Below are positions 1-64,000 of a stretch of DNA of 64,000 nt, piece after piece. The notes below the pieces were generated by a model, which saw nothing but the letters and a program-made list of their open reading frames with translations, searched no databases and was not told the origin of the DNA. Within the stretch, counting starts at the first letter, position 1, and each line of letters opens with the position of its first letter. The stretch lies in contig NZ_CP141614.1 of the NCBI RefSeq assembly GCF_035593265.1, positions 2,542,001 through 2,606,000 on the forward strand. The letters are read 5' to 3'. The position numbers and the translations under genes are program-made. This DNA comes from Limnochorda sp. LNt (GTDB taxonomy: Bacteria; Bacillota; Limnochordia; Limnochordales; Geochordaceae).

Positions 1-185
1 AGCACCAGGTTGCCGGTGAAGTCCTGAATGGGCGAGATGTCTCGGAAGGTCTCGGCCAGCCCCTCCTCCTTGAACCACCGGTACGAGCGCAGCTGCAGCT
101 CGATCAGATCCGGGAGCTCCAGGACCTCCCGGATCTTTCCGAAACTGACCCGCTCCCGCCTTCGCGCCCCGACGGCAACGGCCAA
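1..185 (-). CDS. rpoB: RNA polymerase beta subunit, N-terminal fragment
   Basis: This is the first 61 codons of RpoB; the gene runs off the left edge of the window. The reading includes the conserved RpoB opening ([16 protein letters not shown], then [14 protein letters not shown] and [14 protein letters not shown]). RpoB forms the core polymerase with RpoC. A TTG start at 185 is chosen because a GGGGTGA ribosome site lies about 6 bases upstream and the family homology begins a few codons later. It follows rplL, as in nearly all bacteria, but has its own promoter at 515-544 in a 447-base gap. Confidence 0.9.
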
Positions 186-632
186 ACGGCATCACCCCGC
201 TCGGACGACTTCGAGCAACCCGAAAGAGCGGCAGGAGAAGCGCGCGGCCCCCTCGAAGAGAAGGCCGGAGCCGCCTCCTCCCGTGCGAGTGACGGATAGG
301 CCCCCGGCGTGACGGGTGCACCCATCCGAGGGTCGGTTCAGGCAAGACGACGTGGATGACTCACGCTCCGTGGGCGCCGCGACTTGGGGCCGCGGCCAGC
401 GTGCTGAATACGACACGGCGCCTACCCGGACCCGCCTCGACGTCCCGGATAGCGCCCGGCGAGACTCCCTCGTCCCGTAATCATGACGCGCAGACAGGCT
501 GCCCGCACCGGGCCAGTTTAGCATACCCGGCCCGGCGCCGTCAATCCCCTTGCGCGACTCGAGATTCGCTCGGTCCCTCGGGCCCGATGGAGCGGGGGCC
601 GCCCCGGTGCCGGACCGACCCCCGCACCTGGC
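186..632. other. rplL-rpoB intergenic region
   Basis: This is a 447-base gap without a convincing gene. It contains a promoter at 515-544 and about 320 bases of rpoB leader. Short readings in it have no recognisable family or ribosome site. An attenuator between rplL and rpoB is common in bacteria, but I see no clean terminator hairpin with a U-run here. Confidence 0.6.
515..544 (-). promoter_or_regulatory. Predicted rpoB promoter
   Basis: The minus strand reads TTGACG, 18 bases, TAAACT, with a TGC just ahead of the -10 (extended -10). It lies 95 bases past the rplL stop and would give rpoB a separate transcript with a leader of about 320 bases. Confidence 0.7.
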
Positions 633-1025
633 CTACTTGATCTCGACGGTGGCGCCTGCCTCGGCCAGCTTGTTCTTGACCTCCTCGGCCCGCTCCCGCG
701 CGACCCCCTGGACCACCGGCTTGGGCGCGCCATCCACCAGGTCCTTGGCCTCCTTGAGGCCCAGGCCCGTGATCTCGCGCACCACCTTGATGACCTGGAT
801 CTTCTTGTCGCCCGCGGACTGGAGGATGACGTCGAACTCCGTCTTCTCCTCCTGGGCTGCCGGCGCCGCCCCGGCGGGAGCCCCCGCCACCGCCGCGGGA
901 GCCACGGCCACCGCGGCCTGCGCGCTCACGCCGAATTTCTCCTCCAGGGCCTTGACCAGCTCGGCCAGCTCCAGCACGGTCATGTTGCCGATGGCCTCGA
1001 TCAACTCGTCCTTGGTCAACGGCAT
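633..1025 (-). CDS. rplL: 50S ribosomal protein L7/L12
   Basis: This 130-residue protein is the full usual length of the stalk protein that recruits translation GTPases. An N-terminal dimerisation helix (about 1-35) is followed by an Ala/Pro/Gly-rich hinge (about 37-60) and the C-terminal domain with the conserved [16 protein letters not shown] stretch. The ATG has a GGGAG ribosome site. It follows rplJ by 27 bases, so the two are co-transcribed, as expected for partners in the L10(L12)n complex. Confidence 0.97.
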
Positions 1026-1052
1026 CGTCGTCCACGCTCCCTTCGCGGCGCC

Positions 1053-1607
1053 TCACGCCGCCTGTTGCGCCTCTCTCTTCTGTCGGATCTGATCCAGGGC
1101 CACCACCAGCTTGCGCACCGTACCCGACAGCACGGTGACCAGCCCCGTGATGGGCGCCTGCATGGTACCCAGGACCTGCGCCACCAACACCTCACGCGGC
1201 GGCAGCTGGGCCAGCGCCTCGACATCCGAGGCGGCCAGCACCCTACCCTGCAGCCAGCCTCCCTTGATGGTCAGCAGGCGGGTCTCCCGCACCATCTCGC
1301 TGAGGGCCCGCGCCACCGCCACAGGGTCGCCGTAGACGAAGCACAGTCCCGTCGGACCCTCCAGGAGAGGATCGAGGCTCCCGTCCAGGCCCCGCTGCGC
1401 CAGGGCACGCTTGATGAGGGTATTCTTGGCCACCAGGTAGCCGGCCTCGCTCTCCCGGACCCGTTTGCGCAGGCGGGTCATGGTGGCCACGTCCAACCCC
1501 CGGAAGTCCGTCAGGAAGATGGCCTGCGAACGCCCGAGCTGCTCGGCGATGGCCTCGATCACCTCCGCCTTGCGTGCGTGCCCGGCACGCGGCTCGCTCG
1601 ACGACAT
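1053..1607 (-). CDS. rplJ: 50S ribosomal protein L10
   Basis: This is the 184-residue base of the ribosomal stalk, which binds 23S rRNA and carries L7/L12 dimers on its C-terminal helix. The N-terminal part shows the family pattern (AIFLTDFRGLDVATMTRLRK, then LVAKNTLIKRAL). The ATG at 1607 has a GGGGGTGA ribosome site 7 bases upstream. A structured 261-base leader precedes it, which fits autogenous control by the L10-L12 complex known for this operon in other bacteria. Confidence 0.96.
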   Translation of the reverse strand: MSSSEPRAGHARKAEVIEAIAEQLGRSQAIFLTDFRGLDVATMTRLRKRVRESEAGYLVAKNTLIKRALAQRGLDGSLDPLLEGPTGLCFVYGDPVAVARALSEMVRETRLLTIKGGWLQGRVLAASDVEALAQLPPREVLVAQVLGTMQAPITGLVTVLSGTVRKLVVALDQIRQKREAQQAA

Positions 1608-1663
1608 CCCGCGCTCACCCCCTCTCGATGCGGTCGCGTCTCACTCGTCCCCCGACGCGTGAC

Positions 1664-1868
1664 GTGGCAACCCGCCGCCCCCCTCTGGCAAGGGGCGACA
1701 GGCTGCCACGCCATCCGGCGCAGCGGCCCGCGCCGCCGCGCCCGTGCACACCGTGCAACCCGCCGTCTCCCTTCCCTGCGCGGGCCCCGAGGTTTAAGGC
1801 GCAGGAGAGCATCCTGCGCCACCCGCGGTCACGGGGAAGCGACAGCGCCACCCTCTTGTCGCCGGACG
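1664..1868 (-). promoter_or_regulatory. Structured rplJ leader (candidate L10 leader)
   Basis: The 261 bases between rplA and rplJ have no gene. On the transcribed strand, 1664-1709 forms an 18-bp helix around a 10-base loop; three of the pairs are G-U, so the helix is perfect only in RNA from the minus strand. Further upstream in the transcript a GC-rich hairpin precedes a TTAAACCTC segment (near 1788-1796), a sequence type seen in L10 leaders. Position ahead of rplJ is the main support. The order of elements does not match the known leader well enough to be certain, and no U-run follows the 18-bp helix. Confidence 0.5.
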
Positions 1869-2582
1869 TCAGCCCTCGCCGGCCAACCACTCCGTCACGG
1901 ACTGCGGGCTCACCTTGATCCCGGGTCCCATGGTGGTGGAGATGGCGACCCTGCGCAGGTACTGCCCCTTGGCAGCCGCCGGGCGCGCCCGCACGACGGC
2001 GTCCATCAGCGCCCGGAAGTTGTTGAGCAGCCGCTCGGGGCCGAACGAGACCTTGCCGATGGGCACGTGCACGCCCGCCTCGCGCGAGGTGCGGAACTCG
2101 ACCTTGCCGGCCTTGAACTCCCGCACGGCTTTGGCCACCTCCATGGTGACCGTGCCGGCCTTGGGGTTGGGCATCAGGCCCCGGGGGCCCAGGATGCGGC
2201 CCAGCCGTCCGACCAGGCCCATCATGTCGGGGGTCGCGATGGCGACGTCGAAGTCGATGCGACCGTTTTGGACCTCGGCCACCAGCTCCTCGGCGCCCAC
2301 CACGTCGGCACCGGCCTGCTCGGCCTCCCGGGCCTTCTCGCCCTTGGCGAAGACCGCGACCCGGACGGCCTTGCCGGTGCCCTCGGGCAGGACGACGGTG
2401 CCCCGCACCTGCTGGTCGGCATGGCGGGGATCGACCCCCAGCTTGAGGGCCACCTCCACCGTCTCGTCGAACTTGGCCCGCGCCGTCTGGACGGCCAGCT
2501 CCATCGCCTCGCGGGGGGTGTACTCCCGGGTGCGGTCGACCAGCTTGGCGATCTCCACGTATCGCTTGCCATGCTTGGCCAC
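1869..2582 (-). CDS. rplA: 50S ribosomal protein L1
   Basis: A 237-residue protein of standard length that binds 23S rRNA at the L1 stalk and helps release deacylated tRNA. The reading has the typical N-terminus ([16 protein letters not shown]), the [16 protein letters not shown] signature in the middle, and the C-terminal [11 protein letters not shown] motif. It lies downstream of rplK, the usual partner, with an 85-base gap. In other bacteria L1 represses its own rplK-rplA mRNA; I did not locate the target site. Confidence 0.97.
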
Positions 2583-2667
2583 GGCTCGGCTTCCTCCCCT
2601 TGCGGTCCGCTAGCGGCGGAGCCGGCGCCGGCAACCCGGCGCGCCCCGCCTCCCGCCACGAGCCCGC

Positions 2668-3093
2668 CTAGGGCTCGACCACGATGCCCATGCTGCGGGC
2701 CGTGCCCTCGACCATGCGGATGGCATCGGCCAGGTCGTCGGTGTTGAGATCCGGCATCTTGACCCTGGCGATCTCCTCCACCTGGCTGCGAGTCACCTTG
2801 CCCACCTTCTGCTTGTTGGGCACGCCGGAGCCCTTCTCCAGGCCAGCCGCCTTGAGCAGCAGCCCGGCGGTGGGCGGCGTCTTGGTGACGAAGGTGAAGG
2901 AGCGATCCTCGTAGATGGTCACCACTACCGGGATGATCATCCCGGCGTCCTTGGCCGTCCGGGCGTTGAACTGCTTGCAAAACTCCATGATGTTGACGCC
3001 CTGGGGGCCCAGCACCGTGCCCACCGGGGGTGCCGGCGTCGCCTTGCCCGCGGGGATCTGCAACTTGGCCTGCGCTACCACTTTCTTCGCCAT
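2668..3093 (-). CDS. rplK: 50S ribosomal protein L11
   Basis: A 141-residue protein, the normal length, part of the GTPase-associated centre. The N-terminal domain has the [20 protein letters not shown] motif and the C-terminal domain the RNA-binding segment ending in the usual GTARSMGI element. The ATG has GGAGGT upstream. It sits 18 bases after nusG, reproducing the nusG-rplK-rplA order of most bacteria. Confidence 0.97.
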
Positions 3094-3111
3094 GGGCGCC
3101 CATGACCTCCG

Positions 3112-3756
3112 CTAGATCTTCTCGACCTGCTCGAAGTCAAGCTCCACGGGCGTCTCCCGCCCGAACATCGAGACGATGACCCGGAGCTTGCCCTTCTCGA
3201 CGTTGATGCCATCGATGCGGCCCGTGAAGTTGACGAAGGGCCCCGAGATGACCCGCACCGGGTCGCCAATGTCGAAGGCCACCCGCGGCTTCTTCTCGCT
3301 GTCGAGGCCCATCTGCTTCATGATAGCCCGAAGCTCGTGCTCCTCCAGGGGCACCGGCTTGCTGCCCGGCGAGACGAAGCCCGTGACGCCCGGCGTGTGG
3401 CGCACGACGTACCAGCTGTCGTCGCTCATCACCATCTCGACCAGGACGTAGCCGGGAAAGATCTTCCGCTTCATGATGCGCTTCTTGCCGCCCTGGAAGT
3501 CGATCTCCTCCTCGGTCGGCACCAGCACGCGGAAAACCTTGTCGTCAAGCCCCATCGACTTGACCCGTCGCTCGAGATTGGCCTTCACCTTGTTTTCGTA
3601 GCCCGAATAGGTATGGATGACGTACCAGCGCGCGTCGGGGTGGCTCGGCGTCAGATCCAGCGCCGGCGTTATCCGCTCACCCTCGACTTCCTCCGCCACG
3701 GACTGGACGTCGGGCGCAAGACCGCCCGCCCCGGGCCCCGCTTCTCGCTCCGCCAT
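3112..3756 (-). CDS. nusG: Transcription termination/antitermination factor NusG
   Basis: NusG binds RNA polymerase through its N-terminal NGN domain and couples it to other factors through a C-terminal KOW domain. The NGN part shows WYVIHTYSGYENKVKANLE and the FPGYVLVEM motif; the KOW part shows GPFVNFTGRIDGIN. The ATG at 3756 (214 residues) is preferred because GAGGGG lies 8 bases upstream; a GTG at 3774 would add six residues. Before the NGN core there is an extra acidic N-terminal stretch of about 25 residues. It follows secE by 21 bases. Confidence 0.96.
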   Translation of the reverse strand: MAEREAGPGAGGLAPDVQSVAEEVEGERITPALDLTPSHPDARWYVIHTYSGYENKVKANLERRVKSMGLDDKVFRVLVPTEEEIDFQGGKKRIMKRKIFPGYVLVEMVMSDDSWYVVRHTPGVTGFVSPGSKPVPLEEHELRAIMKQMGLDSEKKPRVAFDIGDPVRVISGPFVNFTGRIDGINVEKGKLRVIVSMFGRETPVELDFEQVEKI

Positions 3757-3777
3757 GGGCAAAGCCCCTCGCACCTC

Positions 3778-4026
3778 TCAGCGGCCCCACCCGAGCACCA
3801 GGGCCAGCGCCTCGGTGACCAGCAGATCCACCGCACCCATCAGGATGGCCACGATCAGGGCGGTGGCCAGCACGACCAGGGTGTACTGGATGACCTCCTT
3901 GCGCCCCGGCCAGACGACCTTGCGGACCTCGGCCCGTACCTCCCGGGCGAAGCGGCGGATGCGCCCACCGACCCCGGCCCGCTCCGACGATGCAGCCCGC
4001 TTCACCTTCTGCTGCGACAACGCCAT
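3778..4026 (-). CDS. secE: Preprotein translocase subunit SecE
   Basis: This 82-residue protein is the small single-span type of SecE found in Gram-positive bacteria. A basic N-terminal half with the conserved amphipathic segment (FAREVRAEVRKVVWPGRKEV) is followed by one membrane helix (about residues 48-75). SecE holds SecY in the membrane as part of SecYEG. The neighbours rpmG and nusG are the usual ones. Confidence 0.95.
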   Translation of the reverse strand: MALSQQKVKRAASSERAGVGGRIRRFAREVRAEVRKVVWPGRKEVIQYTLVVLATALIVAILMGAVDLLVTEALALVLGWGR

Positions 4027-4084
4027 ACACCCACCGCCTCGCCCGAGTCCGGACCGGATCGCCGACGGGAGGCGCCGACCTGGC

Positions 4085-4234
4085 TCAGCGGCTCTCCTTG
4101 TGCGTGGTGTGCCGCCGGCACCTCGGGCAGTACTTGCGCAGCTCCAGCCGGTCCGGGGTGTTCTTGCGGTTCTTGCTGGTTCGGTAGTTGCGACTCTTGC
4201 ACTGGTCGCACTCCAGCGTGATGCCTACCCGCAC
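4085..4234 (-). CDS. rpmG: 50S ribosomal protein L33
   Basis: A 49-residue zinc-ribbon form of L33. Two CxxC pairs are present (CDQC near residue 9 and CPRC near residue 38), the zinc-binding C+ type. The GTG start at 4234 is set by the family N-terminus ([12 protein letters not shown]). It lies between the tRNA-Thr(GGU) gene and secE, a linkage known across bacteria (tRNA-rpmG-secE-nusG). Confidence 0.93.
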
Positions 4235-4320
4235 GGTGGCCGTCCCCTCCACAGGGGCGTCGAGTGCCCTCGAAAAATCGACGCTGCCGCACCCGCTCGA
4301 CGGCAGCGCCGGCAACGAAG

Positions 4321-4396
4321 TGGAGCCCGCAGCCAGAATCGAACTGGCGACCTCATCCTTACCATGGATGCGCTCTGCCGACTGAGCTATGCGGGC
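4321..4396 (-). tRNA. tRNA-Thr (anticodon GGU)
   Basis: A 76-base gene with a 7-bp acceptor stem (GCCCGCA with TGCGGGC), a T arm GTTCGATT, an anticodon loop ATGGTAA giving GGU, and an encoded CCA end. It is the last tRNA of a three-gene cluster and lies 86 bases before rpmG. Confidence 0.96.
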
Positions 4397-4426
4397 CCCG
4401 GGACCTGCTCGAGGCAGGCCCAAGAC

Positions 4427-4503
<77 letters not shown>

Positions 4504-4524
4504 TCGTCACCCGCAGAAGACAAG

Positions 4525-4611
4525 TGGTGGAGGGGGTAGGATTTGAACCCACGTAGGCGCTAGGCCAGCAGATTTACAGTCTGCCCCCTTTGGCCGCTCG
4601 GGAACCCCTCC
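4525..4611 (-). tRNA. tRNA-Tyr (anticodon GUA)
   Basis: An 87-base class II tRNA with a long variable arm, the anticodon loop CTGTAAA giving GUA, an acceptor stem GGAGGGG with CCCCTCC and an encoded CCA. It is first in the transcript, directly downstream of the promoter at 4644-4673. Confidence 0.96.
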
Positions 4612-4643
4612 ACGCACGTGGCCCTCCGGGAGGGCCGGCAGTC

Positions 4644-4673
4644 ATTGTACCAGCGCCCCGCGCAGCGTGTCAA
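4644..4673 (-). promoter_or_regulatory. Predicted promoter of the tRNA-rpmG-secE-nusG operon
   Basis: The minus strand reads TTGACA, 18 bases, TACAAT with TGG ahead of the -10, nearly consensus. Predicted start is about 26 bases before tRNA-Tyr. A 6-bp GC hairpin (4621-4635) lies in the short leader. No other promoter was found before rplJ, so the transcript may extend through the ribosomal genes. Confidence 0.8.
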
Positions 4674-4859
4674 GCAACCGTCTCGCATGGTCAGAGATCG
4701 CGCCAGTGTTTACCAGTAAGAAGTTGTTAGTTGATTGGTGAGGTGGGGGTCAGAAGGACAAAACGAGCCGGGCACCTCCCCCCCTCCCCGGGGCCACCCG
4801 GCTGGCTTCCACAACATACGGCTTGCCCGGTCGGCTTCCCCCACCCGCCGGCGGGAGGG

Positions 4860-6216
4860 TCAGCTGGTGTCCGGGACCAGATACAGCCCCAGCGGTCCCT
4901 CCCCGATCAGCAGCTCCGCCCGCAGCCGCTCGGCCACGCCCCGCTCGGTCTGCTCCCACGGACCGCGGCGGCGGATGCGGCGGGCCAGGAAGAGCTGAAA
5001 GAGGTTGTAGCCAGCGGCCAGCAACGCCCACAGCACCTGCATGCCGGTCGGGTGGTGGAGGAAGCCATGGTCCAGGTGCCACTCCTGCTTCGGCTGCCGG
5101 AAGCCTTCATCTCTACCCCCCAACGGGATCGGGCGATCTCCCACGCCACCCGGCCGCTGGCCTCGGCCGGGCTCAGCGTGGTGGCCACCTCCAGGATGCG
5201 AAGGGCTTTGCAGTGCCAGACGGCAGTCCCCTGGTGCTCCGTCCAGCTCGGCTCCTCTTCGGCATAGACGACTCGGATAGGGTGCTTGAGCCCCTCCCGG
5301 CTGGTCAGCTCCGGGCTGTCCACGCCCGCACCTCCACCTGAAAGGAGCCGATGCGGGTGACGAAGGCTTCGCCGTAGCGGCGGCCCCGGCGCAGTCCCGC
5401 TGCGTCCTGGACGACCGCGTAGCGCTCGTCCTTCAGGCGCACCACGACGTGCAGTCCCAGGGCGCGCACCGCCTCGAGGAAGGGAGCCTGCGCATACAGG
5501 GCATCCACCGTGACCACGTCGCAGAAATGCCCGTGCGTGCCCTGCAGGCGCCGAAGCAGTCGCAGGGCAGCGTCGACCTCCCCTTCCTTCGGCCGCTGGG
5601 GCTCCATGCCCCACACCACCGGCGGCACGTCCCGACCCTTGCACCGACTCGGATAGTCCCCCTCGTCCCCATGCCGCCAGCGCACCGTCTGGGCCGCCAC
5701 GACCCGGTGGGCGTACTCCACCCGCCCGTCCCGATGCCGGTAGACCTGGCAAGCCGCACAGCAGCGGGCCTGGGTGCGCAGCACCTCGGTCCCATCCAGC
5801 GCCACCACATGCCAGCCATGCACGCTGCCGCCCCGGAAGGTCTTGTTCTTGCGGGCCGTGGCCAGGATGGCGTCGTTGATCGCCCACGCCGAGGCCACGT
5901 CGGCGGCCATGGCCCAGTCCCGAAGGCAGTCCCGAAGCGGCAATCGGTGGCGTCCTACCAGCTTGCGGAAGGCGCCGGCCCGCACCCAGCGCTCCAGCTC
6001 CATCATCGACCGGGCCCGCAGGGCTAACCCCACCAAAAGCACGCAGCCGATGACGAAGCCGGGCACCTCCACCCGCCGGCGCCGATCCCGCAGGCCGCGC
6101 AGGTGCCGGCCGAGGCAGAAGGTGGAGGCCATGTACGCGGCGAACTGTCGGACCCGCCGGTGGGAGGGCGTGGCTCCCATCGGCTGTAGCACCCCCTGGT
6201 CGCGTGTTCTGGCCAT
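4860..6216 (-). pseudogene. IS4-type DDE transposase, frameshifted
   Basis: The protein can be read only by changing frame twice. The first part (6216 to about 5320) holds the VALDGTEVL and VTVDALYA segments with the two catalytic aspartates. The middle part (about 5335 to 5115) ends in WEIARSRWGVE with the catalytic glutamate. The last part (5144-4860) continues with FRQPKQEWHLDHGFLHHP and LARRIRRRG. Both breaks (near 5320 and 5115) look like loss of one base. Together about 445 residues, usual for this family. Terminal repeats were not identified. It lies between tRNA-Thr(UGU) and the tRNA-Tyr promoter and is probably inactive, unless the breaks are sequence errors. Confidence 0.8.
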
Positions 6217-6424
6217 CGTCTTCGTCGCCCGGGGGTGCTTTCCTTTTGCTGGAGGCTTGCCGCCCCCATTTCCAGCGAAAAAAAGAAAGAGCCCCTCCGC
6301 CCGCTACCCTCGTGGGCCCAGCCGTCTCCGGCCTTTGATTAGGGCGGCTGAGCTACTGGCGCAGGTTCTGCTCGCATGGTCGCTCCCGAGGGTCGGGGCG
6401 GCGCTGGCTGCGCCAAGGGTGACG

Positions 6425-6499
6425 TGGAGCCGGCGACCCGAGTCGAACGGGCACACTCCCGCTTACAAGGCGGGCGCTCTGCCGTTGAGCTACGCCGGC
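6425..6499 (-). tRNA. tRNA-Thr (anticodon UGU)
   Basis: A 75-base gene with acceptor stem GCCGGCG with CGCCGGC, anticodon loop CTTGTAA giving UGU, T arm GTTCGACT and encoded CCA. Its 5' end is one base after the sigH stop codon, so it must be processed from the sigH transcript or from a promoter inside sigH. Confidence 0.95.
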
Positions 6500-6500
6500 C

Positions 6501-7172
6501 TCACGGATAGGTCTCTTGCTCGCGCCGCTCCAGGTAGCGCTCCAGCTTGCGCTTGACCCGTTGCAGGGCGTTGTCGACCGATTTTACATGGCGGGAGAGG
6601 TCGTCGGCAATCTCCTGGTAGGACTTGCCCTGCAGGTAGGAGTTGAGGACTTTCCACTCCAGGTCGCTCAGGAACTCGCCCATCTTGGTCTCGATGTCGT
6701 TGTACTCCTCCCGGGAGATGACCAGCTCCTCGGGGTCGGAGATGCGGGTCGACGTGATGACGTCCATCAGGGTCCGGTCCGACTCCTCGTCGTAGATGGG
6801 CTTGTTGAGCGAGACGTAGGAGTTGAGGGGGATGTGCTTCTGGCGGGTGGCCGTCTTGATGGCCGTGATCATCTGGCGCGTGACGCAAAGCTCGGCAAAG
6901 GCCCTAAACGAAGCCAGCTTGTCCGCACGGAAGTCTCGGATGGCCTTGTAGAGCCCGATCATGCCCTCCTGGATGATGTCCTCGCGGTCGGCCCCGACCA
7001 GGAAGTAGGAGCGAGCCTTGGCTCGCACGAAGTTGCGGTACTTGCTGATCAGGTACTCGAGCGCCAGTGTGTCGCCTTCCTTGGCGTACTCCGCCACCTC
7101 TTCGTCGCTGAGGGACGCATACGCGTCGTAGTAGTCACGGTGCGCGAAGACGCCCAACCGTACCGCCCCCAT
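6501..7172 (-). CDS. sigH: RNA polymerase sigma-H factor
   Basis: A 223-residue sigma-70 family factor that in Bacillus starts sporulation and competence gene expression. Region 2 is seen in DIIQEGMIGLYKAIRDF and FRAFAELCVTRQMITAIK, with the sigma-H hallmark RQKHIPLNSYVSLN; region 4 ends with SYQEIADDLSRHVKSVDNALQRVKRKL. The ATG at 7172 fits the family N-terminus and length (Bacillus SigH is about 218). It keeps the Firmicutes place next to rlmB. Predicted promoter at 7277-7306. Confidence 0.94.
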   Translation of the reverse strand: MGAVRLGVFAHRDYYDAYASLSDEEVAEYAKEGDTLALEYLISKYRNFVRAKARSYFLVGADREDIIQEGMIGLYKAIRDFRADKLASFRAFAELCVTRQMITAIKTATRQKHIPLNSYVSLNKPIYDEESDRTLMDVITSTRISDPEELVISREEYNDIETKMGEFLSDLEWKVLNSYLQGKSYQEIADDLSRHVKSVDNALQRVKRKLERYLERREQETYP

Positions 7173-7276
7173 GACCCACCAAGTGCTGCCCCACAGGCGA
7201 GGCCATCCGTGAGAGCAGCCCGTCCCCCGCGCGGCGCCCTGGACCGCCCGCCGGTCGCTGGTAGGGTGCCGGCCCA

Positions 7277-7306
7277 ATTATATGGCACCCTTCGAGAAAG
7301 CGTCAA
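7277..7306 (-). promoter_or_regulatory. Predicted sigH promoter
   Basis: The minus strand reads TTGACG, 18 bases, TATAAT, a near-consensus housekeeping promoter about 100 bases before the sigH start. It lies just past the rlmB stop, so sigH is not dependent on the upstream operon. Confidence 0.8.
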
Positions 7307-7358
7307 CAAAAGGCCGTGGGGCAAAGCTTTCCGACCGTATGCACGCATCGGACGCATG

Positions 7359-8162
7359 TCAACGGGTCGTCTGCTGCCGGCGCACCTCGTAGAGCACCAG
7401 CGCCCCGGCCACCGAGGCGTTGAGGGAGCTCACCTTGCCCCACATGGGGATGCGCACCAGCAGGTCGCAGCGCCGCCGCACCAACGGCGCCATGCCCCGC
7501 CCCTCCGCCCCCACGACGACCGCCAGCGGACCGCTCAGGTCCGCCTCCCACAGGCTGAGCTCGGCGGACGCCTCCGCGCCCACGACCCAGAAGCCGGCCT
7601 CCTTGATGCGCTCCAGCGCCTCGGCCACGCTGGAGACCCGGCTGATCCGCAGGTGATGCACCGCACCCGCCGAGGCCCTGACCACGGCGGCCGAGACCGG
7701 CGCGCTGCGGCGGGCCGCCATCACCACGCCGCTGGCCCCCACGGCCTCGGCCGTCCGGAGCAGGGCGCCCACGTTTTGGGGGTCGGTGAGGTGATCCAGC
7801 ACCACGAGCAGCGGAGCCGACGTGCGGTCACCGGGCGCAGGGCGCTCGCCTCCGGTGGCCTGCTCCAAAAGCTCGTGCAAGGAGAGCAACGGCACCTCCG
7901 CCGCACGGGCCGCCACCCCCTGGTGCCGCTCCGACCCGCACAGCCGGCTGAGCACCTCCCTGGCGACGCGCTGCACCGGGACGCCCTGGCTGCTCGCGAG
8001 GGTCAGCAGGGGCGCCAGGCCTGCGGCCCCCTCCGCCACCCACAGCCGGTCGACGGGGCGCCCCGACCGCAGCAGCTCGATGACGGGGCGTCGGCCAAAG
8101 ACCAGCGACGGCGGCGCCGGGGCCGCGGGCTCAGACCGTGCCGTCGGCTCCGGGCGTCTCAT
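7359..8162 (-). CDS. rlmB: 23S rRNA (guanosine-2'-O-)-methyltransferase RlmB
   Basis: A 267-residue SPOUT-class methyltransferase. After an N-terminal substrate-binding domain (FGRRPVIELLRSGR), the three SpoU motifs appear in order: DPQNVGALLRTAEAVGA, VVGAEGRGM, and IPMWGKVSSLNASVAGALVLYE. In B. subtilis the gene at this place methylates G2251 of 23S rRNA. It overlaps mrnC by 32 bases, so the two are translated from one mRNA; whether the ATG at 8162 or a later codon is used cannot be decided. Confidence 0.93.
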   Translation of the reverse strand: MRRPEPTARSEPAAPAPPSLVFGRRPVIELLRSGRPVDRLWVAEGAAGLAPLLTLASSQGVPVQRVAREVLSRLCGSERHQGVAARAAEVPLLSLHELLEQATGGERPAPGDRTSAPLLVVLDHLTDPQNVGALLRTAEAVGASGVVMAARRSAPVSAAVVRASAGAVHHLRISRVSSVAEALERIKEAGFWVVGAEASAELSLWEADLSGPLAVVVGAEGRGMAPLVRRRCDLLVRIPMWGKVSSLNASVAGALVLYEVRRQQTTR

Positions 8163-8604
8163 GCGGGTGCTGCGCCAGCCCCCATTCCAACAGGTGGACC
8201 AGCCGATCGGTCTGGCCCTTGAGGTAGAGATATCCCACCAGAGCCTCGAGGCCCGTGCTGCGTCGGTAGGCGAGGTAGCCCGCCCGTCGCGGTCGGTGCC
8301 GCGTCTTCGCGTTGCGGGCGCGCCGCACGACCTCCTGCTCGTGGGGTAAGAGAGCGGGCCACAGGGCCAGCAGGAGGCGGGCCTGTCCCTCGGCGGAGAC
8401 CAGCGGTGCGACCTCCCGGTGCAGCTCGGCCAGCCCCGGGCAGCCGCCCCCGCCGTCGGCCAGGCACCGCTCGAGCACCAGCGTCCTCACCAGCAGGCCG
8501 AAGGCGGCGTCCCCCACGTAGGCCAGCACGGCCGGCGCCAGTGCGTCGGCCGCCTCCCATCCCGGGCCGGCCCCGCCCGCGCCGTCGCGGCGCCCGTCGC
8601 TCAT
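8131..8604 (-). CDS. mrnC: Mini-ribonuclease III
   Basis: A 157-residue RNase III-like domain without the double-stranded RNA-binding domain. The family signature LAYVGDAAFGLLVR near the start carries the catalytic acid, and RNAKTRHRPRRAGYLAYRRSTGLEALVGYLYL is the conserved second half (seen at about residues 95-130). Mini-III trims 23S rRNA ends in B. subtilis. The ATG at 8604 overlaps the cysS stop as ATGA, which implies coupled translation; an upstream ATG at 8640 is less likely. Confidence 0.92.
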   Translation of the reverse strand: MSDGRRDGAGGAGPGWEAADALAPAVLAYVGDAAFGLLVRTLVLERCLADGGGGCPGLAELHREVAPLVSAEGQARLLLALWPALLPHEQEVVRRARNAKTRHRPRRAGYLAYRRSTGLEALVGYLYLKGQTDRLVHLLEWGLAQHPHETPGADGTV

Positions 8605-10166
8605 GCCGTGCGTTCCTCGCCGGGCGGCCTCAGCTTCCACCGGGGGCCAGCGGCGGTATCCTCGACCACCACGCCCATGGCGGCGAGCCGGTCACGCACC
8701 TCGTCGGCCTCGTCGAAGCGGCGTGCCGCCCGCGCCCGCTGGCGTATCTCCAGCACCAGGGAGATCAGGCTCTCCACCAGCCGCTCCCTGCCCTCGGCGG
8801 CCGGAGCCGCGCCAGCCGTGCCAGCGGCGACATCCACCACGCCCAGCACCTGACCGCCCAGCTGCCGCAACAGAGCCGACGCGGCCCCCAGCAGCAGGTG
8901 CGCCGGCGCCGGCGATGCCGGGTCGACGGCGTCCGGACTGCCCACTCGCTCCGCTAGCGGATTGGCCTCCCGCACCAGGTCGAAGAGCGCGCCCAGCGCG
9001 CGGGGGGTGTTGAGGTCGTCGTCCATGGCCGCCTCGAAGGCCTCTCGCACCGCCCGCACCGCAGCCAGGGCCCGCCGCTCCACCTCGTCTCGTCCCTGGT
9101 CCCACCCGCCCGGCGGTGCCTGGTGCTCGAGCCACCACTCGGGACGCTGGCGCCCCAGCCCCACCAGGAGCCGCTCGAACCCCGCCAGCCGCCGGTGCGC
9201 CCCCTCCAGCCGCTCCCAGCCCGGGCGCGCCTCGTCGAGACTGGTGTCGGCGAACTCGATGGGCGAGCGGTAGTGGGTGGAGAGCAGGTAGTACTTGACC
9301 AGGCCCGGCGGGTGGCGCCGGAGGATCTCGCGGGCCGTGGTGAAGTTGCCCAGCGATTTGGACATCTTGGTGGCCTTGACGTTGACGAGCCCGTTGTGCA
9401 GCCAGAAGCGCACGAAGCCCTCCTGGCCGGCGTAGGCCTCCGACTGGGCCACCTCGTTTTCGTGGTGCGGGAAGATGAGGTCCGCCCCTCCGCCGTGCAG
9501 GTCGAAGCCGAAGCCCAGGTAGTGGAGCGACATGGCCGAGCACTCGATGTGCCAACCGGGCCGTCCCGGCCCCCAGGGGCTGGACCACGCCGGCTCCCCC
9601 GGCTTGGCGGCCTTCCACAGGGCGAAGTCCGCGGGGTGCCGCTTGCGCTCGTCGGGCTCGATGCGGGCGCCGGCCTCCAGGGCTTCGCGCCGCTGACCCG
9701 AGAGCTTGCCGTAGCTCGGGAAGGTGGTGGTGTCGAAGTAGACGCTGCCCTCGACCTCGTAGGCATGCCCCCGCTCCACCAGCCGGCTCACCATCTCCAC
9801 GACCTCGGGGATGTGGCGGGTGACGCGGGGGTAGTGGTCGGCGTAGCGGAGCCCCAGGCGATCCATGGCCTCCAGGTAGTCTCGGATGTACGTGAGGGCG
9901 ACGGTCTCGGCCGGGACCCCCAGCGCGCGTGCCCGGTCGATGATCTTGTCGTCGATGTCGGTGAAGTTCTGCACCAGGGTGACCTGGAAGCCTTTGTACT
10001 CCAGGTAGTTGCGGATGGCCTGCCAGACGACCGCGGGCCGCAGGTGACCCAGGTGTGCGTGGTCGTAGGGCGTCAGCCCGCAGACGTAGATGCTCACCCG
10101 GCCGGGCTCGCGCGGCGTGAACGTCTCGGTGCGCCGGGTCAGCGTGTTGTACACCTGGATGGCCAC
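8601..10166 (-). CDS. cysS: Cysteinyl-tRNA synthetase
   Basis: A class I synthetase of 521 residues. HLGH (the HIGH motif) is at about 36-39 next to the zinc-binding C29; the zinc site continues with GWHIECSAMS and the HHENEVAQSEA helix; KMSKSLGN is the KMSKS loop. The GTG start at 10166 has AGGAGG 7 bases upstream and matches the family N-terminus (IQVYNTLTRRTE). The leader is only about 30 bases, so there is no T-box. Neighbouring gltX and cysE, present in Bacillus, are absent. Confidence 0.95.
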   Translation of the reverse strand: MAIQVYNTLTRRTETFTPREPGRVSIYVCGLTPYDHAHLGHLRPAVVWQAIRNYLEYKGFQVTLVQNFTDIDDKIIDRARALGVPAETVALTYIRDYLEAMDRLGLRYADHYPRVTRHIPEVVEMVSRLVERGHAYEVEGSVYFDTTTFPSYGKLSGQRREALEAGARIEPDERKRHPADFALWKAAKPGEPAWSSPWGPGRPGWHIECSAMSLHYLGFGFDLHGGGADLIFPHHENEVAQSEAYAGQEGFVRFWLHNGLVNVKATKMSKSLGNFTTAREILRRHPPGLVKYYLLSTHYRSPIEFADTSLDEARPGWERLEGAHRRLAGFERLLVGLGRQRPEWWLEHQAPPGGWDQGRDEVERRALAAVRAVREAFEAAMDDDLNTPRALGALFDLVREANPLAERVGSPDAVDPASPAPAHLLLGAASALLRQLGGQVLGVVDVAAGTAGAAPAAEGRERLVESLISLVLEIRQRARAARRFDEADEVRDRLAAMGVVVEDTAAGPRWKLRPPGEERTA

Positions 10167-10204
10167 CGCTGTTGCCTCCTCTGCTTGACTCCGCTGCGAT
10201 TCTG

Positions 10205-10234
10205 AGCATACCAGCCCGGCTACGCCCGCCACAA
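10205..10234 (-). promoter_or_regulatory. Predicted cysS promoter
   Basis: The minus strand reads TTGTGG, 18 bases, TATGCT, with TGG before the -10. It lies about 40 bases before the cysS start and would drive cysS-mrnC-rlmB. Confidence 0.55.
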
Positions 10235-10435
10235 GGCAACCGAGGCCCGATCGGCCGGGCCCCCGGCCGCCTCCCCCGCCTGCCGTCGACGACGTTCTAC
10301 AGCGAGGACCACCTCGGCAGGGATTTCGATCCCAGGCGACAAATGGGTACGTTCGCGGAGCCGCACCGCACGCCCCGGGCACCGTACGGGGTGTCTCGAG
10401 CCCGGCCGGCAACAGGAGGGTGCCGCGAAGAGGCC

Positions 10436-10681
10436 ATGCGTATCCTTTTCCTGGTCAGTTCGGTGCTCCTGATCCTGGCCGTGGCGCGCCGATGGGATCG
10501 GCTCCACCCCTTGCGCGTCGCGCACCGTCACCAGGAGGCCCGGGTCGCCTCTCCCAGCGGAGGCGGGGCTCCCACCTCGACCTACCTCGACCTGAGCATC
10601 CTCGACCGGGCCCGGGCGTCGCGCCGGGCATGGTCGCACCCCGTCTCGGCCGAGACGGTCTCGATGCGCCGCAGCGCCTGA
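10436..10681 (+). CDS. Small membrane-anchored protein, unknown
   Basis: A possible 81-residue protein. One hydrophobic helix at residues 2-16 (RILFLVSSVLLILAV) is followed by a basic, low-complexity tail. GAAGAGG lies just before the ATG and AGGAGG further up. No family was recognised. It lies divergent from cysS and converges on the TPR gene with a 25-base gap. It could be a chance reading in GC-rich DNA. Confidence 0.4.
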   Translation: MRILFLVSSVLLILAVARRWDRLHPLRVAHRHQEARVASPSGGGAPTSTYLDLSILDRARASRRAWSHPVSAETVSMRRSA

Positions 10682-10706
10682 CCCCGCGGGCCGGCCGCCG
10701 CTCCGC

Positions 10707-12218
10707 TCATCCGCCCGCCGTGGCCGACCGGGCCGACTCGAGCGCGCGCTGTACCCGGGCGTCGTCGGGGCGGAGCGACGCGGCCCTGCGGAGCGCCACC
10801 ATGGCCGCCTCTGCATCCCCCGAGGCCAGGAGCAGCTCGCCCAGGCGGAGATGGGCGTCGAAGCGGGAGCTGTCCAGGCTGACCGCCTGCCTCAGCAACC
10901 CGATGGCCGCGGTCACGTCCCCCGCCGCCTCCGTCGCCAGGGCCTGGGCGTAGAGGGAGAGGGCCTTGCCGACCGGCGTCGTCTCCAGGGAGGCCGCCGC
11001 TGCGAAGCTCGCCGCGGCATCCCGGGGTCGGCCGTCCATCAGTCTCGCCTGGCCGATGGCGTAGAGCACCTCGGGACGCGCCTCACCGAGAGCCAGCCCG
11101 GCCTGCAGCTGGCCCTCGGCATCACGGGGCCGTCCGGCCTCCAGATAGGCCTGCCCGAGGGCGATCCTCGACTCGGCCACCGCAGGGGCCAGCCTCACGG
11201 CCTCTTCGAAGTGGCGCACCGCCTCGTCGGTGGCTCCCGTGGCCATGAGTGCCGTGCCGAGGGCCAAGCGGGCCCGCCAGTGACCGGGATGCGCCTCGAC
11301 GGCCTCCCGTAGCCGTGCGGCCGCCTCCTGCAGGCGTCCCAGCCCGGTCAGCGCCACCCCCGCTCCGTAGAGAGCCTCGGCATCCCGGGGACGCTGCGCC
11401 CTGACACGCTCGAATAGGGAGAGGGCCTGCTCGTATCGCCGCAGCGCCAGGTGCACAAGCCCGGCCTCGACCAGCACGGACGCGTCGGCGCCGGCGCCCA
11501 GGTGCTCGATGGCCGCATCGTACGCCCCCGCGGCCTGCTGCAGACGCCCCGCGGACTTGGCCAGCGACGCGTAGTGAAGCGGATACAGGGCCGAGGCTGG
11601 GTCGGCGTGCCAGGCTCGCTCCCACCGCCGGAGCGCCTCGTCGACGTCGCCACGCCCCGCGGCCTGCGCGCCCAGCCGGTACCACAAGGCGCCCACCCAC
11701 GCCCGCAGCTCCGCGTCGCCACGGGCCTCCACCTCGGGCCCGATCCGCTCCAGCGCCTGCGCTGCCTGCGCATCCCGTCCGGCCTCCCAGTCGAGCCGGG
11801 CCCGGTTGAGCCGGATCACCAGCGACGCAGGGCGCATCGCCGCCGCCTCGTCGAGGAGCGCGGCGGCCCGGGCCCGATCCCCCAGGCCCGCCAAGGCCAC
11901 GGCCGCCAGCATCAAACCGTGCGCCCGGTCGTCGGTTCGGGCGCTCGAGCCCGCCAGGATCACCGGCGCGAGGGCATCCACCGCATCCTGCCATGCCCCT
12001 CGGGCCAGCATGGCTCGAGCGGTGGCGATGGCGGGCGCCTCCGGTGTGACGCGCTCCATCTCCAGCAGGTAGGGGACGGCGGGCTCGGCCGTCGGGCTCA
12101 CCGCGGAGCCGGCGGCGGAGGCAGCCGCCGTGGCGCCCCAGCCCATGACCAGGGTCAGGACGACCGCGAGGCCGGTCGTCCATCGGCACGTCGCCCCGTA
12201 CCGGGCGATCCGTGGCAT
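10707..12218 (-). CDS. Secreted or anchored TPR-repeat protein
   Basis: A 503-residue protein with a basic start and a hydrophobic helix ending in Ala-rich sequence (residues about 12-35), a likely signal peptide or anchor. The rest is a string of about 34-residue helical repeats with the TPR pattern (for example YEQALSLFERVRAQRPRDAEALYGAG, GATDEAVRHFEEAVRLAPAVAESRIALG), at least eight. TPR arrays bind other proteins; the partner is unknown. The ATG at 12218 follows GAGGAGGGTGG. It stands alone between cysS and the rib operon. Confidence 0.8.
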   Translation of the reverse strand: MPRIARYGATCRWTTGLAVVLTLVMGWGATAAASAAGSAVSPTAEPAVPYLLEMERVTPEAPAIATARAMLARGAWQDAVDALAPVILAGSSARTDDRAHGLMLAAVALAGLGDRARAAALLDEAAAMRPASLVIRLNRARLDWEAGRDAQAAQALERIGPEVEARGDAELRAWVGALWYRLGAQAAGRGDVDEALRRWERAWHADPASALYPLHYASLAKSAGRLQQAAGAYDAAIEHLGAGADASVLVEAGLVHLALRRYEQALSLFERVRAQRPRDAEALYGAGVALTGLGRLQEAAARLREAVEAHPGHWRARLALGTALMATGATDEAVRHFEEAVRLAPAVAESRIALGQAYLEAGRPRDAEGQLQAGLALGEARPEVLYAIGQARLMDGRPRDAAASFAAAASLETTPVGKALSLYAQALATEAAGDVTAAIGLLRQAVSLDSSRFDAHLRLGELLLASGDAEAAMVALRRAASLRPDDARVQRALESARSATAGG

Positions 12219-12294
12219 GGTGCCACCCTCCTCTCCGAGCCCCGGGGGAGTACGATGCCGCACCTGCTTGCACCTCCGACCGGGCACCGTGGCG

Positions 12295-12323
12295 TTGCGG
12301 GAGGAGGGGGCGCGGTGTATGGT
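12295..12323 (+). promoter_or_regulatory. Predicted rib operon promoter
   Basis: TTGCGG, 17 bases, TATGGT, ending about 55 bases before the FMN riboswitch. Position supports it more than sequence does. Confidence 0.5.
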
Positions 12324-12378
12324 AGGGGTAGCAACCGGGCGCCGGGTCCCTGGCGGGCCCGGTGCCCCATCAACGGAT

Positions 12379-12562
12379 GGCCTTCGGGGCAGGGTGAGCG
12401 GCCCGGGGGCGAGCCTGGGTGCTCGTGGTGGGCCGCAATTCCCGACCGGTGGTGACGGGAGGGGCGAGCGCCCTCCCCCAGCCCACGACCCGCGGGCGTC
12501 GAGCTCGCGGTGGATCCGGTGCGAGTCCGGAGCCGACGGTAGAGTCCGGATGGGAGAAGGCC
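12379..12562 (+). promoter_or_regulatory. FMN riboswitch (RFN element)
   Basis: The conserved segments appear in order: GGCCTTCGGGGCAGGGTGA, AATTCCCGACCGGTGGT, ATCCGGTGCGAGTCCGGAGC, CGACGGTAGAGTCCGGATGG and GAGAAGGCC, the last closing stem P1 with the first. FMN binding turns off the downstream rib genes in known cases. A 37-base hairpin (12399-12435, CGGCCC with GGGCCG) is inserted in the P2 loop. The next hairpin at 12578-12618 is the probable output domain. Confidence 0.95.
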
Positions 12563-12577
12563 CGAGCGGTCGGATCG

Positions 12578-12618
12578 CCTGCCGCAGCCGGTCGCGCCGT
12601 GACCGGTCTGCCGGCAGG
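12578..12618 (+). promoter_or_regulatory. Riboswitch output hairpin
   Basis: CCTGCCG (12578-12584) pairs with CGGCAGG (12612-12618), and inside it CCGGTC (12588-12593) pairs with GACCGG (12601-12606). There is no U-run, so translational control by masking the start region of ribD is more likely than termination. Confidence 0.5.
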
Positions 12619-13907
12619 TGGCGCCCGCCCTGCCCGCCTGCTCCGCCCCGAGGCGCCGGCGTGCGACGGAGGTCGGAGCGAGACTGGTCGGCGTCACGGG
12701 GTCCCTCGAGACCGTCGGCCTGGGGCCGTCCCAGGCCTGGCCGGCCCGAGAGCCCGATCCGGTGGAGGCCCGCTACCTGGCCCGTGCCATCGCGCTGGCA
12801 CGGCGGGCGGCCGGCCGCACCAGCCCAACCCGGCGGTCGGCGCGGTCCTGGTGCGCGAGGGCGCATCGTCGGCGAGGGTATCATCGCCGCGCCGGCGAGC
12901 CGCACGCCGAGGTGGTCGCCCTGCGCCAGGCCGGCGAGGCGGCGCGCGGCGCCACGCTGTACGTCACGCTGGAGCCCTGCGCCCATTGGGGCCGCACGCC
13001 TCCCTGCGCCGACGCGCTCATCCAGGCCGGCGTGCGGCGCGTGGTCGCCTGCACCCTGGACCCCAACCCCCGGGTCGACGGCCGCGGCTTTGCCCGCCTG
13101 GCGGCCGCCGGGGTGGAGGTGGTGCTGGCGCGGGGCGAGCTGCGACGCCGGGTGCGGCAGCTCAACGCGGGCTACGAGAAGCACGTCACGACGGGGCTGC
13201 CCTACGTGACCGTCAAGGTGGCCATGAGCCTCGACGGCAAGATCGCCACGGCGTCCGGCGATGCCCGCTGGATCTCGAGCGAGGCCTCCCGTGCCCTGGT
13301 GCACCGGTTGCGCGCCCGCCACGATGCCGTGATGGTGGGCGTCGGCACCGTGCTGGCCGACGACCCCCTGCTGACCGCTCGTCCCGGCGGCAGGGCTCGA
13401 GCCCGACAACCCCTGCGCGTCGTGGTCGACAGCACGGCCCGGACGCCTCTTGCCTCACGGCTCGTCACGTCCGCGGGGCCGACGGCCCCGGTCCTGGTCG
13501 CGACGACCCCTCGCGCGCCCGCGCAGCGTCTCGAGCGCTTGCGCGAGCGCGGCATCGAGGTCAGGGTGCTGCCCCAGACCGCCGACGGGCGCGTCGACCT
13601 GGGGACGCTCATGGCCGAGCTGGGCCGGCGCGACGTGCTCGACGTCCTGGTGGAGGGGGGCGGCACCCTGGCCGGCTCGCTGGTGGCCTCGGGCATGGCG
13701 GATCGCCTGCTGGTCTTCGTCGCGCCCGTCATCCTGGGGGGCGTCACGGCTCCGACGCCGGTGGGGGGCGCGGGTGTGGCACGCATCGCCGATGCCTGGC
13801 GCGTCGCGCGCTGGAGCGTCCGGGCGGTGAGGGGTTCGGGCTCGCCGCCCGATCTCCTCATCGAGGCGCTCTTCGACGAGGCCGTCCGACGCCTGGAGAG
13901 GCCTTGA
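12618..13907 (+). CDS. ribD: Riboflavin biosynthesis deaminase/reductase RibD (damaged N-terminus)
   Basis: RibD deaminates and then reduces the pyrimidine intermediate in riboflavin synthesis. The deaminase zinc motifs HAEVVAL and PCAHWGRTPPC and the reductase domain (TVKVAMSLDGKIA, then VMVGVGTVLADDPLLT and VLVEGGGTLAGSL) are present. Between residues about 69 and 88 the reading is scrambled: the expected NPAVGAVLVREG and RIVGEG are found in the other two frames. Three single-base losses near 12825, 12861 and 12879 explain this and restore frame. The start is uncertain; family homology begins near 12765. Confidence 0.85.
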   Translation: MAPALPACSAPRRRRATEVGARLVGVTGSLETVGLGPSQAWPAREPDPVEARYLARAIALARRAAGRTSPTRRSARSWCARAHRRRGYHRRAGEPHAEVVALRQAGEAARGATLYVTLEPCAHWGRTPPCADALIQAGVRRVVACTLDPNPRVDGRGFARLAAAGVEVVLARGELRRRVRQLNAGYEKHVTTGLPYVTVKVAMSLDGKIATASGDARWISSEASRALVHRLRARHDAVMVGVGTVLADDPLLTARPGGRARARQPLRVVVDSTARTPLASRLVTSAGPTAPVLVATTPRAPAQRLERLRERGIEVRVLPQTADGRVDLGTLMAELGRRDVLDVLVEGGGTLAGSLVASGMADRLLVFVAPVILGGVTAPTPVGGAGVARIADAWRVARWSVRAVRGSGSPPDLLIEALFDEAVRRLERP

Positions 13908-13937
13908 CGACCGGGGGGAGGGGGCGCAGGAGCCGAG

Positions 13938-14627
13938 GTGTTTACCGGTATCGTCGAGGCGGTGGGGCAGGTGACCCGGGTGGCGCCCCAGCCGGGCGGG
14001 GGCAGCCGCCTGTGGGTGCAGGTGCCGTGGGGTCCGGAGGCGTGCCGGCCCGGCGACAGCGTGGCGGTCGACGGCGTCTGCCTGACGGTGGAGGCCAGCG
14101 AGGCGGGCCAGCTCGCCTTCTCGCTGTCGCTCGAGACCCTGCGCCTGACCACCCTCCAGGAGATGAGGCCCGGCCGCCTCGTCAACCTCGAACGGGCGCT
14201 GACCCCCTCCAAACCCCTGGGCGGCCACATCGTCCTGGGCCACGTGGATGGCGTGGGACGGGTGGCATGGGTGCGTCCAGCGGGGCAGGGCAAGGAGGTA
14301 GGTTTCACCGTCACGAACGATCTGCTGCCGTTCGTGGCGCTCAAGGGTTCCGTCGCCATCAACGGGGTCAGCCTGACGGTCGCCGGTCTCGAGGCGCGGG
14401 GCTTCTGGGTCGCGCTGGTGCCCTACACGCTGCAGGCGACCAATCTGGGCCTCGTGCAGCCTGGCACGCCCGTCAACGTCGAGGTCGACGTCCTGGCCCG
14501 TTACGTGGCACGGCAGCTCGCCACGGGGTCCTCAGGGGCGCCCGGGACGCGCCCATCGCCGGCCATCACCGCCGAGATGTTGCAACAACACGGTTTCACG
14601 GCCACCTGGCCACAAGGGGGCAGATAG
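13938..14627 (+). CDS. ribE: Riboflavin synthase alpha chain
   Basis: A 229-residue enzyme that dismutates two 6,7-dimethyl-8-ribityllumazine molecules to riboflavin. It shows the two internal lumazine-binding repeats, each starting from a FTGIVEAVGQV or GGHIVLGHVDGVG segment and each with a V(D/N)GVxLTV motif (VDGVCLTVEA and INGVSLTVAG). The GTG start gives the invariant MFTGIVE. It is 30 bases after ribD and 3 bases before ribBA. Confidence 0.96.
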   Translation: MFTGIVEAVGQVTRVAPQPGGGSRLWVQVPWGPEACRPGDSVAVDGVCLTVEASEAGQLAFSLSLETLRLTTLQEMRPGRLVNLERALTPSKPLGGHIVLGHVDGVGRVAWVRPAGQGKEVGFTVTNDLLPFVALKGSVAINGVSLTVAGLEARGFWVALVPYTLQATNLGLVQPGTPVNVEVDVLARYVARQLATGSSGAPGTRPSPAITAEMLQQHGFTATWPQGGR

Positions 14628-14630
14628 GCG

Positions 14631-15974
14631 TTGCAGGATGAGAAGGCCCGACGGAGCACCCCACCCCCCTCGCCTTTCGCCACCGTCGAGGAGGCCCTGG
14701 AGGAGATCCGGGCCGGCCGCATGCTGATCGTGGTCGACGACGAGGAGCGGGAGAACGAGGGCGACCTGGTGGTAGCCGCCGAGAAGGTGACGCCCGAGGT
14801 CATCAACTTCATGACCCGCCACGGCCGGGGCATCGTCTGCGTGCCGATGACGGGGGAGCGGCTGGACGAGCTGCAGCTGCCCCTCATGCCCGGTGCCTCG
14901 GAGCAGAGCATGCGGACGGCTTTCACCGTCTCCGTGGACGTGGTGGGGGTGCGCACCGGCACCTCCGCCCACGAGCGGGCCGCGACCGCCCGCGCCCTGG
15001 CCGATCCGAGCCGCAAGGCGCAGGACTTCATCCGTCCCGGCCACATCTTCCCGCTGCGGGCCAAGCCCGGTGGCGTCCTGCAGCGAGCCGGCCACACGGA
15101 GGCCGCCGTCGACCTGGCGCGGCTCGCCGGCCTCTTCCCGGCGGGCGTCATCTGCGAGATCATGAACGAGGACGGCACCATGGCGCGCCTGCCGCAGTTG
15201 CAGGCCTTCGCCGCACGCCACGGGCTCAAGATCGTCACCATCGCCGATCTGATCCGGTACCGGCTGCGTCACGAGCGCTTGGTACGCCGTGTCGCCGAGG
15301 CCCGGCTGCCGACCCGCTACGGGCTCTTCCGGGTCGTGGGGTACGAGAGCCTGGTGGACGGCAGCGGCCATCTGGCCCTGGTGAAGGGCGAGGTGGCGGG
15401 GCAGTCCGGCGTGCTGGTGCGGGTGCACTCGGAGTGCTTGACCGGGGACGTGCTGGGCTCCCTGCGATGCGATTGTGGGGAGCAGCTGTCGGCGGCCCTG
15501 CGTGCCATCGACCGCGAGGGTCGCGGGGTGCTGGTCTACCTGCGCCAGGAGGGGCGCGGCATCGGGTTGCTCAACAAGCTGATGGCATATCAGCTCCAGG
15601 ATGCCGGCAAGGACACCGTCGAGGCCAACCTGGCGCTGGGCTTCCCGCCCGACATGCGCGAGTTCGGCACCAGCGCCCAGATCCTGATGGAGCTGGGTGT
15701 CGACAGCGTGCGGCTGATGACCAACAACCCCAAGAAGATGGCCGACCTGGAGGCCTATGGGATCGCCATCGTCGAGCGCATCCCCCTGGAGACGCAGCCC
15801 CACCCCGAAAACGTCCACTACCTGTGGACCAAGCAGCAGAAGCTGGGGCACCTCCTCCACCTCGACGCGGAGGCCCTGCTGGGCGCCTCGACGAGCGACG
15901 GCCATGCCGGCAACGGCGCCTCCCGTGTAGGTCTGCACTCCGACGCCGCCCGTGAGTCGACCGGACGGAGATGA
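14631..15974 (+). CDS. ribBA: Bifunctional DHBP synthase / GTP cyclohydrolase II
   Basis: A 447-residue fusion. The N-terminal half (about 20-220) makes 3,4-dihydroxy-2-butanone 4-phosphate, with [12 protein letters not shown] and the [12 protein letters not shown] region. The C-terminal half (about 225-425) is GTP cyclohydrolase II with the zinc ligands in [20 protein letters not shown] and the [11 protein letters not shown] motif. Together they open both branches of riboflavin synthesis. A TTG start at 14631 directly after the ribE stop is used, with GGGGG upstream. Confidence 0.95.
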
Positions 15975-16513
15975 GCGAGAGGACGAGGGAGATGGCGACG
16001 CTGCAGGGCAACCTGGACGCCAGCGGGCTTCGATTCGGCGTGGTGGTGTCGCGCTTCAACGACTTCATCACGAGCCGCCTGCTGGCCGGTGCGGTGGATG
16101 CGCTGGTGCGGCACGGCGCCTCGGAGCAGGAGATCGACGTGGCCTGGGTGCCGGGCGCCATGGAGCTGGGGCCCGCAGCCCGCCGCATGGTCCAGTGCGG
16201 CCGCTACGACGCGGTCATCTGCCTGGGCGCCGTGATCCGGGGGGCCACGCCGCACTTCGAGCACGTCTCGGGCCAGACCGCTCGTGCCATCGCGGCGCTG
16301 GCCATGGAGAGCCCCATCCCGGTGCTGTTCGGCGTGCTGACCGCCGACACCCTGGAGCAGGCCATCGAGCGCGCCGGCACCAAGATGGGCAACCGGGGTG
16401 CGGAGGCGGCCATGGCTGCCATCGAGATGGCCAACCTCTACCGGCTGCTGGCGCCTGCCGGCGCGAGGGCCTCCACGAGCGAGGGCTCCACCTCGAGGCT
16501 CTCGAACGAGTAG
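15971..16513 (+). CDS. ribH: 6,7-dimethyl-8-ribityllumazine synthase
   Basis: A 180-residue lumazine synthase; usual length is about 155, so the tail is slightly long and Ser/Thr-rich. Motifs seen are [47 protein letters not shown] and [24 protein letters not shown]. The start overlaps the ribBA stop as ATGA. The last 76 bases overlap the converging glycosyl hydrolase-like gene. Confidence 0.96.
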
Positions 16514-17760
16514 TAGACGATGCCGGACGCTCCGGCCTCGAGGGCCGCGAGGCTCTGGCGGCGCAGCTGATCCGGACGGCCCGACAGCAGATAGGCGCCG
16601 ATGCCAGCGTAGATGGGAGTGCCCCGAGCCAGGGCGGTCGCCCGTTGGACCCACTCGCGCACCACGGCGTCGGAGGGGGTGTAGCTCATCAGCACCAGCC
16701 CCGACACGAGCCCGCGCGCGAGCCACTCCGGCCACTCCTGCAGGGCTTCCTCGTACGCCCGACGCGCCTCGGGGAAGACCGCGACCGTGAGCTCGACGTC
16801 CGGCGCCTCGGCGCGCAGCGCGGCGGCCACGCGCTCGACCAGGAGGGTCACCTGGCGAGCCCGGAAGAGGTTCCATGCAGCCCGCTCCTCGGGCGTGGAC
16901 GGCCGGCGTCCCGAGTCGACGCTCCGCAAGCCGCCGGGGACGGCCGCCAGGGGGGAGGCCTGAGGGCCCCGCACCTCCTGCAGAGCCAGCCCGCCCCAAA
17001 ACGTGGCCAGGCTCTGCGGATGGTAGCCGGCACCGCTCCACGGGTAGCGCACGTAGTCGAGGTGGATGCCGTCGAGGTCGTAGCGGCGCACCAGCTCCTG
17101 CACCGTCTCGACGACGGTCTGCCGCACCCCCTCGACGCCGGGGTCCACGAAGAGGGCGTTGACGTAGGGCGACTCGTCCACCCCGTACTCCCACAGGGAC
17201 CGACCGCTGGCATCCACGGTCACCCACTCGGGGTGGCGGGCGAGGGGATGCCCGGGTTGATCGGGACGCCGGCCCAGTTCGCCCCACGTGTAGGCGTTGA
17301 TCCAGGCGTGGACCTCCAGGGCCGGCTCGCGCCTGGCCTCCTGCAGCACCGCCGCCAGCGGATCGAAGGTGGCCGACGCCGGTCGGGCGGGGCCGCCGTC
17401 GGAGGAGCTGGCGCCTGCGGGCCGGGCCGGGGGCCAGATGCTGGACCGATAGGCCGCCTCGCCCCTGGCCAGCACCTGCACGAACAGGGCGTCGGCCCCG
17501 ATGCGCCGCGCCATCGCGACGGCCGCCTGGACGCCCTCGGGGGTGAGGATGGTGCGCTCCTGCACCCAGAGGCCCACCCGGGCGCCGGGATGCCGTTGGG
17601 CCACGACGGCGGAGGTCGGCGACGTGGCGGGCAGGCTCGCCTGCCGGGCCTGCAGGAAGGCACCCGCCGCCGACGCGAGGAAGGCCGCCCCCAGGATCCA
17701 CCAGCCAGGGCGGCCTCCCCCCACCACGCCCCATCGTCTCGTCGGCGTCGCCCGGTTCAT
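16438..17760 (-). CDS. Glycosyl hydrolase-like 10 (GHL10) family protein
   Basis: A 440-residue protein with an N-terminal membrane helix (about 18-38), so exported or anchored. The TIM-barrel domain shows family features: [29 protein letters not shown], then the [15 protein letters not shown] motif that carries the likely catalytic acid, and [10 protein letters not shown]. Family members act on glycans or the spore/cell envelope, but the substrate is not known here. It converges with ribH, overlapping by 76 bases. Confidence 0.8.
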
Positions 17761-17821
17761 GGTGCGCGAAGAGTACGACCGGGGACGCGTGGACTCCTGT
17801 CGCCCGTCGCCGACGGCCGCG

Positions 17822-18100
17822 TCACGAGAAGCGCAAGAACATCCGGGCCGCCCGCTCGAGGGCCTGCTCCCGCTCGGGGCTCTCCTTGGCGACGCACTCC
17901 CGGAAGTGGTCGCTCATCAGGGCCATGGCCACCTTGGAGAGGGCCGCCCTCATGGCGGCCAGCTGCAACACGATCTCCTCGCAGTCGCGCTGGCTCTCCA
18001 GCATGCGCTGCACGCCGCGCGCCTGGCCCTCGATGCGCTTCATGCGGTTGACGAGATCCTCGACGCGACGCTGATCCTTGGTGACGACCACCGCTGCCAT
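17822..18100 (-). CDS. csoR: CsoR/FrmR-family metal-sensing repressor
   Basis: A 92-residue all-helical repressor. Cys40, His65 and Cys69 are spaced exactly like the Cu(I) ligands of Mycobacterium CsoR (C36-H61-C65), which favours copper sensing over the persulfide-sensing CstR type. The family opening RRVEDLVNRMKRIEGQARGV is clear. ATG at 18100 has GGGGAGGGT upstream. It lies 29 bases after the disulfide oxidoreductase gene, so it is probably co-transcribed with it. Regulation of the operon by its own product is an inference. Confidence 0.88.
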   Translation of the reverse strand: MAAVVVTKDQRRVEDLVNRMKRIEGQARGVQRMLESQRDCEEIVLQLAAMRAALSKVAMALMSDHFRECVAKESPEREQALERAARMFLRFS

Positions 18101-18129
18101 ACCCTCCCCGGTCTGTCGCGCGCGCATGC

Positions 18130-18828
18130 CTACGGCTGGCTGGCCTCCCGCTGGCCGATGGTGGCCAGGATTTGGTCCAGCAAGACGGTCTCGGGTACGG
18201 CGCCCTCGATCTCGCCGGTCTCGTTGATGACCGTCTTGGGGACCCCGTAGACCCCGTAGCGGCTGGCCAGCTCGGGAAACTCGGTGGCCTCGATCATGTC
18301 GGCCGTGATGTTGGGATTCTCCATCGCGAACTGGTGGGCCAGCCGCACCGCCCGAGGGCAGTACGGACACGTCGGCGTGACGAAAACCTTGAGGTGCACC
18401 GGCACCTCGATGGCCCGCACTCGCTCTCGCACCTCAGGCGTCAGCCGGGTGCGACCGTTGCCCGTGTCCACCACGTCCTCCACCAGCGTCCCAAACTCGT
18501 AGCCTGCCGGGATGCCGAAGAACCGCACGTTGCGCCGGCTGCCCTGCGCGTCGGTGACCACGATGGCCGGCACCAGGTCGATCCCGTACTCCCGCAGGGT
18601 GTCGAGGTGCAGCTTGCGGTCGTAGACGGCCACCTCCACCTTGTCGGTGGTGGAGGCCATCTCCTGCACCAGCTGGACCGCCTGCTGGCAGTAGGTGCAG
18701 GGCCTCTCCCCCGGCACCACCAGCTTGGAGGGGTTCTCGGTGAAGATCAGGAGCCGGGTCTTGCCCTCCATCTTCTCGAAGACCGACTCGAGGTAGCGGC
18801 GATCACGCTCGCCGATCAGGGTCGCCAT
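18130..18828 (-). CDS. Protein disulfide oxidoreductase (tandem glutaredoxin-like)
   Basis: A 232-residue protein made of two thioredoxin folds. The first has a CTYC motif (44-47), the second CPYC (about 157-160) followed by the cis-proline segment GVPKTV. This is the layout of PDO proteins from thermophiles such as Pyrococcus (226 residues), cytoplasmic thiol-disulfide exchangers that can be reduced by a thioredoxin reductase. A trxB is at 42769. The ATG at 18828 has GGAGGG 7 bases upstream. The CsoR-type repressor follows. Confidence 0.87.
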   Translation of the reverse strand: MATLIGERDRRYLESVFEKMEGKTRLLIFTENPSKLVVPGERPCTYCQQAVQLVQEMASTTDKVEVAVYDRKLHLDTLREYGIDLVPAIVVTDAQGSRRNVRFFGIPAGYEFGTLVEDVVDTGNGRTRLTPEVRERVRAIEVPVHLKVFVTPTCPYCPRAVRLAHQFAMENPNITADMIEATEFPELASRYGVYGVPKTVINETGEIEGAVPETVLLDQILATIGQREASQP

Positions 18829-18893
18829 GCGCTTACCCTCCATGCTGCCTTGGCATCGACGGCGCTCGTGGCAGTCGTCGCAACGAGACGCCC

Positions 18894-18952
18894 GTACCCC
18901 GTACCGTATGTTGCCGTGCTGTTGCATACCACGCCGCGTCTCGCCTCGTCAA
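18894..18952 (-). promoter_or_regulatory. Predicted promoter and operator of the PDO-csoR operon
   Basis: The minus strand reads TTGACG, 18 bases, TATGCA with TGG before the -10 (18923-18952). About 10 bases past the predicted start lies GTACCCCGTAC (18894-18904), within the longer plus-strand motif TACCCCGTACCGTA. A related motif is found before glutaredoxin-groES at 44427-44440. It may be the CsoR-type target. Confidence 0.6.
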
Positions 18953-18956
18953 GCCC

Positions 18957-19466
18957 CTACCCCTCCCGCCGCAAGGTGGCCGTCACCAGGCAGGCGACGG
19001 CGCGCCCCTGCCCGATGTCGCCCAGGCCCTCGGCCCGCTTGCCCTTGATGGAGATGGCCAGGTCTGGCTCGGCGAGCGCCTGGCGGATCTGGGCCGCCAT
19101 CGCCTCGCGGTACGGCCCGATGCGGGGCGCCTCCGCGATGATGACGGCGTCCACGAAGGTGACCCGGAAGCCCCGCTCGCGCACCCGGGCGTAGGCCTCG
19201 CGCAGGAGGAGGCGGCTGTCGGCGCCCTTCAGCTCTGGGGCCGTGTCGGGGAAGAGCGTCCCGATGTCGCCGAGGCAGGCCCCTCCCAGCAACGCATCGG
19301 CCAGCGCGTGCAAGAGCGCGTCGCCGTCGCTGTGGCCAGCCAGGCCGCGTTCGAACGGGATGGCGACGCCTCCCAGCCGCAGCGGGCGTCCCTCGACCAG
19401 GGGGTGGATGTCGAAGCCCAGGCCCACCCGCACCTCGCCGGGCATCCCTGGCGGCTCAACTGCCAT
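18957..19466 (-). CDS. ispF: 2-C-methyl-D-erythritol 2,4-cyclodiphosphate synthase
   Basis: IspF forms the cyclic diphosphate in the DOXP isoprenoid pathway. Metal ligands are in GFDIHPL, and the HSDGDALLHALADALLGG and GDIGTLFPDT motifs are present. The usual KATT segment near the C-terminus reads KGKRAEGLGDIG. The start is unclear: ATG 19466 (169 residues), 19445 or 19493; all but the second overlap ispD. It follows ispD, as in Bacillus. Confidence 0.93.
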   Translation of the reverse strand: MAVEPPGMPGEVRVGLGFDIHPLVEGRPLRLGGVAIPFERGLAGHSDGDALLHALADALLGGACLGDIGTLFPDTAPELKGADSRLLLREAYARVRERGFRVTFVDAVIIAEAPRIGPYREAMAAQIRQALAEPDLAISIKGKRAEGLGDIGQGRAVACLVTATLRREG

Positions 19467-20229
19467 TGCGCCGCTCGACACCCATCCCGCCATCGTGGCG
19501 CCAACCCATCAGCGCCTCGGCCACCAGGAGGTCCTCCGGCTCCGTCACCTTGATGTTGGCGGGGTGCCCCAGCACGACCCTCACCGGCTCGCCCATGGCC
19601 TCGACCAGGGTGCAGTCGTCGGGACCCTCCAGGTCACGCGCGGCGGCCCGCTCGTGGGCCTCGAGCAGCAGGCGGAAGCGAAAGGCCTGCGGCGTCTGGA
19701 TGAGCCACAGCCGGCTGCGCTCGGGCGTCAAACTCACCCTGCCGTCCGGGTCGATGACCTTGACCGTCTCGCGTACCGGCAGCCCCAGGGTGGCCGCGCC
19801 CGAGCGGCGGGCCTCGTCGAGCACCTTGAGGACCAGGGTCTCCGTCACCAGGGGACGCACGCCGTCGTGGACGACGACGTACTCCCAGTCGACCCCCTCG
19901 TCGCGCAGGCTCCACAGGCCGCGCAGCACCGAGTCCTGGCGACGTCGGCCGCCGGCCACGACGCATCGCACCTTGTGCAAGGCGAAGCGGTCGACCACCT
20001 CACGGCGTGCGTAGGCGACATCGGCCTCGGGCACGACCAGCACCACGGCGTCGACGGCGTCGCACGCCTCGAAGACCGACAGCGCGTGGACCACCACGGG
20101 CTTGCCGCCGAGCGGCAAGAACTGCTTGGCCACGGGAGCCCCCAGGACGCCCGCCATGGGGGAGTGCTGCCACCGCTCCGCCATGCGGCGGCCCTGTCCG
20201 GCCGCCACCACGACGGCTCCCGTCATCAT
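19456..20229 (-). CDS. ispD: 2-C-methyl-D-erythritol 4-phosphate cytidylyltransferase
   Basis: A 257-residue CTP-dependent transferase, third step of the DOXP pathway. The nucleotide-binding opening VVVAAGQGRRM, the KQFLPLGGKPVVVHAL segment, VVVHDGVRPLVT and the TPQAFRF motif are present. Between AGQGRRM and KQFL there is an insert of about 18 residues absent from most IspD proteins. It is 7 bases after the PIN-TRAM gene, as in the Bacillus yacL-ispD-ispF string. Confidence 0.93.
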   Translation of the reverse strand: MMTGAVVVAAGQGRRMAERWQHSPMAGVLGAPVAKQFLPLGGKPVVVHALSVFEACDAVDAVVLVVPEADVAYARREVVDRFALHKVRCVVAGGRRRQDSVLRGLWSLRDEGVDWEYVVVHDGVRPLVTETLVLKVLDEARRSGAATLGLPVRETVKVIDPDGRVSLTPERSRLWLIQTPQAFRFRLLLEAHERAAARDLEGPDDCTLVEAMGEPVRVVLGHPANIKVTEPEDLLVAEALMGWRHDGGMGVERRNGS

Positions 20230-20236
20230 GCCGGCA

Positions 20237-21352
20237 TCACGGATGCGACGCCCGCCCGTCGTGCTTGGGGCGAGCGAAGATGAGGCGCCCCGCGGAGGTC
20301 TGCAGCACGCTGGTCACCGTCACGTCCACCGTCTCGCCGATGTAACGCCGCCCGCCGTCGACCACGATCATGGTGCCGTCGTCCAGGTAGCCCACGCCCT
20401 GCCCCTGCTCCTTGCCGTCACGGATGAGCTGCACCGTCATCTCCTCGCCGGGCAGCACCACCGGCTTGAGCGCGTTGGCCAGCTCGTTGACGTTGAGCAC
20501 GCCCACGCCGTGCAGGGAGGCCACCTTGTTGAGGTTGAAGTCGCTGGTCACCACGCGGGCGCCCATGCGCTGGGCCAGCTTGATGAGGCGGAGGTCGACG
20601 TCGCCACGGCCGTTGGCCTCGACGATCCGAAGATGGATGCCGCGCTCCTTTTGCAACCGCTGCAGCACGTCGAGCCCGCGCCGGCCGCGATTGCGCCGGA
20701 GCGGATCGGGGGAGTCGGCGATCCGCTGCAGTTCCTCGATGACGAAGCTGGGCACCACCAGAGTGCCCTCCATGAAGCCCGTGCGGCAGACGTCCCCGAT
20801 GCGGCCGTCGATGATGGCGCTGGTGTCCAGCAGGACCGGCCGTCCCTGGCCCTGCTCCCTGCCCTCGGCGCTCTCGCCGTCGGCATCCGGCGCAGGGGCA
20901 CCCTCCACCGGGCGGCGCCGGCGCCCCAGCAGATGCCCGAGCTCGTCTCGCTTGCGCACCCCCACGACCACACCCACGTAGGCCGCCGCCACGGTGACCA
21001 GCAGCGGGATGAGGTCGCCGACCACCGGCAGGTCCCGCGGGATGGGCAGCGTCACCAGGAAGGCGATGAGCAACGCCGCGACCATGCCCACGGTGCCCCA
21101 CAGGAGGTCGCCGGCCGGCATGCGGTGCAGGCGGGCCGTCACGGCCACCAGACCCGCCTCCGCCCACCGGGCGAGCCCGGCGCCCGCCAGCCCCCCCAAC
21201 AGGGCCAGCCCCAGCGGCAAGGCCAGGCGCTGCGCCAGCGACCCGGCTGCCAGGGCCGAGAGCAACTCCATCGAGGCCAACAGCTCACCGGTCCGGAAGC
21301 CCGCTACGCCTCCCAGGACGGCGAGAAGCCACCGCAGCACGGCCGACAGCAT
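20237..21352 (-). CDS. PIN and TRAM domain protein, YacL family
   Basis: A 371-residue integral membrane protein. Three to four membrane helices occupy residues about 1-125. A PIN nuclease-like domain follows (VLLDTSAIIDGRIGD at about 178, with acidic residues in VVTSDFNLN), then a TRAM domain near the C-terminus (VVLPGEEMTVQLIRDGKEQGQGVGYL). The family is conserved in Firmicutes between disA-carD and ispD. Its substrate is not established; RNA cleavage is inferred from the fold. Confidence 0.9.
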   Translation of the reverse strand: MLSAVLRWLLAVLGGVAGFRTGELLASMELLSALAAGSLAQRLALPLGLALLGGLAGAGLARWAEAGLVAVTARLHRMPAGDLLWGTVGMVAALLIAFLVTLPIPRDLPVVGDLIPLLVTVAAAYVGVVVGVRKRDELGHLLGRRRRPVEGAPAPDADGESAEGREQGQGRPVLLDTSAIIDGRIGDVCRTGFMEGTLVVPSFVIEELQRIADSPDPLRRNRGRRGLDVLQRLQKERGIHLRIVEANGRGDVDLRLIKLAQRMGARVVTSDFNLNKVASLHGVGVLNVNELANALKPVVLPGEEMTVQLIRDGKEQGQGVGYLDDGTMIVVDGGRRYIGETVDVTVTSVLQTSAGRLIFARPKHDGRASHP

Positions 21353-21404
21353 GCCGTGCCGTCACCCCCGTGCACCCGCCACTGGTCCTTGCCCGCGTGC
21401 TACG

Positions 21405-21884
21405 TCAACCCAGGATCGCGTCGATGCGGCGCTCCACCTCGTCGGCCGGGAGGCCCTGCGCCAGCACCAGCTCGGAGATGAGGATCTGCCGGGCGCTCTC
21501 GAGCATCCGCCGCTCGCCGGTCGAGAGGCCCTTCTCCTTGTCGCGGATGGAGAGGTTGCGGACGACCTCCGCCACCTCGAAGATGTCGCCGCTCTTGATC
21601 TTCTCGAGATTGGCCCGATAGCGGCGATTCCAGTTTTGGGACATCTTGGTCTTCTCGCCTTGCAGTACCTCGAAGACCCGGCTGACCTCCTGCGGGCTGA
21701 TCACCTCGCGCAGGCCGACCTCCTCGACGCTGCGCAACGGGATCATCACCTGCATGTCGCCCATGGGCAGTTTCATGATGTAGTACTGCTGGCGCTGGCC
21801 GAGCACCTCTCGCTCCTCGATGGCCTCGATGATCCCGGCCCCGTGCATGGGATAGACGACCTTGTCGCCCACTTTGAACTGCAT
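21405..21884 (-). CDS. carD: CarD-family transcription regulator
   Basis: A 159-residue protein. The N-terminal domain (FKVGDKVVYPMHGAGIIEAIEE) is the RNA polymerase beta-binding Tudor-like module; the helical C-terminal part binds promoter DNA (WNRRYRANLEKIKSGDIFEVAEVVRNL). CarD proteins stabilise the open complex, notably at rRNA promoters. ATG 21884 is preferred to the TTG three bases upstream. It has its own strong promoter at 21933-21962. Confidence 0.93.
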   Translation of the reverse strand: MQFKVGDKVVYPMHGAGIIEAIEEREVLGQRQQYYIMKLPMGDMQVMIPLRSVEEVGLREVISPQEVSRVFEVLQGEKTKMSQNWNRRYRANLEKIKSGDIFEVAEVVRNLSIRDKEKGLSTGERRMLESARQILISELVLAQGLPADEVERRIDAILG

Positions 21885-21932
21885 CAAGGAGACCCCTTAC
21901 CTCCCGTCCCTCGCAGAGGCCGCACCCTCCCC

Positions 21933-21962
21933 ATGGTAACAGTCTGACAGGCGTACTGTCAA
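21933..21962 (-). promoter_or_regulatory. Predicted carD promoter
   Basis: The minus strand reads TTGACA, 18 bases, TACCAT with TGT before the -10. It lies about 50 bases before carD and would also drive the PIN-TRAM, ispD and ispF genes. Confidence 0.75.
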
Positions 21963-22087
21963 ACGAAACGATGCGCAGGCATCTGAGGCATCGCCACGCG
22001 CGCTTAGGCGAATCGCTCTCGTCCTGCGTCCTTCTGGCTCCGTCTTGCTCTCTCTAGCGCCGTCACGAGCTGGCCCGGAATGTCGCC

Positions 22088-23161
22088 CTACAGGTGCCGG
22101 TCCAGCAGGACCTGCTCCCGCAGGCGATGGAGCCCCTCCTTGATGGCCTTGGCCCGCACCTCGCCGATGCCCTCGACATCGTCGAGCTGGTCGATGGAGG
22201 CCGACAGGATGTTGGGAAGGTGCTGAAACTTCTTCACAAGGTTTTCGATGACGGGCATGGGAAGCCGGGGGATCTTGTGGAGGATGCGATAGCCTCGGGG
22301 GACCACGGCCGTCTCCAGGCTGGTCACCTGACCGTGGCCCATGGCCTTGAGGATCAGGTTGACGTCGGGGATCTCGTCCTGGACCGTCCGGCGGCACAGC
22401 TCGGCCCAGATGTCGTCGGGATGCCGACCGTCCTGGGCGACCCAGTAGTCGCGGAAGACCAGCACCCCCTCGTCCTCGATCTCGCTCAGCAGCTCCTCCA
22501 GCTGCATCTCCACCAGACGCCCCTCGGTGCCCAGCTCGACGACGTATCGGCGGATCTCCGCCGCGATGCGCTCCACCATCTGGGCACGCTGCAGCACCGT
22601 GGCGACGTCGAGGAGCGTGGCCAGATCCTCGAACTCGAGGGCCGACAGGTTGACCAGGGACTGCTCGAGCACGCTGCGATAGCGCTCCAGCGTCGACAGG
22701 GCTTGATTGGCCTTGGAGAGGATGACGTTGAGATCGCGCAGGACGTACTTGATGTCACCCTTGTACAGGGTTACCATGTTGCGGCGCTGCGAGATGGAGA
22801 TGACCAGCTCGCCGGTCTGCTTGGCCATGCGCTCCGCGGCCCGATGGCGGGTCCCGGTCTCGAAGGTGGGGATCATGGGATCGGGATTGAGCTGGGCGTT
22901 GGCGTACAGGATCCGCTCGGCATCCGAACTGAGCACGATGGCCCCGTCCATCTTGGCCAGCTCGTACAGCGCCGAGGGGTTGAGCTCGGTGTCGACGTGG
23001 AAGCCGCCATCCACCAGCTCCAGCACCTGGGGGGTGTCGCCGACGACGATGAGAGCCCCCGTGCGGGCCCGAAGGATGTTTTCGAGGCCTTCACGCAGAG
23101 CCGTCCCGGGCGCCACCATCCGCAGCACCCGGGTCAACGCGTCGTCCCGGCTGTCGGCCAA
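22088..23161 (-). CDS. disA: Diadenylate cyclase / DNA integrity scanning protein DisA
   Basis: DisA makes c-di-AMP and scans DNA, pausing at branched structures. The cyclase domain has MDGAIVLSSD and the GTRHRAAERMAKQT motif that forms the active site; a helical spine follows; the C-terminal helix-hairpin-helix DNA-binding domain ends with LDDVEGIGEVRAKAIKEGL. A TTG at 23161 gives 357 residues, matching Bacillus DisA (360). An in-frame GTG at 23233 would add 24 residues and coincides with the predicted transcription start. Confidence 0.93.
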   Translation of the reverse strand: MADSRDDALTRVLRMVAPGTALREGLENILRARTGALIVVGDTPQVLELVDGGFHVDTELNPSALYELAKMDGAIVLSSDAERILYANAQLNPDPMIPTFETGTRHRAAERMAKQTGELVISISQRRNMVTLYKGDIKYVLRDLNVILSKANQALSTLERYRSVLEQSLVNLSALEFEDLATLLDVATVLQRAQMVERIAAEIRRYVVELGTEGRLVEMQLEELLSEIEDEGVLVFRDYWVAQDGRHPDDIWAELCRRTVQDEIPDVNLILKAMGHGQVTSLETAVVPRGYRILHKIPRLPMPVIENLVKKFQHLPNILSASIDQLDDVEGIGEVRAKAIKEGLHRLREQVLLDRHL

Positions 23162-23239
23162 CCTCGCGGGTCTCACTCCACTCCCGGCGCCCCCGGGTGC
23201 CCTCTCCCACCGAGCACGCGGGCTCGTCGACACCTAGTC

Positions 23240-23269
23240 ATTATAGCATCGGGCCCCGAGCGCCCACAA
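23240..23269 (-). promoter_or_regulatory. Predicted disA promoter
   Basis: The minus strand reads TTGTGG, 18 bases, TATAAT with TGC before the -10. The predicted start is at about 23233, exactly on an in-frame GTG, so a leaderless message is possible. Confidence 0.7.
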
Positions 23270-23344
23270 CGGGGCAGCCGTCTCGCCGGCCGCCCCTCGA
23301 CAGGGGCCTCTCACGCTGAAGCAGAGGAGGGAGGTCGTCGACCC

Positions 23345-23716
23345 ATGGAGGTCGATCCGCTGTCCGGCGTGCCACCCCTCAAGCCGCAGGTGTCCCCCGA
23401 GGCATGGGAACGGCTCGACATCCGCATCGGCCAGGTGGTGGAGGCCTGGCCCGCTGAGCACACGCACCGCCCGGCCTACCGGCTCGTCATCGACTTCGGT
23501 CCTTTGGGGCGGCGCACCTCGAGTGCGCAGATCACCGCCCTTTACACGCCCGAGCAGCTGGTAGGGCGGTCGGTCGTGGCGGTCGTCAACCTTCCACCCA
23601 AGCGGGTGGGCGGTTTCAAGTCGGAGGTGCTGGTGCTGGGCGCCGTGGACGGGGAGGGCCGCGTCGTGCTGCTGGAGCCGGAGCGCCCCTGCCCGCCCGG
23701 CCTGCCCGTGGGATGA
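23345..23716 (+). CDS. CsaA-like tRNA-binding domain protein
   Basis: A 123-residue protein with one OB-fold tRNA-binding domain: LDIRIGQVVEAWP at the start, SSAQITALYTPEQLVGRSVVAVVNLPPKRVGGFKSEVLVLG in the core. Bacillus CsaA, the nearest type, is a secretion-linked chaperone; related domains bind tRNA. An N-terminal extension of about 20 residues precedes the domain. The ATG follows GGAGGGAGG. Convergent with the thiolase gene. Confidence 0.85.
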   Translation: MEVDPLSGVPPLKPQVSPEAWERLDIRIGQVVEAWPAEHTHRPAYRLVIDFGPLGRRTSSAQITALYTPEQLVGRSVVAVVNLPPKRVGGFKSEVLVLGAVDGEGRVVLLEPERPCPPGLPVG

Positions 23717-23743
23717 GGCCGTCGGGCCGACCGGGGGCGCGGC

Positions 23744-24925
23744 TCACGGGACCCGCTCCACTACCAGGGCGACGGCTTCGCCGCCGCCGATGCAGAGGGT
23801 GGCCAGACCCCGCCGAGCTCCCCGCTGCTCCATCGCGAACAGCAGCGTGACCAAGACCCGTGCGCCGCTGGCCCCGATGGGATGCCCCAGGGCGATGGCG
23901 CCCCCCCGGACGTTGACCCGCCCCGGATCCAGGCCCAGCTCGCGGATGGCCACCATGGGCACCACCGCGAAGGCCTCGTTGATCTCGTAGAGGTCGATGG
24001 CGGACGCATCGAGACCTGCCTTGCCCAGGACCCGGCGGATGGCCGCGATGGGCGCCACGGTGAACCACTCGGGGTCGGTGGCGGCCTGGGCCTGCGCCAC
24101 GATGCGCGCCATGGGGCGCAGACCCATCCGCGACGCCACGGGCTCCGCCACGACGACGACGGCTGCGGCGCCGTCGCTGATGCTGGAGGCGTTGCCCGGG
24201 GTGACGGTGCCCTCCGCCTTGAAGGCGGGCTTCAACTGGCGGAACCGGCTCTCGACCAGGCGCCCGGGCTCCTCGTCCTCGTGCACCTCGTGGCGCTCCC
24301 CCCTGCCATCCTCCCACTGCACGGGCACGATCTCCCGTGCCAAGGCCCCCTCGGTCATCGCCGCCCGTGCCCGCCGATAGCTCTCCAGGGCATAGTCGTC
24401 CTGTTCCTGCCTGGAGAAGCCCCGGCGCTCGGCCAGCAGCTCGGCGCAGCTGCCCATGTGACAGTCGTTGTAGACGTCCCACAAACCGTCGTGGATCATG
24501 GTGTCGACCAGACGGCCGTGGCCCATGCGCAACCCGGCCCGGGCGCCCTGCACCACGTAAGGGGCGTTGGACATGCTCTCCATGCCCCCCGCCACCACCA
24601 CGTCGGCATCCCCGCTCGCGATGGCCTGCGCGGCCAGCATGACGGCCTTGAGCCCCGAGCCGCACATCTTGTTGATGGTGAGGCAAGGCACCCCACGGGG
24701 CAGGCCGGCCAGCAGGGCGGCCTGTCGTGCAGGGGCCTGCCCGAGGCCCGCTCCCAGGACGTTGCCCATGATCACCTCGTCGACGTCCTCGGGCCGCACG
24801 CCCGAGCGCTCCACGGCCCCCCGGATGGCCGATGCGCCCAGCTGCGGCGCTGAAAGCGCGCTCAAAACGCCCAGGAAGGCTCCGATGGGCGTGCGGGCCG
24901 CCCCGACGATGACCGCCTCCCGCAT
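23744..24925 (-). CDS. Acetyl-CoA C-acetyltransferase (thiolase)
   Basis: A 393-residue thiolase II. The nucleophile is in NKMCGSGLKAV (Cys about 88), the second site in GGAIALGHPIGASGAR (His about 350), and the general acid Cys in TLCIGGGEAVAL near 380. It condenses two acetyl-CoA or cleaves acetoacetyl-CoA; the direction is not known as no partner genes of butanoate or PHB synthesis are adjacent. 36 bases separate it from trpS upstream. Confidence 0.93.
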   Translation of the reverse strand: MREAVIVGAARTPIGAFLGVLSALSAPQLGASAIRGAVERSGVRPEDVDEVIMGNVLGAGLGQAPARQAALLAGLPRGVPCLTINKMCGSGLKAVMLAAQAIASGDADVVVAGGMESMSNAPYVVQGARAGLRMGHGRLVDTMIHDGLWDVYNDCHMGSCAELLAERRGFSRQEQDDYALESYRRARAAMTEGALAREIVPVQWEDGRGERHEVHEDEEPGRLVESRFRQLKPAFKAEGTVTPGNASSISDGAAAVVVVAEPVASRMGLRPMARIVAQAQAATDPEWFTVAPIAAIRRVLGKAGLDASAIDLYEINEAFAVVPMVAIRELGLDPGRVNVRGGAIALGHPIGASGARVLVTLLFAMEQRGARRGLATLCIGGGEAVALVVERVP

Positions 24926-24961
24926 GCGACGATGCCCCCCGTCCGTCGATCGGCGCCCCCG

Positions 24962-25957
24962 TCAGGGCGAGCGCCTGCGCGTGAAGCCCATCCGCTCGCG
25001 GGCCTCCTGGAGCACCTCCCGTGCCACCCGGCGGGCCCGCTCGGCGCCTGCCGCCGCGATCTCCGAGGCCGTCTCCGGCCGGGCCGCCAGCTCGGCGTAG
25101 CGGGCCTGGATGGGCCGCAGCACCTCGATCAGGGACTCGGCCACGGCCTGCTTGAGGTCGACGTAGCGCAGGGTGCCCTGGCGGTAGTGGTCGAGGAAGT
25201 GCCGGCACGTCTCGGCCGGCGCGGCCGCCTCGAGCAAGGTGAAGAGGTTGCGCACGCCGGGGCTCATCTCGTCGCCCCTGGGCCCCACGTCGGTCACGGC
25301 CCGCCGCACCTTGTCGCGGATGGTCTCGGGTGGATCCAGCACCGAGATGGCCCCCTCGGGCTCGCTCTTGGACATCTTGCGGGTCGGATCGTCGAGGGAC
25401 ATGATGCGAGCCGCCTGCGTGAGCAGAGGCTCGGGCTCCGGAAACGTCTCCCCGAAGAGCTGGTTGAACTTGCGCGCCAGGTCCCGGGTCAGCTCCAGGT
25501 GCTGCACCTGATCCTCACCGACTGGCACCCGGTCGGCCTTGTAGAGCAGGATGTCGGCGGCCATCAGCACCGGGTAGTTGAGCAGCCCGGCGTAGACGGA
25601 CTCGGCGTGCTTGCGCGCCTTGTCCTTGAACTGGGTCATCCGCTGCAGCTGCCCCAGGGGCGTGATGCAGTTGAGCAGCCAGGCCAGCTCCGTGTGCTCC
25701 GGCACGTCGGACTGGACGAAGATGGTGGAGCGCTCGGGGTCCAGACCCGCGGCCACGTTGACCAGGAGGGCCTGGCGCACCCGCTCCGGCATCTCCCGGG
25801 GGTCGTAGGGCACCGTGATGGCGTGGTAGTCCACGATGCAGAAGAAGCACGGATGCTGCGACTGGAGCTCGACCCAGTTGCGGATGGCGCCGAAGAGGTT
25901 GCCGACATGGATCATGCCGCTGGGCTGGATGCCGGAGAAGACCACATGCTGCGTCAT
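24962..25957 (-). CDS. trpS: Tryptophanyl-tRNA synthetase
   Basis: A 331-residue class I synthetase. The HIGH-like motif is in SGMIHVGN, the KMSKS loop in RKMSKSEPEG, and the tryptophan pocket helix in YPVLMAADILLYKADRVPVGEDQ. Length is the family standard. An extended -10 (TGG-TATAAT, 26023-26028) gives a leader of about 60 bases, too short for a T-box. It is divergent from the MFS gene. Confidence 0.96.
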   Translation of the reverse strand: MTQHVVFSGIQPSGMIHVGNLFGAIRNWVELQSQHPCFFCIVDYHAITVPYDPREMPERVRQALLVNVAAGLDPERSTIFVQSDVPEHTELAWLLNCITPLGQLQRMTQFKDKARKHAESVYAGLLNYPVLMAADILLYKADRVPVGEDQVQHLELTRDLARKFNQLFGETFPEPEPLLTQAARIMSLDDPTRKMSKSEPEGAISVLDPPETIRDKVRRAVTDVGPRGDEMSPGVRNLFTLLEAAAPAETCRHFLDHYRQGTLRYVDLKQAVAESLIEVLRPIQARYAELAARPETASEIAAAGAERARRVAREVLQEARERMGFTRRRSP

Positions 25958-26022
25958 GGAAGGGACTTCGCACCTCCTGGTCCGGCGGTCGGTCGGGGCT
26001 CTGGGGGCCGCACCTTGCGCCC

Positions 26023-26068
26023 ATTATACCATCGCGGCCTTTTCCCGACCCGGGCCCTGTGGTTTAAT
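26023..26068. promoter_or_regulatory. Divergent trpS / MFS promoter region
   Basis: The minus strand has TGG-TATAAT at 26023-26028 for trpS; the plus strand has TGG-TTTAAT at 26063-26068 for the MFS gene. Neither has a clear -35, so both look like extended -10 promoters in a 125-base shared gap. Confidence 0.55.
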
Positions 26069-26082
26069 AGGCGGCGGGCGAC

Positions 26083-27363
26083 GTGAGCACGCACTCGGCA
26101 GACTGGCGGCGCAACGTCTACATCGTAGCCGGCGGGGTCTTCATCGCGGCGATGGGCTTCTCCATCGTCGCCCCGTTTCTGCCTGCCCTGGTGACCGAGG
26201 TGGGCGTCTCCTCGGGCACGGCATTCTGGTCAGGCATGGTCCTGGCCGTCAACTTCGTCACCTCGAGCCTGATGGCACCGGTCTGGGGCTCCATCGCCGA
26301 CCAGGTCGGCAAGCGGCCGATGATGGTGCGGGCCGGTCTGGGCATCGCCCTCACCTACGTCTTCATGGCCCGGGCGCGGTCGGTCTGGGACCTGCTCATC
26401 TGGCGGGCCGTCAACGGCCTGCTGGCAGGCTACATCCCGGCCGCCAACGTGCTGGTCGCCACCAACACTCCCGACAGCCACCTGGGGCGCGCGCTGGGCC
26501 TCCTCCAGGCCGCCTCGGCCGCCGGCACCATCAGCGGGCCGCTCATCGGCGGGGTGGCGGCGCAGCTCCTGGGGCCACGCGGCGCCATGCTGGTGGCCGC
26601 CGGGCTGCTGGCCCTGGCCGGGCTCCTGCCCGTCTTGAGCGGCATCCAGGAGCGGGTCCAGCCGCAGGGCCCCGTCGACTGGCGGCAGGTCGGCCAGCGG
26701 GTGGTACTCGACGTGCAAGAGGCCCTGGCCGACCCCGGCGTCTCCCGGCTGTTCGGGCTGCAGCTCCTGTTCAGCATGGCGCAGGTGATGACCCAGCCCA
26801 CGCTGCCCCTCTACGTGGCCACCCTGGTGAGCCGCGACGTCGCCCTGGTGACCGGCATGGTCTACTCGGCCGCCGGCATCGCGACCGCCGTCGGCGCGCC
26901 GGCGGCGTCGCGGTGGGGCGATCGGGACCCGGTGGCGCTGCTGCGCTGCGGCATCGTGGCCGCCAGCCTCACGCACGCGGCCCAGGCGCTGGTGCCTCAT
27001 CCCCTCTTCCTGGCGGGAGCCCGGCTCGCCTTCGGGCTCAGCGGGAGCGCGGTGGTGGTGGCCTCGGGCGTGCTGCTGGCGCGTCGCACCCCCCCGGAGC
27101 ACCGGGGCCGCGCCTTCGGCGTGCTGCAGTCCGTCAACGGGGCGGGGGCCGTGGCAGGGCCCCTGCTGGGAGGGGCCCTGGGCGAGGTGGCCGGTCTGGC
27201 GGCCCCCTTCTGGGCGGGAGCAGTGGTGATCGGCGTCGCCTACTGGGTCACCCTGCGCTCGGCCGCCGCGCTCGACCGGCCTCCGCGGCGCCGGTGCCGT
27301 CCCGTGAGCCCGAGGGCCGCGAGCCGTCGCCGCCGGTGGAGGTCGACCGGTGGGCGGCGATGA
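26083..27363 (+). CDS. MFS drug/solute efflux transporter
   Basis: A 426-residue membrane protein with about twelve hydrophobic helices. The loop between helices 2 and 3 has the MFS signature (GSIADQVGKRPMMVRAGLG), and the motif C region NTPDSHLGRALGLLQAASAAGTISGPLIGG favours a drug:H+ antiporter of the TetA/multidrug type. Substrate unknown. Its predicted mRNA would have a leader of about 10 bases. The basic, Arg/Ser-rich tail (from about residue 395) overlaps the ldh gene by 116 bases. Confidence 0.9.
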   Translation: MSTHSADWRRNVYIVAGGVFIAAMGFSIVAPFLPALVTEVGVSSGTAFWSGMVLAVNFVTSSLMAPVWGSIADQVGKRPMMVRAGLGIALTYVFMARARSVWDLLIWRAVNGLLAGYIPAANVLVATNTPDSHLGRALGLLQAASAAGTISGPLIGGVAAQLLGPRGAMLVAAGLLALAGLLPVLSGIQERVQPQGPVDWRQVGQRVVLDVQEALADPGVSRLFGLQLLFSMAQVMTQPTLPLYVATLVSRDVALVTGMVYSAAGIATAVGAPAASRWGDRDPVALLRCGIVAASLTHAAQALVPHPLFLAGARLAFGLSGSAVVVASGVLLARRTPPEHRGRAFGVLQSVNGAGAVAGPLLGGALGEVAGLAAPFWAGAVVIGVAYWVTLRSAAALDRPPRRRCRPVSPRAASRRRRWRSTGGRR

Positions 27364-28315
27364 CCGGCTCGACCTCGTCCGCCGCCCGCCGCAGCAGCTC
27401 GGCCGAGCGACGCAGCGCCTCCAGCTCGTCGGGCGCCAGCGGGAGGTCCACCATGCGCTCGACGCCCGACCACCCCACCACGCACGGCATGCCCAGGTAG
27501 ATGTCGCGGATGCCCTGCCACTCCTCGACGTACGTCGAGATCGTCAGGACCGAGCGCTGATCCTGCAGGATGCTCTCCACCAGCCGCGCCACCGCCAGCG
27601 CGACGGCGTAGTAGGTGGCGCCCTTGCGCCGGATGATCTCGTAGGCGGCGCCCCGCACCTCTTCGAAGATGCGCTGGAGGGCCCCGTCGTGCACCGCCTG
27701 CTCCCACGTGGGGCCCAGCTCCGCCAACCTCACCCCGGCGATGTGGGCCAGGCTCCAGGCGACCAGCTCCGAGTCGCCGTGCTCCCCGATGACGTAGGCG
27801 TGCACGCTTCGCGGGTCCACGCCGAAGTGCTGCCCCAGCAGGAAGCGCAGACGGGCCGTGTCGAGCAGCGTCCCCGAGCCGATGACCCGGGAGGCCGGCA
27901 GTCCCGAGCACTTGTAGGCGACGTAGCTCAGGACGTCGACGGGATTGGTGACGACCAGCAGGATGCAGCCGGGGGCGTGGCGCACCACCTGCCTCGTCAC
28001 CTCGGCCATGATGGTCGCGTTGCGCTGCAAGAGCTGCAGTCGTGTCTCCCCCGGCTTCTGGGCGACGCCGGCCGCGACGATGACCAGGTCGGCGCCGGCG
28101 AGGTCGGGGTAGTCACCCGCCCGGATGCTCAAGGGCGCGGCCAGGGGGATGCCGTGGTTGAGGTCCATCGCGTCACCCTCGGCCTTGGCCCGGTTGATGT
28201 CGACCAGCACGATCTCGCAGTGCACGCCGCGCACCAACAGCGTGTAGGCCACGGTGGACCCGACCAGTCCGCTCCCCACGATCCCCACCTTGGGTGTCCG
28301 TGGATCGGTCCGCAA
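27248..28315 (-). CDS. ldh: L-lactate dehydrogenase
   Basis: The N-terminal Rossmann motif GIVGSGLVGSTVAYTLL binds NAD. The mobile loop AQKPGETR has the glutamine that selects pyruvate over oxaloacetate, and GEHGDSELVAWS carries the catalytic histidine. TTG at 28315 with GGAGGAGG upstream gives 355 residues; the family is about 315, the excess being a Gly/Arg/Ser-rich tail that overlaps the MFS gene. It makes lactate to regenerate NAD in fermentation. Malate dehydrogenase is unlikely because of the Gln. Confidence 0.92.
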   Translation of the reverse strand: MRTDPRTPKVGIVGSGLVGSTVAYTLLVRGVHCEIVLVDINRAKAEGDAMDLNHGIPLAAPLSIRAGDYPDLAGADLVIVAAGVAQKPGETRLQLLQRNATIMAEVTRQVVRHAPGCILLVVTNPVDVLSYVAYKCSGLPASRVIGSGTLLDTARLRFLLGQHFGVDPRSVHAYVIGEHGDSELVAWSLAHIAGVRLAELGPTWEQAVHDGALQRIFEEVRGAAYEIIRRKGATYYAVALAVARLVESILQDQRSVLTISTYVEEWQGIRDIYLGMPCVVGWSGVERMVDLPLAPDELEALRRSAELLRRAADEVEPVIAAHRSTSTGGDGSRPSGSRDGTGAAEAGRARRPSAG

Positions 28316-28413
28316 GGGCCTCGCCTCCTCCCGTCGGGGCCTCTCCCCGATACGGTCGGACGGCCGACGCACCCGGCCGCCCGACACCTGGACCCCCTGT
28401 AGCCTGCCCCCGA

Positions 28414-30855
28414 TCAGCGATGAGCCCGCGCGAGCTCCTCCTTCTTGCCGAAGGTGATGGAGCCGTCGACGGCGTCCACCACGATGGTATCGCCCTCGTG
28501 GAAGCGACCCTTGAGCATCTCGTCGGAGAGGGGGTTTTCCACCAGGCGCTGGATGGCCCGGCGCAACGGCCTCGCCCCGAAGTCGGGATCGAATCCCTCG
28601 TCGGCCAGCACCTCCTTGGCCGCCTCGGTGAACTCCACCTTGATGCCCCGCTCCTCCAGGTCGGCGGCCACCCGCCTGAGCAGGATGTCGATGATCTGCC
28701 GGATGTGCTCCTTGTTGAGGGCGTGGAAGACGATGACCTCGTCGATGCGGTTGAGGAACTCGGGCCGGAAGGTGCGCCGCAGCTCCTCGAGCACCTTCTT
28801 CTTCATGGTCTCGTAGGCGTCGCGCTCGTCCTCCGTGGCGCGGAAGCCGAGGCGCGCCTGGCGGTGGATCTCCTGCGCCCCCACGTTGGAGGTCATGATG
28901 ACCACCGTGTTGCGGAAGTCGACGGTGCGCCCCTTGGCGTCGGTCAACCGCCCATCCTCCAGCACCTGCAGCAGCACGTTGAAGACCTCGGGGTGGGCCT
29001 TCTCGATCTCGTCGAGCAGGATGACGGAGTAGGGCCGGCGGCGCACCCGCTCGGTGAGCTGGCCGCCCTCCTCGTAGCCCACGTAGCCCGGGGGCGCGCC
29101 CACCAGCCGGGAGACGGTGTGGCGCTCCATGTACTCCGACATGTCGATGCGGATCATGGCGTCCTCGTCGCCGAATAGGGCCTCGGCCAGGGCCTTGGCC
29201 AGCTCCGTCTTGCCCACGCCCGTGGGGCCCAGGAAGATGAAGGAGCCGATGGGCCGCCGCGGATCCTTGAGCCCGGCGCGGGCTCGCCGGATGGCCCGGG
29301 AGACCGCGTCGATGGCCTCGTCCTGACCCACGACCCGGCGATGGAGCACCTCCTCCAGGTGCAGCAGCCGCTCCGTCTCCTCCTGCTGCAGCTTGGAGAC
29401 CGGGATGCCGGTCCAGGCCGAGACCACCTGGGCGATGTCCTCGGCCGAGACGACGCCCTCCGTGCGGCTGCGGGAGTTCTTCCACTCCTGGCGCTTGTGC
29501 TCCAGCTCCTCCCGCATCTGCTGCTCCTTGTCGCGCAGCGCCGCGGCCTTCTCGAACTCCTCGTTCTTGATGGCCGCCTCCTTCTCCGTCTGGATCTCCT
29601 GGATGGCCTCCTCGAGCTGCTTCAACTCGGGCGGGGCGATGAGCGCTTGCAGCCGCACCCGGGAGCCGGCCTCGTCGATGAGGTCGATGGCCTTGTCGGG
29701 CAAGAACCGGTCCGTGACGTACCGATCCGACAGCCGGGCGGCGGCCACCAGGGCCTCGTCCGTGATCTTCACCCGATGATGGGCCTCGTAGCGATCCCGC
29801 AACCCCTGCAGGATGGCGATGGTCTCCTCCACCGTCGGCTCATCCACCATGATGGGCTGGAAGCGCCGCTCCAGGGCCGCGTCCTTCTCGATGTGCTTGC
29901 GGTACTCGTCTACGGTGGTGGCGCCGATGCACTGCAGCTCCCCGCGGGCCAGGGCCGGCTTGAGGATGTTGGAGGCGTCGATGGCCCCCTCCGCGGCGCC
30001 GGCGCCCACGATGGTGTGCATCTCGTCGATGAAGAGGATGATGTCGCCCGAGTTGCGGATCTCGTCCATCACCTTCTTGAGGCGCTCCTCGAACTCGCCG
30101 CGGAACTTGGAGCCCGCCACCACGGCCGCCAGGTCCAGGGTGACCACGCGCTTGTTGAGCAGCGTCTCCGGCACGTCCCCGGCCACGATCTTCTGGGCGA
30201 GCCCCTCCACGACGGCGGTCTTGCCGACGCCCGGCTCGCCGATGAGGACGGGGTTGTTCTTGGTGCGCCGGGAGAGCACCTGGATGACCCGCTGGATCTC
30301 CTGCTCCCGCCCGATGACCGGATCCAGCTTGCCCTCGCGGGCCAGCTCCGTCAGGTCGCGCCCGTACTGATCCAGCGTCGGTGTCTTGCGGCTCCGAGCC
30401 ATCTTGGCCTGCGGTGGGGTGGAGCCGCCCAGCAGCTCCACCACCGTGCGGCGCACCTTGTCGAGATCGGCCCCCATGTTGCGCAGCACCTGGGCGGCCA
30501 CGCCCTCCCCCTCGCGGATGAGGCCCAGGAGGATGTGCTCGGTGCCGATGTAGGTGTGGCCCAGCTGGCGCGCCTCGTCGAAGGCCAGCTCCAGCACTCG
30601 CTTGGCCCGCGGCGTGAAGCCGATCTGGCCGGTGGTGGTGCCCTCGCCGCGGCCGATCACCTTCTCCACCTCCGCCCGGACCCGCTCCAGGCTGATGCCC
30701 ATGCTCTGCAGCGCCCGGGCCGCCACGCCCTCGCCCTCGGCGATGAGGCCCAGCAGGATGTGCTCGGTGCCAACCACGTTGTGGCCAAGACGCCGGGCCT
30801 CTTCCTGCGACAGGACCACGACCCGCTGGGCACGTTCGGTGAATCGCCCAAACAT
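28414..30855 (-). CDS. clpC: ATP-dependent Clp protease ATPase ClpC
   Basis: An 813-residue Hsp100 unfoldase, full length. The double N-domain ([20 protein letters not shown] and its repeat) is followed by AAA module 1 (GEPGVGKTA), a middle domain with a UVR-like segment, AAA module 2 ([14 protein letters not shown]) and a C-terminal domain. With McsA-McsB it degrades arginine-phosphorylated proteins through ClpP. It is last in the ctsR-mcsA-mcsB-clpC operon, 26 bases after mcsB; the ATG at 30855 gives the standard MFGRFTE start. Confidence 0.97.
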
Positions 30856-30881
30856 GTCGCACCACCCGCTCCTTCCAGCCG

Positions 30882-31955
30882 CTACGCCTGCGCCGCCTCC
30901 TGCAGGCGGATGCGTTCTCGTATCAGAGCCGCCCGGTGCACGTCCCGCTCGGCCGGCGCCAGCTCCCGCCCCATGAAGCTCTGGAGATGGGCCGGGCGGA
31001 TCAGCACCAGCAGCTCCTTCAGAATGCGCTGGTCGAGCCCCTTGATGATACCCAGGTCGATGCCGAGCCGCACGTCGGAGAGCCGCTGCATCGCCTCCTG
31101 GGAGGTGATGGCCCGAGAGTAGCGCAAGACCCCGTAGGAGCGCCAGACCCGATCCTCCAGGGCGGCCCGGTCGGCCACCAGCCGCTGCCGGGCAGCACGC
31201 TCCTGGGTGATGACCTCGCGAGCCAGATTGGACAGATGCTTGAGGATCTCGTCCTCGCTGCGGCCCAGGCTCACCTGGTTGGAGATCTGGAAGATGTTGC
31301 CCACCGACTCGGTCCCCTCGCCGTACAGCCCGCGCACCGCCACGCCGAAGCGCGCCACCGCACTCAAGACCTGCTGCAGCATGCCGGTGAGGGCCAGGGC
31401 GGGCAGGTGCAGCATCACCGAGGCCCTCAAGCCCGTGCCGACGTTGGTGGGCCAGGCCGTCAGGTAGCCTACCCGTTCCGAGAAGGCATACTCCAGCGTC
31501 TCCGAGAGGCGGTCGTCGATCCGGTCGGCCAGATCCAGGGCCTGCTCGAGCTGGAAGCCCGCGAACAGCGTCTGCAGACGCAGGTGATCCTCCTCGTTGA
31601 TCATGAGGCTGACCGACTCGTCGTCTCGCAGCGCCAGGGCCTTCTCCCGCACGTCCTGGGTGTGCATGGGGCTGATCAGGTGCCGCTCCACCAGGAGCTC
31701 CCGCTCCAGGGGCGCGATCTCGCTCATCCGCGAGAAGGTGAGGGGGCCGCCCGAGGCGCGGTCGAGGGACAGGATGGCCTGCCGGCACCGGGTCGCCACC
31801 TCGCGCAGCTGCTCCGGCGTGGCGACGCCGGGGAAGGGGATGCCCTCGACGTTGCGCGCCAGGCGCACCCGGGTGCCCAGGACCACGTCGGACTCGGGCC
31901 CATCGCCCACGATCCACCCCCGGACGTGACGGCGCACCATGTCCTCGAAGCTCAC
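30882..31955 (-). CDS. mcsB: Protein arginine kinase McsB
   Basis: A 357-residue phosphagen-kinase-like enzyme that phosphorylates arginines to mark proteins for ClpCP. The opening [19 protein letters not shown] and the catalytic [14 protein letters not shown] and [24 protein letters not shown] regions are conserved. The GTG start overlaps the mcsA stop (GTGA), consistent with coupled synthesis of activator and kinase. Confidence 0.96.
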
Positions 31956-32470
31956 CGGTCGCTGCCCCCCCTCTCCAGCTCCCGGATGCGATCCCGCAAC
32001 TGGGCCGCCCGCTCATACTGTTCGGAGGCGATGGCCTCTTGCAGCTCCTCGCGAAGGCGCCCCAGCTCCCGGCGTCGCAGCGACTCGCCGCGCTCCCGCG
32101 GGCGCTTGCCGGCATGCTCCGTGGCCCCGTGGAGCCGCTTGAGCACCGGCCGCAGCGCCCGTTCGAAGGTGACGTAGCACTGGCTGCAGCCCAGCTGCCC
32201 CAGCCGCTTGAAGTCCGACCACGACAGCCCGCAGTTGGGGCAACGGGTAGCCGCCCGGGTCGTCGTCTCCTGGCCCGCCCCCGTCTCCACGAAGGGTAGA
32301 TCGAAGAAGGACTTCATCAGCTCCTCGAAGGTGGCGCCGAAGGGCGTCGCCTGCAGCTCACCCGTCTCGCGGGCGCAGGGCTCGCACAGGTGCAGCTCGG
32401 TCTTGACCCCGTTGTCGATGCGCACCTTGTGCACGGTCGCCGGACGAGTGCCGCAGCGCTGGCACATCAT
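31952..32470 (-). CDS. mcsA: McsB activator McsA
   Basis: A 172-residue zinc protein. Two double-CxxC sites are visible (CQRC with CEPC near the N-terminus, CPNC with CSQC at about 75-95), and a C-terminal UVR motif ([24 protein letters not shown]). McsA binds and activates McsB and modulates CtsR. Position between ctsR and mcsB is the standard one. Confidence 0.95.
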
Positions 32471-32506
32471 CGCCGACCCTCCCGTCCGTCGCTGCCCTCG
32501 GTAAGG

Positions 32507-32989
32507 CTACGCGTCGCTGACCTCCATGAACCGCACCATCAGCATGCTCCGCAGCAGCGCCGCCCGTACCCGGTCCCGGAGGGCCGGGACGGGCACCCAC
32601 TCCGTCTGGCTGCGCATGGCCGCCCGCCAGACCGCCGCCTCCCGGGCGCCGATGAGCCGGGCCTGCTGCAGGCGCTCCACCACAGCATCGGCCTCGCTGC
32701 ACGTCACGGCGTCACCCAGCCGCTCGATCAGGGCCTGCAGGAGGGACGCCCGATCCGGCTGCGCAGGGGCGAGCCGCATGATGCGGATGAAGCCTCCGCC
32801 GCCCCGGCGGCTCTCGACCAGGTAGCCGTGGCGCGGGGTGAAGCGGGTCTCCAGCACGTAGGTGATCTGCGACGGCACGCACGCGAACCGCCCCGCCAGC
32901 TCGACCCGCCGGATCTCCACCCAGGGCGCCCCGGTGCGCTCGAACAGCTCCTTGATGTGGCGCTCGATGGCGTCGGCCAGCGAAGCCAT
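32507..32989 (-). CDS. ctsR: Class III heat-shock repressor CtsR
   Basis: A 160-residue winged-helix repressor. The DNA-binding part has QITYVLETRFTPRHGYLVES with the glycine-rich wing RRGGGGFIRI that senses heat. The C-terminal half is the dimer and McsB-binding domain. First gene of the operon, with a CtsR box directly over the start of transcription (33034-33050), so autoregulated. Confidence 0.96.
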   Translation of the reverse strand: MASLADAIERHIKELFERTGAPWVEIRRVELAGRFACVPSQITYVLETRFTPRHGYLVESRRGGGGFIRIMRLAPAQPDRASLLQALIERLGDAVTCSEADAVVERLQQARLIGAREAAVWRAAMRSQTEWVPVPALRDRVRAALLRSMLMVRFMEVSDA

Positions 32990-33033
32990 GGAGCTGGCGA
33001 TCCCCCGCTTCCGACGTCCGTGTCGTGGTCGGA

Positions 33034-33089
33034 TTTGACCTTCCTTGACCTTCCGACGGCATTATCGCGCCTCGATGCGGGGCGCGCAA
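33034..33089 (-). promoter_or_regulatory. ctsR operon promoter and CtsR operator
   Basis: The minus strand reads TTGCGC, 17 bases, GATAAT (33061-33089). Just past the predicted start lies GGTCAAG-GAA-GGTCAAA (33034-33050), which matches the direct heptad repeat bound by CtsR with one change. CtsR would block transcription of ctsR-mcsA-mcsB-clpC until heat or protein damage. Confidence 0.88.
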
Positions 33090-33104
33090 GGGAGGGGACC
33101 GGGC

Positions 33105-33923
33105 TCAGCCGCTGCGCTTCAGCTTGCCGTGCCGCATGGCGTAGCGGGCTCCCGCCCGGAAGACCCAGAAGCCCACCGGGATGAAGAGGGCCGCCATGCC
33201 CAGCAGAATGGCCACGTCTCCCATCAGGGCCCCCGTCGGGGCGCCGTCGATGAGAGCCGCCCGCGTCGCCTGCAGCGTGTACGTGCCCGGGCTGACGTAG
33301 GCCAGAGGCCGGAGCCACCCCGGCAGCGCCGAGACGTCGTAGTAGACACCCGACACCAGCAGGAGCGCGGCCTGGAAGATGTTGGTGGCCTGGGCTCCCT
33401 TCTCGGTGGAGAGCAGGGGCAGCACGGAGGCCATCAGCCCCAGCCCGATGAAGGAGAGGCCGGCCACGGCCAGCACGAGGCCCGCGCCACCCAGGTTGGC
33501 TCCCGCCAGGTCGAGCCGGAAGAAGGCCGCCACCGCGGCCAGCAGGATGGCCGTGCGCAGCGAGGCGTAGGCGATGGCCCACAGGCAGTTGCCGCCCAGG
33601 TAGGTGAGCAGGTGGATGGGTGCCATGAAGGTGTACTCGATGGTGCCCTCCCATCGCTCCCACTGGACGGCCTGGCCCACCTCGCTGAAGACGACGGACA
33701 GGAAGCTCCACAACAGCGCGCCGGTCAACAGGTAGAGCACCAGCCGCGGGTCGGCCTGGATGCCGGGGGCGCCGACTCCGATGAGCCCGATGCTGACGCT
33801 GTTGACGATGGTGTAGACGAGGAAGACCAGCTCCCAGCCCAGGTATCGCCGGGCGAGGTTGAAGTTGCGCTCCACGAAGGCCAGCGAGGAGCGCAGCTCC
33901 CGGAGCACCTCGACCTTGCTCAC
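33105..33923 (-). CDS. ABC transporter permease (ABC-2 type)
   Basis: A 272-residue protein with about six membrane helices and the ABC-2 pattern (EGTIEYTFMAPIHLLTYLGG after a helix pair; LPGWLRPLAYVSPGTYTLQATRAALIDG near the end). Such permeases pair with one ATPase for export of lipids, polysaccharides or drugs. The GTG start overlaps the ATPase stop (GTGA), so the two form one unit. Substrate unknown. Confidence 0.88.
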   Translation of the reverse strand: MSKVEVLRELRSSLAFVERNFNLARRYLGWELVFLVYTIVNSVSIGLIGVGAPGIQADPRLVLYLLTGALLWSFLSVVFSEVGQAVQWERWEGTIEYTFMAPIHLLTYLGGNCLWAIAYASLRTAILLAAVAAFFRLDLAGANLGGAGLVLAVAGLSFIGLGLMASVLPLLSTEKGAQATNIFQAALLLVSGVYYDVSALPGWLRPLAYVSPGTYTLQATRAALIDGAPTGALMGDVAILLGMAALFIPVGFWVFRAGARYAMRHGKLKRSG

Positions 33924-34834
33924 GACTCTTCGACCTCCGCTTCCTCGTGCGGGCGCCACTCGCTGCCCGTCAGCTCGAAGAACAGCTCCTCCAGGCTCAT
34001 CTCGCGTCCCGGCCGTGATCGCTTGAGCTCCTCCGGCGTGCCCATGGCGACCAGACGACCGTCCTTGAGGAAGGCGATGCGACCGCACAGCCGCTCCGCC
34101 TCCTGCATGTCGTGCGTCGTCAGGAGCACCGTCGCGTCGTGCTGGTCGTGCAGCTCCTGCACGAAGTCTTGCACCTCCCGCTTGGAGCGGGGGTCGAGCC
34201 CTGTCGTCGGCTCGTCGAGCAGGAGCAGCACCGGCGCGGTGAACAGAGCTCGGGCGATGGCCACCTTCTGCTGCATGCCCCGGGAAAGGTCCTCCAAGGG
34301 TGCGTCCAGCTTGGCCCGGGGAAGCCCCATGCGTCGCAGGATGTCGATGGCGCGCTCCCGGGCCTCCTTGGGCGGCAGGTCGTACAGCCGCGCGGCGTAG
34401 CTCAGGTTCTCCAGGGCCGACAGCTTCTTGAAGAAGGCGGCCTCCACGGAGACCCGGTTGATGAGACGGCGCACCTCGCGCTGCTCGGCGACCACGTCGC
34501 GCCCGAAGACGTGGATGCTCCCCTCGTCGGGCAGCAACAGGGTCGACAGCAGCCGCACCAGCGTCGACTTGCCGGAGCCGTTGGGCCCGATGATCCCGAA
34601 GATCTCCCCGCGGCGCACCGACAGCGACAGGTCCTGCACGGCGGCCACCTTGCGAGGCGGCCGACGCAGGCGGCCGATGATGGTCGCCAGCCGGCCCGCC
34701 ACGCCCCGCCATCGGCCGTTGGAGCCGGCGACGGCGTGCGATCCGGCGGAGTCGTCCTCTCCGGCGGCGCCCTCGTCGTGGACGTAGAAGTACTTGCTGA
34801 CGTGTCGACACTCGACGGCGGTCGGCTGTTGCAA
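33920..34834 (-). CDS. ABC transporter ATPase
   Basis: A 304-residue nucleotide-binding subunit: Walker A GPNGSGKST, signature LSRGMQQK, Walker B LLLLDEPTTGLDP and the switch His in TTHD. A TTG at 34834 with GGAGGGG 9 bases upstream is used; an ATG at 34930 would add 32 residues. Between residues about 20 and 60 there is a Gly/Arg-rich insert before the AVQDLSLSVRRGE start of the ATPase core. Export partner is the gene downstream. Confidence 0.9.
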   Translation of the reverse strand: MQQPTAVECRHVSKYFYVHDEGAAGEDDSAGSHAVAGSNGRWRGVAGRLATIIGRLRRPPRKVAAVQDLSLSVRRGEIFGIIGPNGSGKSTLVRLLSTLLLPDEGSIHVFGRDVVAEQREVRRLINRVSVEAAFFKKLSALENLSYAARLYDLPPKEARERAIDILRRMGLPRAKLDAPLEDLSRGMQQKVAIARALFTAPVLLLLDEPTTGLDPRSKREVQDFVQELHDQHDATVLLTTHDMQEAERLCGRIAFLKDGRLVAMGTPEELKRSRPGREMSLEELFFELTGSEWRPHEEAEVEES

Positions 34835-35005
34835 GGTACGACACCCCTCCGAATGACCGGTGGACCCCAGCGAAAGGCGACGGACGACGGTGGCGACACC
34901 CGGCAGCGAGCAAAGATAGGACGCGACCACCCCCGGCCCCCGGCCCGCGGGGACCGCCTCGAGCTGGCCGCGTCCTGCAGCAGGTCAGATGCGCATGGCG
35001 GCCTC

Positions 35006-35035
35006 ATCGTAGCGCGAGAGCGCCCACGCTGTCAA
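35006..35035 (-). promoter_or_regulatory. Predicted ABC exporter promoter
   Basis: The minus strand reads TTGACA, 18 bases, TACGAT, leaving a leader of about 165 bases to the TTG start. It is divergent from spmA, whose start lies 50 bases away. Confidence 0.7.
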
Positions 35036-35085
35036 TCTCCGGTCACGGCGCTCATATCCTCCAGCCGAGGAGGCTGTCCACTGCC

Positions 35086-35676
35086 TTGGTCAACTGGGTG
35101 TGGGCCTTTTTGCTGCTGTCGGGCGTCGTCCTGGCCGCGGCGCGGGGGGAGCCAGGCCTGGTGTCGGAAGCCGTGGCCGCCGGCGCCGGCCGGGCCGTGC
35201 AGCTGGCCGTCCCCCTGTCGGCGGCCATCATGCTCTGGACGGGGCTCATGCAGATCGCCGACGACGCGGGGCTGACCCGGTGGCTCTCTCGGGTGCTGCT
35301 GCGGCCGGCACGTCGGCTCTTTCCCGGCGTCCCGGCCGACGACCCCGCGATGGGCGCCATCTTGATGGCCCTCAGCGCCAACGTCCTGGGACTGGGCAAC
35401 GCAGCCACGCCGCTGGGGCTCAGGGCGATGCGCGAGCTGCAGCGCCTCAACCCCGACCCGGCCCGGGCCTCTCCGGCCATGTGCACGCTTTTGGCGTTGT
35501 CGACCTCGAGCCTCACGATGGTGCCGACCGGTGTCATCGCCCTGCGGGCGGCCGCCGGGGCCCGCCAGCCCGCCGACGTCCTGGTGCCCACGCTGCTGGC
35601 GACCGCCTGCTCGACGGCGGTGGCCCTGCTGGCCGACGCCTACCTGCGTCGCCGCTACGGCATCCGAGGCAGGTGA
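35086..35676 (+). CDS. spmA: Spore maturation protein A
   Basis: A 196-residue membrane protein of the nucleoside-recognition (Gate) family. Several helices are visible, with the typical LSANVLGLGNAATPLGLRAM segment and PTGVIALR. In Bacillus, SpmA and SpmB are needed for spore core dehydration and heat resistance. The TTG start at 35086 is preceded by GAGGAGG. spmB follows after 4 bases. Confidence 0.9.
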   Translation: MVNWVWAFLLLSGVVLAAARGEPGLVSEAVAAGAGRAVQLAVPLSAAIMLWTGLMQIADDAGLTRWLSRVLLRPARRLFPGVPADDPAMGAILMALSANVLGLGNAATPLGLRAMRELQRLNPDPARASPAMCTLLALSTSSLTMVPTGVIALRAAAGARQPADVLVPTLLATACSTAVALLADAYLRRRYGIRGR

Positions 35677-35680
35677 GCGC

Positions 35681-36220
35681 ATGACCCCCGCGTGGCTGGA
35701 CGGGGTGGCGCGCTGGACCGTCCCCGTCATGATCGGCCTCATCGTCGGCATCGGCGCGGCCCGGGGCGTGCCGGTCTACGAGAGCTTCGTGCGAGGCGCC
35801 AGGAGCGGGCTCGCCGTCACGCTGCGGGTCCTGCCCTACATGGTGGCGATGCTGTCGGCCACGGAGCTCTTCCAGCAGTCGGGCGCCATGGACCTGGTCA
35901 TGGCGCCGTTGCACCCGCTGACCGCATGGCTCGGCATCCCTGCAGTCGTCCTGCCGATGGCCGTCATCCGCCCCCTCTCCGGCTCCGCCGCGTCGGGCTA
36001 CCTGGCGCACCTCCTGCAGACGCACGGCCCCGACTCGCTGGTGGGGCGGCTGGCCTCGGTCATGCAGGGGAGCACCGAGACCACCCTCTACGTCATCACC
36101 GTCTACCTGGGGTCGGTGGGCATCCGGGATCCCCGGTGGGCCCTGACGGCCGGCCTGCTGGCCGATGCCGCCGGATTCGCAGCCTCGGTGATGGCCGTGC
36201 GCTTCATGGGCTGGCAGTAA
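35681..36220 (+). CDS. spmB: Spore maturation protein B
   Basis: A 179-residue Gate-family membrane protein, paired with SpmA. It shows VYESFVRGARSGLAVTLRVLPYM near the start, IRPLSGSAASG in the middle and GSTETTLYVITVYLGSVGIRD near the end, the segments usual in SpmB. The pair is evidence for endospore formation. Confidence 0.92.
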   Translation: MTPAWLDGVARWTVPVMIGLIVGIGAARGVPVYESFVRGARSGLAVTLRVLPYMVAMLSATELFQQSGAMDLVMAPLHPLTAWLGIPAVVLPMAVIRPLSGSAASGYLAHLLQTHGPDSLVGRLASVMQGSTETTLYVITVYLGSVGIRDPRWALTAGLLADAAGFAASVMAVRFMGWQ

Positions 36221-36250
36221 GGCCTGGCATGTGTCGCGCGCATTTCCAAG

Positions 36251-36269
36251 GGCCAGGCGGTGCCTGGCC
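36251..36269. terminator. Hairpin after spmB
   Basis: GGCCAGGC (36251-36258) pairs with GCCTGGCC (36262-36269) across a 3-base loop. No U-run follows. It lies 30 bases after spmB and just before the -10-like TGATAAGAT of the next gene. Confidence 0.45.
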
Positions 36270-36284
36270 TGATAAGATGGTCCC

Positions 36285-36890
36285 ATGCGTCATGCTGATC
36301 CATGGCATGCCCGGCGAGTCCGGGGCAGGCACCCCTCAGGGCCCCGCGTGCCGCCGGGGCTGGTCCGGAGGGGATGGGATCGCCGGCTCGCCGCCCGCTT
36401 TCCGCCCAATCCCTACGTCCAGCGGCTGGTGAGGGCCGCGCGAGCGATGGGGATCGCCTTCGAGCCGAGTCCGCTGCCCGAGCAGTGGATGTATCACCCG
36501 GGGCGGCGGGCCATCCTCATCTGGGGACCCGACCTGAGCCACCAGTCGCTCTCCTATCTGGTGGTCATCATGGCCCATGAGCTGGGGCACGCCCTCGACT
36601 TCGAGCGGCGCCGCTGCGCGGCTGCCATGCTGGGACATGGCCAGGTCTCGGGCCACGAGCTGGAGATGGAGCAGGCGGCGTGCGTCGAGGGATTCCTGCT
36701 GCTCAAGCGGCTCGCCATCCCGGTCAGCCTGCGTCAATACCTGATGATGCTGGAGCCGCCGCTGGCGGGGCGGGTCCAGGCCGATCTGGAGGCCCGTCTG
36801 TGCTGCCTGCTGGATCGGTGGGGCCCCGCCTTCGCCCGAGCGGCGGCCACCCGCTCCGTCCCTGGCGTGGCCCTGCCGCCCGTCGCCTAG
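36285..36890 (+). CDS. Putative zinc metallopeptidase (HExxH)
   Basis: A 201-residue protein with HELGH at about residues 98-102 in the segment IMAHELGHALDFERRR, and an acidic segment EMEQAACVEGF about 30 residues later that could give the third zinc ligand, as in gluzincins or ImmA/IrrE-like peptidases. It lacks a signal peptide, so it is probably cytoplasmic. The -10-like TAAGAT at 36273-36278 lies only 6 bases before the ATG, which could make the message leaderless. Family not fixed. Confidence 0.65.
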   Translation: MRHADPWHARRVRGRHPSGPRVPPGLVRRGWDRRLAARFPPNPYVQRLVRAARAMGIAFEPSPLPEQWMYHPGRRAILIWGPDLSHQSLSYLVVIMAHELGHALDFERRRCAAAMLGHGQVSGHELEMEQAACVEGFLLLKRLAIPVSLRQYLMMLEPPLAGRVQADLEARLCCLLDRWGPAFARAAATRSVPGVALPPVA

Positions 36891-37021
36891 GTGGCGGGAC
36901 CGGCCCCGATGGCGGCCAGAGGTAACCCCCCGGCGCGCGACGTATCCTAACGTAGCGGGCTTCTCCGCGGGCAGGAGTCGCGAGCCTCGGCTCCCCGGCA
37001 CGCGAGGGAGGGGGGATCTGT

Positions 37022-38368
37022 GTGCCCCAGTATGCACGGATGAAAACCGCCATCCCCGGCCCCAGGGCGCAGGAGCTGCTGGCGCTGATGCGGCGCTACG
37101 TACCCGACGCGATGGCGCCGGCGGTGCCGACGGTCATCGCCCGGGCCCGCGGGGCGCTGGTCGAGGATGTGGACGGCAACCAGTTCATCGACTTCGCGGG
37201 CGGCATCGGCGTGCTCAACGTGGGCCACGCTCCGCCCGAGGTCGTCCAGGCCATCGTCGAGCAGGCGGGGCGCTTCTTGCACACCGACTTCACCGTGGTC
37301 CCCTACGAGCCCTACATCCGGCTGGCCCAGCGGCTGGCTGCCAAGGCCCCCGGCAGCAGCCCCAAGAAGGTGGCCTTCTTCAACTCCGGCGCCGAGGCGG
37401 TGGAGAACGCTGTCAAGTTGGCCCGATACGCCACCGGCCGCGCCGGGATCATCGCGCTGGAGGGCGCCTTCCACGGCCGCACCTACATGGCGATGACGCT
37501 GACCAGCAAGGCCAAGCCCTACAAGGCCCGCTTCGGGCCCTTCGTGCCCGAGGTGTACCGGGTGCCGGCTCCCTACTGCTACCGGTGCCCGCTGGGGCTG
37601 AGCTACCCGCAGTGCGGCCTGGCGTGCGTGCAGGCCCTCGAGCGCGCTCTGGTGACCATGGTCGCCCCCGAGGCGACGGCCGCGGTCATCGTCGAGCCGG
37701 TGCAGGGCGAGGGCGGCTTCGTGGTCCCGCCTCCGGAGTACCTGCAGGCCGTGCGGGAGCTGACGGCCCGCCACGAGATCCTGCTCATCGCCGACGAGAT
37801 CCAGTCGGGCTTCGGTCGCACGGGGCGCTTCCTGGCCATCGAACACTTCGGGGTGGAGCCCGACATCGTCACCGTCGGCAAGTCCATCGCAGCGGGCCTC
37901 CCCCTCTCGGGCGTCATCGCGCGGGCCGACCTCTACGACCGGCTCGGGGAGGGCGTGGTGGGCGGCACCTTCGTGGGCAACCCCGTGGCCTGCGCCGCCG
38001 GCCTGGCGGTGCTGGACCAGATCGAGCGCCAGGACCTGGTGGCCAGGGCCGAGCGGATCGGGGCGATCGCCCGGCGCCGGATGGAGGCCATGATGGAGCG
38101 GATCCCCCTCATCGGCGACGTGCGGGGGTTGGGGGCCATGGTCGGCATGGAGCTGGTGCGAGACCGCCGCACCAAGGAGCCCGCGGACCAGGAGACCTCC
38201 CGCATCCTGCGGCGCTGCGCCGAGCGAGGCCTCATCTGCATCAAGGCTGGCATCTACGGCAACGTCATCCGCTTGCTGGTGCCCCTCGTCGTGGAGGAGG
38301 ACCAGCTCCAGGAGGGGCTCGAGATCCTCGAGCAGGCCGTCCTCGAGGAGGCCGGGGTGCGGAGCTGA
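37022..38368 (+). CDS. gabT: 4-aminobutyrate-type class III aminotransferase
   Basis: A 448-residue PLP enzyme. The nitrogen-binding GTG start is GTG at 37022 with GGAGGGGGG upstream. Features are NSGAEAVENAVKLARYATGR, the aspartate in IADEIQSGFGRTG and the PLP lysine in TVGKSIAAGLPLSGV. It is close to GABA aminotransferases of the GabT kind, though the amine donor cannot be set from sequence; an internal CYRCPLGLSYPQCGLAC stretch carries four cysteines. Alone between two convergent neighbours. Confidence 0.88.
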   Translation: MPQYARMKTAIPGPRAQELLALMRRYVPDAMAPAVPTVIARARGALVEDVDGNQFIDFAGGIGVLNVGHAPPEVVQAIVEQAGRFLHTDFTVVPYEPYIRLAQRLAAKAPGSSPKKVAFFNSGAEAVENAVKLARYATGRAGIIALEGAFHGRTYMAMTLTSKAKPYKARFGPFVPEVYRVPAPYCYRCPLGLSYPQCGLACVQALERALVTMVAPEATAAVIVEPVQGEGGFVVPPPEYLQAVRELTARHEILLIADEIQSGFGRTGRFLAIEHFGVEPDIVTVGKSIAAGLPLSGVIARADLYDRLGEGVVGGTFVGNPVACAAGLAVLDQIERQDLVARAERIGAIARRRMEAMMERIPLIGDVRGLGAMVGMELVRDRRTKEPADQETSRILRRCAERGLICIKAGIYGNVIRLLVPLVVEEDQLQEGLEILEQAVLEEAGVRS

Positions 38369-38397
38369 CCCGACGCCCTGCGGGCCGACGACGCGAC

Positions 38398-38429
38398 GGG
38401 GCCACCGGCGGGGCACCACCGGTGGCCCC
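38398..38429. terminator. Bidirectional hairpin between gabT and kbl
   Basis: GGGGCCACCGG (38398-38408) pairs perfectly with CCGGTGGCCCC (38419-38429) around a 10-base loop. It lies between the ends of two converging genes and has no long U-run on either strand. Confidence 0.65.
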
Positions 38430-38437
38430 GGGGCCCT

Positions 38438-39640
38438 TCAGGTGCCCACGAGCCCCAGCTGCCGACCGGCCTTCTCGAAGGCCTCCAGGGCCTGGTCGAG
38501 CTCGGAGTGGCTGTGCTCGGCCGTCACGATGGTCCTCACGCGGGCCTTGCCGCGGGGCACGGTCGGGTAGACGATGCCCTGCGCGAAGACCCCGTGCTCG
38601 AAGAGCAGGTCCGAGAGGCGCAGGGCCCTCTCCTCCTCGCCGACGATGACCGGCGTGATGGGCGTCTCGCTGATGCCCGTGTCGTAGCCCATCCGGCGCA
38701 GGCCCTCCTTGAAGTAGCGGGTGTTGTCCCACAGGCGCTGGATGCGCTCGGGCTCCCGCTCCAGCACGTCGAAGGCGGCCAGGCACGCGGCCGTCACCGC
38801 CGGCGGGTGCGAGGTGGAGAAGAGGTAGGGGCGCGCCCGTGCGATGAGGTAGTCGATGAGCGTGCGGCTGCCGGCCACGTAGCCGCCCAGGACGCCGATG
38901 GCCTTGGAGAGGGTCCCCACCTGGATCTCCACCTGGCCGTGCAGCCCGAAGTGATCGACGCTGCCCCGTCCGTGGGTGCCCAGGACGCCGCTGGCATGGG
39001 CGTCGTCCACCATGACGATCGCGCCGAACTCGCGCGCCACCCGGACGATGTCGGGCAGCGGCGCGATGTCACCATCCATGCTGAAGACCCCGTCGGTGAC
39101 GACCAGGATGCGCCGGGCCTTGGGCCGGGCCTCCTCCAGCAGGCGGCGCATGGCGTCGACGTCCCGGTGGGGGAAGATCCGGATCTCGGCGCGGGAGAGG
39201 CGGCAGCCGTCGATGATGCTGGCATGGTTGAGCTCGTCGCTGATGATGACGTCCTCTCGACCCAGGATGGCGGCCACGGTCCCCGCGTTGGCGGTGAAGC
39301 CCGACTGGAAGACCAGCGCGGCCTCGGTGCCCTTGAAGCCGGCGATGCGGCGCTCCAACTCCTCGTGCATGCGCAGGGTGCCGACGATGGGCCGCACCGC
39401 CCCCGACCCGACACCCCACTCGCGCACGGCCCGCTCGGCTGCCTCCTTGAGGGCGGGATGGGTGGCCAGGCCGAGGTAGTTGTTGGAGGAGAGGTTGATC
39501 ACCCGCCTCCCGTCGATGACCGCCACGGCTCCCTGGGGGCTGTCGAGCACCCGCGGGTGGCGAAACAGCCCGCGCTGGCGCAGGTCGGACAGCTCCGCCT
39601 CCAAGAACGCCAGCGCCGCGTCAGCGGACGGTCCTGCCAT
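38438..39640 (-). CDS. kbl: Glycine C-acetyltransferase (KBL)
   Basis: A 400-residue PLP enzyme that cleaves 2-amino-3-ketobutyrate with CoA to glycine and acetyl-CoA. It has [12 protein letters not shown] near the start, the [15 protein letters not shown] and [15 protein letters not shown] motifs, and the PLP lysine in [14 protein letters not shown]. Upstream tdh supplies its substrate, 26 bases away. The ATG has GAGGGAGG upstream. AONS (BioF) relatives are similar, but linkage to tdh decides. Confidence 0.95.
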
Positions 39641-39666
39641 CGTCGTCGCCTCCCTCGCCAGGGCCC

Positions 39667-40719
39667 TCACGACCCCGGGATCTCCAGCACGATCTTGCCG
39701 CACTGGCCGCTGGCCAGGAGCTCGAACGCCTCCTCGTACGCCTCGAGCGGCAGGCGATGGGTGACGATGGGGCGCACGTCGAGCCCGCCTCGGAGCAGCT
39801 CGCTGGTCTGCATCCAGGTCCGGAAGATCTCGCGCCCGTGGATGCCCTTGAGCGTGAGGCCCTTCATCACGACCTGCTCGCCCAGCTCGAGGGTCACCTC
39901 GCCGGGGGGCAGGCCCAGCTGGGCGACGGCCCCACCGGGCCGCACCATGCGTAGCCCCTGTCGGATGGCATCGGGGTGGCCCGACATCTCCAGCAGGACG
40001 TCGACGCCCTCGCCCCCGGTGGCCTCCAGCACCACCGCCACGGCGTCGACGTCGCGGGGGTCCATCACCCGGTCGGCGCCCATGAGCGCGGCCAGTCGCC
40101 GCCGGGGCGCCGACGTCTCGGTGACGAAGATGGCCGTGGCCCCTGCCCGACGAGCCACGGCGATGGCAGCCAGCCCGATGGGCCCGGCGCCAGTCACGGC
40201 CACCGTGGCGCCCGACAGGGGAAAGGCCAGCGCCGTGTGCACCGCGTTGCCGAGAGGATCCATGATGGCCGCGACCTCGTCGGGGATGGAGGGGTCGAGC
40301 CTCCAGACGTTGCGGGCCGGCACCACCACGTACTGGGCGAAGGCCCCGTCGGTGTCGACGCCGCCGATGCGCAGGTGGCGGCACAGGTGCGGCTGGCCCG
40401 CCCGGCACGCCCGACACTGGCCGCAGTAGAAGTGCATCTCCGCGGTCACCCGGTCGCCGGGCTCGATGCCCTCGACGCCAGGCCCTACCGCGTCGACCAA
40501 GCCCATCCACTCGTGCCCCAGCACGACAGGCGGCCGGATGCGGGAGGCTGCCCACCGGTCCCAGGCGTAGATATGGCCGTCGGTACCACAGATGCCGGCC
40601 AGCTGGACCCGGGCCCTGACCTGGCCCGGCCCCACCCCCGGCACCTCGACGCGTGTCAGTCGCAGCCCCGGCCCCGGGTGGAGCTTGGCCAGGGCCGCCA
40701 TCCCACCGCCCGTCCCCAT
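39667..40719 (-). CDS. tdh: L-threonine 3-dehydrogenase
   Basis: A 350-residue zinc-dependent MDR enzyme that oxidises threonine to 2-amino-3-ketobutyrate. Catalytic zinc ligands are in [10 protein letters not shown] and VLGHEWMG; structural zinc is the four-Cys loop [15 protein letters not shown]; the NAD fold is [19 protein letters not shown]. Together with kbl it forms the Tdh-Kbl threonine-to-glycine route. Confidence 0.94.
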
Positions 40720-40795
40720 CGTCGCTCGCGCCTCCTCGGAGAGTTTCCCGAGGGGGCCCCCGCCCTCCTGCGCGGGACGGGCCCGGCGGCGGGGC

Positions 40796-41740
40796 TCAAG
40801 CCTCTTCGACCGGCTTGGAGAGGCGAGCGAAGACCCGGGAGATGGTGGCCCCCAGCTTGCGCGCGTAGAAGCACCGCGGCCCCGCCCACGCGATCTGGGC
40901 CTGCGCGTAGCCGCGCCGGGCCATCTCCTCCATGGCCCGCACACAGAGCTCGAGACCCACGCCCCCTCCCTGCAGGGAGGGCTCCACGCCCATGGGGCCG
41001 AACCAGCCGGGCCGGGTGCTGTCGAAGACCGCGAAGCCCACCACATCCCCGTCGCGTGTGGCGACGAAGCCAGCCGGCTCGGGCCGGTCCATGGCCAGCA
41101 TCCCCTCGAAGGCCCAGTGGGGGCCCCAGGTGCGCCGCAGCCAGGCCTCGAGGGCCTCCCGGTCCTCGCGGCGAAGGGGCCTCACCGTCACGCCGCTCCG
41201 CTCCAGCGCCTGCTGGCGCACCGGCGGCGGATCGACCGGCAGCGGCCGCGTCAGGTCCACCTCCATGTTGAAGTCGTACCCCTCCAGGCGGTACCCCCGG
41301 CGCTCGAAGAGGCAGAGCGCCCCGGTGTAGCGCACGTCGACCCCAGGCCACAAGTAGCTGGGCGCCCCGCCGAAGGCGCGGATGCGGCGCGCCCCCCGAC
41401 GGGCCAACCGCTGCTCCAGCTCGTCCAGCAGCCGGCTCGCCACCCCTCGGCGCCGGTAACCCGGCGCGACCGCCAGGAACTGCACGAACCCCGTTGGCCC
41501 CTCGGGCCCCTGCGTTCGCACGACCCCGGTGGCCGCCCCGACGAGCCGGCCGCCGTGGGTGGCCGTCAGCCACAGGCGGGGGTCCCGGTCGGGGTCGGCC
41601 AGGATCTTCTCCTGGAGCACCCATGCCTCGATGGGCTCGTCCGGGCAGGCCTGCCGCCACAGATCTGCCAGGAGCCGGGCGGCGTCCGGGCCATCGTCCA
41701 GGTCGTGGGTGCGCGGGCTGCTGTGCTCGTCCGTCACCAT
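40796..41740 (-). CDS. Double GNAT-domain acetyltransferase
   Basis: A 314-residue protein with two GNAT folds. The first (about 20-150) has the acetyl-CoA loop in FLAVAPGYRRRGVASRLLDELEQRL; the second (about 180-300) has GPMGVEPSLQGGGVGLELCVRAMEEM. The acceptor is unknown; two-domain GNATs include mycothiol and aminoglycoside enzymes, but nothing specific is seen. Divergent from ispH with an 80-base gap. Confidence 0.85.
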   Translation of the reverse strand: MVTDEHSSPRTHDLDDGPDAARLLADLWRQACPDEPIEAWVLQEKILADPDRDPRLWLTATHGGRLVGAATGVVRTQGPEGPTGFVQFLAVAPGYRRRGVASRLLDELEQRLARRGARRIRAFGGAPSYLWPGVDVRYTGALCLFERRGYRLEGYDFNMEVDLTRPLPVDPPPVRQQALERSGVTVRPLRREDREALEAWLRRTWGPHWAFEGMLAMDRPEPAGFVATRDGDVVGFAVFDSTRPGWFGPMGVEPSLQGGGVGLELCVRAMEEMARRGYAQAQIAWAGPRCFYARKLGATISRVFARLSKPVEEA

Positions 41741-41820
41741 CGGTCGGCTCCCTTCGTTCGCACGCGTGCTTCTCGGCTCGGCGTGGGCTATCCTTTTGGA
41801 GAAGGAGGCACCCCGAGGCC

Positions 41821-42717
41821 GTGGAGGTCGTCCCCATCTCCCCGCGAGGCTACTGCTACGGCGTCGTCGACGCCCTCCAGCTGGCCACGGCCGTCGCCCG
41901 GGACCCGGCGACGCCCCGGCCCATCTTCGTGCTCGGGCTCCTGGTGCACAACCATCACGCCGTGGCGCAGCTGGAGAGCCTGGGCATCCGGTCGCTGGAC
42001 GGACCCGACCGCCTGACGCTGCTGGAGCAGGTGCCACCGGGCTCCACCGTCATCTTCACCGCCCACGGGGTCTCCCCCGCGGTCAAGGCGGCGGCCAGGG
42101 CCCGGGGGCTGCACTGCGTCGACGCGACCTGCCCGGACGTGACCAGGACCCACGACCTGGTGCGGGATCTCGCGGCTCGCGGATATCTCATCGTCTACGT
42201 CGGCAAGCGCGGCCACCCGGAGCCGGAGGGCGTCCTGGGCGAGGCACCGGACCGGGTGGTGCTGGTGGAGACGCCCGACGAGGCGGAGCGCATCGAGCTC
42301 CCCCGCGACGTCCCCCTGGCCGTCACCACCCAGACCACCCTGTCGCAGTGGGACACCCAGGAGGTCATCGATCGCATCAAGGCTCGCTATCCCCGCGCGG
42401 AGGTCTACAACGAGATCTGCCTGGCCACCCAGTTGCGCCAGCAGGCGGCCGTGCAGGCGGCCGCCAGCGTCGACCTGGTCATCGTGGTGGGAGACCGGCG
42501 CTCCAACAACTCCGGCCGCCTCGTGCAGGTGGTCCGGGAGCGAGCGGGCAAGCCGGCCTACCTGGTGGAGGACGTGCGCCAGATCCGCCCGGAGTGGTTG
42601 AGGGGCGCCCGGCGGGTCGGCGTGACGGCCGGATCGTCGACTCCCAGTCCCATCACCCGCGAGGTCATCCGGTGGCTCGAGGCCTTCGAGCCGGACCGAG
42701 ACGGCGGGTTACAATAG
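41821..42717 (+). CDS. ispH: 4-hydroxy-3-methylbut-2-enyl diphosphate reductase
   Basis: IspH performs the last DOXP step, giving IPP and DMAPP. The three cysteines that hold the 4Fe-4S cluster are in GYCYGVV (Cys12), DATCPDV (about 100) and NEICLATQLRQ (about 200); the proton-relay glutamate is in GHPEPEGVLGE. GTG at 41821 has GAAGGAGG upstream and gives 298 residues. It belongs to the same pathway as ispD and ispF at 19-20 kb but is not linked to them. Confidence 0.95.
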   Translation: MEVVPISPRGYCYGVVDALQLATAVARDPATPRPIFVLGLLVHNHHAVAQLESLGIRSLDGPDRLTLLEQVPPGSTVIFTAHGVSPAVKAAARARGLHCVDATCPDVTRTHDLVRDLAARGYLIVYVGKRGHPEPEGVLGEAPDRVVLVETPDEAERIELPRDVPLAVTTQTTLSQWDTQEVIDRIKARYPRAEVYNEICLATQLRQQAAVQAAASVDLVIVVGDRRSNNSGRLVQVVRERAGKPAYLVEDVRQIRPEWLRGARRVGVTAGSSTPSPITREVIRWLEAFEPDRDGGLQ

Positions 42718-42768
42718 CGTCGCACTGGCAATCGATGCAAGCGTGGCCATGAGGAGGGGTGTCGCGCC

Positions 42769-43713
42769 ATGGAGCAGGTGATCGTCCTCGGTTCCGGACC
42801 GGCGGGCCTGACGGCCGCCATCTACGCGGCCCGCGCCAGCCTGAGCCCCCTGGTGGTGGCCGGGCGGGAGGCGGGCGGCCAGCTGATGCTGACCACCGAG
42901 GTGGAGAATTTCCCAGGCTTCCCCGAGGGGATCCAGGGGCCGGAGCTCATGGATGCCATGCGCCGACAGGCCGAGCGGTTCGGCGCGCGCTTCGTCGACG
43001 ACGACGCGACGGGCGTCGACTTCACCGGCCACCCCCTCAAGGTGACCGTCGGCGATCAGACCTACGAGGCCGAGGCCGTCATCGTCGCGACGGGCGCGTC
43101 GGCCCGTTGGCTGGGGTTGCCCTCCGAGCAGCGGCTGCGGGGGCGGGGCGTCTCCAGCTGCGCGACCTGCGACGGCTACTTCTTCCAGGGCAAGAAGGTC
43201 GTGGTGGTGGGCGGCGGCGACACGGCCATGGAGGAGGCGCTCTTCCTCACCCGCTTCGCCACCGAGGTGGTGGTGGTCCACCGTCGCGACGCCCTCAGGG
43301 CCAGCAAGGTGCTGCAGGATCGGGCCCGGGCCCATCCCAAGATCCGCTTCGTCTGGAACGCGGTGGTCGAGGAGGTGCTGGGCGACAAGAGCGTGGAGGG
43401 GGTGCGCCTGCGGGACGTCAAGACCGGTGAGACCCGTGTCGAGCCGTGCCACGGGCTCTTCGTCGCCATCGGCCACGATCCCAACACCGGCTTCTTGCGC
43501 GGGCAGCTCGACCTCGACGAGCGGGGCTACGTGGTGGTCCATGACGAGACGCGCACCAGCGTGGAGGGCGTCTTCTGCGCCGGTGACGTGGCCGACCACC
43601 GCTACCGCCAGGCCATCACCGCGGCGGCCGCAGGCTGCAAGGCGGCCATGGATGCGGAGAAATACCTGGAGGCCCGCCACGCGGCCCCGCTGGCCTCCTC
43701 GGCCAGCTCGTAG
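42769..43713 (+). CDS. trxB: Thioredoxin reductase
   Basis: A 314-residue flavoprotein. FAD binding is [16 protein letters not shown], the redox pair is CATC in [17 protein letters not shown](P)H binding is [16 protein letters not shown], and the tail has [13 protein letters not shown]. It passes electrons to thioredoxin or to glutaredoxin-like proteins such as the PDO at 18.1-18.8 kb. A TACAAT -10-like site at 42710-42715 overlaps the ispH stop. Followed by a strong bidirectional hairpin. Confidence 0.95.
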
Positions 43714-43737
43714 ACCTGGAGGTTGGCCCCCGGACGC

Positions 43738-43778
43738 GGGGCGCCGCCCTCGCCCAAGCGGTTCGAGGGCGGCGCCCC
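43738..43778. terminator. Bidirectional 15-bp hairpin between trxB and groES
   Basis: GGGGCGCCGCCCTCG (43738-43752) pairs perfectly with CGAGGGCGGCGCCCC (43764-43778), loop 11 bases. It separates the converging trxB and groES genes. No U-run follows. Confidence 0.75.
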
Positions 43779-43809
43779 GTCGCGACGAGACACGAGCGCG
43801 CGGCCGGGC

Positions 43810-44097
43810 TCAGGAGCTGGCCGCGACGCCGTCTCGCTCGATGACGGCCAGCAGGTCCGAGCGGTTGACGATGAGGTGCTCGACGCCGTCGATCTTCACC
43901 TCGGTGCCCGAGTACTTCGCGAAGAGGACCCGATCGCCCGGCTTCACCTTGATGGACTCGTCGTCGCCGACGGCGACGACCTCGCCCTCCTGAGACTTCT
44001 CCTGGGCGGTGTCGGGCAGGATGATCCCGCCCCGGGTGCGCTCCTCGGGCTTGACGGGACGCACGAGCACCCGGTCCTCGAGCGGCTTGATGGTCAT
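43810..44097 (-). CDS. groES: Co-chaperonin GroES
   Basis: A 95-residue cap of the GroEL cage. The start [19 protein letters not shown], the mobile loop [22 protein letters not shown], and [20 protein letters not shown] are typical. No groEL follows, since the next gene downstream is the convergent trxB. It is 31 bases after a glutaredoxin-like gene. No CIRCE element is seen upstream. Confidence 0.95.
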
Positions 44098-44128
44098 CTC
44101 GTCGGATACCCCCTTGCACGCCTGTCGC

Positions 44129-44380
44129 TTATCGTCTCAGGCCCAGCAGCTGGTCGATGCGGGCCCGATCGAATCCCACGACGATGCGTCCGTTGATGTC
44201 GATGACGGGGACCCCCTGCTGCCCGGACTTGCGGATCATCTCCTGCGCCGCCCTGGGGTCACGCGAGACGTCGACGTCGTAGAAGCGGATCTGACGCTCG
44301 CGCAGGTAGCGCTTGGTGGCATTGCACCAGGGGCACGTGGGGGTGGAGTAGACGATGACGCGCGGTTGCGTCGATGCCAC
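44129..44380 (-). CDS. Glutaredoxin-family protein
   Basis: An 83-residue thioredoxin-fold protein with CPWC at 16-19 and the cis-proline in GVPVIDI. It resembles NrdH/YruB-type glutaredoxins that take electrons from thioredoxin reductase; trxB is 400 bases away. GTG start at 44380 with GGGAGGAGG upstream. Likely co-transcribed with groES. Confidence 0.88.
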
Positions 44381-44421
44381 GGACGGACGAGCCTCCTCCC
44401 ACCCGTGAGCCGGGGCGTATA

Positions 44422-44440
44422 TACCCTACCGGGTACTGTA
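44422..44440 (-). promoter_or_regulatory. Candidate operator before glutaredoxin-groES
   Basis: TACCC and GGGTA form an inverted repeat at 44422-44435 (plus strand TACCCTACCGGGTA). The overlapping TACCGGGTACTGTA (44427-44440) matches 11 of 14 bases of the site before the PDO-csoR operon. A TATATA on the minus strand (44417-44422) could be the -10, with a poor -35. Binding by a CsoR-type repressor is inferred. Confidence 0.45.
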
Positions 44441-44499
44441 GTTGATCTTAGGAACGCGCCTCCGGGATGTCAACCCATGCGATCGCCCGCCGGATGGGC

Positions 44500-46881
44500 T
44501 CACGGCTCACCGTGGGCCCGCGTGGCTCGCGCCGCGAGGGCGGCGTCGAGCGCCCGCTCCAGCACCCAGGCCGCCGGCACCAGCAACGCGCCCGCGGCCG
44601 CCGTCACCCCCGAGTCGTTGGCCACCAAGGCCACGGCCGCACCCAGTGCCGAGGCCTCCAGGGTCACCCGCATGCGGGGATGATCCGTCAGGGCTCGGAG
44701 CAGGCCCCCTGCCGGCAGCCAAAACGCGGCCATCACCACCACCATGGCCGTGAACAGCACGCGGCTGTAGAGGCTGTAGCGCAGGAGCCGCCAGTTGAGG
44801 GCCAGTTTGCGTGCCGCGACGGAGATGACGTAGGCAGGCCCCAGCTCCTGAGCCTTCTGCGCCGTCAGCGCGAGATGGCTCTGCTCGGCCGCCGCGGCGC
44901 CGACGTCGAGGGCCCAGGCGATGCCCACCAGGCAGGCTGCGAGGGCCGCCCCCGTCAGCGCTCTGGCCACCGCCGCTCTCAGACGCGGGCGGGCGTCGGC
45001 GTACCACCCGGCGGCTGCCACCCCGACCCCGGTGGCCATGGCCAGCGAGCCCCCCACGTTGGCACCCAGGTCGGGGGCGGCCACCATCCAGGCCAGTCCC
45101 AGCAAGATGAGGGTCAGCGCCCACGACGCCCTGGGCCAGCGCTCGCCCAGTTCCCCGGCCGCCACCAGGGCCGAGCCCAGGAGCAGCCCCACGTGCTCGT
45201 TGCCGATCCCGTACAGGCGGGCGCCTCCGATGAGGTCGTAACCCATGAAGGAGCGAGCGATGAGGTCGAGGTGCCCGATCACGTCGGCCGCCAGCACCGC
45301 CATCGAGAGAGCGGCGATGACGGCGGCCGCGCTGACGCCCAGGCGGCGTCCGGCTCGCCGGGCCACCCAGGCGACCCCCGCCGCACCAGCGGCGACGGCA
45401 GCCAGCGACCAGGTGGTGCCCCCCCAGCCGGTCGCGGGAGGGACGGCCACCCACGGGTGGAGCAGCACCAGTGGGACGGCCACGGCCCAGGCGAGGGCGA
45501 GGCGTGCCAGGCCCGGCAGCCGGCTCCCGGCCAGGGCGCGCACCCACCCGGATGGTCGCCCCACGCGCAAGGCGGCGGCGAGGGCCAGCCCGGCGGCCAG
45601 GACGAGCACCTGGGCCGTGATGAGGTCGCTCATGACCCGCATCCGCCCGGACCAGACGAGGGCCCGCGCATCGGCCCAATCCCGCAAGGCCTCGACGCTG
45701 GGAGCGGGAGAGCCCAGCACCAGGGGCCGGCCGATCACCCCCGAGGGTACGGGGATCCCGGCCATGCGGGCCAGGGTGGGGGCCAGGTCGATGGCCATCA
45801 CCAGGCCATCTCGCCGGGCCGTGAGCGAGCGCAGGGCCCGGGGTTCCCAGGGCCCGCGCCAGACGATGGCGGACAGGAGCCGGCCGTCACGCCCGTCCAT
45901 CGAGCGCGCGGTGGCTCCCAGCAACAAGAGCGAGCCTCGGCTCCAGTACGGGTCAGCCTGCCACCAGCCCACCAGCTGATCCAGCGCACGGGCCAGCGAC
46001 CGGTGGTGGGACTCCCGCACGGGCGCCGCCATCTCCGGCTCCTCCTGCAGTCGTCGCCAGAGATCGCCGCTGGCCACCACGGCCAGCATCCGGTCGGCGG
46101 TCGTCTCGCGGTCTGCGCCGTCCGCCGCTGCCATGTCTCGCAGGAGTGCGGGCACGCGCTCCCACTGGGTGCGAAGCCCCCCCGGGGCGCTGGGATCCTC
46201 GACGGTCAGGGGCCGGACGGCGCCGATCTCCCCTCGCGTGTCGACCAACAGCAAGCCCGCCGCCGCCAGGGGCGAGGAGCGGCCGGCCCAGGCGGCGACC
46301 GGCGGAAGATCCACGCCTCCCTCGGCCGGAGGGGCCACCCACCGGTCGTCGCCCATCAGGACCACCCGCACGCCCGCCTCACGCAGGCCCTCGCCCAGCC
46401 ATCCCAGGGGAGCGAAGCTCCCGGCCGCCCGGCTCTCCTCCCGCAGCCGGGGGAGGTCCAGGAGCACGCGGGCCCCCGGCGACGGCGGGTACCCGGCCCG
46501 GCGCTCGAAGATGCCAGCCGCCGTCTCCCCGGCGGCGAGGCGGACCGCGCCGGCGCTCTCGATGCGCACGCCCGTGGCAAGGTTCAAGTAGGCCCCTGCG
46601 CCGGCCCGGAAGGGGGACAGGGGGTTGTAGACGGCCCGCGCCGCGCCCTGGATCAGCGCCCGGAGGTGTGGCGTCCGCTCCCCCATCGCGAAGCGATCGA
46701 GCCAGGCCCAGTCGAGACCGTCCAGGATCACCACCATCAGGGGCCAGCCGGCCCGAGCCGACGGCTCGGCCATCTGCACCGGCACGCCCGACCCGACGAC
46801 GAGGGCGAGGGCCACCACGACCCCCAGCCACGGCCGCTTGCGCCCGAGCCGGCGTCCGACCATGCCCGAGCCCCCGTTCAT
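44500..46881 (-). CDS. Alkaline-phosphatase-fold / polytopic membrane protein
   Basis: A 793-residue protein in two parts. After a signal-like helix (about 18-38) comes an extracytoplasmic domain of about 380 residues that begins VVILDGLDWAWLDRF and resembles alkaline-phosphatase-superfamily enzymes; RDGLVMAIDLAPTLARMAGIPVP is the type of segment seen near their C-terminal metal site. The second part (about 420-780) has roughly ten membrane helices. No family was assigned with certainty. It overlaps the GT4 gene upstream by ATGA and is the last gene of the glycan locus, so a role in envelope glycan modification is inferred. Confidence 0.65.
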   Translation of the reverse strand: MNGGSGMVGRRLGRKRPWLGVVVALALVVGSGVPVQMAEPSARAGWPLMVVILDGLDWAWLDRFAMGERTPHLRALIQGAARAVYNPLSPFRAGAGAYLNLATGVRIESAGAVRLAAGETAAGIFERRAGYPPSPGARVLLDLPRLREESRAAGSFAPLGWLGEGLREAGVRVVLMGDDRWVAPPAEGGVDLPPVAAWAGRSSPLAAAGLLLVDTRGEIGAVRPLTVEDPSAPGGLRTQWERVPALLRDMAAADGADRETTADRMLAVVASGDLWRRLQEEPEMAAPVRESHHRSLARALDQLVGWWQADPYWSRGSLLLLGATARSMDGRDGRLLSAIVWRGPWEPRALRSLTARRDGLVMAIDLAPTLARMAGIPVPSGVIGRPLVLGSPAPSVEALRDWADARALVWSGRMRVMSDLITAQVLVLAAGLALAAALRVGRPSGWVRALAGSRLPGLARLALAWAVAVPLVLLHPWVAVPPATGWGGTTWSLAAVAAGAAGVAWVARRAGRRLGVSAAAVIAALSMAVLAADVIGHLDLIARSFMGYDLIGGARLYGIGNEHVGLLLGSALVAAGELGERWPRASWALTLILLGLAWMVAAPDLGANVGGSLAMATGVGVAAAGWYADARPRLRAAVARALTGAALAACLVGIAWALDVGAAAAEQSHLALTAQKAQELGPAYVISVAARKLALNWRLLRYSLYSRVLFTAMVVVMAAFWLPAGGLLRALTDHPRMRVTLEASALGAAVALVANDSGVTAAAGALLVPAAWVLERALDAALAARATRAHGEP

Positions 46882-48017
46882 GACTCCCCCCGTCCGGCCC
46901 CCCTCGCCTCGCGATACAGCGCCAGGGTCTCCTCGGCCATCTCCCGAGCCGTCCGAGCCGTCGCCCGCCGTCGCGCCTGCTCGCCCATGCGCCGACGGAG
47001 CTCGGGCTCACGGGCCAGCCGCTCGAGGGCAGAGGCCAGCCCCTCGGGCGAGGGGTCGACCACCAGGCCCGCTCCCTCGGGGACCACCTCGCGGCTGCCG
47101 GGGCACTCCAGGGCCACGACCGGCAGGCCGAGGGCCATGGCCTCGAGGGCCGAGTAGGAGGCGCCCTCCCGCAGCCATGGCAGCACGGCGGCATCGGCCT
47201 CCATCCAGACCCTGGCTGGCTCCGCCCATCCCAGGAACCGCACCCGGCGCCAGGCGCCCGTCGCACGGGCCCGCGCCTCCAAGTCGGGCCGACACGGGCC
47301 ATCCCCGGCGATCCAGGCCTCCAGCTGCACGGACGCCGGCAGGCGGGCGATGCCATCGATGAGGAGCTCGATGCCCTTGGAGGCGTGCAGGCGCATCACG
47401 CAGGCCACGACCAGCGCACGGCTCCCTGTCCTGCCGTCCCGTCGCGGGCTGGCCTGGCTCCACCACCGGGGATCCAAGGCGTTGGGCACCACGGTCACGG
47501 GCCGGCGGCCGTCCAGCAGATCCTGGGCGAAGCGCCCGAGCGTCTCGGAGACCGCGATGAGCCGGTCCGCCCGTCCGAGGCTCCAGCGCACCATCCGACG
47601 CTGGGCGGCGCTCCAGATGCGACCGGACGGCGCGGGCAGGAAGTTGTGCACCGTCACCACGCGGGCCGCGGCCGAAGGCGGCGTCATGGCCAGCGCCGAG
47701 GCCCATGCCGCCTTGTGGCCGTGGGCGTGCACCACGTGCGGCCGCAAACGCCTGACAGCCCTTCGCAACCTGATGGCGGCGGCGAGATCGGCGCCGGGTC
47801 GCATCCCATCGCGCAGAGGCAGGGGCACGCCCCACGCACAGCGGGCGCCCCCGTCTCCGAGCCGGGCTCGGAGTCGCGCCAGGACCTCGGGGGGCGCGGC
47901 CACCGCCACCTCCACCCCTGCTTCCCGCAGGGCCCCCGTCAGGGCCGCCAGGTGGGTGACCATCCCCCCGGCGGCTTCCCGCATCAGGTGCAAGACTCGC
48001 AGGCGTTCCGGCTCCAT
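46878..48017 (-). CDS. Group 1 (GT4) glycosyltransferase
   Basis: A 379-residue GT-B enzyme. The N-terminal half has HLMREAAGGMVTHLAALT and VVHAHGHKAAWASAL; the C-terminal half has EGASYSALEAMALGLPVVAL, the E-x7-E nucleotide-sugar motif of GT4. GDP-mannose is a likely donor because manC and the mutase are in the same locus; the acceptor is unknown. Confidence 0.87.
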   Translation of the reverse strand: MEPERLRVLHLMREAAGGMVTHLAALTGALREAGVEVAVAAPPEVLARLRARLGDGGARCAWGVPLPLRDGMRPGADLAAAIRLRRAVRRLRPHVVHAHGHKAAWASALAMTPPSAAARVVTVHNFLPAPSGRIWSAAQRRMVRWSLGRADRLIAVSETLGRFAQDLLDGRRPVTVVPNALDPRWWSQASPRRDGRTGSRALVVACVMRLHASKGIELLIDGIARLPASVQLEAWIAGDGPCRPDLEARARATGAWRRVRFLGWAEPARVWMEADAAVLPWLREGASYSALEAMALGLPVVALECPGSREVVPEGAGLVVDPSPEGLASALERLAREPELRRRMGEQARRRATARTAREMAEETLALYREARGAGRGES

Positions 48018-48040
48018 GTGTGCGAAGGGCCGCCTTCTCC

Positions 48041-48070
48041 GGCCGCCCTTAGGGTGTGCGGAGGGCGGCC
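48041..48070 (-). terminator. Hairpin between two glycan genes
   Basis: GGCCGCCCT (48041-48049) pairs with AGGGCGGCC (48062-48070), loop 12 bases. It lies after the barrel-like gene at 48088 and 24 bases before the GT gene start; it could weaken read-through. No U-run. Confidence 0.45.
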
Positions 48071-48087
48071 CCGGCTATGAGCCTCGC

Positions 48088-49233
48088 TCAGGCCATGGCC
48101 CGCGTCCGGGGCAGGGCCGCGCGCCGGCGCGCCTGCTCTACCGCCATGCGCGCCAGCAGGTGGGCCAGGGTCGACTCGGCGCCCTCGTTGGCGTTGACCC
48201 CATCCGGGCCCAAGCCGTCGCGGCAGCCACCCGTGGCCTCGTCGTAGAGCGGCGCGCCCAGCGCGTTGCGCCCGTAGAACCACTCGAGCGCTCGCTCCGC
48301 CTGCGTCAGGTACTCGCCACGCCCGGTGGCCACGTAGAGACTGGCGGCCGCCTCGGCCATGGCGCCTGCGTCGACGGGCTGCTGGTCATAGCGCGCCCTC
48401 GCCTGCCCCCGGACCCACCATCCGCGATTGCCGACCAGGTCCAGGTAGGCCCCGTTCCACAGGTGGTCCCAGAGAAACCGGTAGCTGGCCACGGCCACCT
48501 CCAGGAACGGGCCGTGGCCGGTCACCTCCCACGCCGCCACCAGCGCCTGGGGCAACCGGGCGTTGGCGTACGTCAGCCGGTCCTCGAACCATGGCCACGC
48601 GTCGCGTCGCGTCCGGTGGTAGGCCGAGACCAGGCGCTCGGCCAGCTCCGCGGCCATCTGCTTGAGCGCGCTCGCCGTCACCCCGTCGCCGACGGCCCGC
48701 AGGCGCGCCCGGGGGCTGCGCGCCAGGGCCCGGATCCCCAGCAGGGCGAACGCGACCGGCCGCAGGCCGCTCAGCTTGGGTGCCCACGCCAGGGTGCGCC
48801 CCAGGGCGCGGGCGGCACCCATCCACAGCCCCTCGAGCCCGAGCCCGGCCACCGCCTCCCCCAGCGCCCAGATGGCGCGACCCACCGGGTCGCCGGTGGC
48901 GCGGGCGTCCAGGAAACGGCGGTCCCAGCCGACGTCGTTGTGAAACCACCCGTCCGCGGTCTGGCAGTAGAGGATGAAGCTCAAGTAGCGCACCGCCAGC
49001 TCCAGGCTCTCGGGGTCCCGAGTCGACCGGTGGTGGCGGACGACGGCGACCAGGGCGCGAGCGTTGTCGTCCAGGGTGTAGCCCTCGGAGGCGTTGGGGA
49101 CGGCCCCCAGGGCGTGCTCGACGATGCCAGTGGTGTCGGTGAGGCGCCTCACGTGGGCCAGGCTCCAGCTGGGCCCCATCTGGAGCCCGGCCGCCGGGGC
49201 CGCCCGATGCCGGCGGCGCTCACGGGCCGGCAC
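48088..49233 (-). CDS. (alpha/alpha)6-barrel protein of glycan locus
   Basis: A 381-residue helical protein. Repeated Gly/Trp-rich helix pairs (SEGYTLDDNARALVAVV, TADGWFHNDVGWDRRFLDARATGDPVGRAIWALGEAV, DAWPWFEDRLTYANARLPQALV) match proteins found next to or fused with GT4 enzymes and with mannoside phosphorylases. Activity unknown; a glycosidase- or phosphorylase-like fold is inferred. Its stop is 70 bases before one GT and its start 6 bases after the other. Confidence 0.7.
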   Translation of the reverse strand: MPARERRRHRAAPAAGLQMGPSWSLAHVRRLTDTTGIVEHALGAVPNASEGYTLDDNARALVAVVRHHRSTRDPESLELAVRYLSFILYCQTADGWFHNDVGWDRRFLDARATGDPVGRAIWALGEAVAGLGLEGLWMGAARALGRTLAWAPKLSGLRPVAFALLGIRALARSPRARLRAVGDGVTASALKQMAAELAERLVSAYHRTRRDAWPWFEDRLTYANARLPQALVAAWEVTGHGPFLEVAVASYRFLWDHLWNGAYLDLVGNRGWWVRGQARARYDQQPVDAGAMAEAAASLYVATGRGEYLTQAERALEWFYGRNALGAPLYDEATGGCRDGLGPDGVNANEGAESTLAHLLARMAVEQARRRAALPRTRAMA

Positions 49234-49239
49234 GGCGCC

Positions 49240-50604
49240 TCACCTCCCGGGCTGGGAGTGGGCCTGCGACCAGTCACCCGCGAGGGGCAGGCCCCGGGGC
49301 GTCACCATCTTGGCCGCCCAGGCGGCCGAGGACGCGTCAGGCACGGCCGGCTCCTCCCTGGCCGAGCCGGCCACCCATTCGAAGAGGCGGCCGTAGCGCG
49401 CCCCGACGATCTCCCAGCTCATCGACTGTCCGAAGGCCCGTGCCCGGTGCTCCAGCGTCCGGCGCAGATCCTCGCTCTCCAGCACCCGCAGGACCTCGGC
49501 GGCCAGCGAGGACGGGTCACCGAACCGGCACAACAGCCCCCGTCCTGGCCCGATCAGCTCGCGGGCGTAGCGAAACGGCGTGGAGACCACCGCCTTGCCC
49601 GCGGCCAGGGCGTAACTGAGGGTGCCGCTCACGGCCTGGTCCTCGTTGGGATAGGGCAGGACGTAGACGTCGGCGGCCGCCAGCAGCCAGCCCAGATCCT
49701 CCAGGTCGAGGTAGCGGTCGATGAACTGGACGTTGTGCGCCACGCCCAGCTCCGCCGCCATGCGGATCAGGGACTGCCGGTACGCTTCGCCCGAGAGCTT
49801 GCGGACGTTGGGGTGGGTCTGCCCCGCCACGACGTAGAGGACGTCGGGCTGCCGCCGCGTCACCTGGGGCAGGGCCTGGATGGCTTGCTCGATGCCCTTG
49901 CCCGGGCTGAGCAGGCCGTACGTCAGCAGCACCGGGCGCTGCCCGAAGCCGAGGCGCGCCTTGGCCGCGGCCGAGGGGATGGCCGGGAAGTCGGGCGTCC
50001 CGTGTGGGATGACGAGCACCCGCGCTCGATCGATGCCGTAGACGCGCTCCAACAGGTCCAGGGCCGAGCGCGCCTGCACCACCACTGTGCGGGACCGCGC
50101 TGCCAGCTCCACCAGCAGCTGCCGCTGCTTCTCGTTGGGTCGGCGGAGGATGGTGTGGAGCGTGGTGACGACCGGCAGGCGGGTGGCCCGCAGCAGGTGC
50201 GTCACGACGTACTCTCCGTGGTCGCCGCCGAAGATGCCGTACTCGTGCTGGACGCTGATGACCTCGTACCCCTGGCGCTCCGCCCAGGCCGCGGCCGCCG
50301 CGTAACTGTCGGCGTCCTCCAGGGTCACGCTCAGGACCTGGTCCACCTCGCCCGCGTACGGCGGTCGCCGCTCCATCCGCTCCCACGACGGATCGACGGC
50401 GATGACGCCGGTGCGGGCAGCGGGCACCGCTCGCTTGAGCGAGCGGGCCAGGTCGGCCGTGAAGGAGGCGATGCCGCAGCGCCGAGGCGGAAAGGAGCTG
50501 ACGAAGGCCACCCGGGGGCCGGTGCGCCACGACGGCAAGCCCATGCGCCGCGGGCGCCCCCGCAGGCCACCGAGCCCCTCCAAGCCGTCTTGATGCTCAA
50601 GCAT
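49240..50604 (-). CDS. Group 1 (GT4) glycosyltransferase
   Basis: A 454-residue GT-B enzyme, larger than its neighbour. It has RVAFVSSFPPRRCGIASFTADLA at the start, ISVQHEYGIFGGDHGEYV, LTYGLLSPGKGIEQAIQALP and, at the donor site, VLPYPNEDQAVSGTLSYALAAGKAVVSTPF. The start codon at 50604 overlaps the mutase stop by a few bases. Donor probably GDP-mannose by linkage. Confidence 0.86.
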   Translation of the reverse strand: MLEHQDGLEGLGGLRGRPRRMGLPSWRTGPRVAFVSSFPPRRCGIASFTADLARSLKRAVPAARTGVIAVDPSWERMERRPPYAGEVDQVLSVTLEDADSYAAAAAWAERQGYEVISVQHEYGIFGGDHGEYVVTHLLRATRLPVVTTLHTILRRPNEKQRQLLVELAARSRTVVVQARSALDLLERVYGIDRARVLVIPHGTPDFPAIPSAAAKARLGFGQRPVLLTYGLLSPGKGIEQAIQALPQVTRRQPDVLYVVAGQTHPNVRKLSGEAYRQSLIRMAAELGVAHNVQFIDRYLDLEDLGWLLAAADVYVLPYPNEDQAVSGTLSYALAAGKAVVSTPFRYARELIGPGRGLLCRFGDPSSLAAEVLRVLESEDLRRTLEHRARAFGQSMSWEIVGARYGRLFEWVAGSAREEPAVPDASSAAWAAKMVTPRGLPLAGDWSQAHSQPGR

Positions 50605-52060
50605 GGCTGCGCTCACCTGCCGACACGTGCTCGACCCACTGCCGGCCGGTGCCGAGCAGGGCATTCAGGCGCTCGGGACGGTCCGCCTCGGCGTAGACCC
50701 GCACCAGAGGCTCCGTGCCCGAGGGCCGCACCATCAGCCAGGAGCCGTCTTCGAGCACGAACTTGAAGCCATCCACACGCTTCACTTCCTTGACGGGTAC
50801 ATCGGCGATCCGGTCGGGGGCGTGCCCGGCCAGCCGTTGCACCAGCGCTTGGCGCCGGGATTCGTCGAAGTGCAGGTCGAGCCGTCCGTACAGGTGGGGC
50901 CCCACCCGCCGGACGAGCTCCTGCAACAGGCCCGACACCGGCAGCCGAGTGGTGGCCATCAGCTCGGCCATGATGAGGGCGCTGAGGATGCCGTCGCGCT
51001 CGGGGATGTGGCCTCGTATGCCGATCCCGCCGCTCTCCTCGCCCCCGACGAGCACGTCGCCCTCCAGCATCCTCGCGCAGACGTACTTGAAGCCGACGGG
51101 CGTCTCCACCAGCGGAAGACCGTATCGTCGGGCGAGCCGGTCAATCATGGAGGTGGTGGAGACGGTCTTGACGACCTCGCCCTTGAGCCCGCGGTGCTCC
51201 ACGAGGTGCATCAAGACGAGGGAGAAGATCTGGTGTGCGTTGACGAACCCTCCCGTCTCGTCGACCATGCCGATCCGGTCACCGTCACCGTCCACCGCGA
51301 AGCCGGCCTGCCAGCCCCCGTCTCGCACGCAGGACTTGAGCGGCCCCAAGTTGGGCTCGATGGGCTCGGGATTGAGCCCCCCGAAGCCAGGGTTGGCCTC
51401 CTCCCGGACGGCCACCAGGCGCCGCACGCCGGCCCTCCTGAGGGCCTCTGCCAGCACGCCCCTGGCGGCCCCGTGCATGGGGTCGACCGCCACCGCCAGG
51501 TCGGCCCGGGCGATGGCCTCCATGTCCACCAGGCCCAAGAGGCGGCGCAGGTACGGCTCGATGGGGTCGCACCACTCCACCAGCCCGGCCGCGACCGCAT
51601 CCTCGAGGGGACGCCACGGGACGTCGGCCCCGTCCTCCTCCAGGATCGCATTGGCCTCCCGCTCGATGGGCGCCGTGATGGCCTCGGTGGCGGAGCCCCC
51701 GTAGGGAGGCTTGAACTTGAGCCCGTTGAACTCGGGCGGGTTGTGGCTGGCCGTCACGACGATGCCGCCCCCGAGGCCCCGCTCCACCACGGCCGCCGCG
51801 AGCGCGGGCGTGGGAGTCTCGCGCCGGGTGAGCAGCACCGGGATGCCGGCCCCCGCCAGCACCTCCGCCACGGTCCGGGCGAACCGCCCCGACAGGAACC
51901 GCCCGTCGTAGCCCACCCCGACCCCTCGAGAGGCCAGCCCCTGCTGGTGGAGGTAGCGGGCCATGGCCGCGGCCACGACCCGTACCCGCTCGAAGGTGAA
52001 GCCGTCCGCGATGACGTCTCGCCAGCCGTCGGTACCGAACCGGATCGGACGCGATGGCAC
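50597..52060 (-). CDS. Phosphomannomutase / phosphoglucomutase
   Basis: A 487-residue alpha-D-phosphohexomutase. The phosphoserine loop TASHNPPEFNG, metal loop DGDGDRIGM, sugar loop GGEESGG and phosphate loop RPSGTEP are all present. With the adjacent ManC it would make GDP-mannose from mannose-6-phosphate. GTG at 52060 is chosen because homology starts at IRFGTDGWRD and a promoter candidate covers the earlier ATG at 52204. Confidence 0.92.
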   Translation of the reverse strand: MPSRPIRFGTDGWRDVIADGFTFERVRVVAAAMARYLHQQGLASRGVGVGYDGRFLSGRFARTVAEVLAGAGIPVLLTRRETPTPALAAAVVERGLGGGIVVTASHNPPEFNGLKFKPPYGGSATEAITAPIEREANAILEEDGADVPWRPLEDAVAAGLVEWCDPIEPYLRRLLGLVDMEAIARADLAVAVDPMHGAARGVLAEALRRAGVRRLVAVREEANPGFGGLNPEPIEPNLGPLKSCVRDGGWQAGFAVDGDGDRIGMVDETGGFVNAHQIFSLVLMHLVEHRGLKGEVVKTVSTTSMIDRLARRYGLPLVETPVGFKYVCARMLEGDVLVGGEESGGIGIRGHIPERDGILSALIMAELMATTRLPVSGLLQELVRRVGPHLYGRLDLHFDESRRQALVQRLAGHAPDRIADVPVKEVKRVDGFKFVLEDGSWLMVRPSGTEPLVRVYAEADRPERLNALLGTGRQWVEHVSAGERSHA

Positions 52061-52175
52061 CCTCCCGATGGTCCATCCCCCCAACCCTCTCGTGACCGCC
52101 GCATCCGGCGCGTTGGCGTGCACGGCGCCGTGCGACCCACAAGGCGACGGCGGATCGACCCGGGTGACCTTTCCT

Positions 52176-52204
52176 ATCTTGCCACGATCGGCCGGGGGGC
52201 TCAA
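52176..52204 (-). promoter_or_regulatory. Possible promoter of mutase and glycan genes
   Basis: The minus strand reads TTGAGC, 17 bases, CAAGAT with TGG before the -10. Weak. It would give a start near 52169, so an ATG at 52204 could not be used on that transcript. Confidence 0.35.
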
Positions 52205-52231
52205 GGCGGGGCGGGCGGGCCCCGGGCGTGG

Positions 52232-53332
52232 CTACAGGTACTCCTGGTGACCGAGGGACCGCAGTCTGGCGAGAAGCGCTCGGATATCCTGGGCCCGCTC
52301 CTTGGCACATACCAGTGTCACGTCTTCAGTCTCCACGATCACCAGGTCCCGCACCCCGAGAGTCGCTACCAGTTTTGGCTGCGCCCCATCGACGACGACG
52401 ATGCACTGGCTGGTGTCGATCCCGACGTGGCGGGCCCCCCGGACCACGTTGCCTGCCTCGTCGGGGGCGAACAGCCGCTCGAAGGCAGGCCAGCTCCCGG
52501 CATCGTCCCAGCCGAAGTCGGCCGGGATCACCACGATCCCCTCGGCCCTCTCCAGGACGCCGTAGTCGATGGAGACCGACTCGAGCCCGTCGAAGACCGA
52601 TCGGGCCACGGCCCCCTCGTCGGGCCGGCCCCAGGCTCGAGCGACGCGCTCGAGCCCCTCGTGGAGGGCGGGCATGTGCCGGGCCAGCGCCTCGCGGATG
52701 GCGCGCACCCGCCAGACGAACATCCCGCTGTTCCACAGGTGCCTCCCGTCGGCGACGTAGCGGCGCGCCAGGGTCAGATCCGGCTTCTCCACGAAGCGCT
52801 GCACCTGGTAGACGTCGTACCCGAGCGCCTTGCCCACGGGCTGCCCCAGTTCGATGTAGCCGTAGCCGGTCTCGGGCCGGGTCGGCCACAGCCCGATGGT
52901 GACCAGGGCGTGCGTCTCGGCAGCCTCGGCCGCCGCCCTCATCACCCGGCGAAAGGCTTCGGCGTCTCGCACCACGTGGTCGGCGGGCAGCACGACCATG
53001 ATGGGATCCGACCCCCACGGACCCGGCGTCCTCTCGAGGTGGACCGCGGCCAGCCCGATACAGGCCGCCGTGTTGCGACCGGCAGGCTCCACCAGGATGT
53101 TGGCCTCGGGCAGCTCGGGGAGCTGGGCCCGGATGGAGGCGACGTACTCCCGCCCCGTCACCACCAGCACCCGCTGGGGATCGACCAGCGGCAGCACCCG
53201 CTCCACGGCCTGCTGGATCAGGCTGCGAGAGCCGTCGAGGTTGAGCAGCTGCTTGGGCCTGGCACGGCGGCTCAACGGCCAGAACCGCTCGCCGCGCCCC
53301 CCCGCCATGATGACCGCCACCAGCGGCGCCAC
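52232..53332 (-). CDS. manC: Mannose-1-phosphate guanylyltransferase
   Basis: A 366-residue nucleotidyltransferase. MAGGRGERFWPLSRRARPKQLL is the nucleotide-binding motif, VEPAGRNTAACI and VLPADHVV the substrate loops, and FVEKPD the following conserved site. It makes GDP-mannose. GTG start at 53332 has GAGGAGGTG upstream. It lacks the phosphomannose isomerase domain. Follows the SAM hydrolase by 15 bases. Confidence 0.93.
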   Translation of the reverse strand: MAPLVAVIMAGGRGERFWPLSRRARPKQLLNLDGSRSLIQQAVERVLPLVDPQRVLVVTGREYVASIRAQLPELPEANILVEPAGRNTAACIGLAAVHLERTPGPWGSDPIMVVLPADHVVRDAEAFRRVMRAAAEAAETHALVTIGLWPTRPETGYGYIELGQPVGKALGYDVYQVQRFVEKPDLTLARRYVADGRHLWNSGMFVWRVRAIREALARHMPALHEGLERVARAWGRPDEGAVARSVFDGLESVSIDYGVLERAEGIVVIPADFGWDDAGSWPAFERLFAPDEAGNVVRGARHVGIDTSQCIVVVDGAQPKLVATLGVRDLVIVETEDVTLVCAKERAQDIRALLARLRSLGHQEYL

Positions 53333-53347
53333 GAGCCCATCACCTCC

Positions 53348-54157
53348 TCACGAGAATCGAAAGATCAGCCGATCCCCGCTGCGGGCTCCCAGCACCTCAG
53401 CAGCCGAGCCGGCGACCTGGGAGACCTCCAGGGTGCCGGCTGAGCCCACCAGCACCACCAGCGCACCGGCCGGCGCATCGGCATAGGTACGCACCCACCG
53501 CGCCGTGACCGGCGACCCGACCCGGCGCCACCGGCCCTCCGACCGCCGCAGCAACGCCACCGTCACCGGCCGACCCGGCCGCCTCTCCCCGGGCGGCGGA
53601 GGGGCGGGCGTCACCAGGTTGCCGAAGGCGTCGACCCGCACCACTTCGCCTCGCCGGCCCGTCCAATAGAATCGCAGCGGCACCAAGGGCGCCCGGCGGG
53701 CCTCTCCCAGCGACTCCAGGGGCTCCCCGGCCGCCCATCGGCCCGCGGCCGGGGCGAAGACGTCCCGGCCGTGGAAGGTGTTGGAGGCCCCAGAGGGTAC
53801 AGAGAGGTTTACGATGCGAAGCGCGCCGTCATCCTCCACCGCCGGGAAGAGAAGGCCGTTGTCCGGGCCGACCCATCGGTAGTGCCGGCTCTCGACGGCC
53901 ACCGCCGCCCGCTCGGTGCCCACCCCGGGGTCCACCACGGCCACGAAGAGGGTGCCCGGGGGGAAGTAGCGGTACGTCGTCCGGAGGATCCAGGCCCCCT
54001 CCCGCACGTCCTGGGGCCTGACGGTGTGGCAGAGGTCTACGATGCGGGCGTCCTCCCAGAGGGAGGCGATGACCCCCTTGAGGACGCCCGCGTACTCACT
54101 CAGCCCGAAGTCGGTCAGCAGCGCGACCAGCGGCACCGGCTCCGGCGGCACGCCCAT
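53348..54157 (-). CDS. SAM hydroxide adenosyltransferase (DUF62)
   Basis: A 269-residue enzyme of the fluorinase/chlorinase family, in which most members hydrolyse SAM to adenosine and methionine. VALLTDFGLSEYAGVLKGVI opens the protein, VVDPGVGTERAAV and VGPDNGLLFPAV are conserved, and RVDAFGNLVTP starts the C-terminal beta-barrel. The first 62 bases overlap the sdhB 3' end. Presence between sdh and GDP-mannose genes is without obvious meaning. Confidence 0.9.
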   Translation of the reverse strand: MGVPPEPVPLVALLTDFGLSEYAGVLKGVIASLWEDARIVDLCHTVRPQDVREGAWILRTTYRYFPPGTLFVAVVDPGVGTERAAVAVESRHYRWVGPDNGLLFPAVEDDGALRIVNLSVPSGASNTFHGRDVFAPAAGRWAAGEPLESLGEARRAPLVPLRFYWTGRRGEVVRVDAFGNLVTPAPPPPGERRPGRPVTVALLRRSEGRWRRVGSPVTARWVRTYADAPAGALVVLVGSAGTLEVSQVAGSAAEVLGARSGDRLIFRFS

Positions 54158-54863
54158 CCCCTCGCAAGCGGTTGGACACGATGGCCTGCTTGACCTCCTG
54201 GATGGCCCGGGTCACCTGGATCCCGCGCGGGCAGGCGTCGGTGCAGTTGAAGACGGTGCGGCACCGCCACACCCCGTCGCGGCTGTCGAGGATGGCCAGA
54301 CGATCGGCCGCTCCCTGGTCCCGGCTGTCGAAGATGAAGCGGTGGGCCGCCACGATCGCGGCCGGCCCCAAGTAGCGCCCGTTGGCCCAGAAGATAGGGC
54401 ACGACGTGGTGCATGCCGCGCACAGGATGCACTTGGTGGTGTCGTCGAAGCGCTCGCGCTCCTCGGGCGACTGGAGCTGCTCCCGCTCGGGCAGGTGCTC
54501 ATCGTCCACGATGAGGTAGGGCTTGACGGTCCGGTACGCCTCGAAGAAGGGCTCCATGTCCACGATCAGGTCCTTGAGCACCGGCAACCCCCGGATGGGC
54601 TCCACCCGGATCTCGGGGCCGAGGTCCTTGATCAGCACCTTGCAGGCGAGCCGGTTGACCCCGTTGACGAGCATGGCGTCCGAGCCGCAGACGCCGTGCG
54701 CGCAGGAGCGGCGGAAGCTCAGGCTCCCGTCGACGCGCCACTTGATCTCGTGGAGCGCGTCGAGCAGGCGGTCCGTCGGCTCCACGTCGACCTCGTAGTG
54801 GGCCCAGTAGGGTGCCGGGTCCTGCTCGGGATTGTAGCGGCGCACGTGAATCTTGACTCGCAC
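54096..54863 (-). CDS. sdhB: Succinate dehydrogenase / fumarate reductase iron-sulfur subunit
   Basis: A 255-residue subunit. The 2Fe-2S site is SCAHGVCGSDAM plus a later Cys (ACK), the 4Fe-4S site is CILCAACTTSCP, and the 3Fe-4S region is CRTVFNCTDACPRGI. Electrons pass from SdhA FAD to the membrane quinone. It overlaps the SAM hydrolase by 62 bases and lacks a long gap to sdhA (30 bases). Confidence 0.95.
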   Translation of the reverse strand: MRVKIHVRRYNPEQDPAPYWAHYEVDVEPTDRLLDALHEIKWRVDGSLSFRRSCAHGVCGSDAMLVNGVNRLACKVLIKDLGPEIRVEPIRGLPVLKDLIVDMEPFFEAYRTVKPYLIVDDEHLPEREQLQSPEERERFDDTTKCILCAACTTSCPIFWANGRYLGPAAIVAAHRFIFDSRDQGAADRLAILDSRDGVWRCRTVFNCTDACPRGIQVTRAIQEVKQAIVSNRLRGDGRAAGAGAAGRAADRLRAE

Positions 54864-54893
54864 CTCGCTCGATCCCCTCTCGCTGGGCCGCGC

Positions 54894-56633
<1,740 letters not shown>

Positions 56634-56647
56634 GTCCGCTGACCTCC

Positions 56648-57049
56648 TCAGGATCCGAGCTGCGGCTGGAAGGTGAAGAGCACGACGGCGCCGAGCACCA
56701 GGATGAACGCGCCGGCGACGTAGAGGGCCGTCAGCGACACCGCCCGCCATCGGGGGGTGTGGACGTAGTCGTCGATGACCACCCGCAAGCCGTTGAGCCC
56801 GTGCAGGAGGGCCAGCGTCAGCAGCAGCAGGTCGTACAGCCGCCAGAAGACCCCCAGGGGCCCGGCCAGGCGGGCGGCGACGAAGTCGTAGTCGATCTCC
56901 TCGACGGAGTGGATGAGGTGCATGATGGCGAGGTGCCCCAGAGCCAGGAAGACCAGCAGAAGTCCGGAGAGGCGCATGAAGAGCCACGAGTACAGCTCGA
57001 GCCCGCCTGCGGCCGAACGGGGTCTCGCATACGCCGGGCGAACGGCCAT
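56648..57049 (-). CDS. sdhD: Succinate dehydrogenase membrane anchor subunit
   Basis: A 133-residue protein with three hydrophobic helices (about 22-45, 68-90, 107-128) and a histidine-rich pattern ([10 protein letters not shown]) that could hold heme b. The [16 protein letters not shown] segment is the usual third-loop motif. Sequences of this subunit are poorly conserved; assignment rests on position between sdhC and sdhA. Confidence 0.88.
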
Positions 57050-57073
57050 CGTCAGACCCGCTCCCTTCCCGCC

Positions 57074-57472
57074 TCAGGTCCACAGCGGCCGCAGCATGAA
57101 GTAGGCCGCCGGTACGAAGAGGATGACGAAGATGGCGCCCGCCACCCAGAAGAGCCGCTCGTGGATGCGGGTGGTCTGGGGCCAGAGGTCCAGTGCGATG
57201 ATCCGCAGGCCGTTGAGCGCGTGGTAGAGCAGCGCGGCGGCCAGCAGGACCTCCATCACCCGGAACACGGGCGCGCGGTAAAACGCGACGAAGCGGTTGT
57301 ACCAGGTGGGCCCCGCCAGGATCAGCGCCGTGTCGGCGATGTGCAGGATGAGGAAGAGCAAGACGCCCAGTCCCGAGATCCGGTGCAGGGCCCAGGCCAG
57401 CATGCCCCAGCGTCCTCGATACACCCGACAAGCCCCCCACCGCATAGAAATAGCGGTCCGATGCGCACGCAT
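57074..57472 (-). CDS. sdhC: Succinate dehydrogenase cytochrome b-type subunit
   Basis: A 132-residue protein with three membrane helices. The [20 protein letters not shown] segment is the SdhC signature with heme-ligand histidines. Start options are 57472 or 57445; neither has a strong ribosome site. sdhC-sdhD-sdhA-sdhB is the common order. A perfect inverted repeat CCGTAT-CC-ATACGG (57477-57490) lies directly upstream. Confidence 0.88.
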
Positions 57473-57476
57473 CGTA

Positions 57477-57490
57477 CCGTATCCATACGG
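57477..57490. repeat. Inverted repeat before sdhC
   Basis: CCGTAT (57477-57482) and ATACGG (57485-57490) form a perfect palindrome around CC. It could be an operator for the sdh operon. The nearby CGTACCGTAT decamer (57474-57482 region) also occurs at the PDO-csoR operator. Confidence 0.45.
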
Positions 57491-57569
57491 GATATGCGAC
57501 GGCGTATCGAGGACTCCTGCCGGCGTGCCCTCGGCCAGGGGACAAAGCCCCCGGCCGGGGAGCCCGGCC

Positions 57570-58508
57570 CTATGACAGGTACATGTCGAGGGCCGCCATG
57601 CGGGCCGGCTCCCGCAGGTGCGCCAGCGCGCGCTCCTGGATCTGGCGGATCCGCTCGCGCGTGACACCCAGGCGCCGGCCGATCTCCTCCAGGGTCCGGG
57701 GTTGCCCGTCGTCGAGGCCGTAGCGGAGCGTGAGCACCGTGCGCTCCACGGGCGGCAGCGACTCCAGTACCTCGCGCACGTGGTCCCGCAGCAGGCTCCG
57801 GGCCGCCTCCTCGTCGGGCGGCGGCGACTGCTCGTCGCCGACGAAGTCGGCCACCCGCATCCCGTCATCGCCGACGGGGTTCTCCAGCGAGAGGAGCTCC
57901 TGAGCCGCGCGCATGGCCTCCTCCACCCGGGAGGACTCCATGCCCAGGTGCGCGGCCACCTCCTCGACGCGGGCCTCTCGCCCCAGCTCGTGCCCCAAGA
58001 GGCTGGCGGTGGTGTTGACCTTGCCGATGGTCTCGATCATGTGGGCCGGCAGGCGGATGGTGCGCGACTGATCGCCCAGGGCCCGCCGCACCGCCTGCAC
58101 GATCCACCACGTCGCGTACGTGCTGAAGCGGAAGCCCTTGCGCCAGTCGTACTTCTCCACCGCCCGCATCAGGCCGATGTTGCCCTCCTGCACCAGGTCC
58201 AGCACCGGCACGCCCCGGTCGACGAAGCGCATGGCCACGTTGACGACCAGGCGCAGGTTGGACTCGATGAGCCGGGCCTTGGCACGGACGTCGCCCTGCT
58301 CGGCGCGCTTGGCGAGCTCGATCTCCTCTTCGCGCGTCAAGAGCGGCACCTTGCCGATCTCGCGCAGGTACGTCTGCAGCAGGTTGATGGACGTCTCGCG
58401 CTCCGGGGAGGCCGGCTTGCGGCCTCGCACCGGCGCCCGATCGGGCCGGGTGCGACGACCGGCTGCCTCCGCCACGGTCCCCGTTCTCCCTCCCTGTCTG
58501 GACTGCAC
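57570..58508 (-). CDS. RNA polymerase sigma-70 factor (RpoD/SigA type)
   Basis: A 312-residue sigma factor. Region 1.2 is INLLQTYLREIGKVPLLTREEE, region 2.4 RKGFRFSTYATWWIVQAVRRAL, region 3 near SLLGHELGREARVEEVAAHL, and region 4.2 LEEIGRRLGVTRERIRQIQERALAHLR. It lacks the large region 1.1 and non-conserved insert of primary sigma factors, so it is probably a group 2 factor. Start codon choice: GTG 58508 with GAGAGGTGA 8 bases upstream; GTG 58520 is an alternative overlapping the fur stop. Confidence 0.88.
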   Translation of the reverse strand: MQSRQGGRTGTVAEAAGRRTRPDRAPVRGRKPASPERETSINLLQTYLREIGKVPLLTREEEIELAKRAEQGDVRAKARLIESNLRLVVNVAMRFVDRGVPVLDLVQEGNIGLMRAVEKYDWRKGFRFSTYATWWIVQAVRRALGDQSRTIRLPAHMIETIGKVNTTASLLGHELGREARVEEVAAHLGMESSRVEEAMRAAQELLSLENPVGDDGMRVADFVGDEQSPPPDEEAARSLLRDHVREVLESLPPVERTVLTLRYGLDDGQPRTLEEIGRRLGVTRERIRQIQERALAHLREPARMAALDMYLS

Positions 58509-58516
58509 CGTCGGCT

Positions 58517-58966
58517 TCACCTCTCTTGCATCCGGGCGCTGCGCCGCGCCTCGCACTCGGGGCAGATGCCGTAGAACTCGTGCCGCTGGCCCTTGACGAC
58601 GAAGCCGGACCGGCGCGCCACCGACTCGGCCAGCTTGGGCAGCTCCGGCTCCATCACGTCGTAGATGCGATGGCACTCGCTGCAGTAGACGTTGACGTGG
58701 ACATCCGGGTTGCCGTCGTAGCGCGTCGCCTGCCCACCCAACCCGAGCTGGGCGATGAGCCCCAGCTCCAGCAGCAGGTCCAGCGTCTTGTAGACGGTGG
58801 CCTGGCTCATCATGGGGAAGCGGTCCTTGAGCGCCTGGTAGATCTCCTCGGCCGACGGATGCGTCTTGGTGTCCAGCAGGTACTCGTAGATCCCCATCCG
58901 CTGGGGCGTCACCCGGTAGCCCCGTTCCGTCAACAGTCTCTGGAATGTCTCCAGCTCGGGTCGCAT
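58517..58966 (-). CDS. fur: Fur/PerR-family repressor
   Basis: A 149-residue winged-helix metalloregulator. The DNA-binding domain has GYRVTPQRMGIYEYLLDTKTHPSAEEIY and ATVYKTLDLLLELGLI; the dimer domain has the structural zinc pairs CSEC and CPEC and the histidines of HVNVYC. Whether it senses iron, zinc or peroxide cannot be read from the sequence. ATG at 58966 is preferred over 59041, since the -10 of its promoter covers the earlier reading. The sigma gene follows without a gap. Confidence 0.92.
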   Translation of the reverse strand: MRPELETFQRLLTERGYRVTPQRMGIYEYLLDTKTHPSAEEIYQALKDRFPMMSQATVYKTLDLLLELGLIAQLGLGGQATRYDGNPDVHVNVYCSECHRIYDVMEPELPKLAESVARRSGFVVKGQRHEFYGICPECEARRSARMQER

Positions 58967-59011
58967 CGCGACGTGCCTGCTCTCTTCTCTATTGATACTG
59001 ATTCTGTCTTC

Positions 59012-59041
59012 ATAATAAACTCCCTGGAGAGAGCGTGTCAA
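59012..59041 (-). promoter_or_regulatory. Predicted fur-sigma operon promoter
   Basis: The minus strand reads TTGACA, 18 bases, TATTAT. It lies in an AT-rich patch (58981-59020) unusual for this window. The patch extends past the predicted start and could hold the regulator's own binding site, though no clean Fur or PerR box was seen. Confidence 0.75.
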
Positions 59042-59053
59042 CGACGGAAAAGC

Positions 59054-59082
59054 GAAGAGCCCGGCTCGACGCCGGGCTCTTC
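59054..59082 (-). terminator. Rho-independent terminator after doxX
   Basis: GAAGAGCCCGGC (59054-59065) pairs with GCCGGGCTCTTC (59071-59082), loop 5 bases. On the minus strand the stem is followed by GCTTTTCC. It ends the doxX transcript just before the fur promoter. Confidence 0.85.
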
Positions 59083-59129
59083 TCCGTGTCGGCCCCGTCC
59101 CGTCGGGACGGGCCCTGCCCTGCGAGCGG

Positions 59130-59645
59130 TCAGGCGGCGGTGGTCGCCTGGCGCTCCCGCCCCCGCAGCTGGTCCAGGTAGCGCCGCAGCAGGGGCATCA
59201 GATAGGTGTCCAGCCCGAAGTAGGTCGCTCGCGCCCCCGCCAGCAGGATGACGATGGCCGCCGTGTAGAGGATGGGGTTGGTGCTGGTGGTGCCGGCCAG
59301 CATGAAGTTGAGGTTCATGAAGGCACCGGCCAGCGCCGCCACCGTGGTCAGCACGCCGAAGATGAGTCCGAGGCCCACCAACACCTCGCCGAACGCCACC
59401 AGGTAGCTGAACAGGGTCGCGTTGGGCAGCGCCACGTTCTGCAGGAAGGCCCCGTACCACGGCTGCACGGCAGGGTGGTCGCCCACCGCCTTGGCGATGG
59501 CCCCCTTGAAGAAGCCGGTGATGGCCACCCCCGCGTTCTCGCCGACCCATGCCGGGTTGGTCACCTTGCCCAGGCCTGCCTCGAGCCACTGGAACCCCAG
59601 CCAGATCCGCAGAAGCCCGAAGACCACACGCCACAGGGTCTGCAT
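59130..59645 (-). CDS. DoxX-family membrane protein
   Basis: A 171-residue integral membrane protein with four to five helices. LRIWLGFQWLEAGLGKVTNP is the DoxX-type opening and FGEVLVGLGLIFG the middle helix. Family members form parts of thiosulfate:quinone oxidoreductases or stress-linked membrane complexes; no function is set here. ATG with GAGAGGGAGG upstream. Terminator follows at 59054-59082. Confidence 0.85.
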   Translation of the reverse strand: MQTLWRVVFGLLRIWLGFQWLEAGLGKVTNPAWVGENAGVAITGFFKGAIAKAVGDHPAVQPWYGAFLQNVALPNATLFSYLVAFGEVLVGLGLIFGVLTTVAALAGAFMNLNFMLAGTTSTNPILYTAAIVILLAGARATYFGLDTYLMPLLRRYLDQLRGRERQATTAA

Positions 59646-60045
59646 CGTCGCTCCGACCTCCCTCTCGCCGCTGGCTCCGGTCGCCGCTCCTGCCCTCTTG
59701 CCGCTGCCCCGGCCCCGCCGGGCCCGGCAGCCCCGCAAGTCGATTCCGTAGCGATCCCGGATTCCAGCCCCATTTTGGCGGTAGGGCCGGCACCCGGGGA
59801 ACGGTCGTTTGCCAGGTCTCTATCGGGACAATGATCCGGGTCGCTCCCGAGCCGTCTCTACAGTCACGCCCTGAGCCCGGGAGGACATTTGTCCCGCGTG
59901 CCGGAGGACGCACGGCCCTGCCGCCCTGGTAACGAAGACGGCTATCGTGGTACGTGGAACCGCTGTCGACGCGTGGCGACGGCGGCCAGCATGCGGCCGG
60001 CCGGCCCGGGGTGGGCGCGGCCGGAGCGGGGGGCATCGAACCATC
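59646..60045. other. Intergenic region between doxX and gltD-like gene
   Basis: About 400 bases with no supported gene. Both flanking genes start from it. A weak TGCCGC-18-TATCGT candidate (59943-59948 as -10) could serve the plus-strand gene. No repeats or hairpins of note were found. Confidence 0.5.
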
Positions 60046-61506
60046 GTGGCAGCCCGTCGGCCCCAGTACCAGCGAGTGCCCATCCCCCACCGCCCCGCTG
60101 CCGAGCGAGTCCACGACTTCGCCGAGGTGGCCCTCACCTACGACGACGCCAGCGCCATGGCCGAGGCCCAGCGCTGTCTGCAGTGCTACCGGCCGGCGTG
60201 TGAGGCGGGCTGTCCCAACCACAACCCCATCAAGGCCTTCATCGCCCTGGTCGCGCAGGGCCGGGCCGTCGAGGCCGCCGAGCTCCTGTGGGCCCATAAC
60301 CCCATCCCCTCCTGCACGGGGCGGGTCTGCGCCTGGGAGGCCCAGTGCGAGGGGGCCTGCCCGCTGGGCCGCAAGGGCGAGCCCATCGCCATCGGGGCCC
60401 TGGAGCGCTACCTGGCCGAGCGGGGCCTCGCGGCGCGCCTCGGCTCCCCCGAGGCCAGGCCGGCGGCCCCATGGCCGTCCGGGGTCGAGGCCGTGGAGCC
60501 GGGCGACGTGGCGGTGGTGGGCGCCGGCCCCGCCGGCCTGGCCTGCGCCAACGCCCTGTCTCGTCGGGGTCTCTCGGTGACGGTGCTGGACGGGTGGATG
60601 GAGCCGGGCGGCGTCATGAGCTACGGCATCCCCGAGTTCGTGCTGCCCAAGCGGGCCGTGGCCGCCGAGGCGGAGCGGCTGCGGCGCCAGGGCGTCCGCT
60701 TCGTCCAGGGCGTCGTCGTCGGGCGGGACCTGGACGTCGACGACCTCTTCGCCATGAGCTTCCGCGCGGTCTTCCTGGCCATCGGCGCCAACGAGGCCCG
60801 GACCATGGGGATCCCCGGCGAGGAGCTGGAGGGGGTCGTCACCGCCAAGGACTTCTTGATGGCGGTCGCCCGGGCCCGCCTGTCCGACGGCGGGCACGGC
60901 TCCGAGGAGCTCCCGGAGCTCGGGGGCCGGCGGGTCGTCGTCATCGGTGCCGGCAACACGGCCATGGACGCCGCCCGCACCGCCCGGCGGCTCGGCGCGA
61001 CCGACGTCACCGTGCTCTACCGGAGGGCCCGCGAGCACAGCCCGTCCCGGCCCGTGGAGATGGCCCTGGCCGAGGAGGAGGGCGTGCGCTTCGAGTGGCT
61101 GGTGGCGCCCCGGCGCTTCATCGGCCAGAGCGGGCGACTGATGGCGGTCGAGCTGGTGCGGATGGAGCTGGGCGAGCCCGACGCCTCGGGGCGGCCGACC
61201 CCTCGTCCCGTACCCGCCTCCGAGAGCGTGCGGCCGGCGGATCTGGTCATCCTGGCGGTGGGGTACGGGGTCGAGACGTCCCTGCCCGCCACCACGCCGG
61301 GCCTCGAGACCGGCCCGGGCGGACGCATCCTGGTGCGGGACCCAAGCGGCGTCACCTCGTTGCCGCGCGTCTGGGCGGGCGGCGACTGCGTGACGGGCGC
61401 CAACACGGTGGTGCACGCGGTGGCGGCCGGACGCCTGGCAGGCGAGGCCATCGCGGCCTACCTGGCCGGCGCGGCGGCTGGGGCCGCTCCTAGCCCAGGG
61501 CGGTGA
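60046..61506 (+). CDS. GltD-like NAD(P)-dependent oxidoreductase
   Basis: A 486-residue flavoprotein like the small subunit of glutamate synthase. The N-terminal domain has two cysteine sets for 4Fe-4S clusters (CLQCYRPACEAGCP, then CTGRVCAWEAQCEGACP). FAD binding is VAVVGAGPAGLACANALSRRG and NAD(P) binding VVVIGAGNTAMDAARTARRLGA. No gltB partner is seen nearby, so it may serve as an electron-transfer module (NfnB/SudA type) or act with an unlinked partner. GTG at 60046 is the best start; an upstream GTG at 59947 lacks support. Confidence 0.87.
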   Translation: MAARRPQYQRVPIPHRPAAERVHDFAEVALTYDDASAMAEAQRCLQCYRPACEAGCPNHNPIKAFIALVAQGRAVEAAELLWAHNPIPSCTGRVCAWEAQCEGACPLGRKGEPIAIGALERYLAERGLAARLGSPEARPAAPWPSGVEAVEPGDVAVVGAGPAGLACANALSRRGLSVTVLDGWMEPGGVMSYGIPEFVLPKRAVAAEAERLRRQGVRFVQGVVVGRDLDVDDLFAMSFRAVFLAIGANEARTMGIPGEELEGVVTAKDFLMAVARARLSDGGHGSEELPELGGRRVVVIGAGNTAMDAARTARRLGATDVTVLYRRAREHSPSRPVEMALAEEEGVRFEWLVAPRRFIGQSGRLMAVELVRMELGEPDASGRPTPRPVPASESVRPADLVILAVGYGVETSLPATTPGLETGPGGRILVRDPSGVTSLPRVWAGGDCVTGANTVVHAVAAGRLAGEAIAAYLAGAAAGAAPSPGR

Positions 61507-61813
61507 CCAGCGCCGCCCGCACCTCTTGCGAGGCGGTCAACAGCAGCACGACCGCCCATGCCACCCATGCCCCCGCAACGAGGCCGTACAGCAAGGCGAG
61601 TCGTCCTCGACAGCGCCGGGCCGGGCCTGGAAGGGCCGGGCTCGTCCATGCCGCGCACGCCGTCGCGGCTCGGCGAGCCGACTCGACCAGGGGCCGCAGC
61701 TCGGACCAGATGAGCCGGGCCCCCATGGCCAGCGCCAGGGCCACCGGCAGGACCCAGACCAGCCCCTGTTGCCAGGTGAACGGTTGCACCCGAGCCCCTT
61801 CCCCACCCCGCAT
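61490..61813 (-). CDS. Small membrane protein, unknown
   Basis: A 107-residue protein with two hydrophobic helices (about 18-34 and 73-93) and a basic middle. No family recognised. Its end overlaps the GltD-like gene by 17 bases (convergent). Start could also be GTG 61789. It lies about 100 bases from the IS630 end. Confidence 0.5.
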   Translation of the reverse strand: MRGGEGARVQPFTWQQGLVWVLPVALALAMGARLIWSELRPLVESARRAATACAAWTSPALPGPARRCRGRLALLYGLVAGAWVAWAVVLLLTASQEVRAALVTALG

Positions 61814-61908
61814 GTGGCTGCCGTAGGGCTTCGGCGAGACGGCCCCCGATCCTGCCGAATGTCATGGACGAATGTCCTTCCAGGGAAGGGTGTGCTAATC
61901 TAGTAGTG

Positions 61909-61926
61909 CGTCCCACAAGTTCGTTC
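61909..61926 (+). repeat. IS630 left inverted repeat
   Basis: Eighteen bases identical to the complement of the right end at 63570-63587. Confidence 0.9.
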
Positions 61927-61969
61927 ACTGCCGCGGGAACGTCACAAGAGGAGCGAGAGGAAGATGCGG

Positions 61970-62296
61970 CTAGAGCTCCAGGAGAACCCAGCCGAACTGC
62001 TCGGTTACCAGGCTGAACAGTTCGGCAAGGGTTCCGGTGAAGGGCGTGGGCTCCCACCCCCCGCGGTGGTTGGCCATGTCCAGCGCGTACCGGCCTTGGT
62101 CGATGCGGCCGAAGCGAAGGCGCGGCATCTTCTCGCCCCCCTCCTCCGCGTAGATGACCAGGTGACGGCCTCGGCTCAGCACGCCCAGGTGGGTGAACCC
62201 CCGGGCCGTGAGGAGCTGCTGGATCTCCTCCCGGGCTGCCTCATTGAGGACTCGACGCACCTCGGGCCGGTCCCACCAAGGAGGCCTTGGCGGCAC
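61970..62296 (-). CDS. IS-borne passenger protein, unknown
   Basis: A 108-residue reading inside the IS, starting with GTG 62296 right after the transposase stop. It has no membrane segment. Patterns include RPEVRRVLNEAAREEIQQLL, GRHLVIYAEEGG and NHRGGWEPTPFTG. No known family. Its codon use matches the transposase, so it is probably coding rather than a chance reading. Confidence 0.5.
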   Translation of the reverse strand: MPPRPPWWDRPEVRRVLNEAAREEIQQLLTARGFTHLGVLSRGRHLVIYAEEGGEKMPRLRFGRIDQGRYALDMANHRGGWEPTPFTGTLAELFSLVTEQFGWVLLEL

Positions 62297-63413
62297 TTAT
62301 GCCACCGCCCTCTCCTGCATCGGGTACCCCCGGAAGGTCCAGTGGAAGGGGTGACCCTCCTCGGTATTCCACCGGGCGATGAAGGCCAGCACGCGCTCTC
62401 GCAGTTCCTCGGCGGAGTGGAAGTCCCCGTGCTTGAGGCACCGGCGCTGCAGGATGGAGAAGAAGATCTCCACCTGGTTCACCCACGACGCATGCCGCGG
62501 CGTGTACACGAACTCGAACTTCCCGCCGTGACGGGCGTTGAAGCGGCTCCACCGCGCCTGCGGGCCGTCATGGTGGATGTTGAGGTTGTCCCAGATCACG
62601 ATGATCCGCGCCGCCTCCCGGTACGCCTCGGCGACTGCCTCCAGGAGGCTCACCAGGTCCTCCGCCGTCCGCGTCGGCCCGCAGCGCGCCGTGACGCGCC
62701 CGGTACGGATGTCGAAGGCGGCCAACAGCGACTGGGTCCCATGGCGGATGTATTCGTACTCGCAGCGCCCGGGCCTGCCGGGGATCGCGCGGCGCGTCTC
62801 GTGCTTGCGCTCCAGCGCCTGCATCCCGGTCTTTTCGTCGATGCACAAGATGACGGCATCGTCCGGTGGGTCCCGGTACAGGCCGACGATGCGGTTCACC
62901 TTCGGCTTGAAGTCCGGGTCGGGCTGTGCAGCCACATGCGCACCCGGTGAGGCCGCAGGGCGTTTTGCTCCAGGGTCCGCCAGATGCTGCTCCGGCTCAT
63001 CGGCAAACCGAGGGTCCGTCGGACGGCATCGGTGAGGGTGTCGTACGTCCAGAGCGTCTGGCCTTCGAAGCCGTAGTTGGCGGGGGCGTCGCAGGCCAGG
63101 GCGATCACCTCGCAGCGCTGCTCCGGGCCAAGCGCGGCGGTCGCCCCGAGCGGGGTCGATCGTAGAGGCCGGCGACGCCCGCCTCGAGGAACCGGTCCCG
63201 CCACTTGCGGACCGTCCGCTCCGTGACGCCGACGCAGGCGGCGACTCGTGCGACCGAGGAACGGTGGTGAAACAGCCCCCAGATGATGGAAGCCCGCAGC
63301 CAGAGCCGGTGCTCGACCTTCTGGCCGAACTTCCACTCCCGCAGCGCTTTGCGCTGGTCCGCGGTGAGCTCGGGCAGCGGCCAGCTCACCGGGTCCGCGC
63401 TCCGCATCGCCAT
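62297..63413 (-). pseudogene. IS630 transposase, two frameshifts
   Basis: Three readings make one protein. The first (63413 to about 63150) is the helix-turn-helix part (GVTERTVRKWRDRFLEAGVAGL). The second (to about 62930) is the linker and winged helix (LTDAVRRTLGLPMSRSSIW). The third (to 62297) is the DDE domain with ILCIDEKTG, IIVIWDNLNIHH and HASWVNQVEIFF. The joins, near 63140 and 62925, each need one extra base. Full length would be about 355 residues. Whether the gene is broken or the sequence has errors is not clear. Confidence 0.82.
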
Positions 63414-63569
63414 ACGGGCAGCCGTTTCCGGGTCACCTTTGACCCCCGCGAACGTCTCCGGATCCCGTCGTGGCGCCAGTTCGCGCCCTTCGGCCGGACT
63501 CCTGCTGCCCTGCGAAATTTCTTGCCCGGCTGTGCCGGTTTAGGTTGTCAAGGAGCCGTCATGTCCAGG

Positions 63570-63587
63570 GAACGAACTTGTGGGACG
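63570..63587 (-). repeat. IS630 right inverted repeat
   Basis: Complement of the left repeat at 61909-61926. Confidence 0.9.
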
Positions 63588-63700
63588 TAGTACTAGTTGC
63601 CCCTGATAAACTCGTCCAGAGAAGGCCGTCGTGACGGGCTTACCCCTCTCCTCCCCGAGACCGAATGATGCTAGAATCGGCCCCAGGGGGGCATGGCATC

Positions 63701-64000
63701 GTGCGTCGGGAGCGCAACGTGGCTTTCAAGGCGGACCTGTTCGAAAGCCTCATCGACCCCCAGCTCTTCGAGCTGCCCAAGGAGCTGGCCATCATCGACC
63801 GGCTGCTGGACGACGAGCGCTTCCTGGAGCCTATCCGGCGCAAGCTCACGGCCCGGCGGGGTCGGCCCACCATCCCCCTGGAGACGTACCTGCGCATGAT
63901 GTACCTGAAGCGCCGGTACCGGCTGGGCTTCGAGGCCCTCGTCAAGGAAGTGGCCGACAGCCTGGTCTGGCGGCGCTTTTGCCGGTTGCGCTTGACCGAC
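63701..64000 (+). CDS. Transposase, N-terminal part (runs off window)
   Basis: The first 100 codons of a transposase with the DUF772-type opening (DRLLDDERFLEPIRRKL, GRPTIPLETYLRMMYLKRRYRLGFEALVKEV). IS5/IS1182-type elements begin this way. GTG at 63701 has GGGGGG 9 bases upstream. The element starts somewhere in 63588-63700, next to the IS630; the boundary is not visible. Confidence 0.8.
   Translation, partial: MRRERNVAFKADLFESLIDPQLFELPKELAIIDRLLDDERFLEPIRRKLTARRGRPTIPLETYLRMMYLKRRYRLGFEALVKEVADSLVWRRFCRLRLTD

Follow-up and report, generated by a model that had tools for sequence, protein, structure and literature searches.

The closest described system is a gene cluster of Thermoanaerobacter sp. 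X-514 (Teth514_1785 to 1789). Besides two characterised 1,2-beta-mannoside phosphorylases, it encodes ManC, a hypothetical protein, and a GT4 glycosyltransferase with the annotation GDP-mannose alpha-mannosyltransferase (PMC4264767). A salvage role was proposed for the cluster, without settling where the oligomannan comes from in nature (PMC4264767). The literature searched yielded no further paper on this gene set. In Leishmania, the intracellular beta-1,2-mannan mannogen is turned over via mannose 1-phosphate by GT108 dual transferase-phosphorylases, which have a GH130-like fold and a similar mechanism (PMC8950772).

The window, namely the whole stretch of 64,000 nucleotides that was analysed, belongs to a genome of 3.02 Mb on a single contig. 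It contains a run of seven genes, listed here from the first gene onwards.

53348-54157, minus strand: SAM hydroxide adenosyltransferase (SAM hydrolase) gene, the first gene of the run (Pfam SAM_HAT_N, 1e-50).
52232-53332, minus strand: manC, mannose-1-phosphate guanylyltransferase, 366 aa (Pfam NTP_transferase and ManC_GMP_beta-helix).
50597-52204, minus strand: phosphohexomutase, presumed phosphomannomutase (PGM_PMM I-IV).
49240-50664, minus strand: GT4a, a GT-B glycosyltransferase (Pfam GT4 models, family alignment, fold of a fused homologue).
48088-49233, minus strand: (alpha/alpha)6 barrel protein, hereinafter the barrel (model, fold search, conservation over 78 sequences).
48018-48087, minus strand: gap that separates module 1 from module 2 and in which a strong hairpin is predicted.
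46878-48017, minus strand: GT4b, an ordinary GT4 glycosyltransferase and the first gene of module 2 (Pfam; EX7E kept).
44500-46881, minus strand: polytopic membrane protein whose N-terminal part is degenerate and alkaline-phosphatase-like (alignment, hydropathy).

A preliminary description of this DNA had proposed that manC, the phosphohexomutase, GT4a, the barrel, and GT4b lie on one strand, and profile matches and the barrel model agree with that layout, in which the genes are tightly spaced. The membrane protein, counted in the same set, is on the same strand but lies at 44500-46881, outside the interval 46878-53332 that had been assigned to the locus. The junction sequence points to the ATG at 50604 as the likely start of GT4a; it overlaps the stop codon of the phosphohexomutase gene. 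GT4a and the barrel are separated by 6 bases, and the overlap between GT4b and the membrane protein is 4 bp. The only larger gap in the run, of 70 bases, is between the barrel and GT4b.

ManC matches TIGR01479 (6e-92, under the curated cut-off of that model) and is without an isomerase domain. The top NCBIfam match of the phosphohexomutase, which is one of four PGM/PMM copies in the genome, is Arch_GlmM, also under cut-off. A dual PGI/PMI-type gene elsewhere in the genome completes the GDP-mannose route. Another PGM/PMM gene elsewhere in the genome adjoins an 883-residue frame with a further GT4 domain (G000:C1:910625-913239).

Comparison with relatives defines two modules rather than one pathway: module 1 comprises GT4a and the barrel with the GDP-mannose genes, and module 2 comprises GT4b and the membrane protein. 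Three other genomes of the same family (L024, L025, and L026) share the seven-gene order from the SAM hydroxide adenosyltransferase to the membrane protein, each with the SAM hydroxide adenosyltransferase directly upstream of manC, so the gene set of the locus is not a product of chance. Outside the family, the 70-base gap is where the gene order splits. In the rest of the order, and in one class member (G020), GT4a and the barrel accompany manC, and sometimes a mutase, but GT4b and the membrane protein are not with them. Of the 73 genomes of the class, 64 have the membrane protein, and GT4b directly precedes it with no mannose genes around in 4 of the 11 loci sampled (L150, L153, L155, and L156), which represent several families. 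Because GT4b and the membrane protein occur apart from the mannose genes, we reject the reading of the six genes as a single pathway. Scattering in relatives, named beforehand as evidence against the proposed reading of the locus, is thus seen for GT4b and the membrane protein but not for manC, GT4a, and the barrel.

The hairpin in the gap has a predicted energy of −48.3 kcal/mol and a z-score of −3.06 in the window but of +1.4 in the closest relative; since it is not clearly conserved, a terminator between the modules is rejected. GT4b matches the GT4 profiles and retains EX7E (EGASYSALE). For the membrane protein, no Pfam or other curated family model reaches its threshold or comes near its cut-off. 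Its membrane half is well conserved, including the motifs GARxYGIGNE and NDSG, while in the alignment the alkaline-phosphatase-like N-terminal start decays in relatives, the DG motif being present only in the window and the nearest relative.

A search of 84,980 species genomes gave at least 498 relatives of the barrel, of which the best 80 were kept as loci; they come from bacteria and archaea of many phyla, and the domain ranges from Nomurabacteria to methanogenic archaea. Among these best 80 of at least 498, GT4a is immediately upstream of the barrel in 75, as one open frame in 51 and as an adjacent gene in 24. The remaining five include contig-edge cases and three orphan barrels (L050, L054, and L101). 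The fused proteins are mostly about 730–790 residues long. GT4a and the barrel are therefore one unit, usually a single protein, and the window contains its split form. The earlier picture of two GT4 enzymes around a barrel holds as the layout of this GDP-mannose locus but not as a natural unit, because GT4a and the barrel are usually one protein. In an Elusimicrobia assembly, the orphan barrel (L101:2212-3261) adjoins sugar ABC importer genes, with no GT4a nearby, and may reveal a stand-alone role of the barrel.

An annotated plasmid operon of Sphingomonas contains manC, manA, a GT4-barrel fusion, GH130, and phosphomannomutase, bearing out the earlier statement that similar GT4 and barrel sets elsewhere carry GH130. 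Shorter versions are present on annotated plasmids of Devosia, Sinorhizobium, Rhizobium, and Ilyobacter. GDP-mannose genes adjoin the GT4a-barrel unit in the window, in Sphingomonas, and in other Bacillota. They are found within 10 kb of the unit in 21 of the best 80 of at least 498 loci, many of which are on short contigs, so linkage does not fix the donor everywhere. A second GT4 recurs beside GH130 in many GT4a-barrel loci (L106:6532-7551, and for example L057, L088, L103, and L113). It is 60–65% identical to an Ilyobacter gene that keeps EX7E, and might belong to the system as a third standard component.

The model of the barrel (pLDDT 94, pTM 0.92) has an (alpha/alpha)6 fold, and together with the fold search it confirms what had been suggested from the sequence. 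The domain, of about 350 residues, is in no curated family. Its top match by both sequence and fold is YPO2471 (PDB 7tem; 1.8e-24 by profile, TM 0.71), with which it has the DDxARA and NxGAES motifs in common. Unlike the barrel, YPO2471 is named an uncharacterised exported protein and has no glycosyltransferase domain in the solved chain; a literature search for YPO2471 found no paper. The (alpha/alpha)6 fold is also shared with AGE-type 2-epimerases and mannose isomerases (TM 0.6–0.7). Across 78 sequences, D33, D56, R59, R119, Q285, D339, and E353 are invariant, whereas no histidine is invariant or, beyond residue 40, even conserved, as judged by alignment columns, not superposition. AGE-type epimerases have a catalytic histidine pair, and the assignment of the barrel to them is weakened accordingly. 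Assignment as a GH76 mannanase fails on a weak local match (19.7 against a cut-off of 25.9 bits), and the GH127 match is also below the Pfam cut-off (18.9 against 24.9 bits). The invariant Asp, Arg, Gln, and Glu residues in the absence of an invariant histidine suggest that the barrel has an active, sugar-handling site but is probably not an epimerase.

GT4a matches Glycos_transf_1 (6e-23) and the GT4 sequence profiles. As judged on a fused homologue, it has a GT-B fold nearest to MshA, HepE, PimB', and PimA. In the model of the fused protein the individual domains are good (pLDDT 90.7), but the pTM of 0.56 and a disordered linker lead us to reject a fixed GT4-barrel interface and to claim no orientation between the two parts. 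PimA and PimB', both GDP-mannose GT4 enzymes with a GT-B fold, are similar to GT4a in the C-terminal domain, but the EX7E glutamates that characterise retaining GT4 enzymes are not conserved in GT4a. At the ungapped EX7E positions of the donor loop, GT4a has an invariant Q343 and, in about 90% of sequences, Y351; among 71 sequences no position in the loop is a conserved glutamate, so the EX7E motif is absent. GT4 enzymes normally retain configuration, and GH130 acts on beta-mannosides; GT4a would thus either be inverting or make only a primer. We hypothesise from these alignments that GT4a may have become an inverting enzyme after loss of EX7E. Neither GT4a nor the barrel has a membrane segment by hydropathy.

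GH130 had been reported as missing. It is indeed absent from the locus, but the genome has a single GH130 gene, beside a transposase and about 250 kb away. The encoded protein matches PF04041 (3e-53), and matches the beta-1,2-mannobiose phosphorylase Lin0857 of Listeria over its full length (3e-98). Its score (431 of 550 bits) is below the NCBIfam equivalog cut-off, and it is distant from the mannosyl-glucose type. The host genome thus contains, like that of Thermoanaerobacter, a predicted GH130 beta-1,2-mannoside phosphorylase gene, although in Thermoanaerobacter that gene is linked and in the host the set does not form one cluster. In L064, from a genus related to Thermoanaerobacter, a manC-type gene, GT4a, and the barrel follow each other in matching order, and by analogy the hypothetical protein Teth514_1785 is probably the barrel. 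The system is widespread but little studied, and the locus represents a split and dispersed form of it.

Linkage to GH130 is not required, since in some carriers the barrel and GH130 are on different contigs. GH130 is within 10 kb of the barrel in 41 of the best 80 of at least 498 loci, and is somewhere in the genome in all 50 barrel-bearing genomes checked, even in an assembly of 0.4 Mb. In a sample of 121 genomes from a phylum other than the host's, GH130 is present in 26 of 26 genomes with barrel relatives versus 7 of 95 without (Fisher p 2e-20, relatedness ignored), or in 14 of 14 versus 19 of 107 when only full-length barrels are counted. In a sample from a second such phylum, the counts are 8 of 8 versus 18 of 110 (Fisher p 2e-6, relatedness ignored). 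With both phyla pooled, GH130 accompanies the barrel in 34 of 34 genomes and occurs in 25 of 205 barrel-free genomes; no barrel genome without GH130 was found in either sample. These p-values are too small, because the tests ignore relatedness. All 14 searched genomes of the host's order carry GH130. The link is weaker in the host's class (10 of 11 barrel genomes versus 25 of 50 barrel-free ones), in which G020 has the barrel and no detected GH130. At L107:4790-8389 (minus strand), a protein of about 1,200 residues has GH130 at its C-terminus, and similar GH130-ended frames are present in G076, G114, G115, G118, G119, G120, and G122. In the L107 protein, neither a Pfam family nor a PDB chain matches the first about 880 residues.

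For the GT4a-barrel system we infer a donor, a linkage, a barrel activity, and a physiological role as follows. The near PDB matches of GT4a include PimB' and PimA, and the manC, mutase, and PGI/PMI genes are in the locus or the genome. The PGI/PMI-type enzyme, the mutase, and ManC would supply GDP-mannose, the latter two starting from mannose 6-phosphate. GT4a would transfer mannose from GDP-mannose to a cytoplasmic acceptor, and the barrel would process or position the product. The unlinked GH130 would phosphorolyse the mannoside, and the mannose 1-phosphate released could be reused by ManC or the mutase. Such a scheme would resemble the Leishmania mannogen cycle, for which no GT4-barrel protein is described (PMC8950772); transfer and phosphorolysis would reside in separate proteins, whereas the GT108 enzymes are dual. 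A soluble beta-mannoside inside the cell is the most likely product, probably a 1,2-linked oligomannose serving as reserve or protectant; its solubility is suggested by the absence of membrane segments in GT4a and the barrel. GT4b and the membrane protein would be a second, separately distributed module, downstream in the host's family. We give about an even chance to the core of this proposal, that a GDP-mannose synthesis operon feeds GT4a-barrel and that the intracellular mannoside made is recycled by GH130. Counting against it are the retention of configuration usual among GT4 enzymes, the small share of loci with GDP-mannose genes close by, the barrel of G020, the frequency of GH130 in barrel-free genomes of the host's class, and the position of the host's GH130 outside the operon.

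A stronger form, a prokaryote-wide mannogen-like cycle in which GT4a is an inverting GT-B enzyme making beta-mannosides from GDP-mannose, seems unlikely to us at present.

Under the salvage reading, which follows Chiku et al. 2014, GH130 would make mannose 1-phosphate from imported beta-mannosides as a source of GDP-mannose, and GT4a-barrel would be an ordinary alpha-mannosyltransferase that draws on it for an unrelated glycan. Salvage was proposed for Thermoanaerobacter, whose cluster includes an ABC importer (PMC4264767), and the orphan barrel beside a sugar importer in L101 is consistent with it. However, barrel and GH130 co-occur near-perfectly even where the genes are unlinked, and in the annotated plasmid operons the unit has manC, manA, and PMM as neighbours and no sugar importer beside it. 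We regard salvage as improbable.

Lower chances go to the remaining two readings. GT4a-barrel might make a short compatible solute, such as mannosyl-glycerate or a mannosyl-hexose, that GH130 recycles. Going by PDB names, disaccharides such as mannosyl-glucose are substrates of some GH130 members, and no polymer export genes were recognised in the run, but the GH130 of the genome is closest to Lin0857 and far from the mannosyl-glucose type, which makes this quite doubtful. Equally doubtful is the new envelope glycan of the preliminary description, a surface mannan or glycoconjugate built by both GT4 enzymes and handled by the membrane protein: although the genes are co-directional and keep their seven-gene order in one family, other families have GT4b and the membrane protein as a separable pair with no mannose genes, GT4a-barrel occurs without them across phyla, and the run contains no recognised polymerase, flippase, or export gene, so that the envelope reading draws on a merely neighbouring module.

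In the synthesis and recycling reading, a domain of about 350 residues without a curated family name becomes part of a mannoside cycle; in most cases it is joined to a glycosyltransferase or adjoins one, and the genomes that have it almost always carry GH130. GT4a-barrel is a concrete candidate maker of the bacterial 1,2-beta-mannosides that are substrates of many GH130 enzymes. The proposal reinterprets the Thermoanaerobacter cluster, read as salvage in PMC4264767, in terms of synthesis and recycling. The co-occurrence of GT4a-barrel and GH130 hints at a widespread, undescribed route that builds and recycles a mannose compound inside cells; should this hold, a cycle parallel to glycogen, with a mannose compound as reserve or protectant, would exist in bacteria and archaea.
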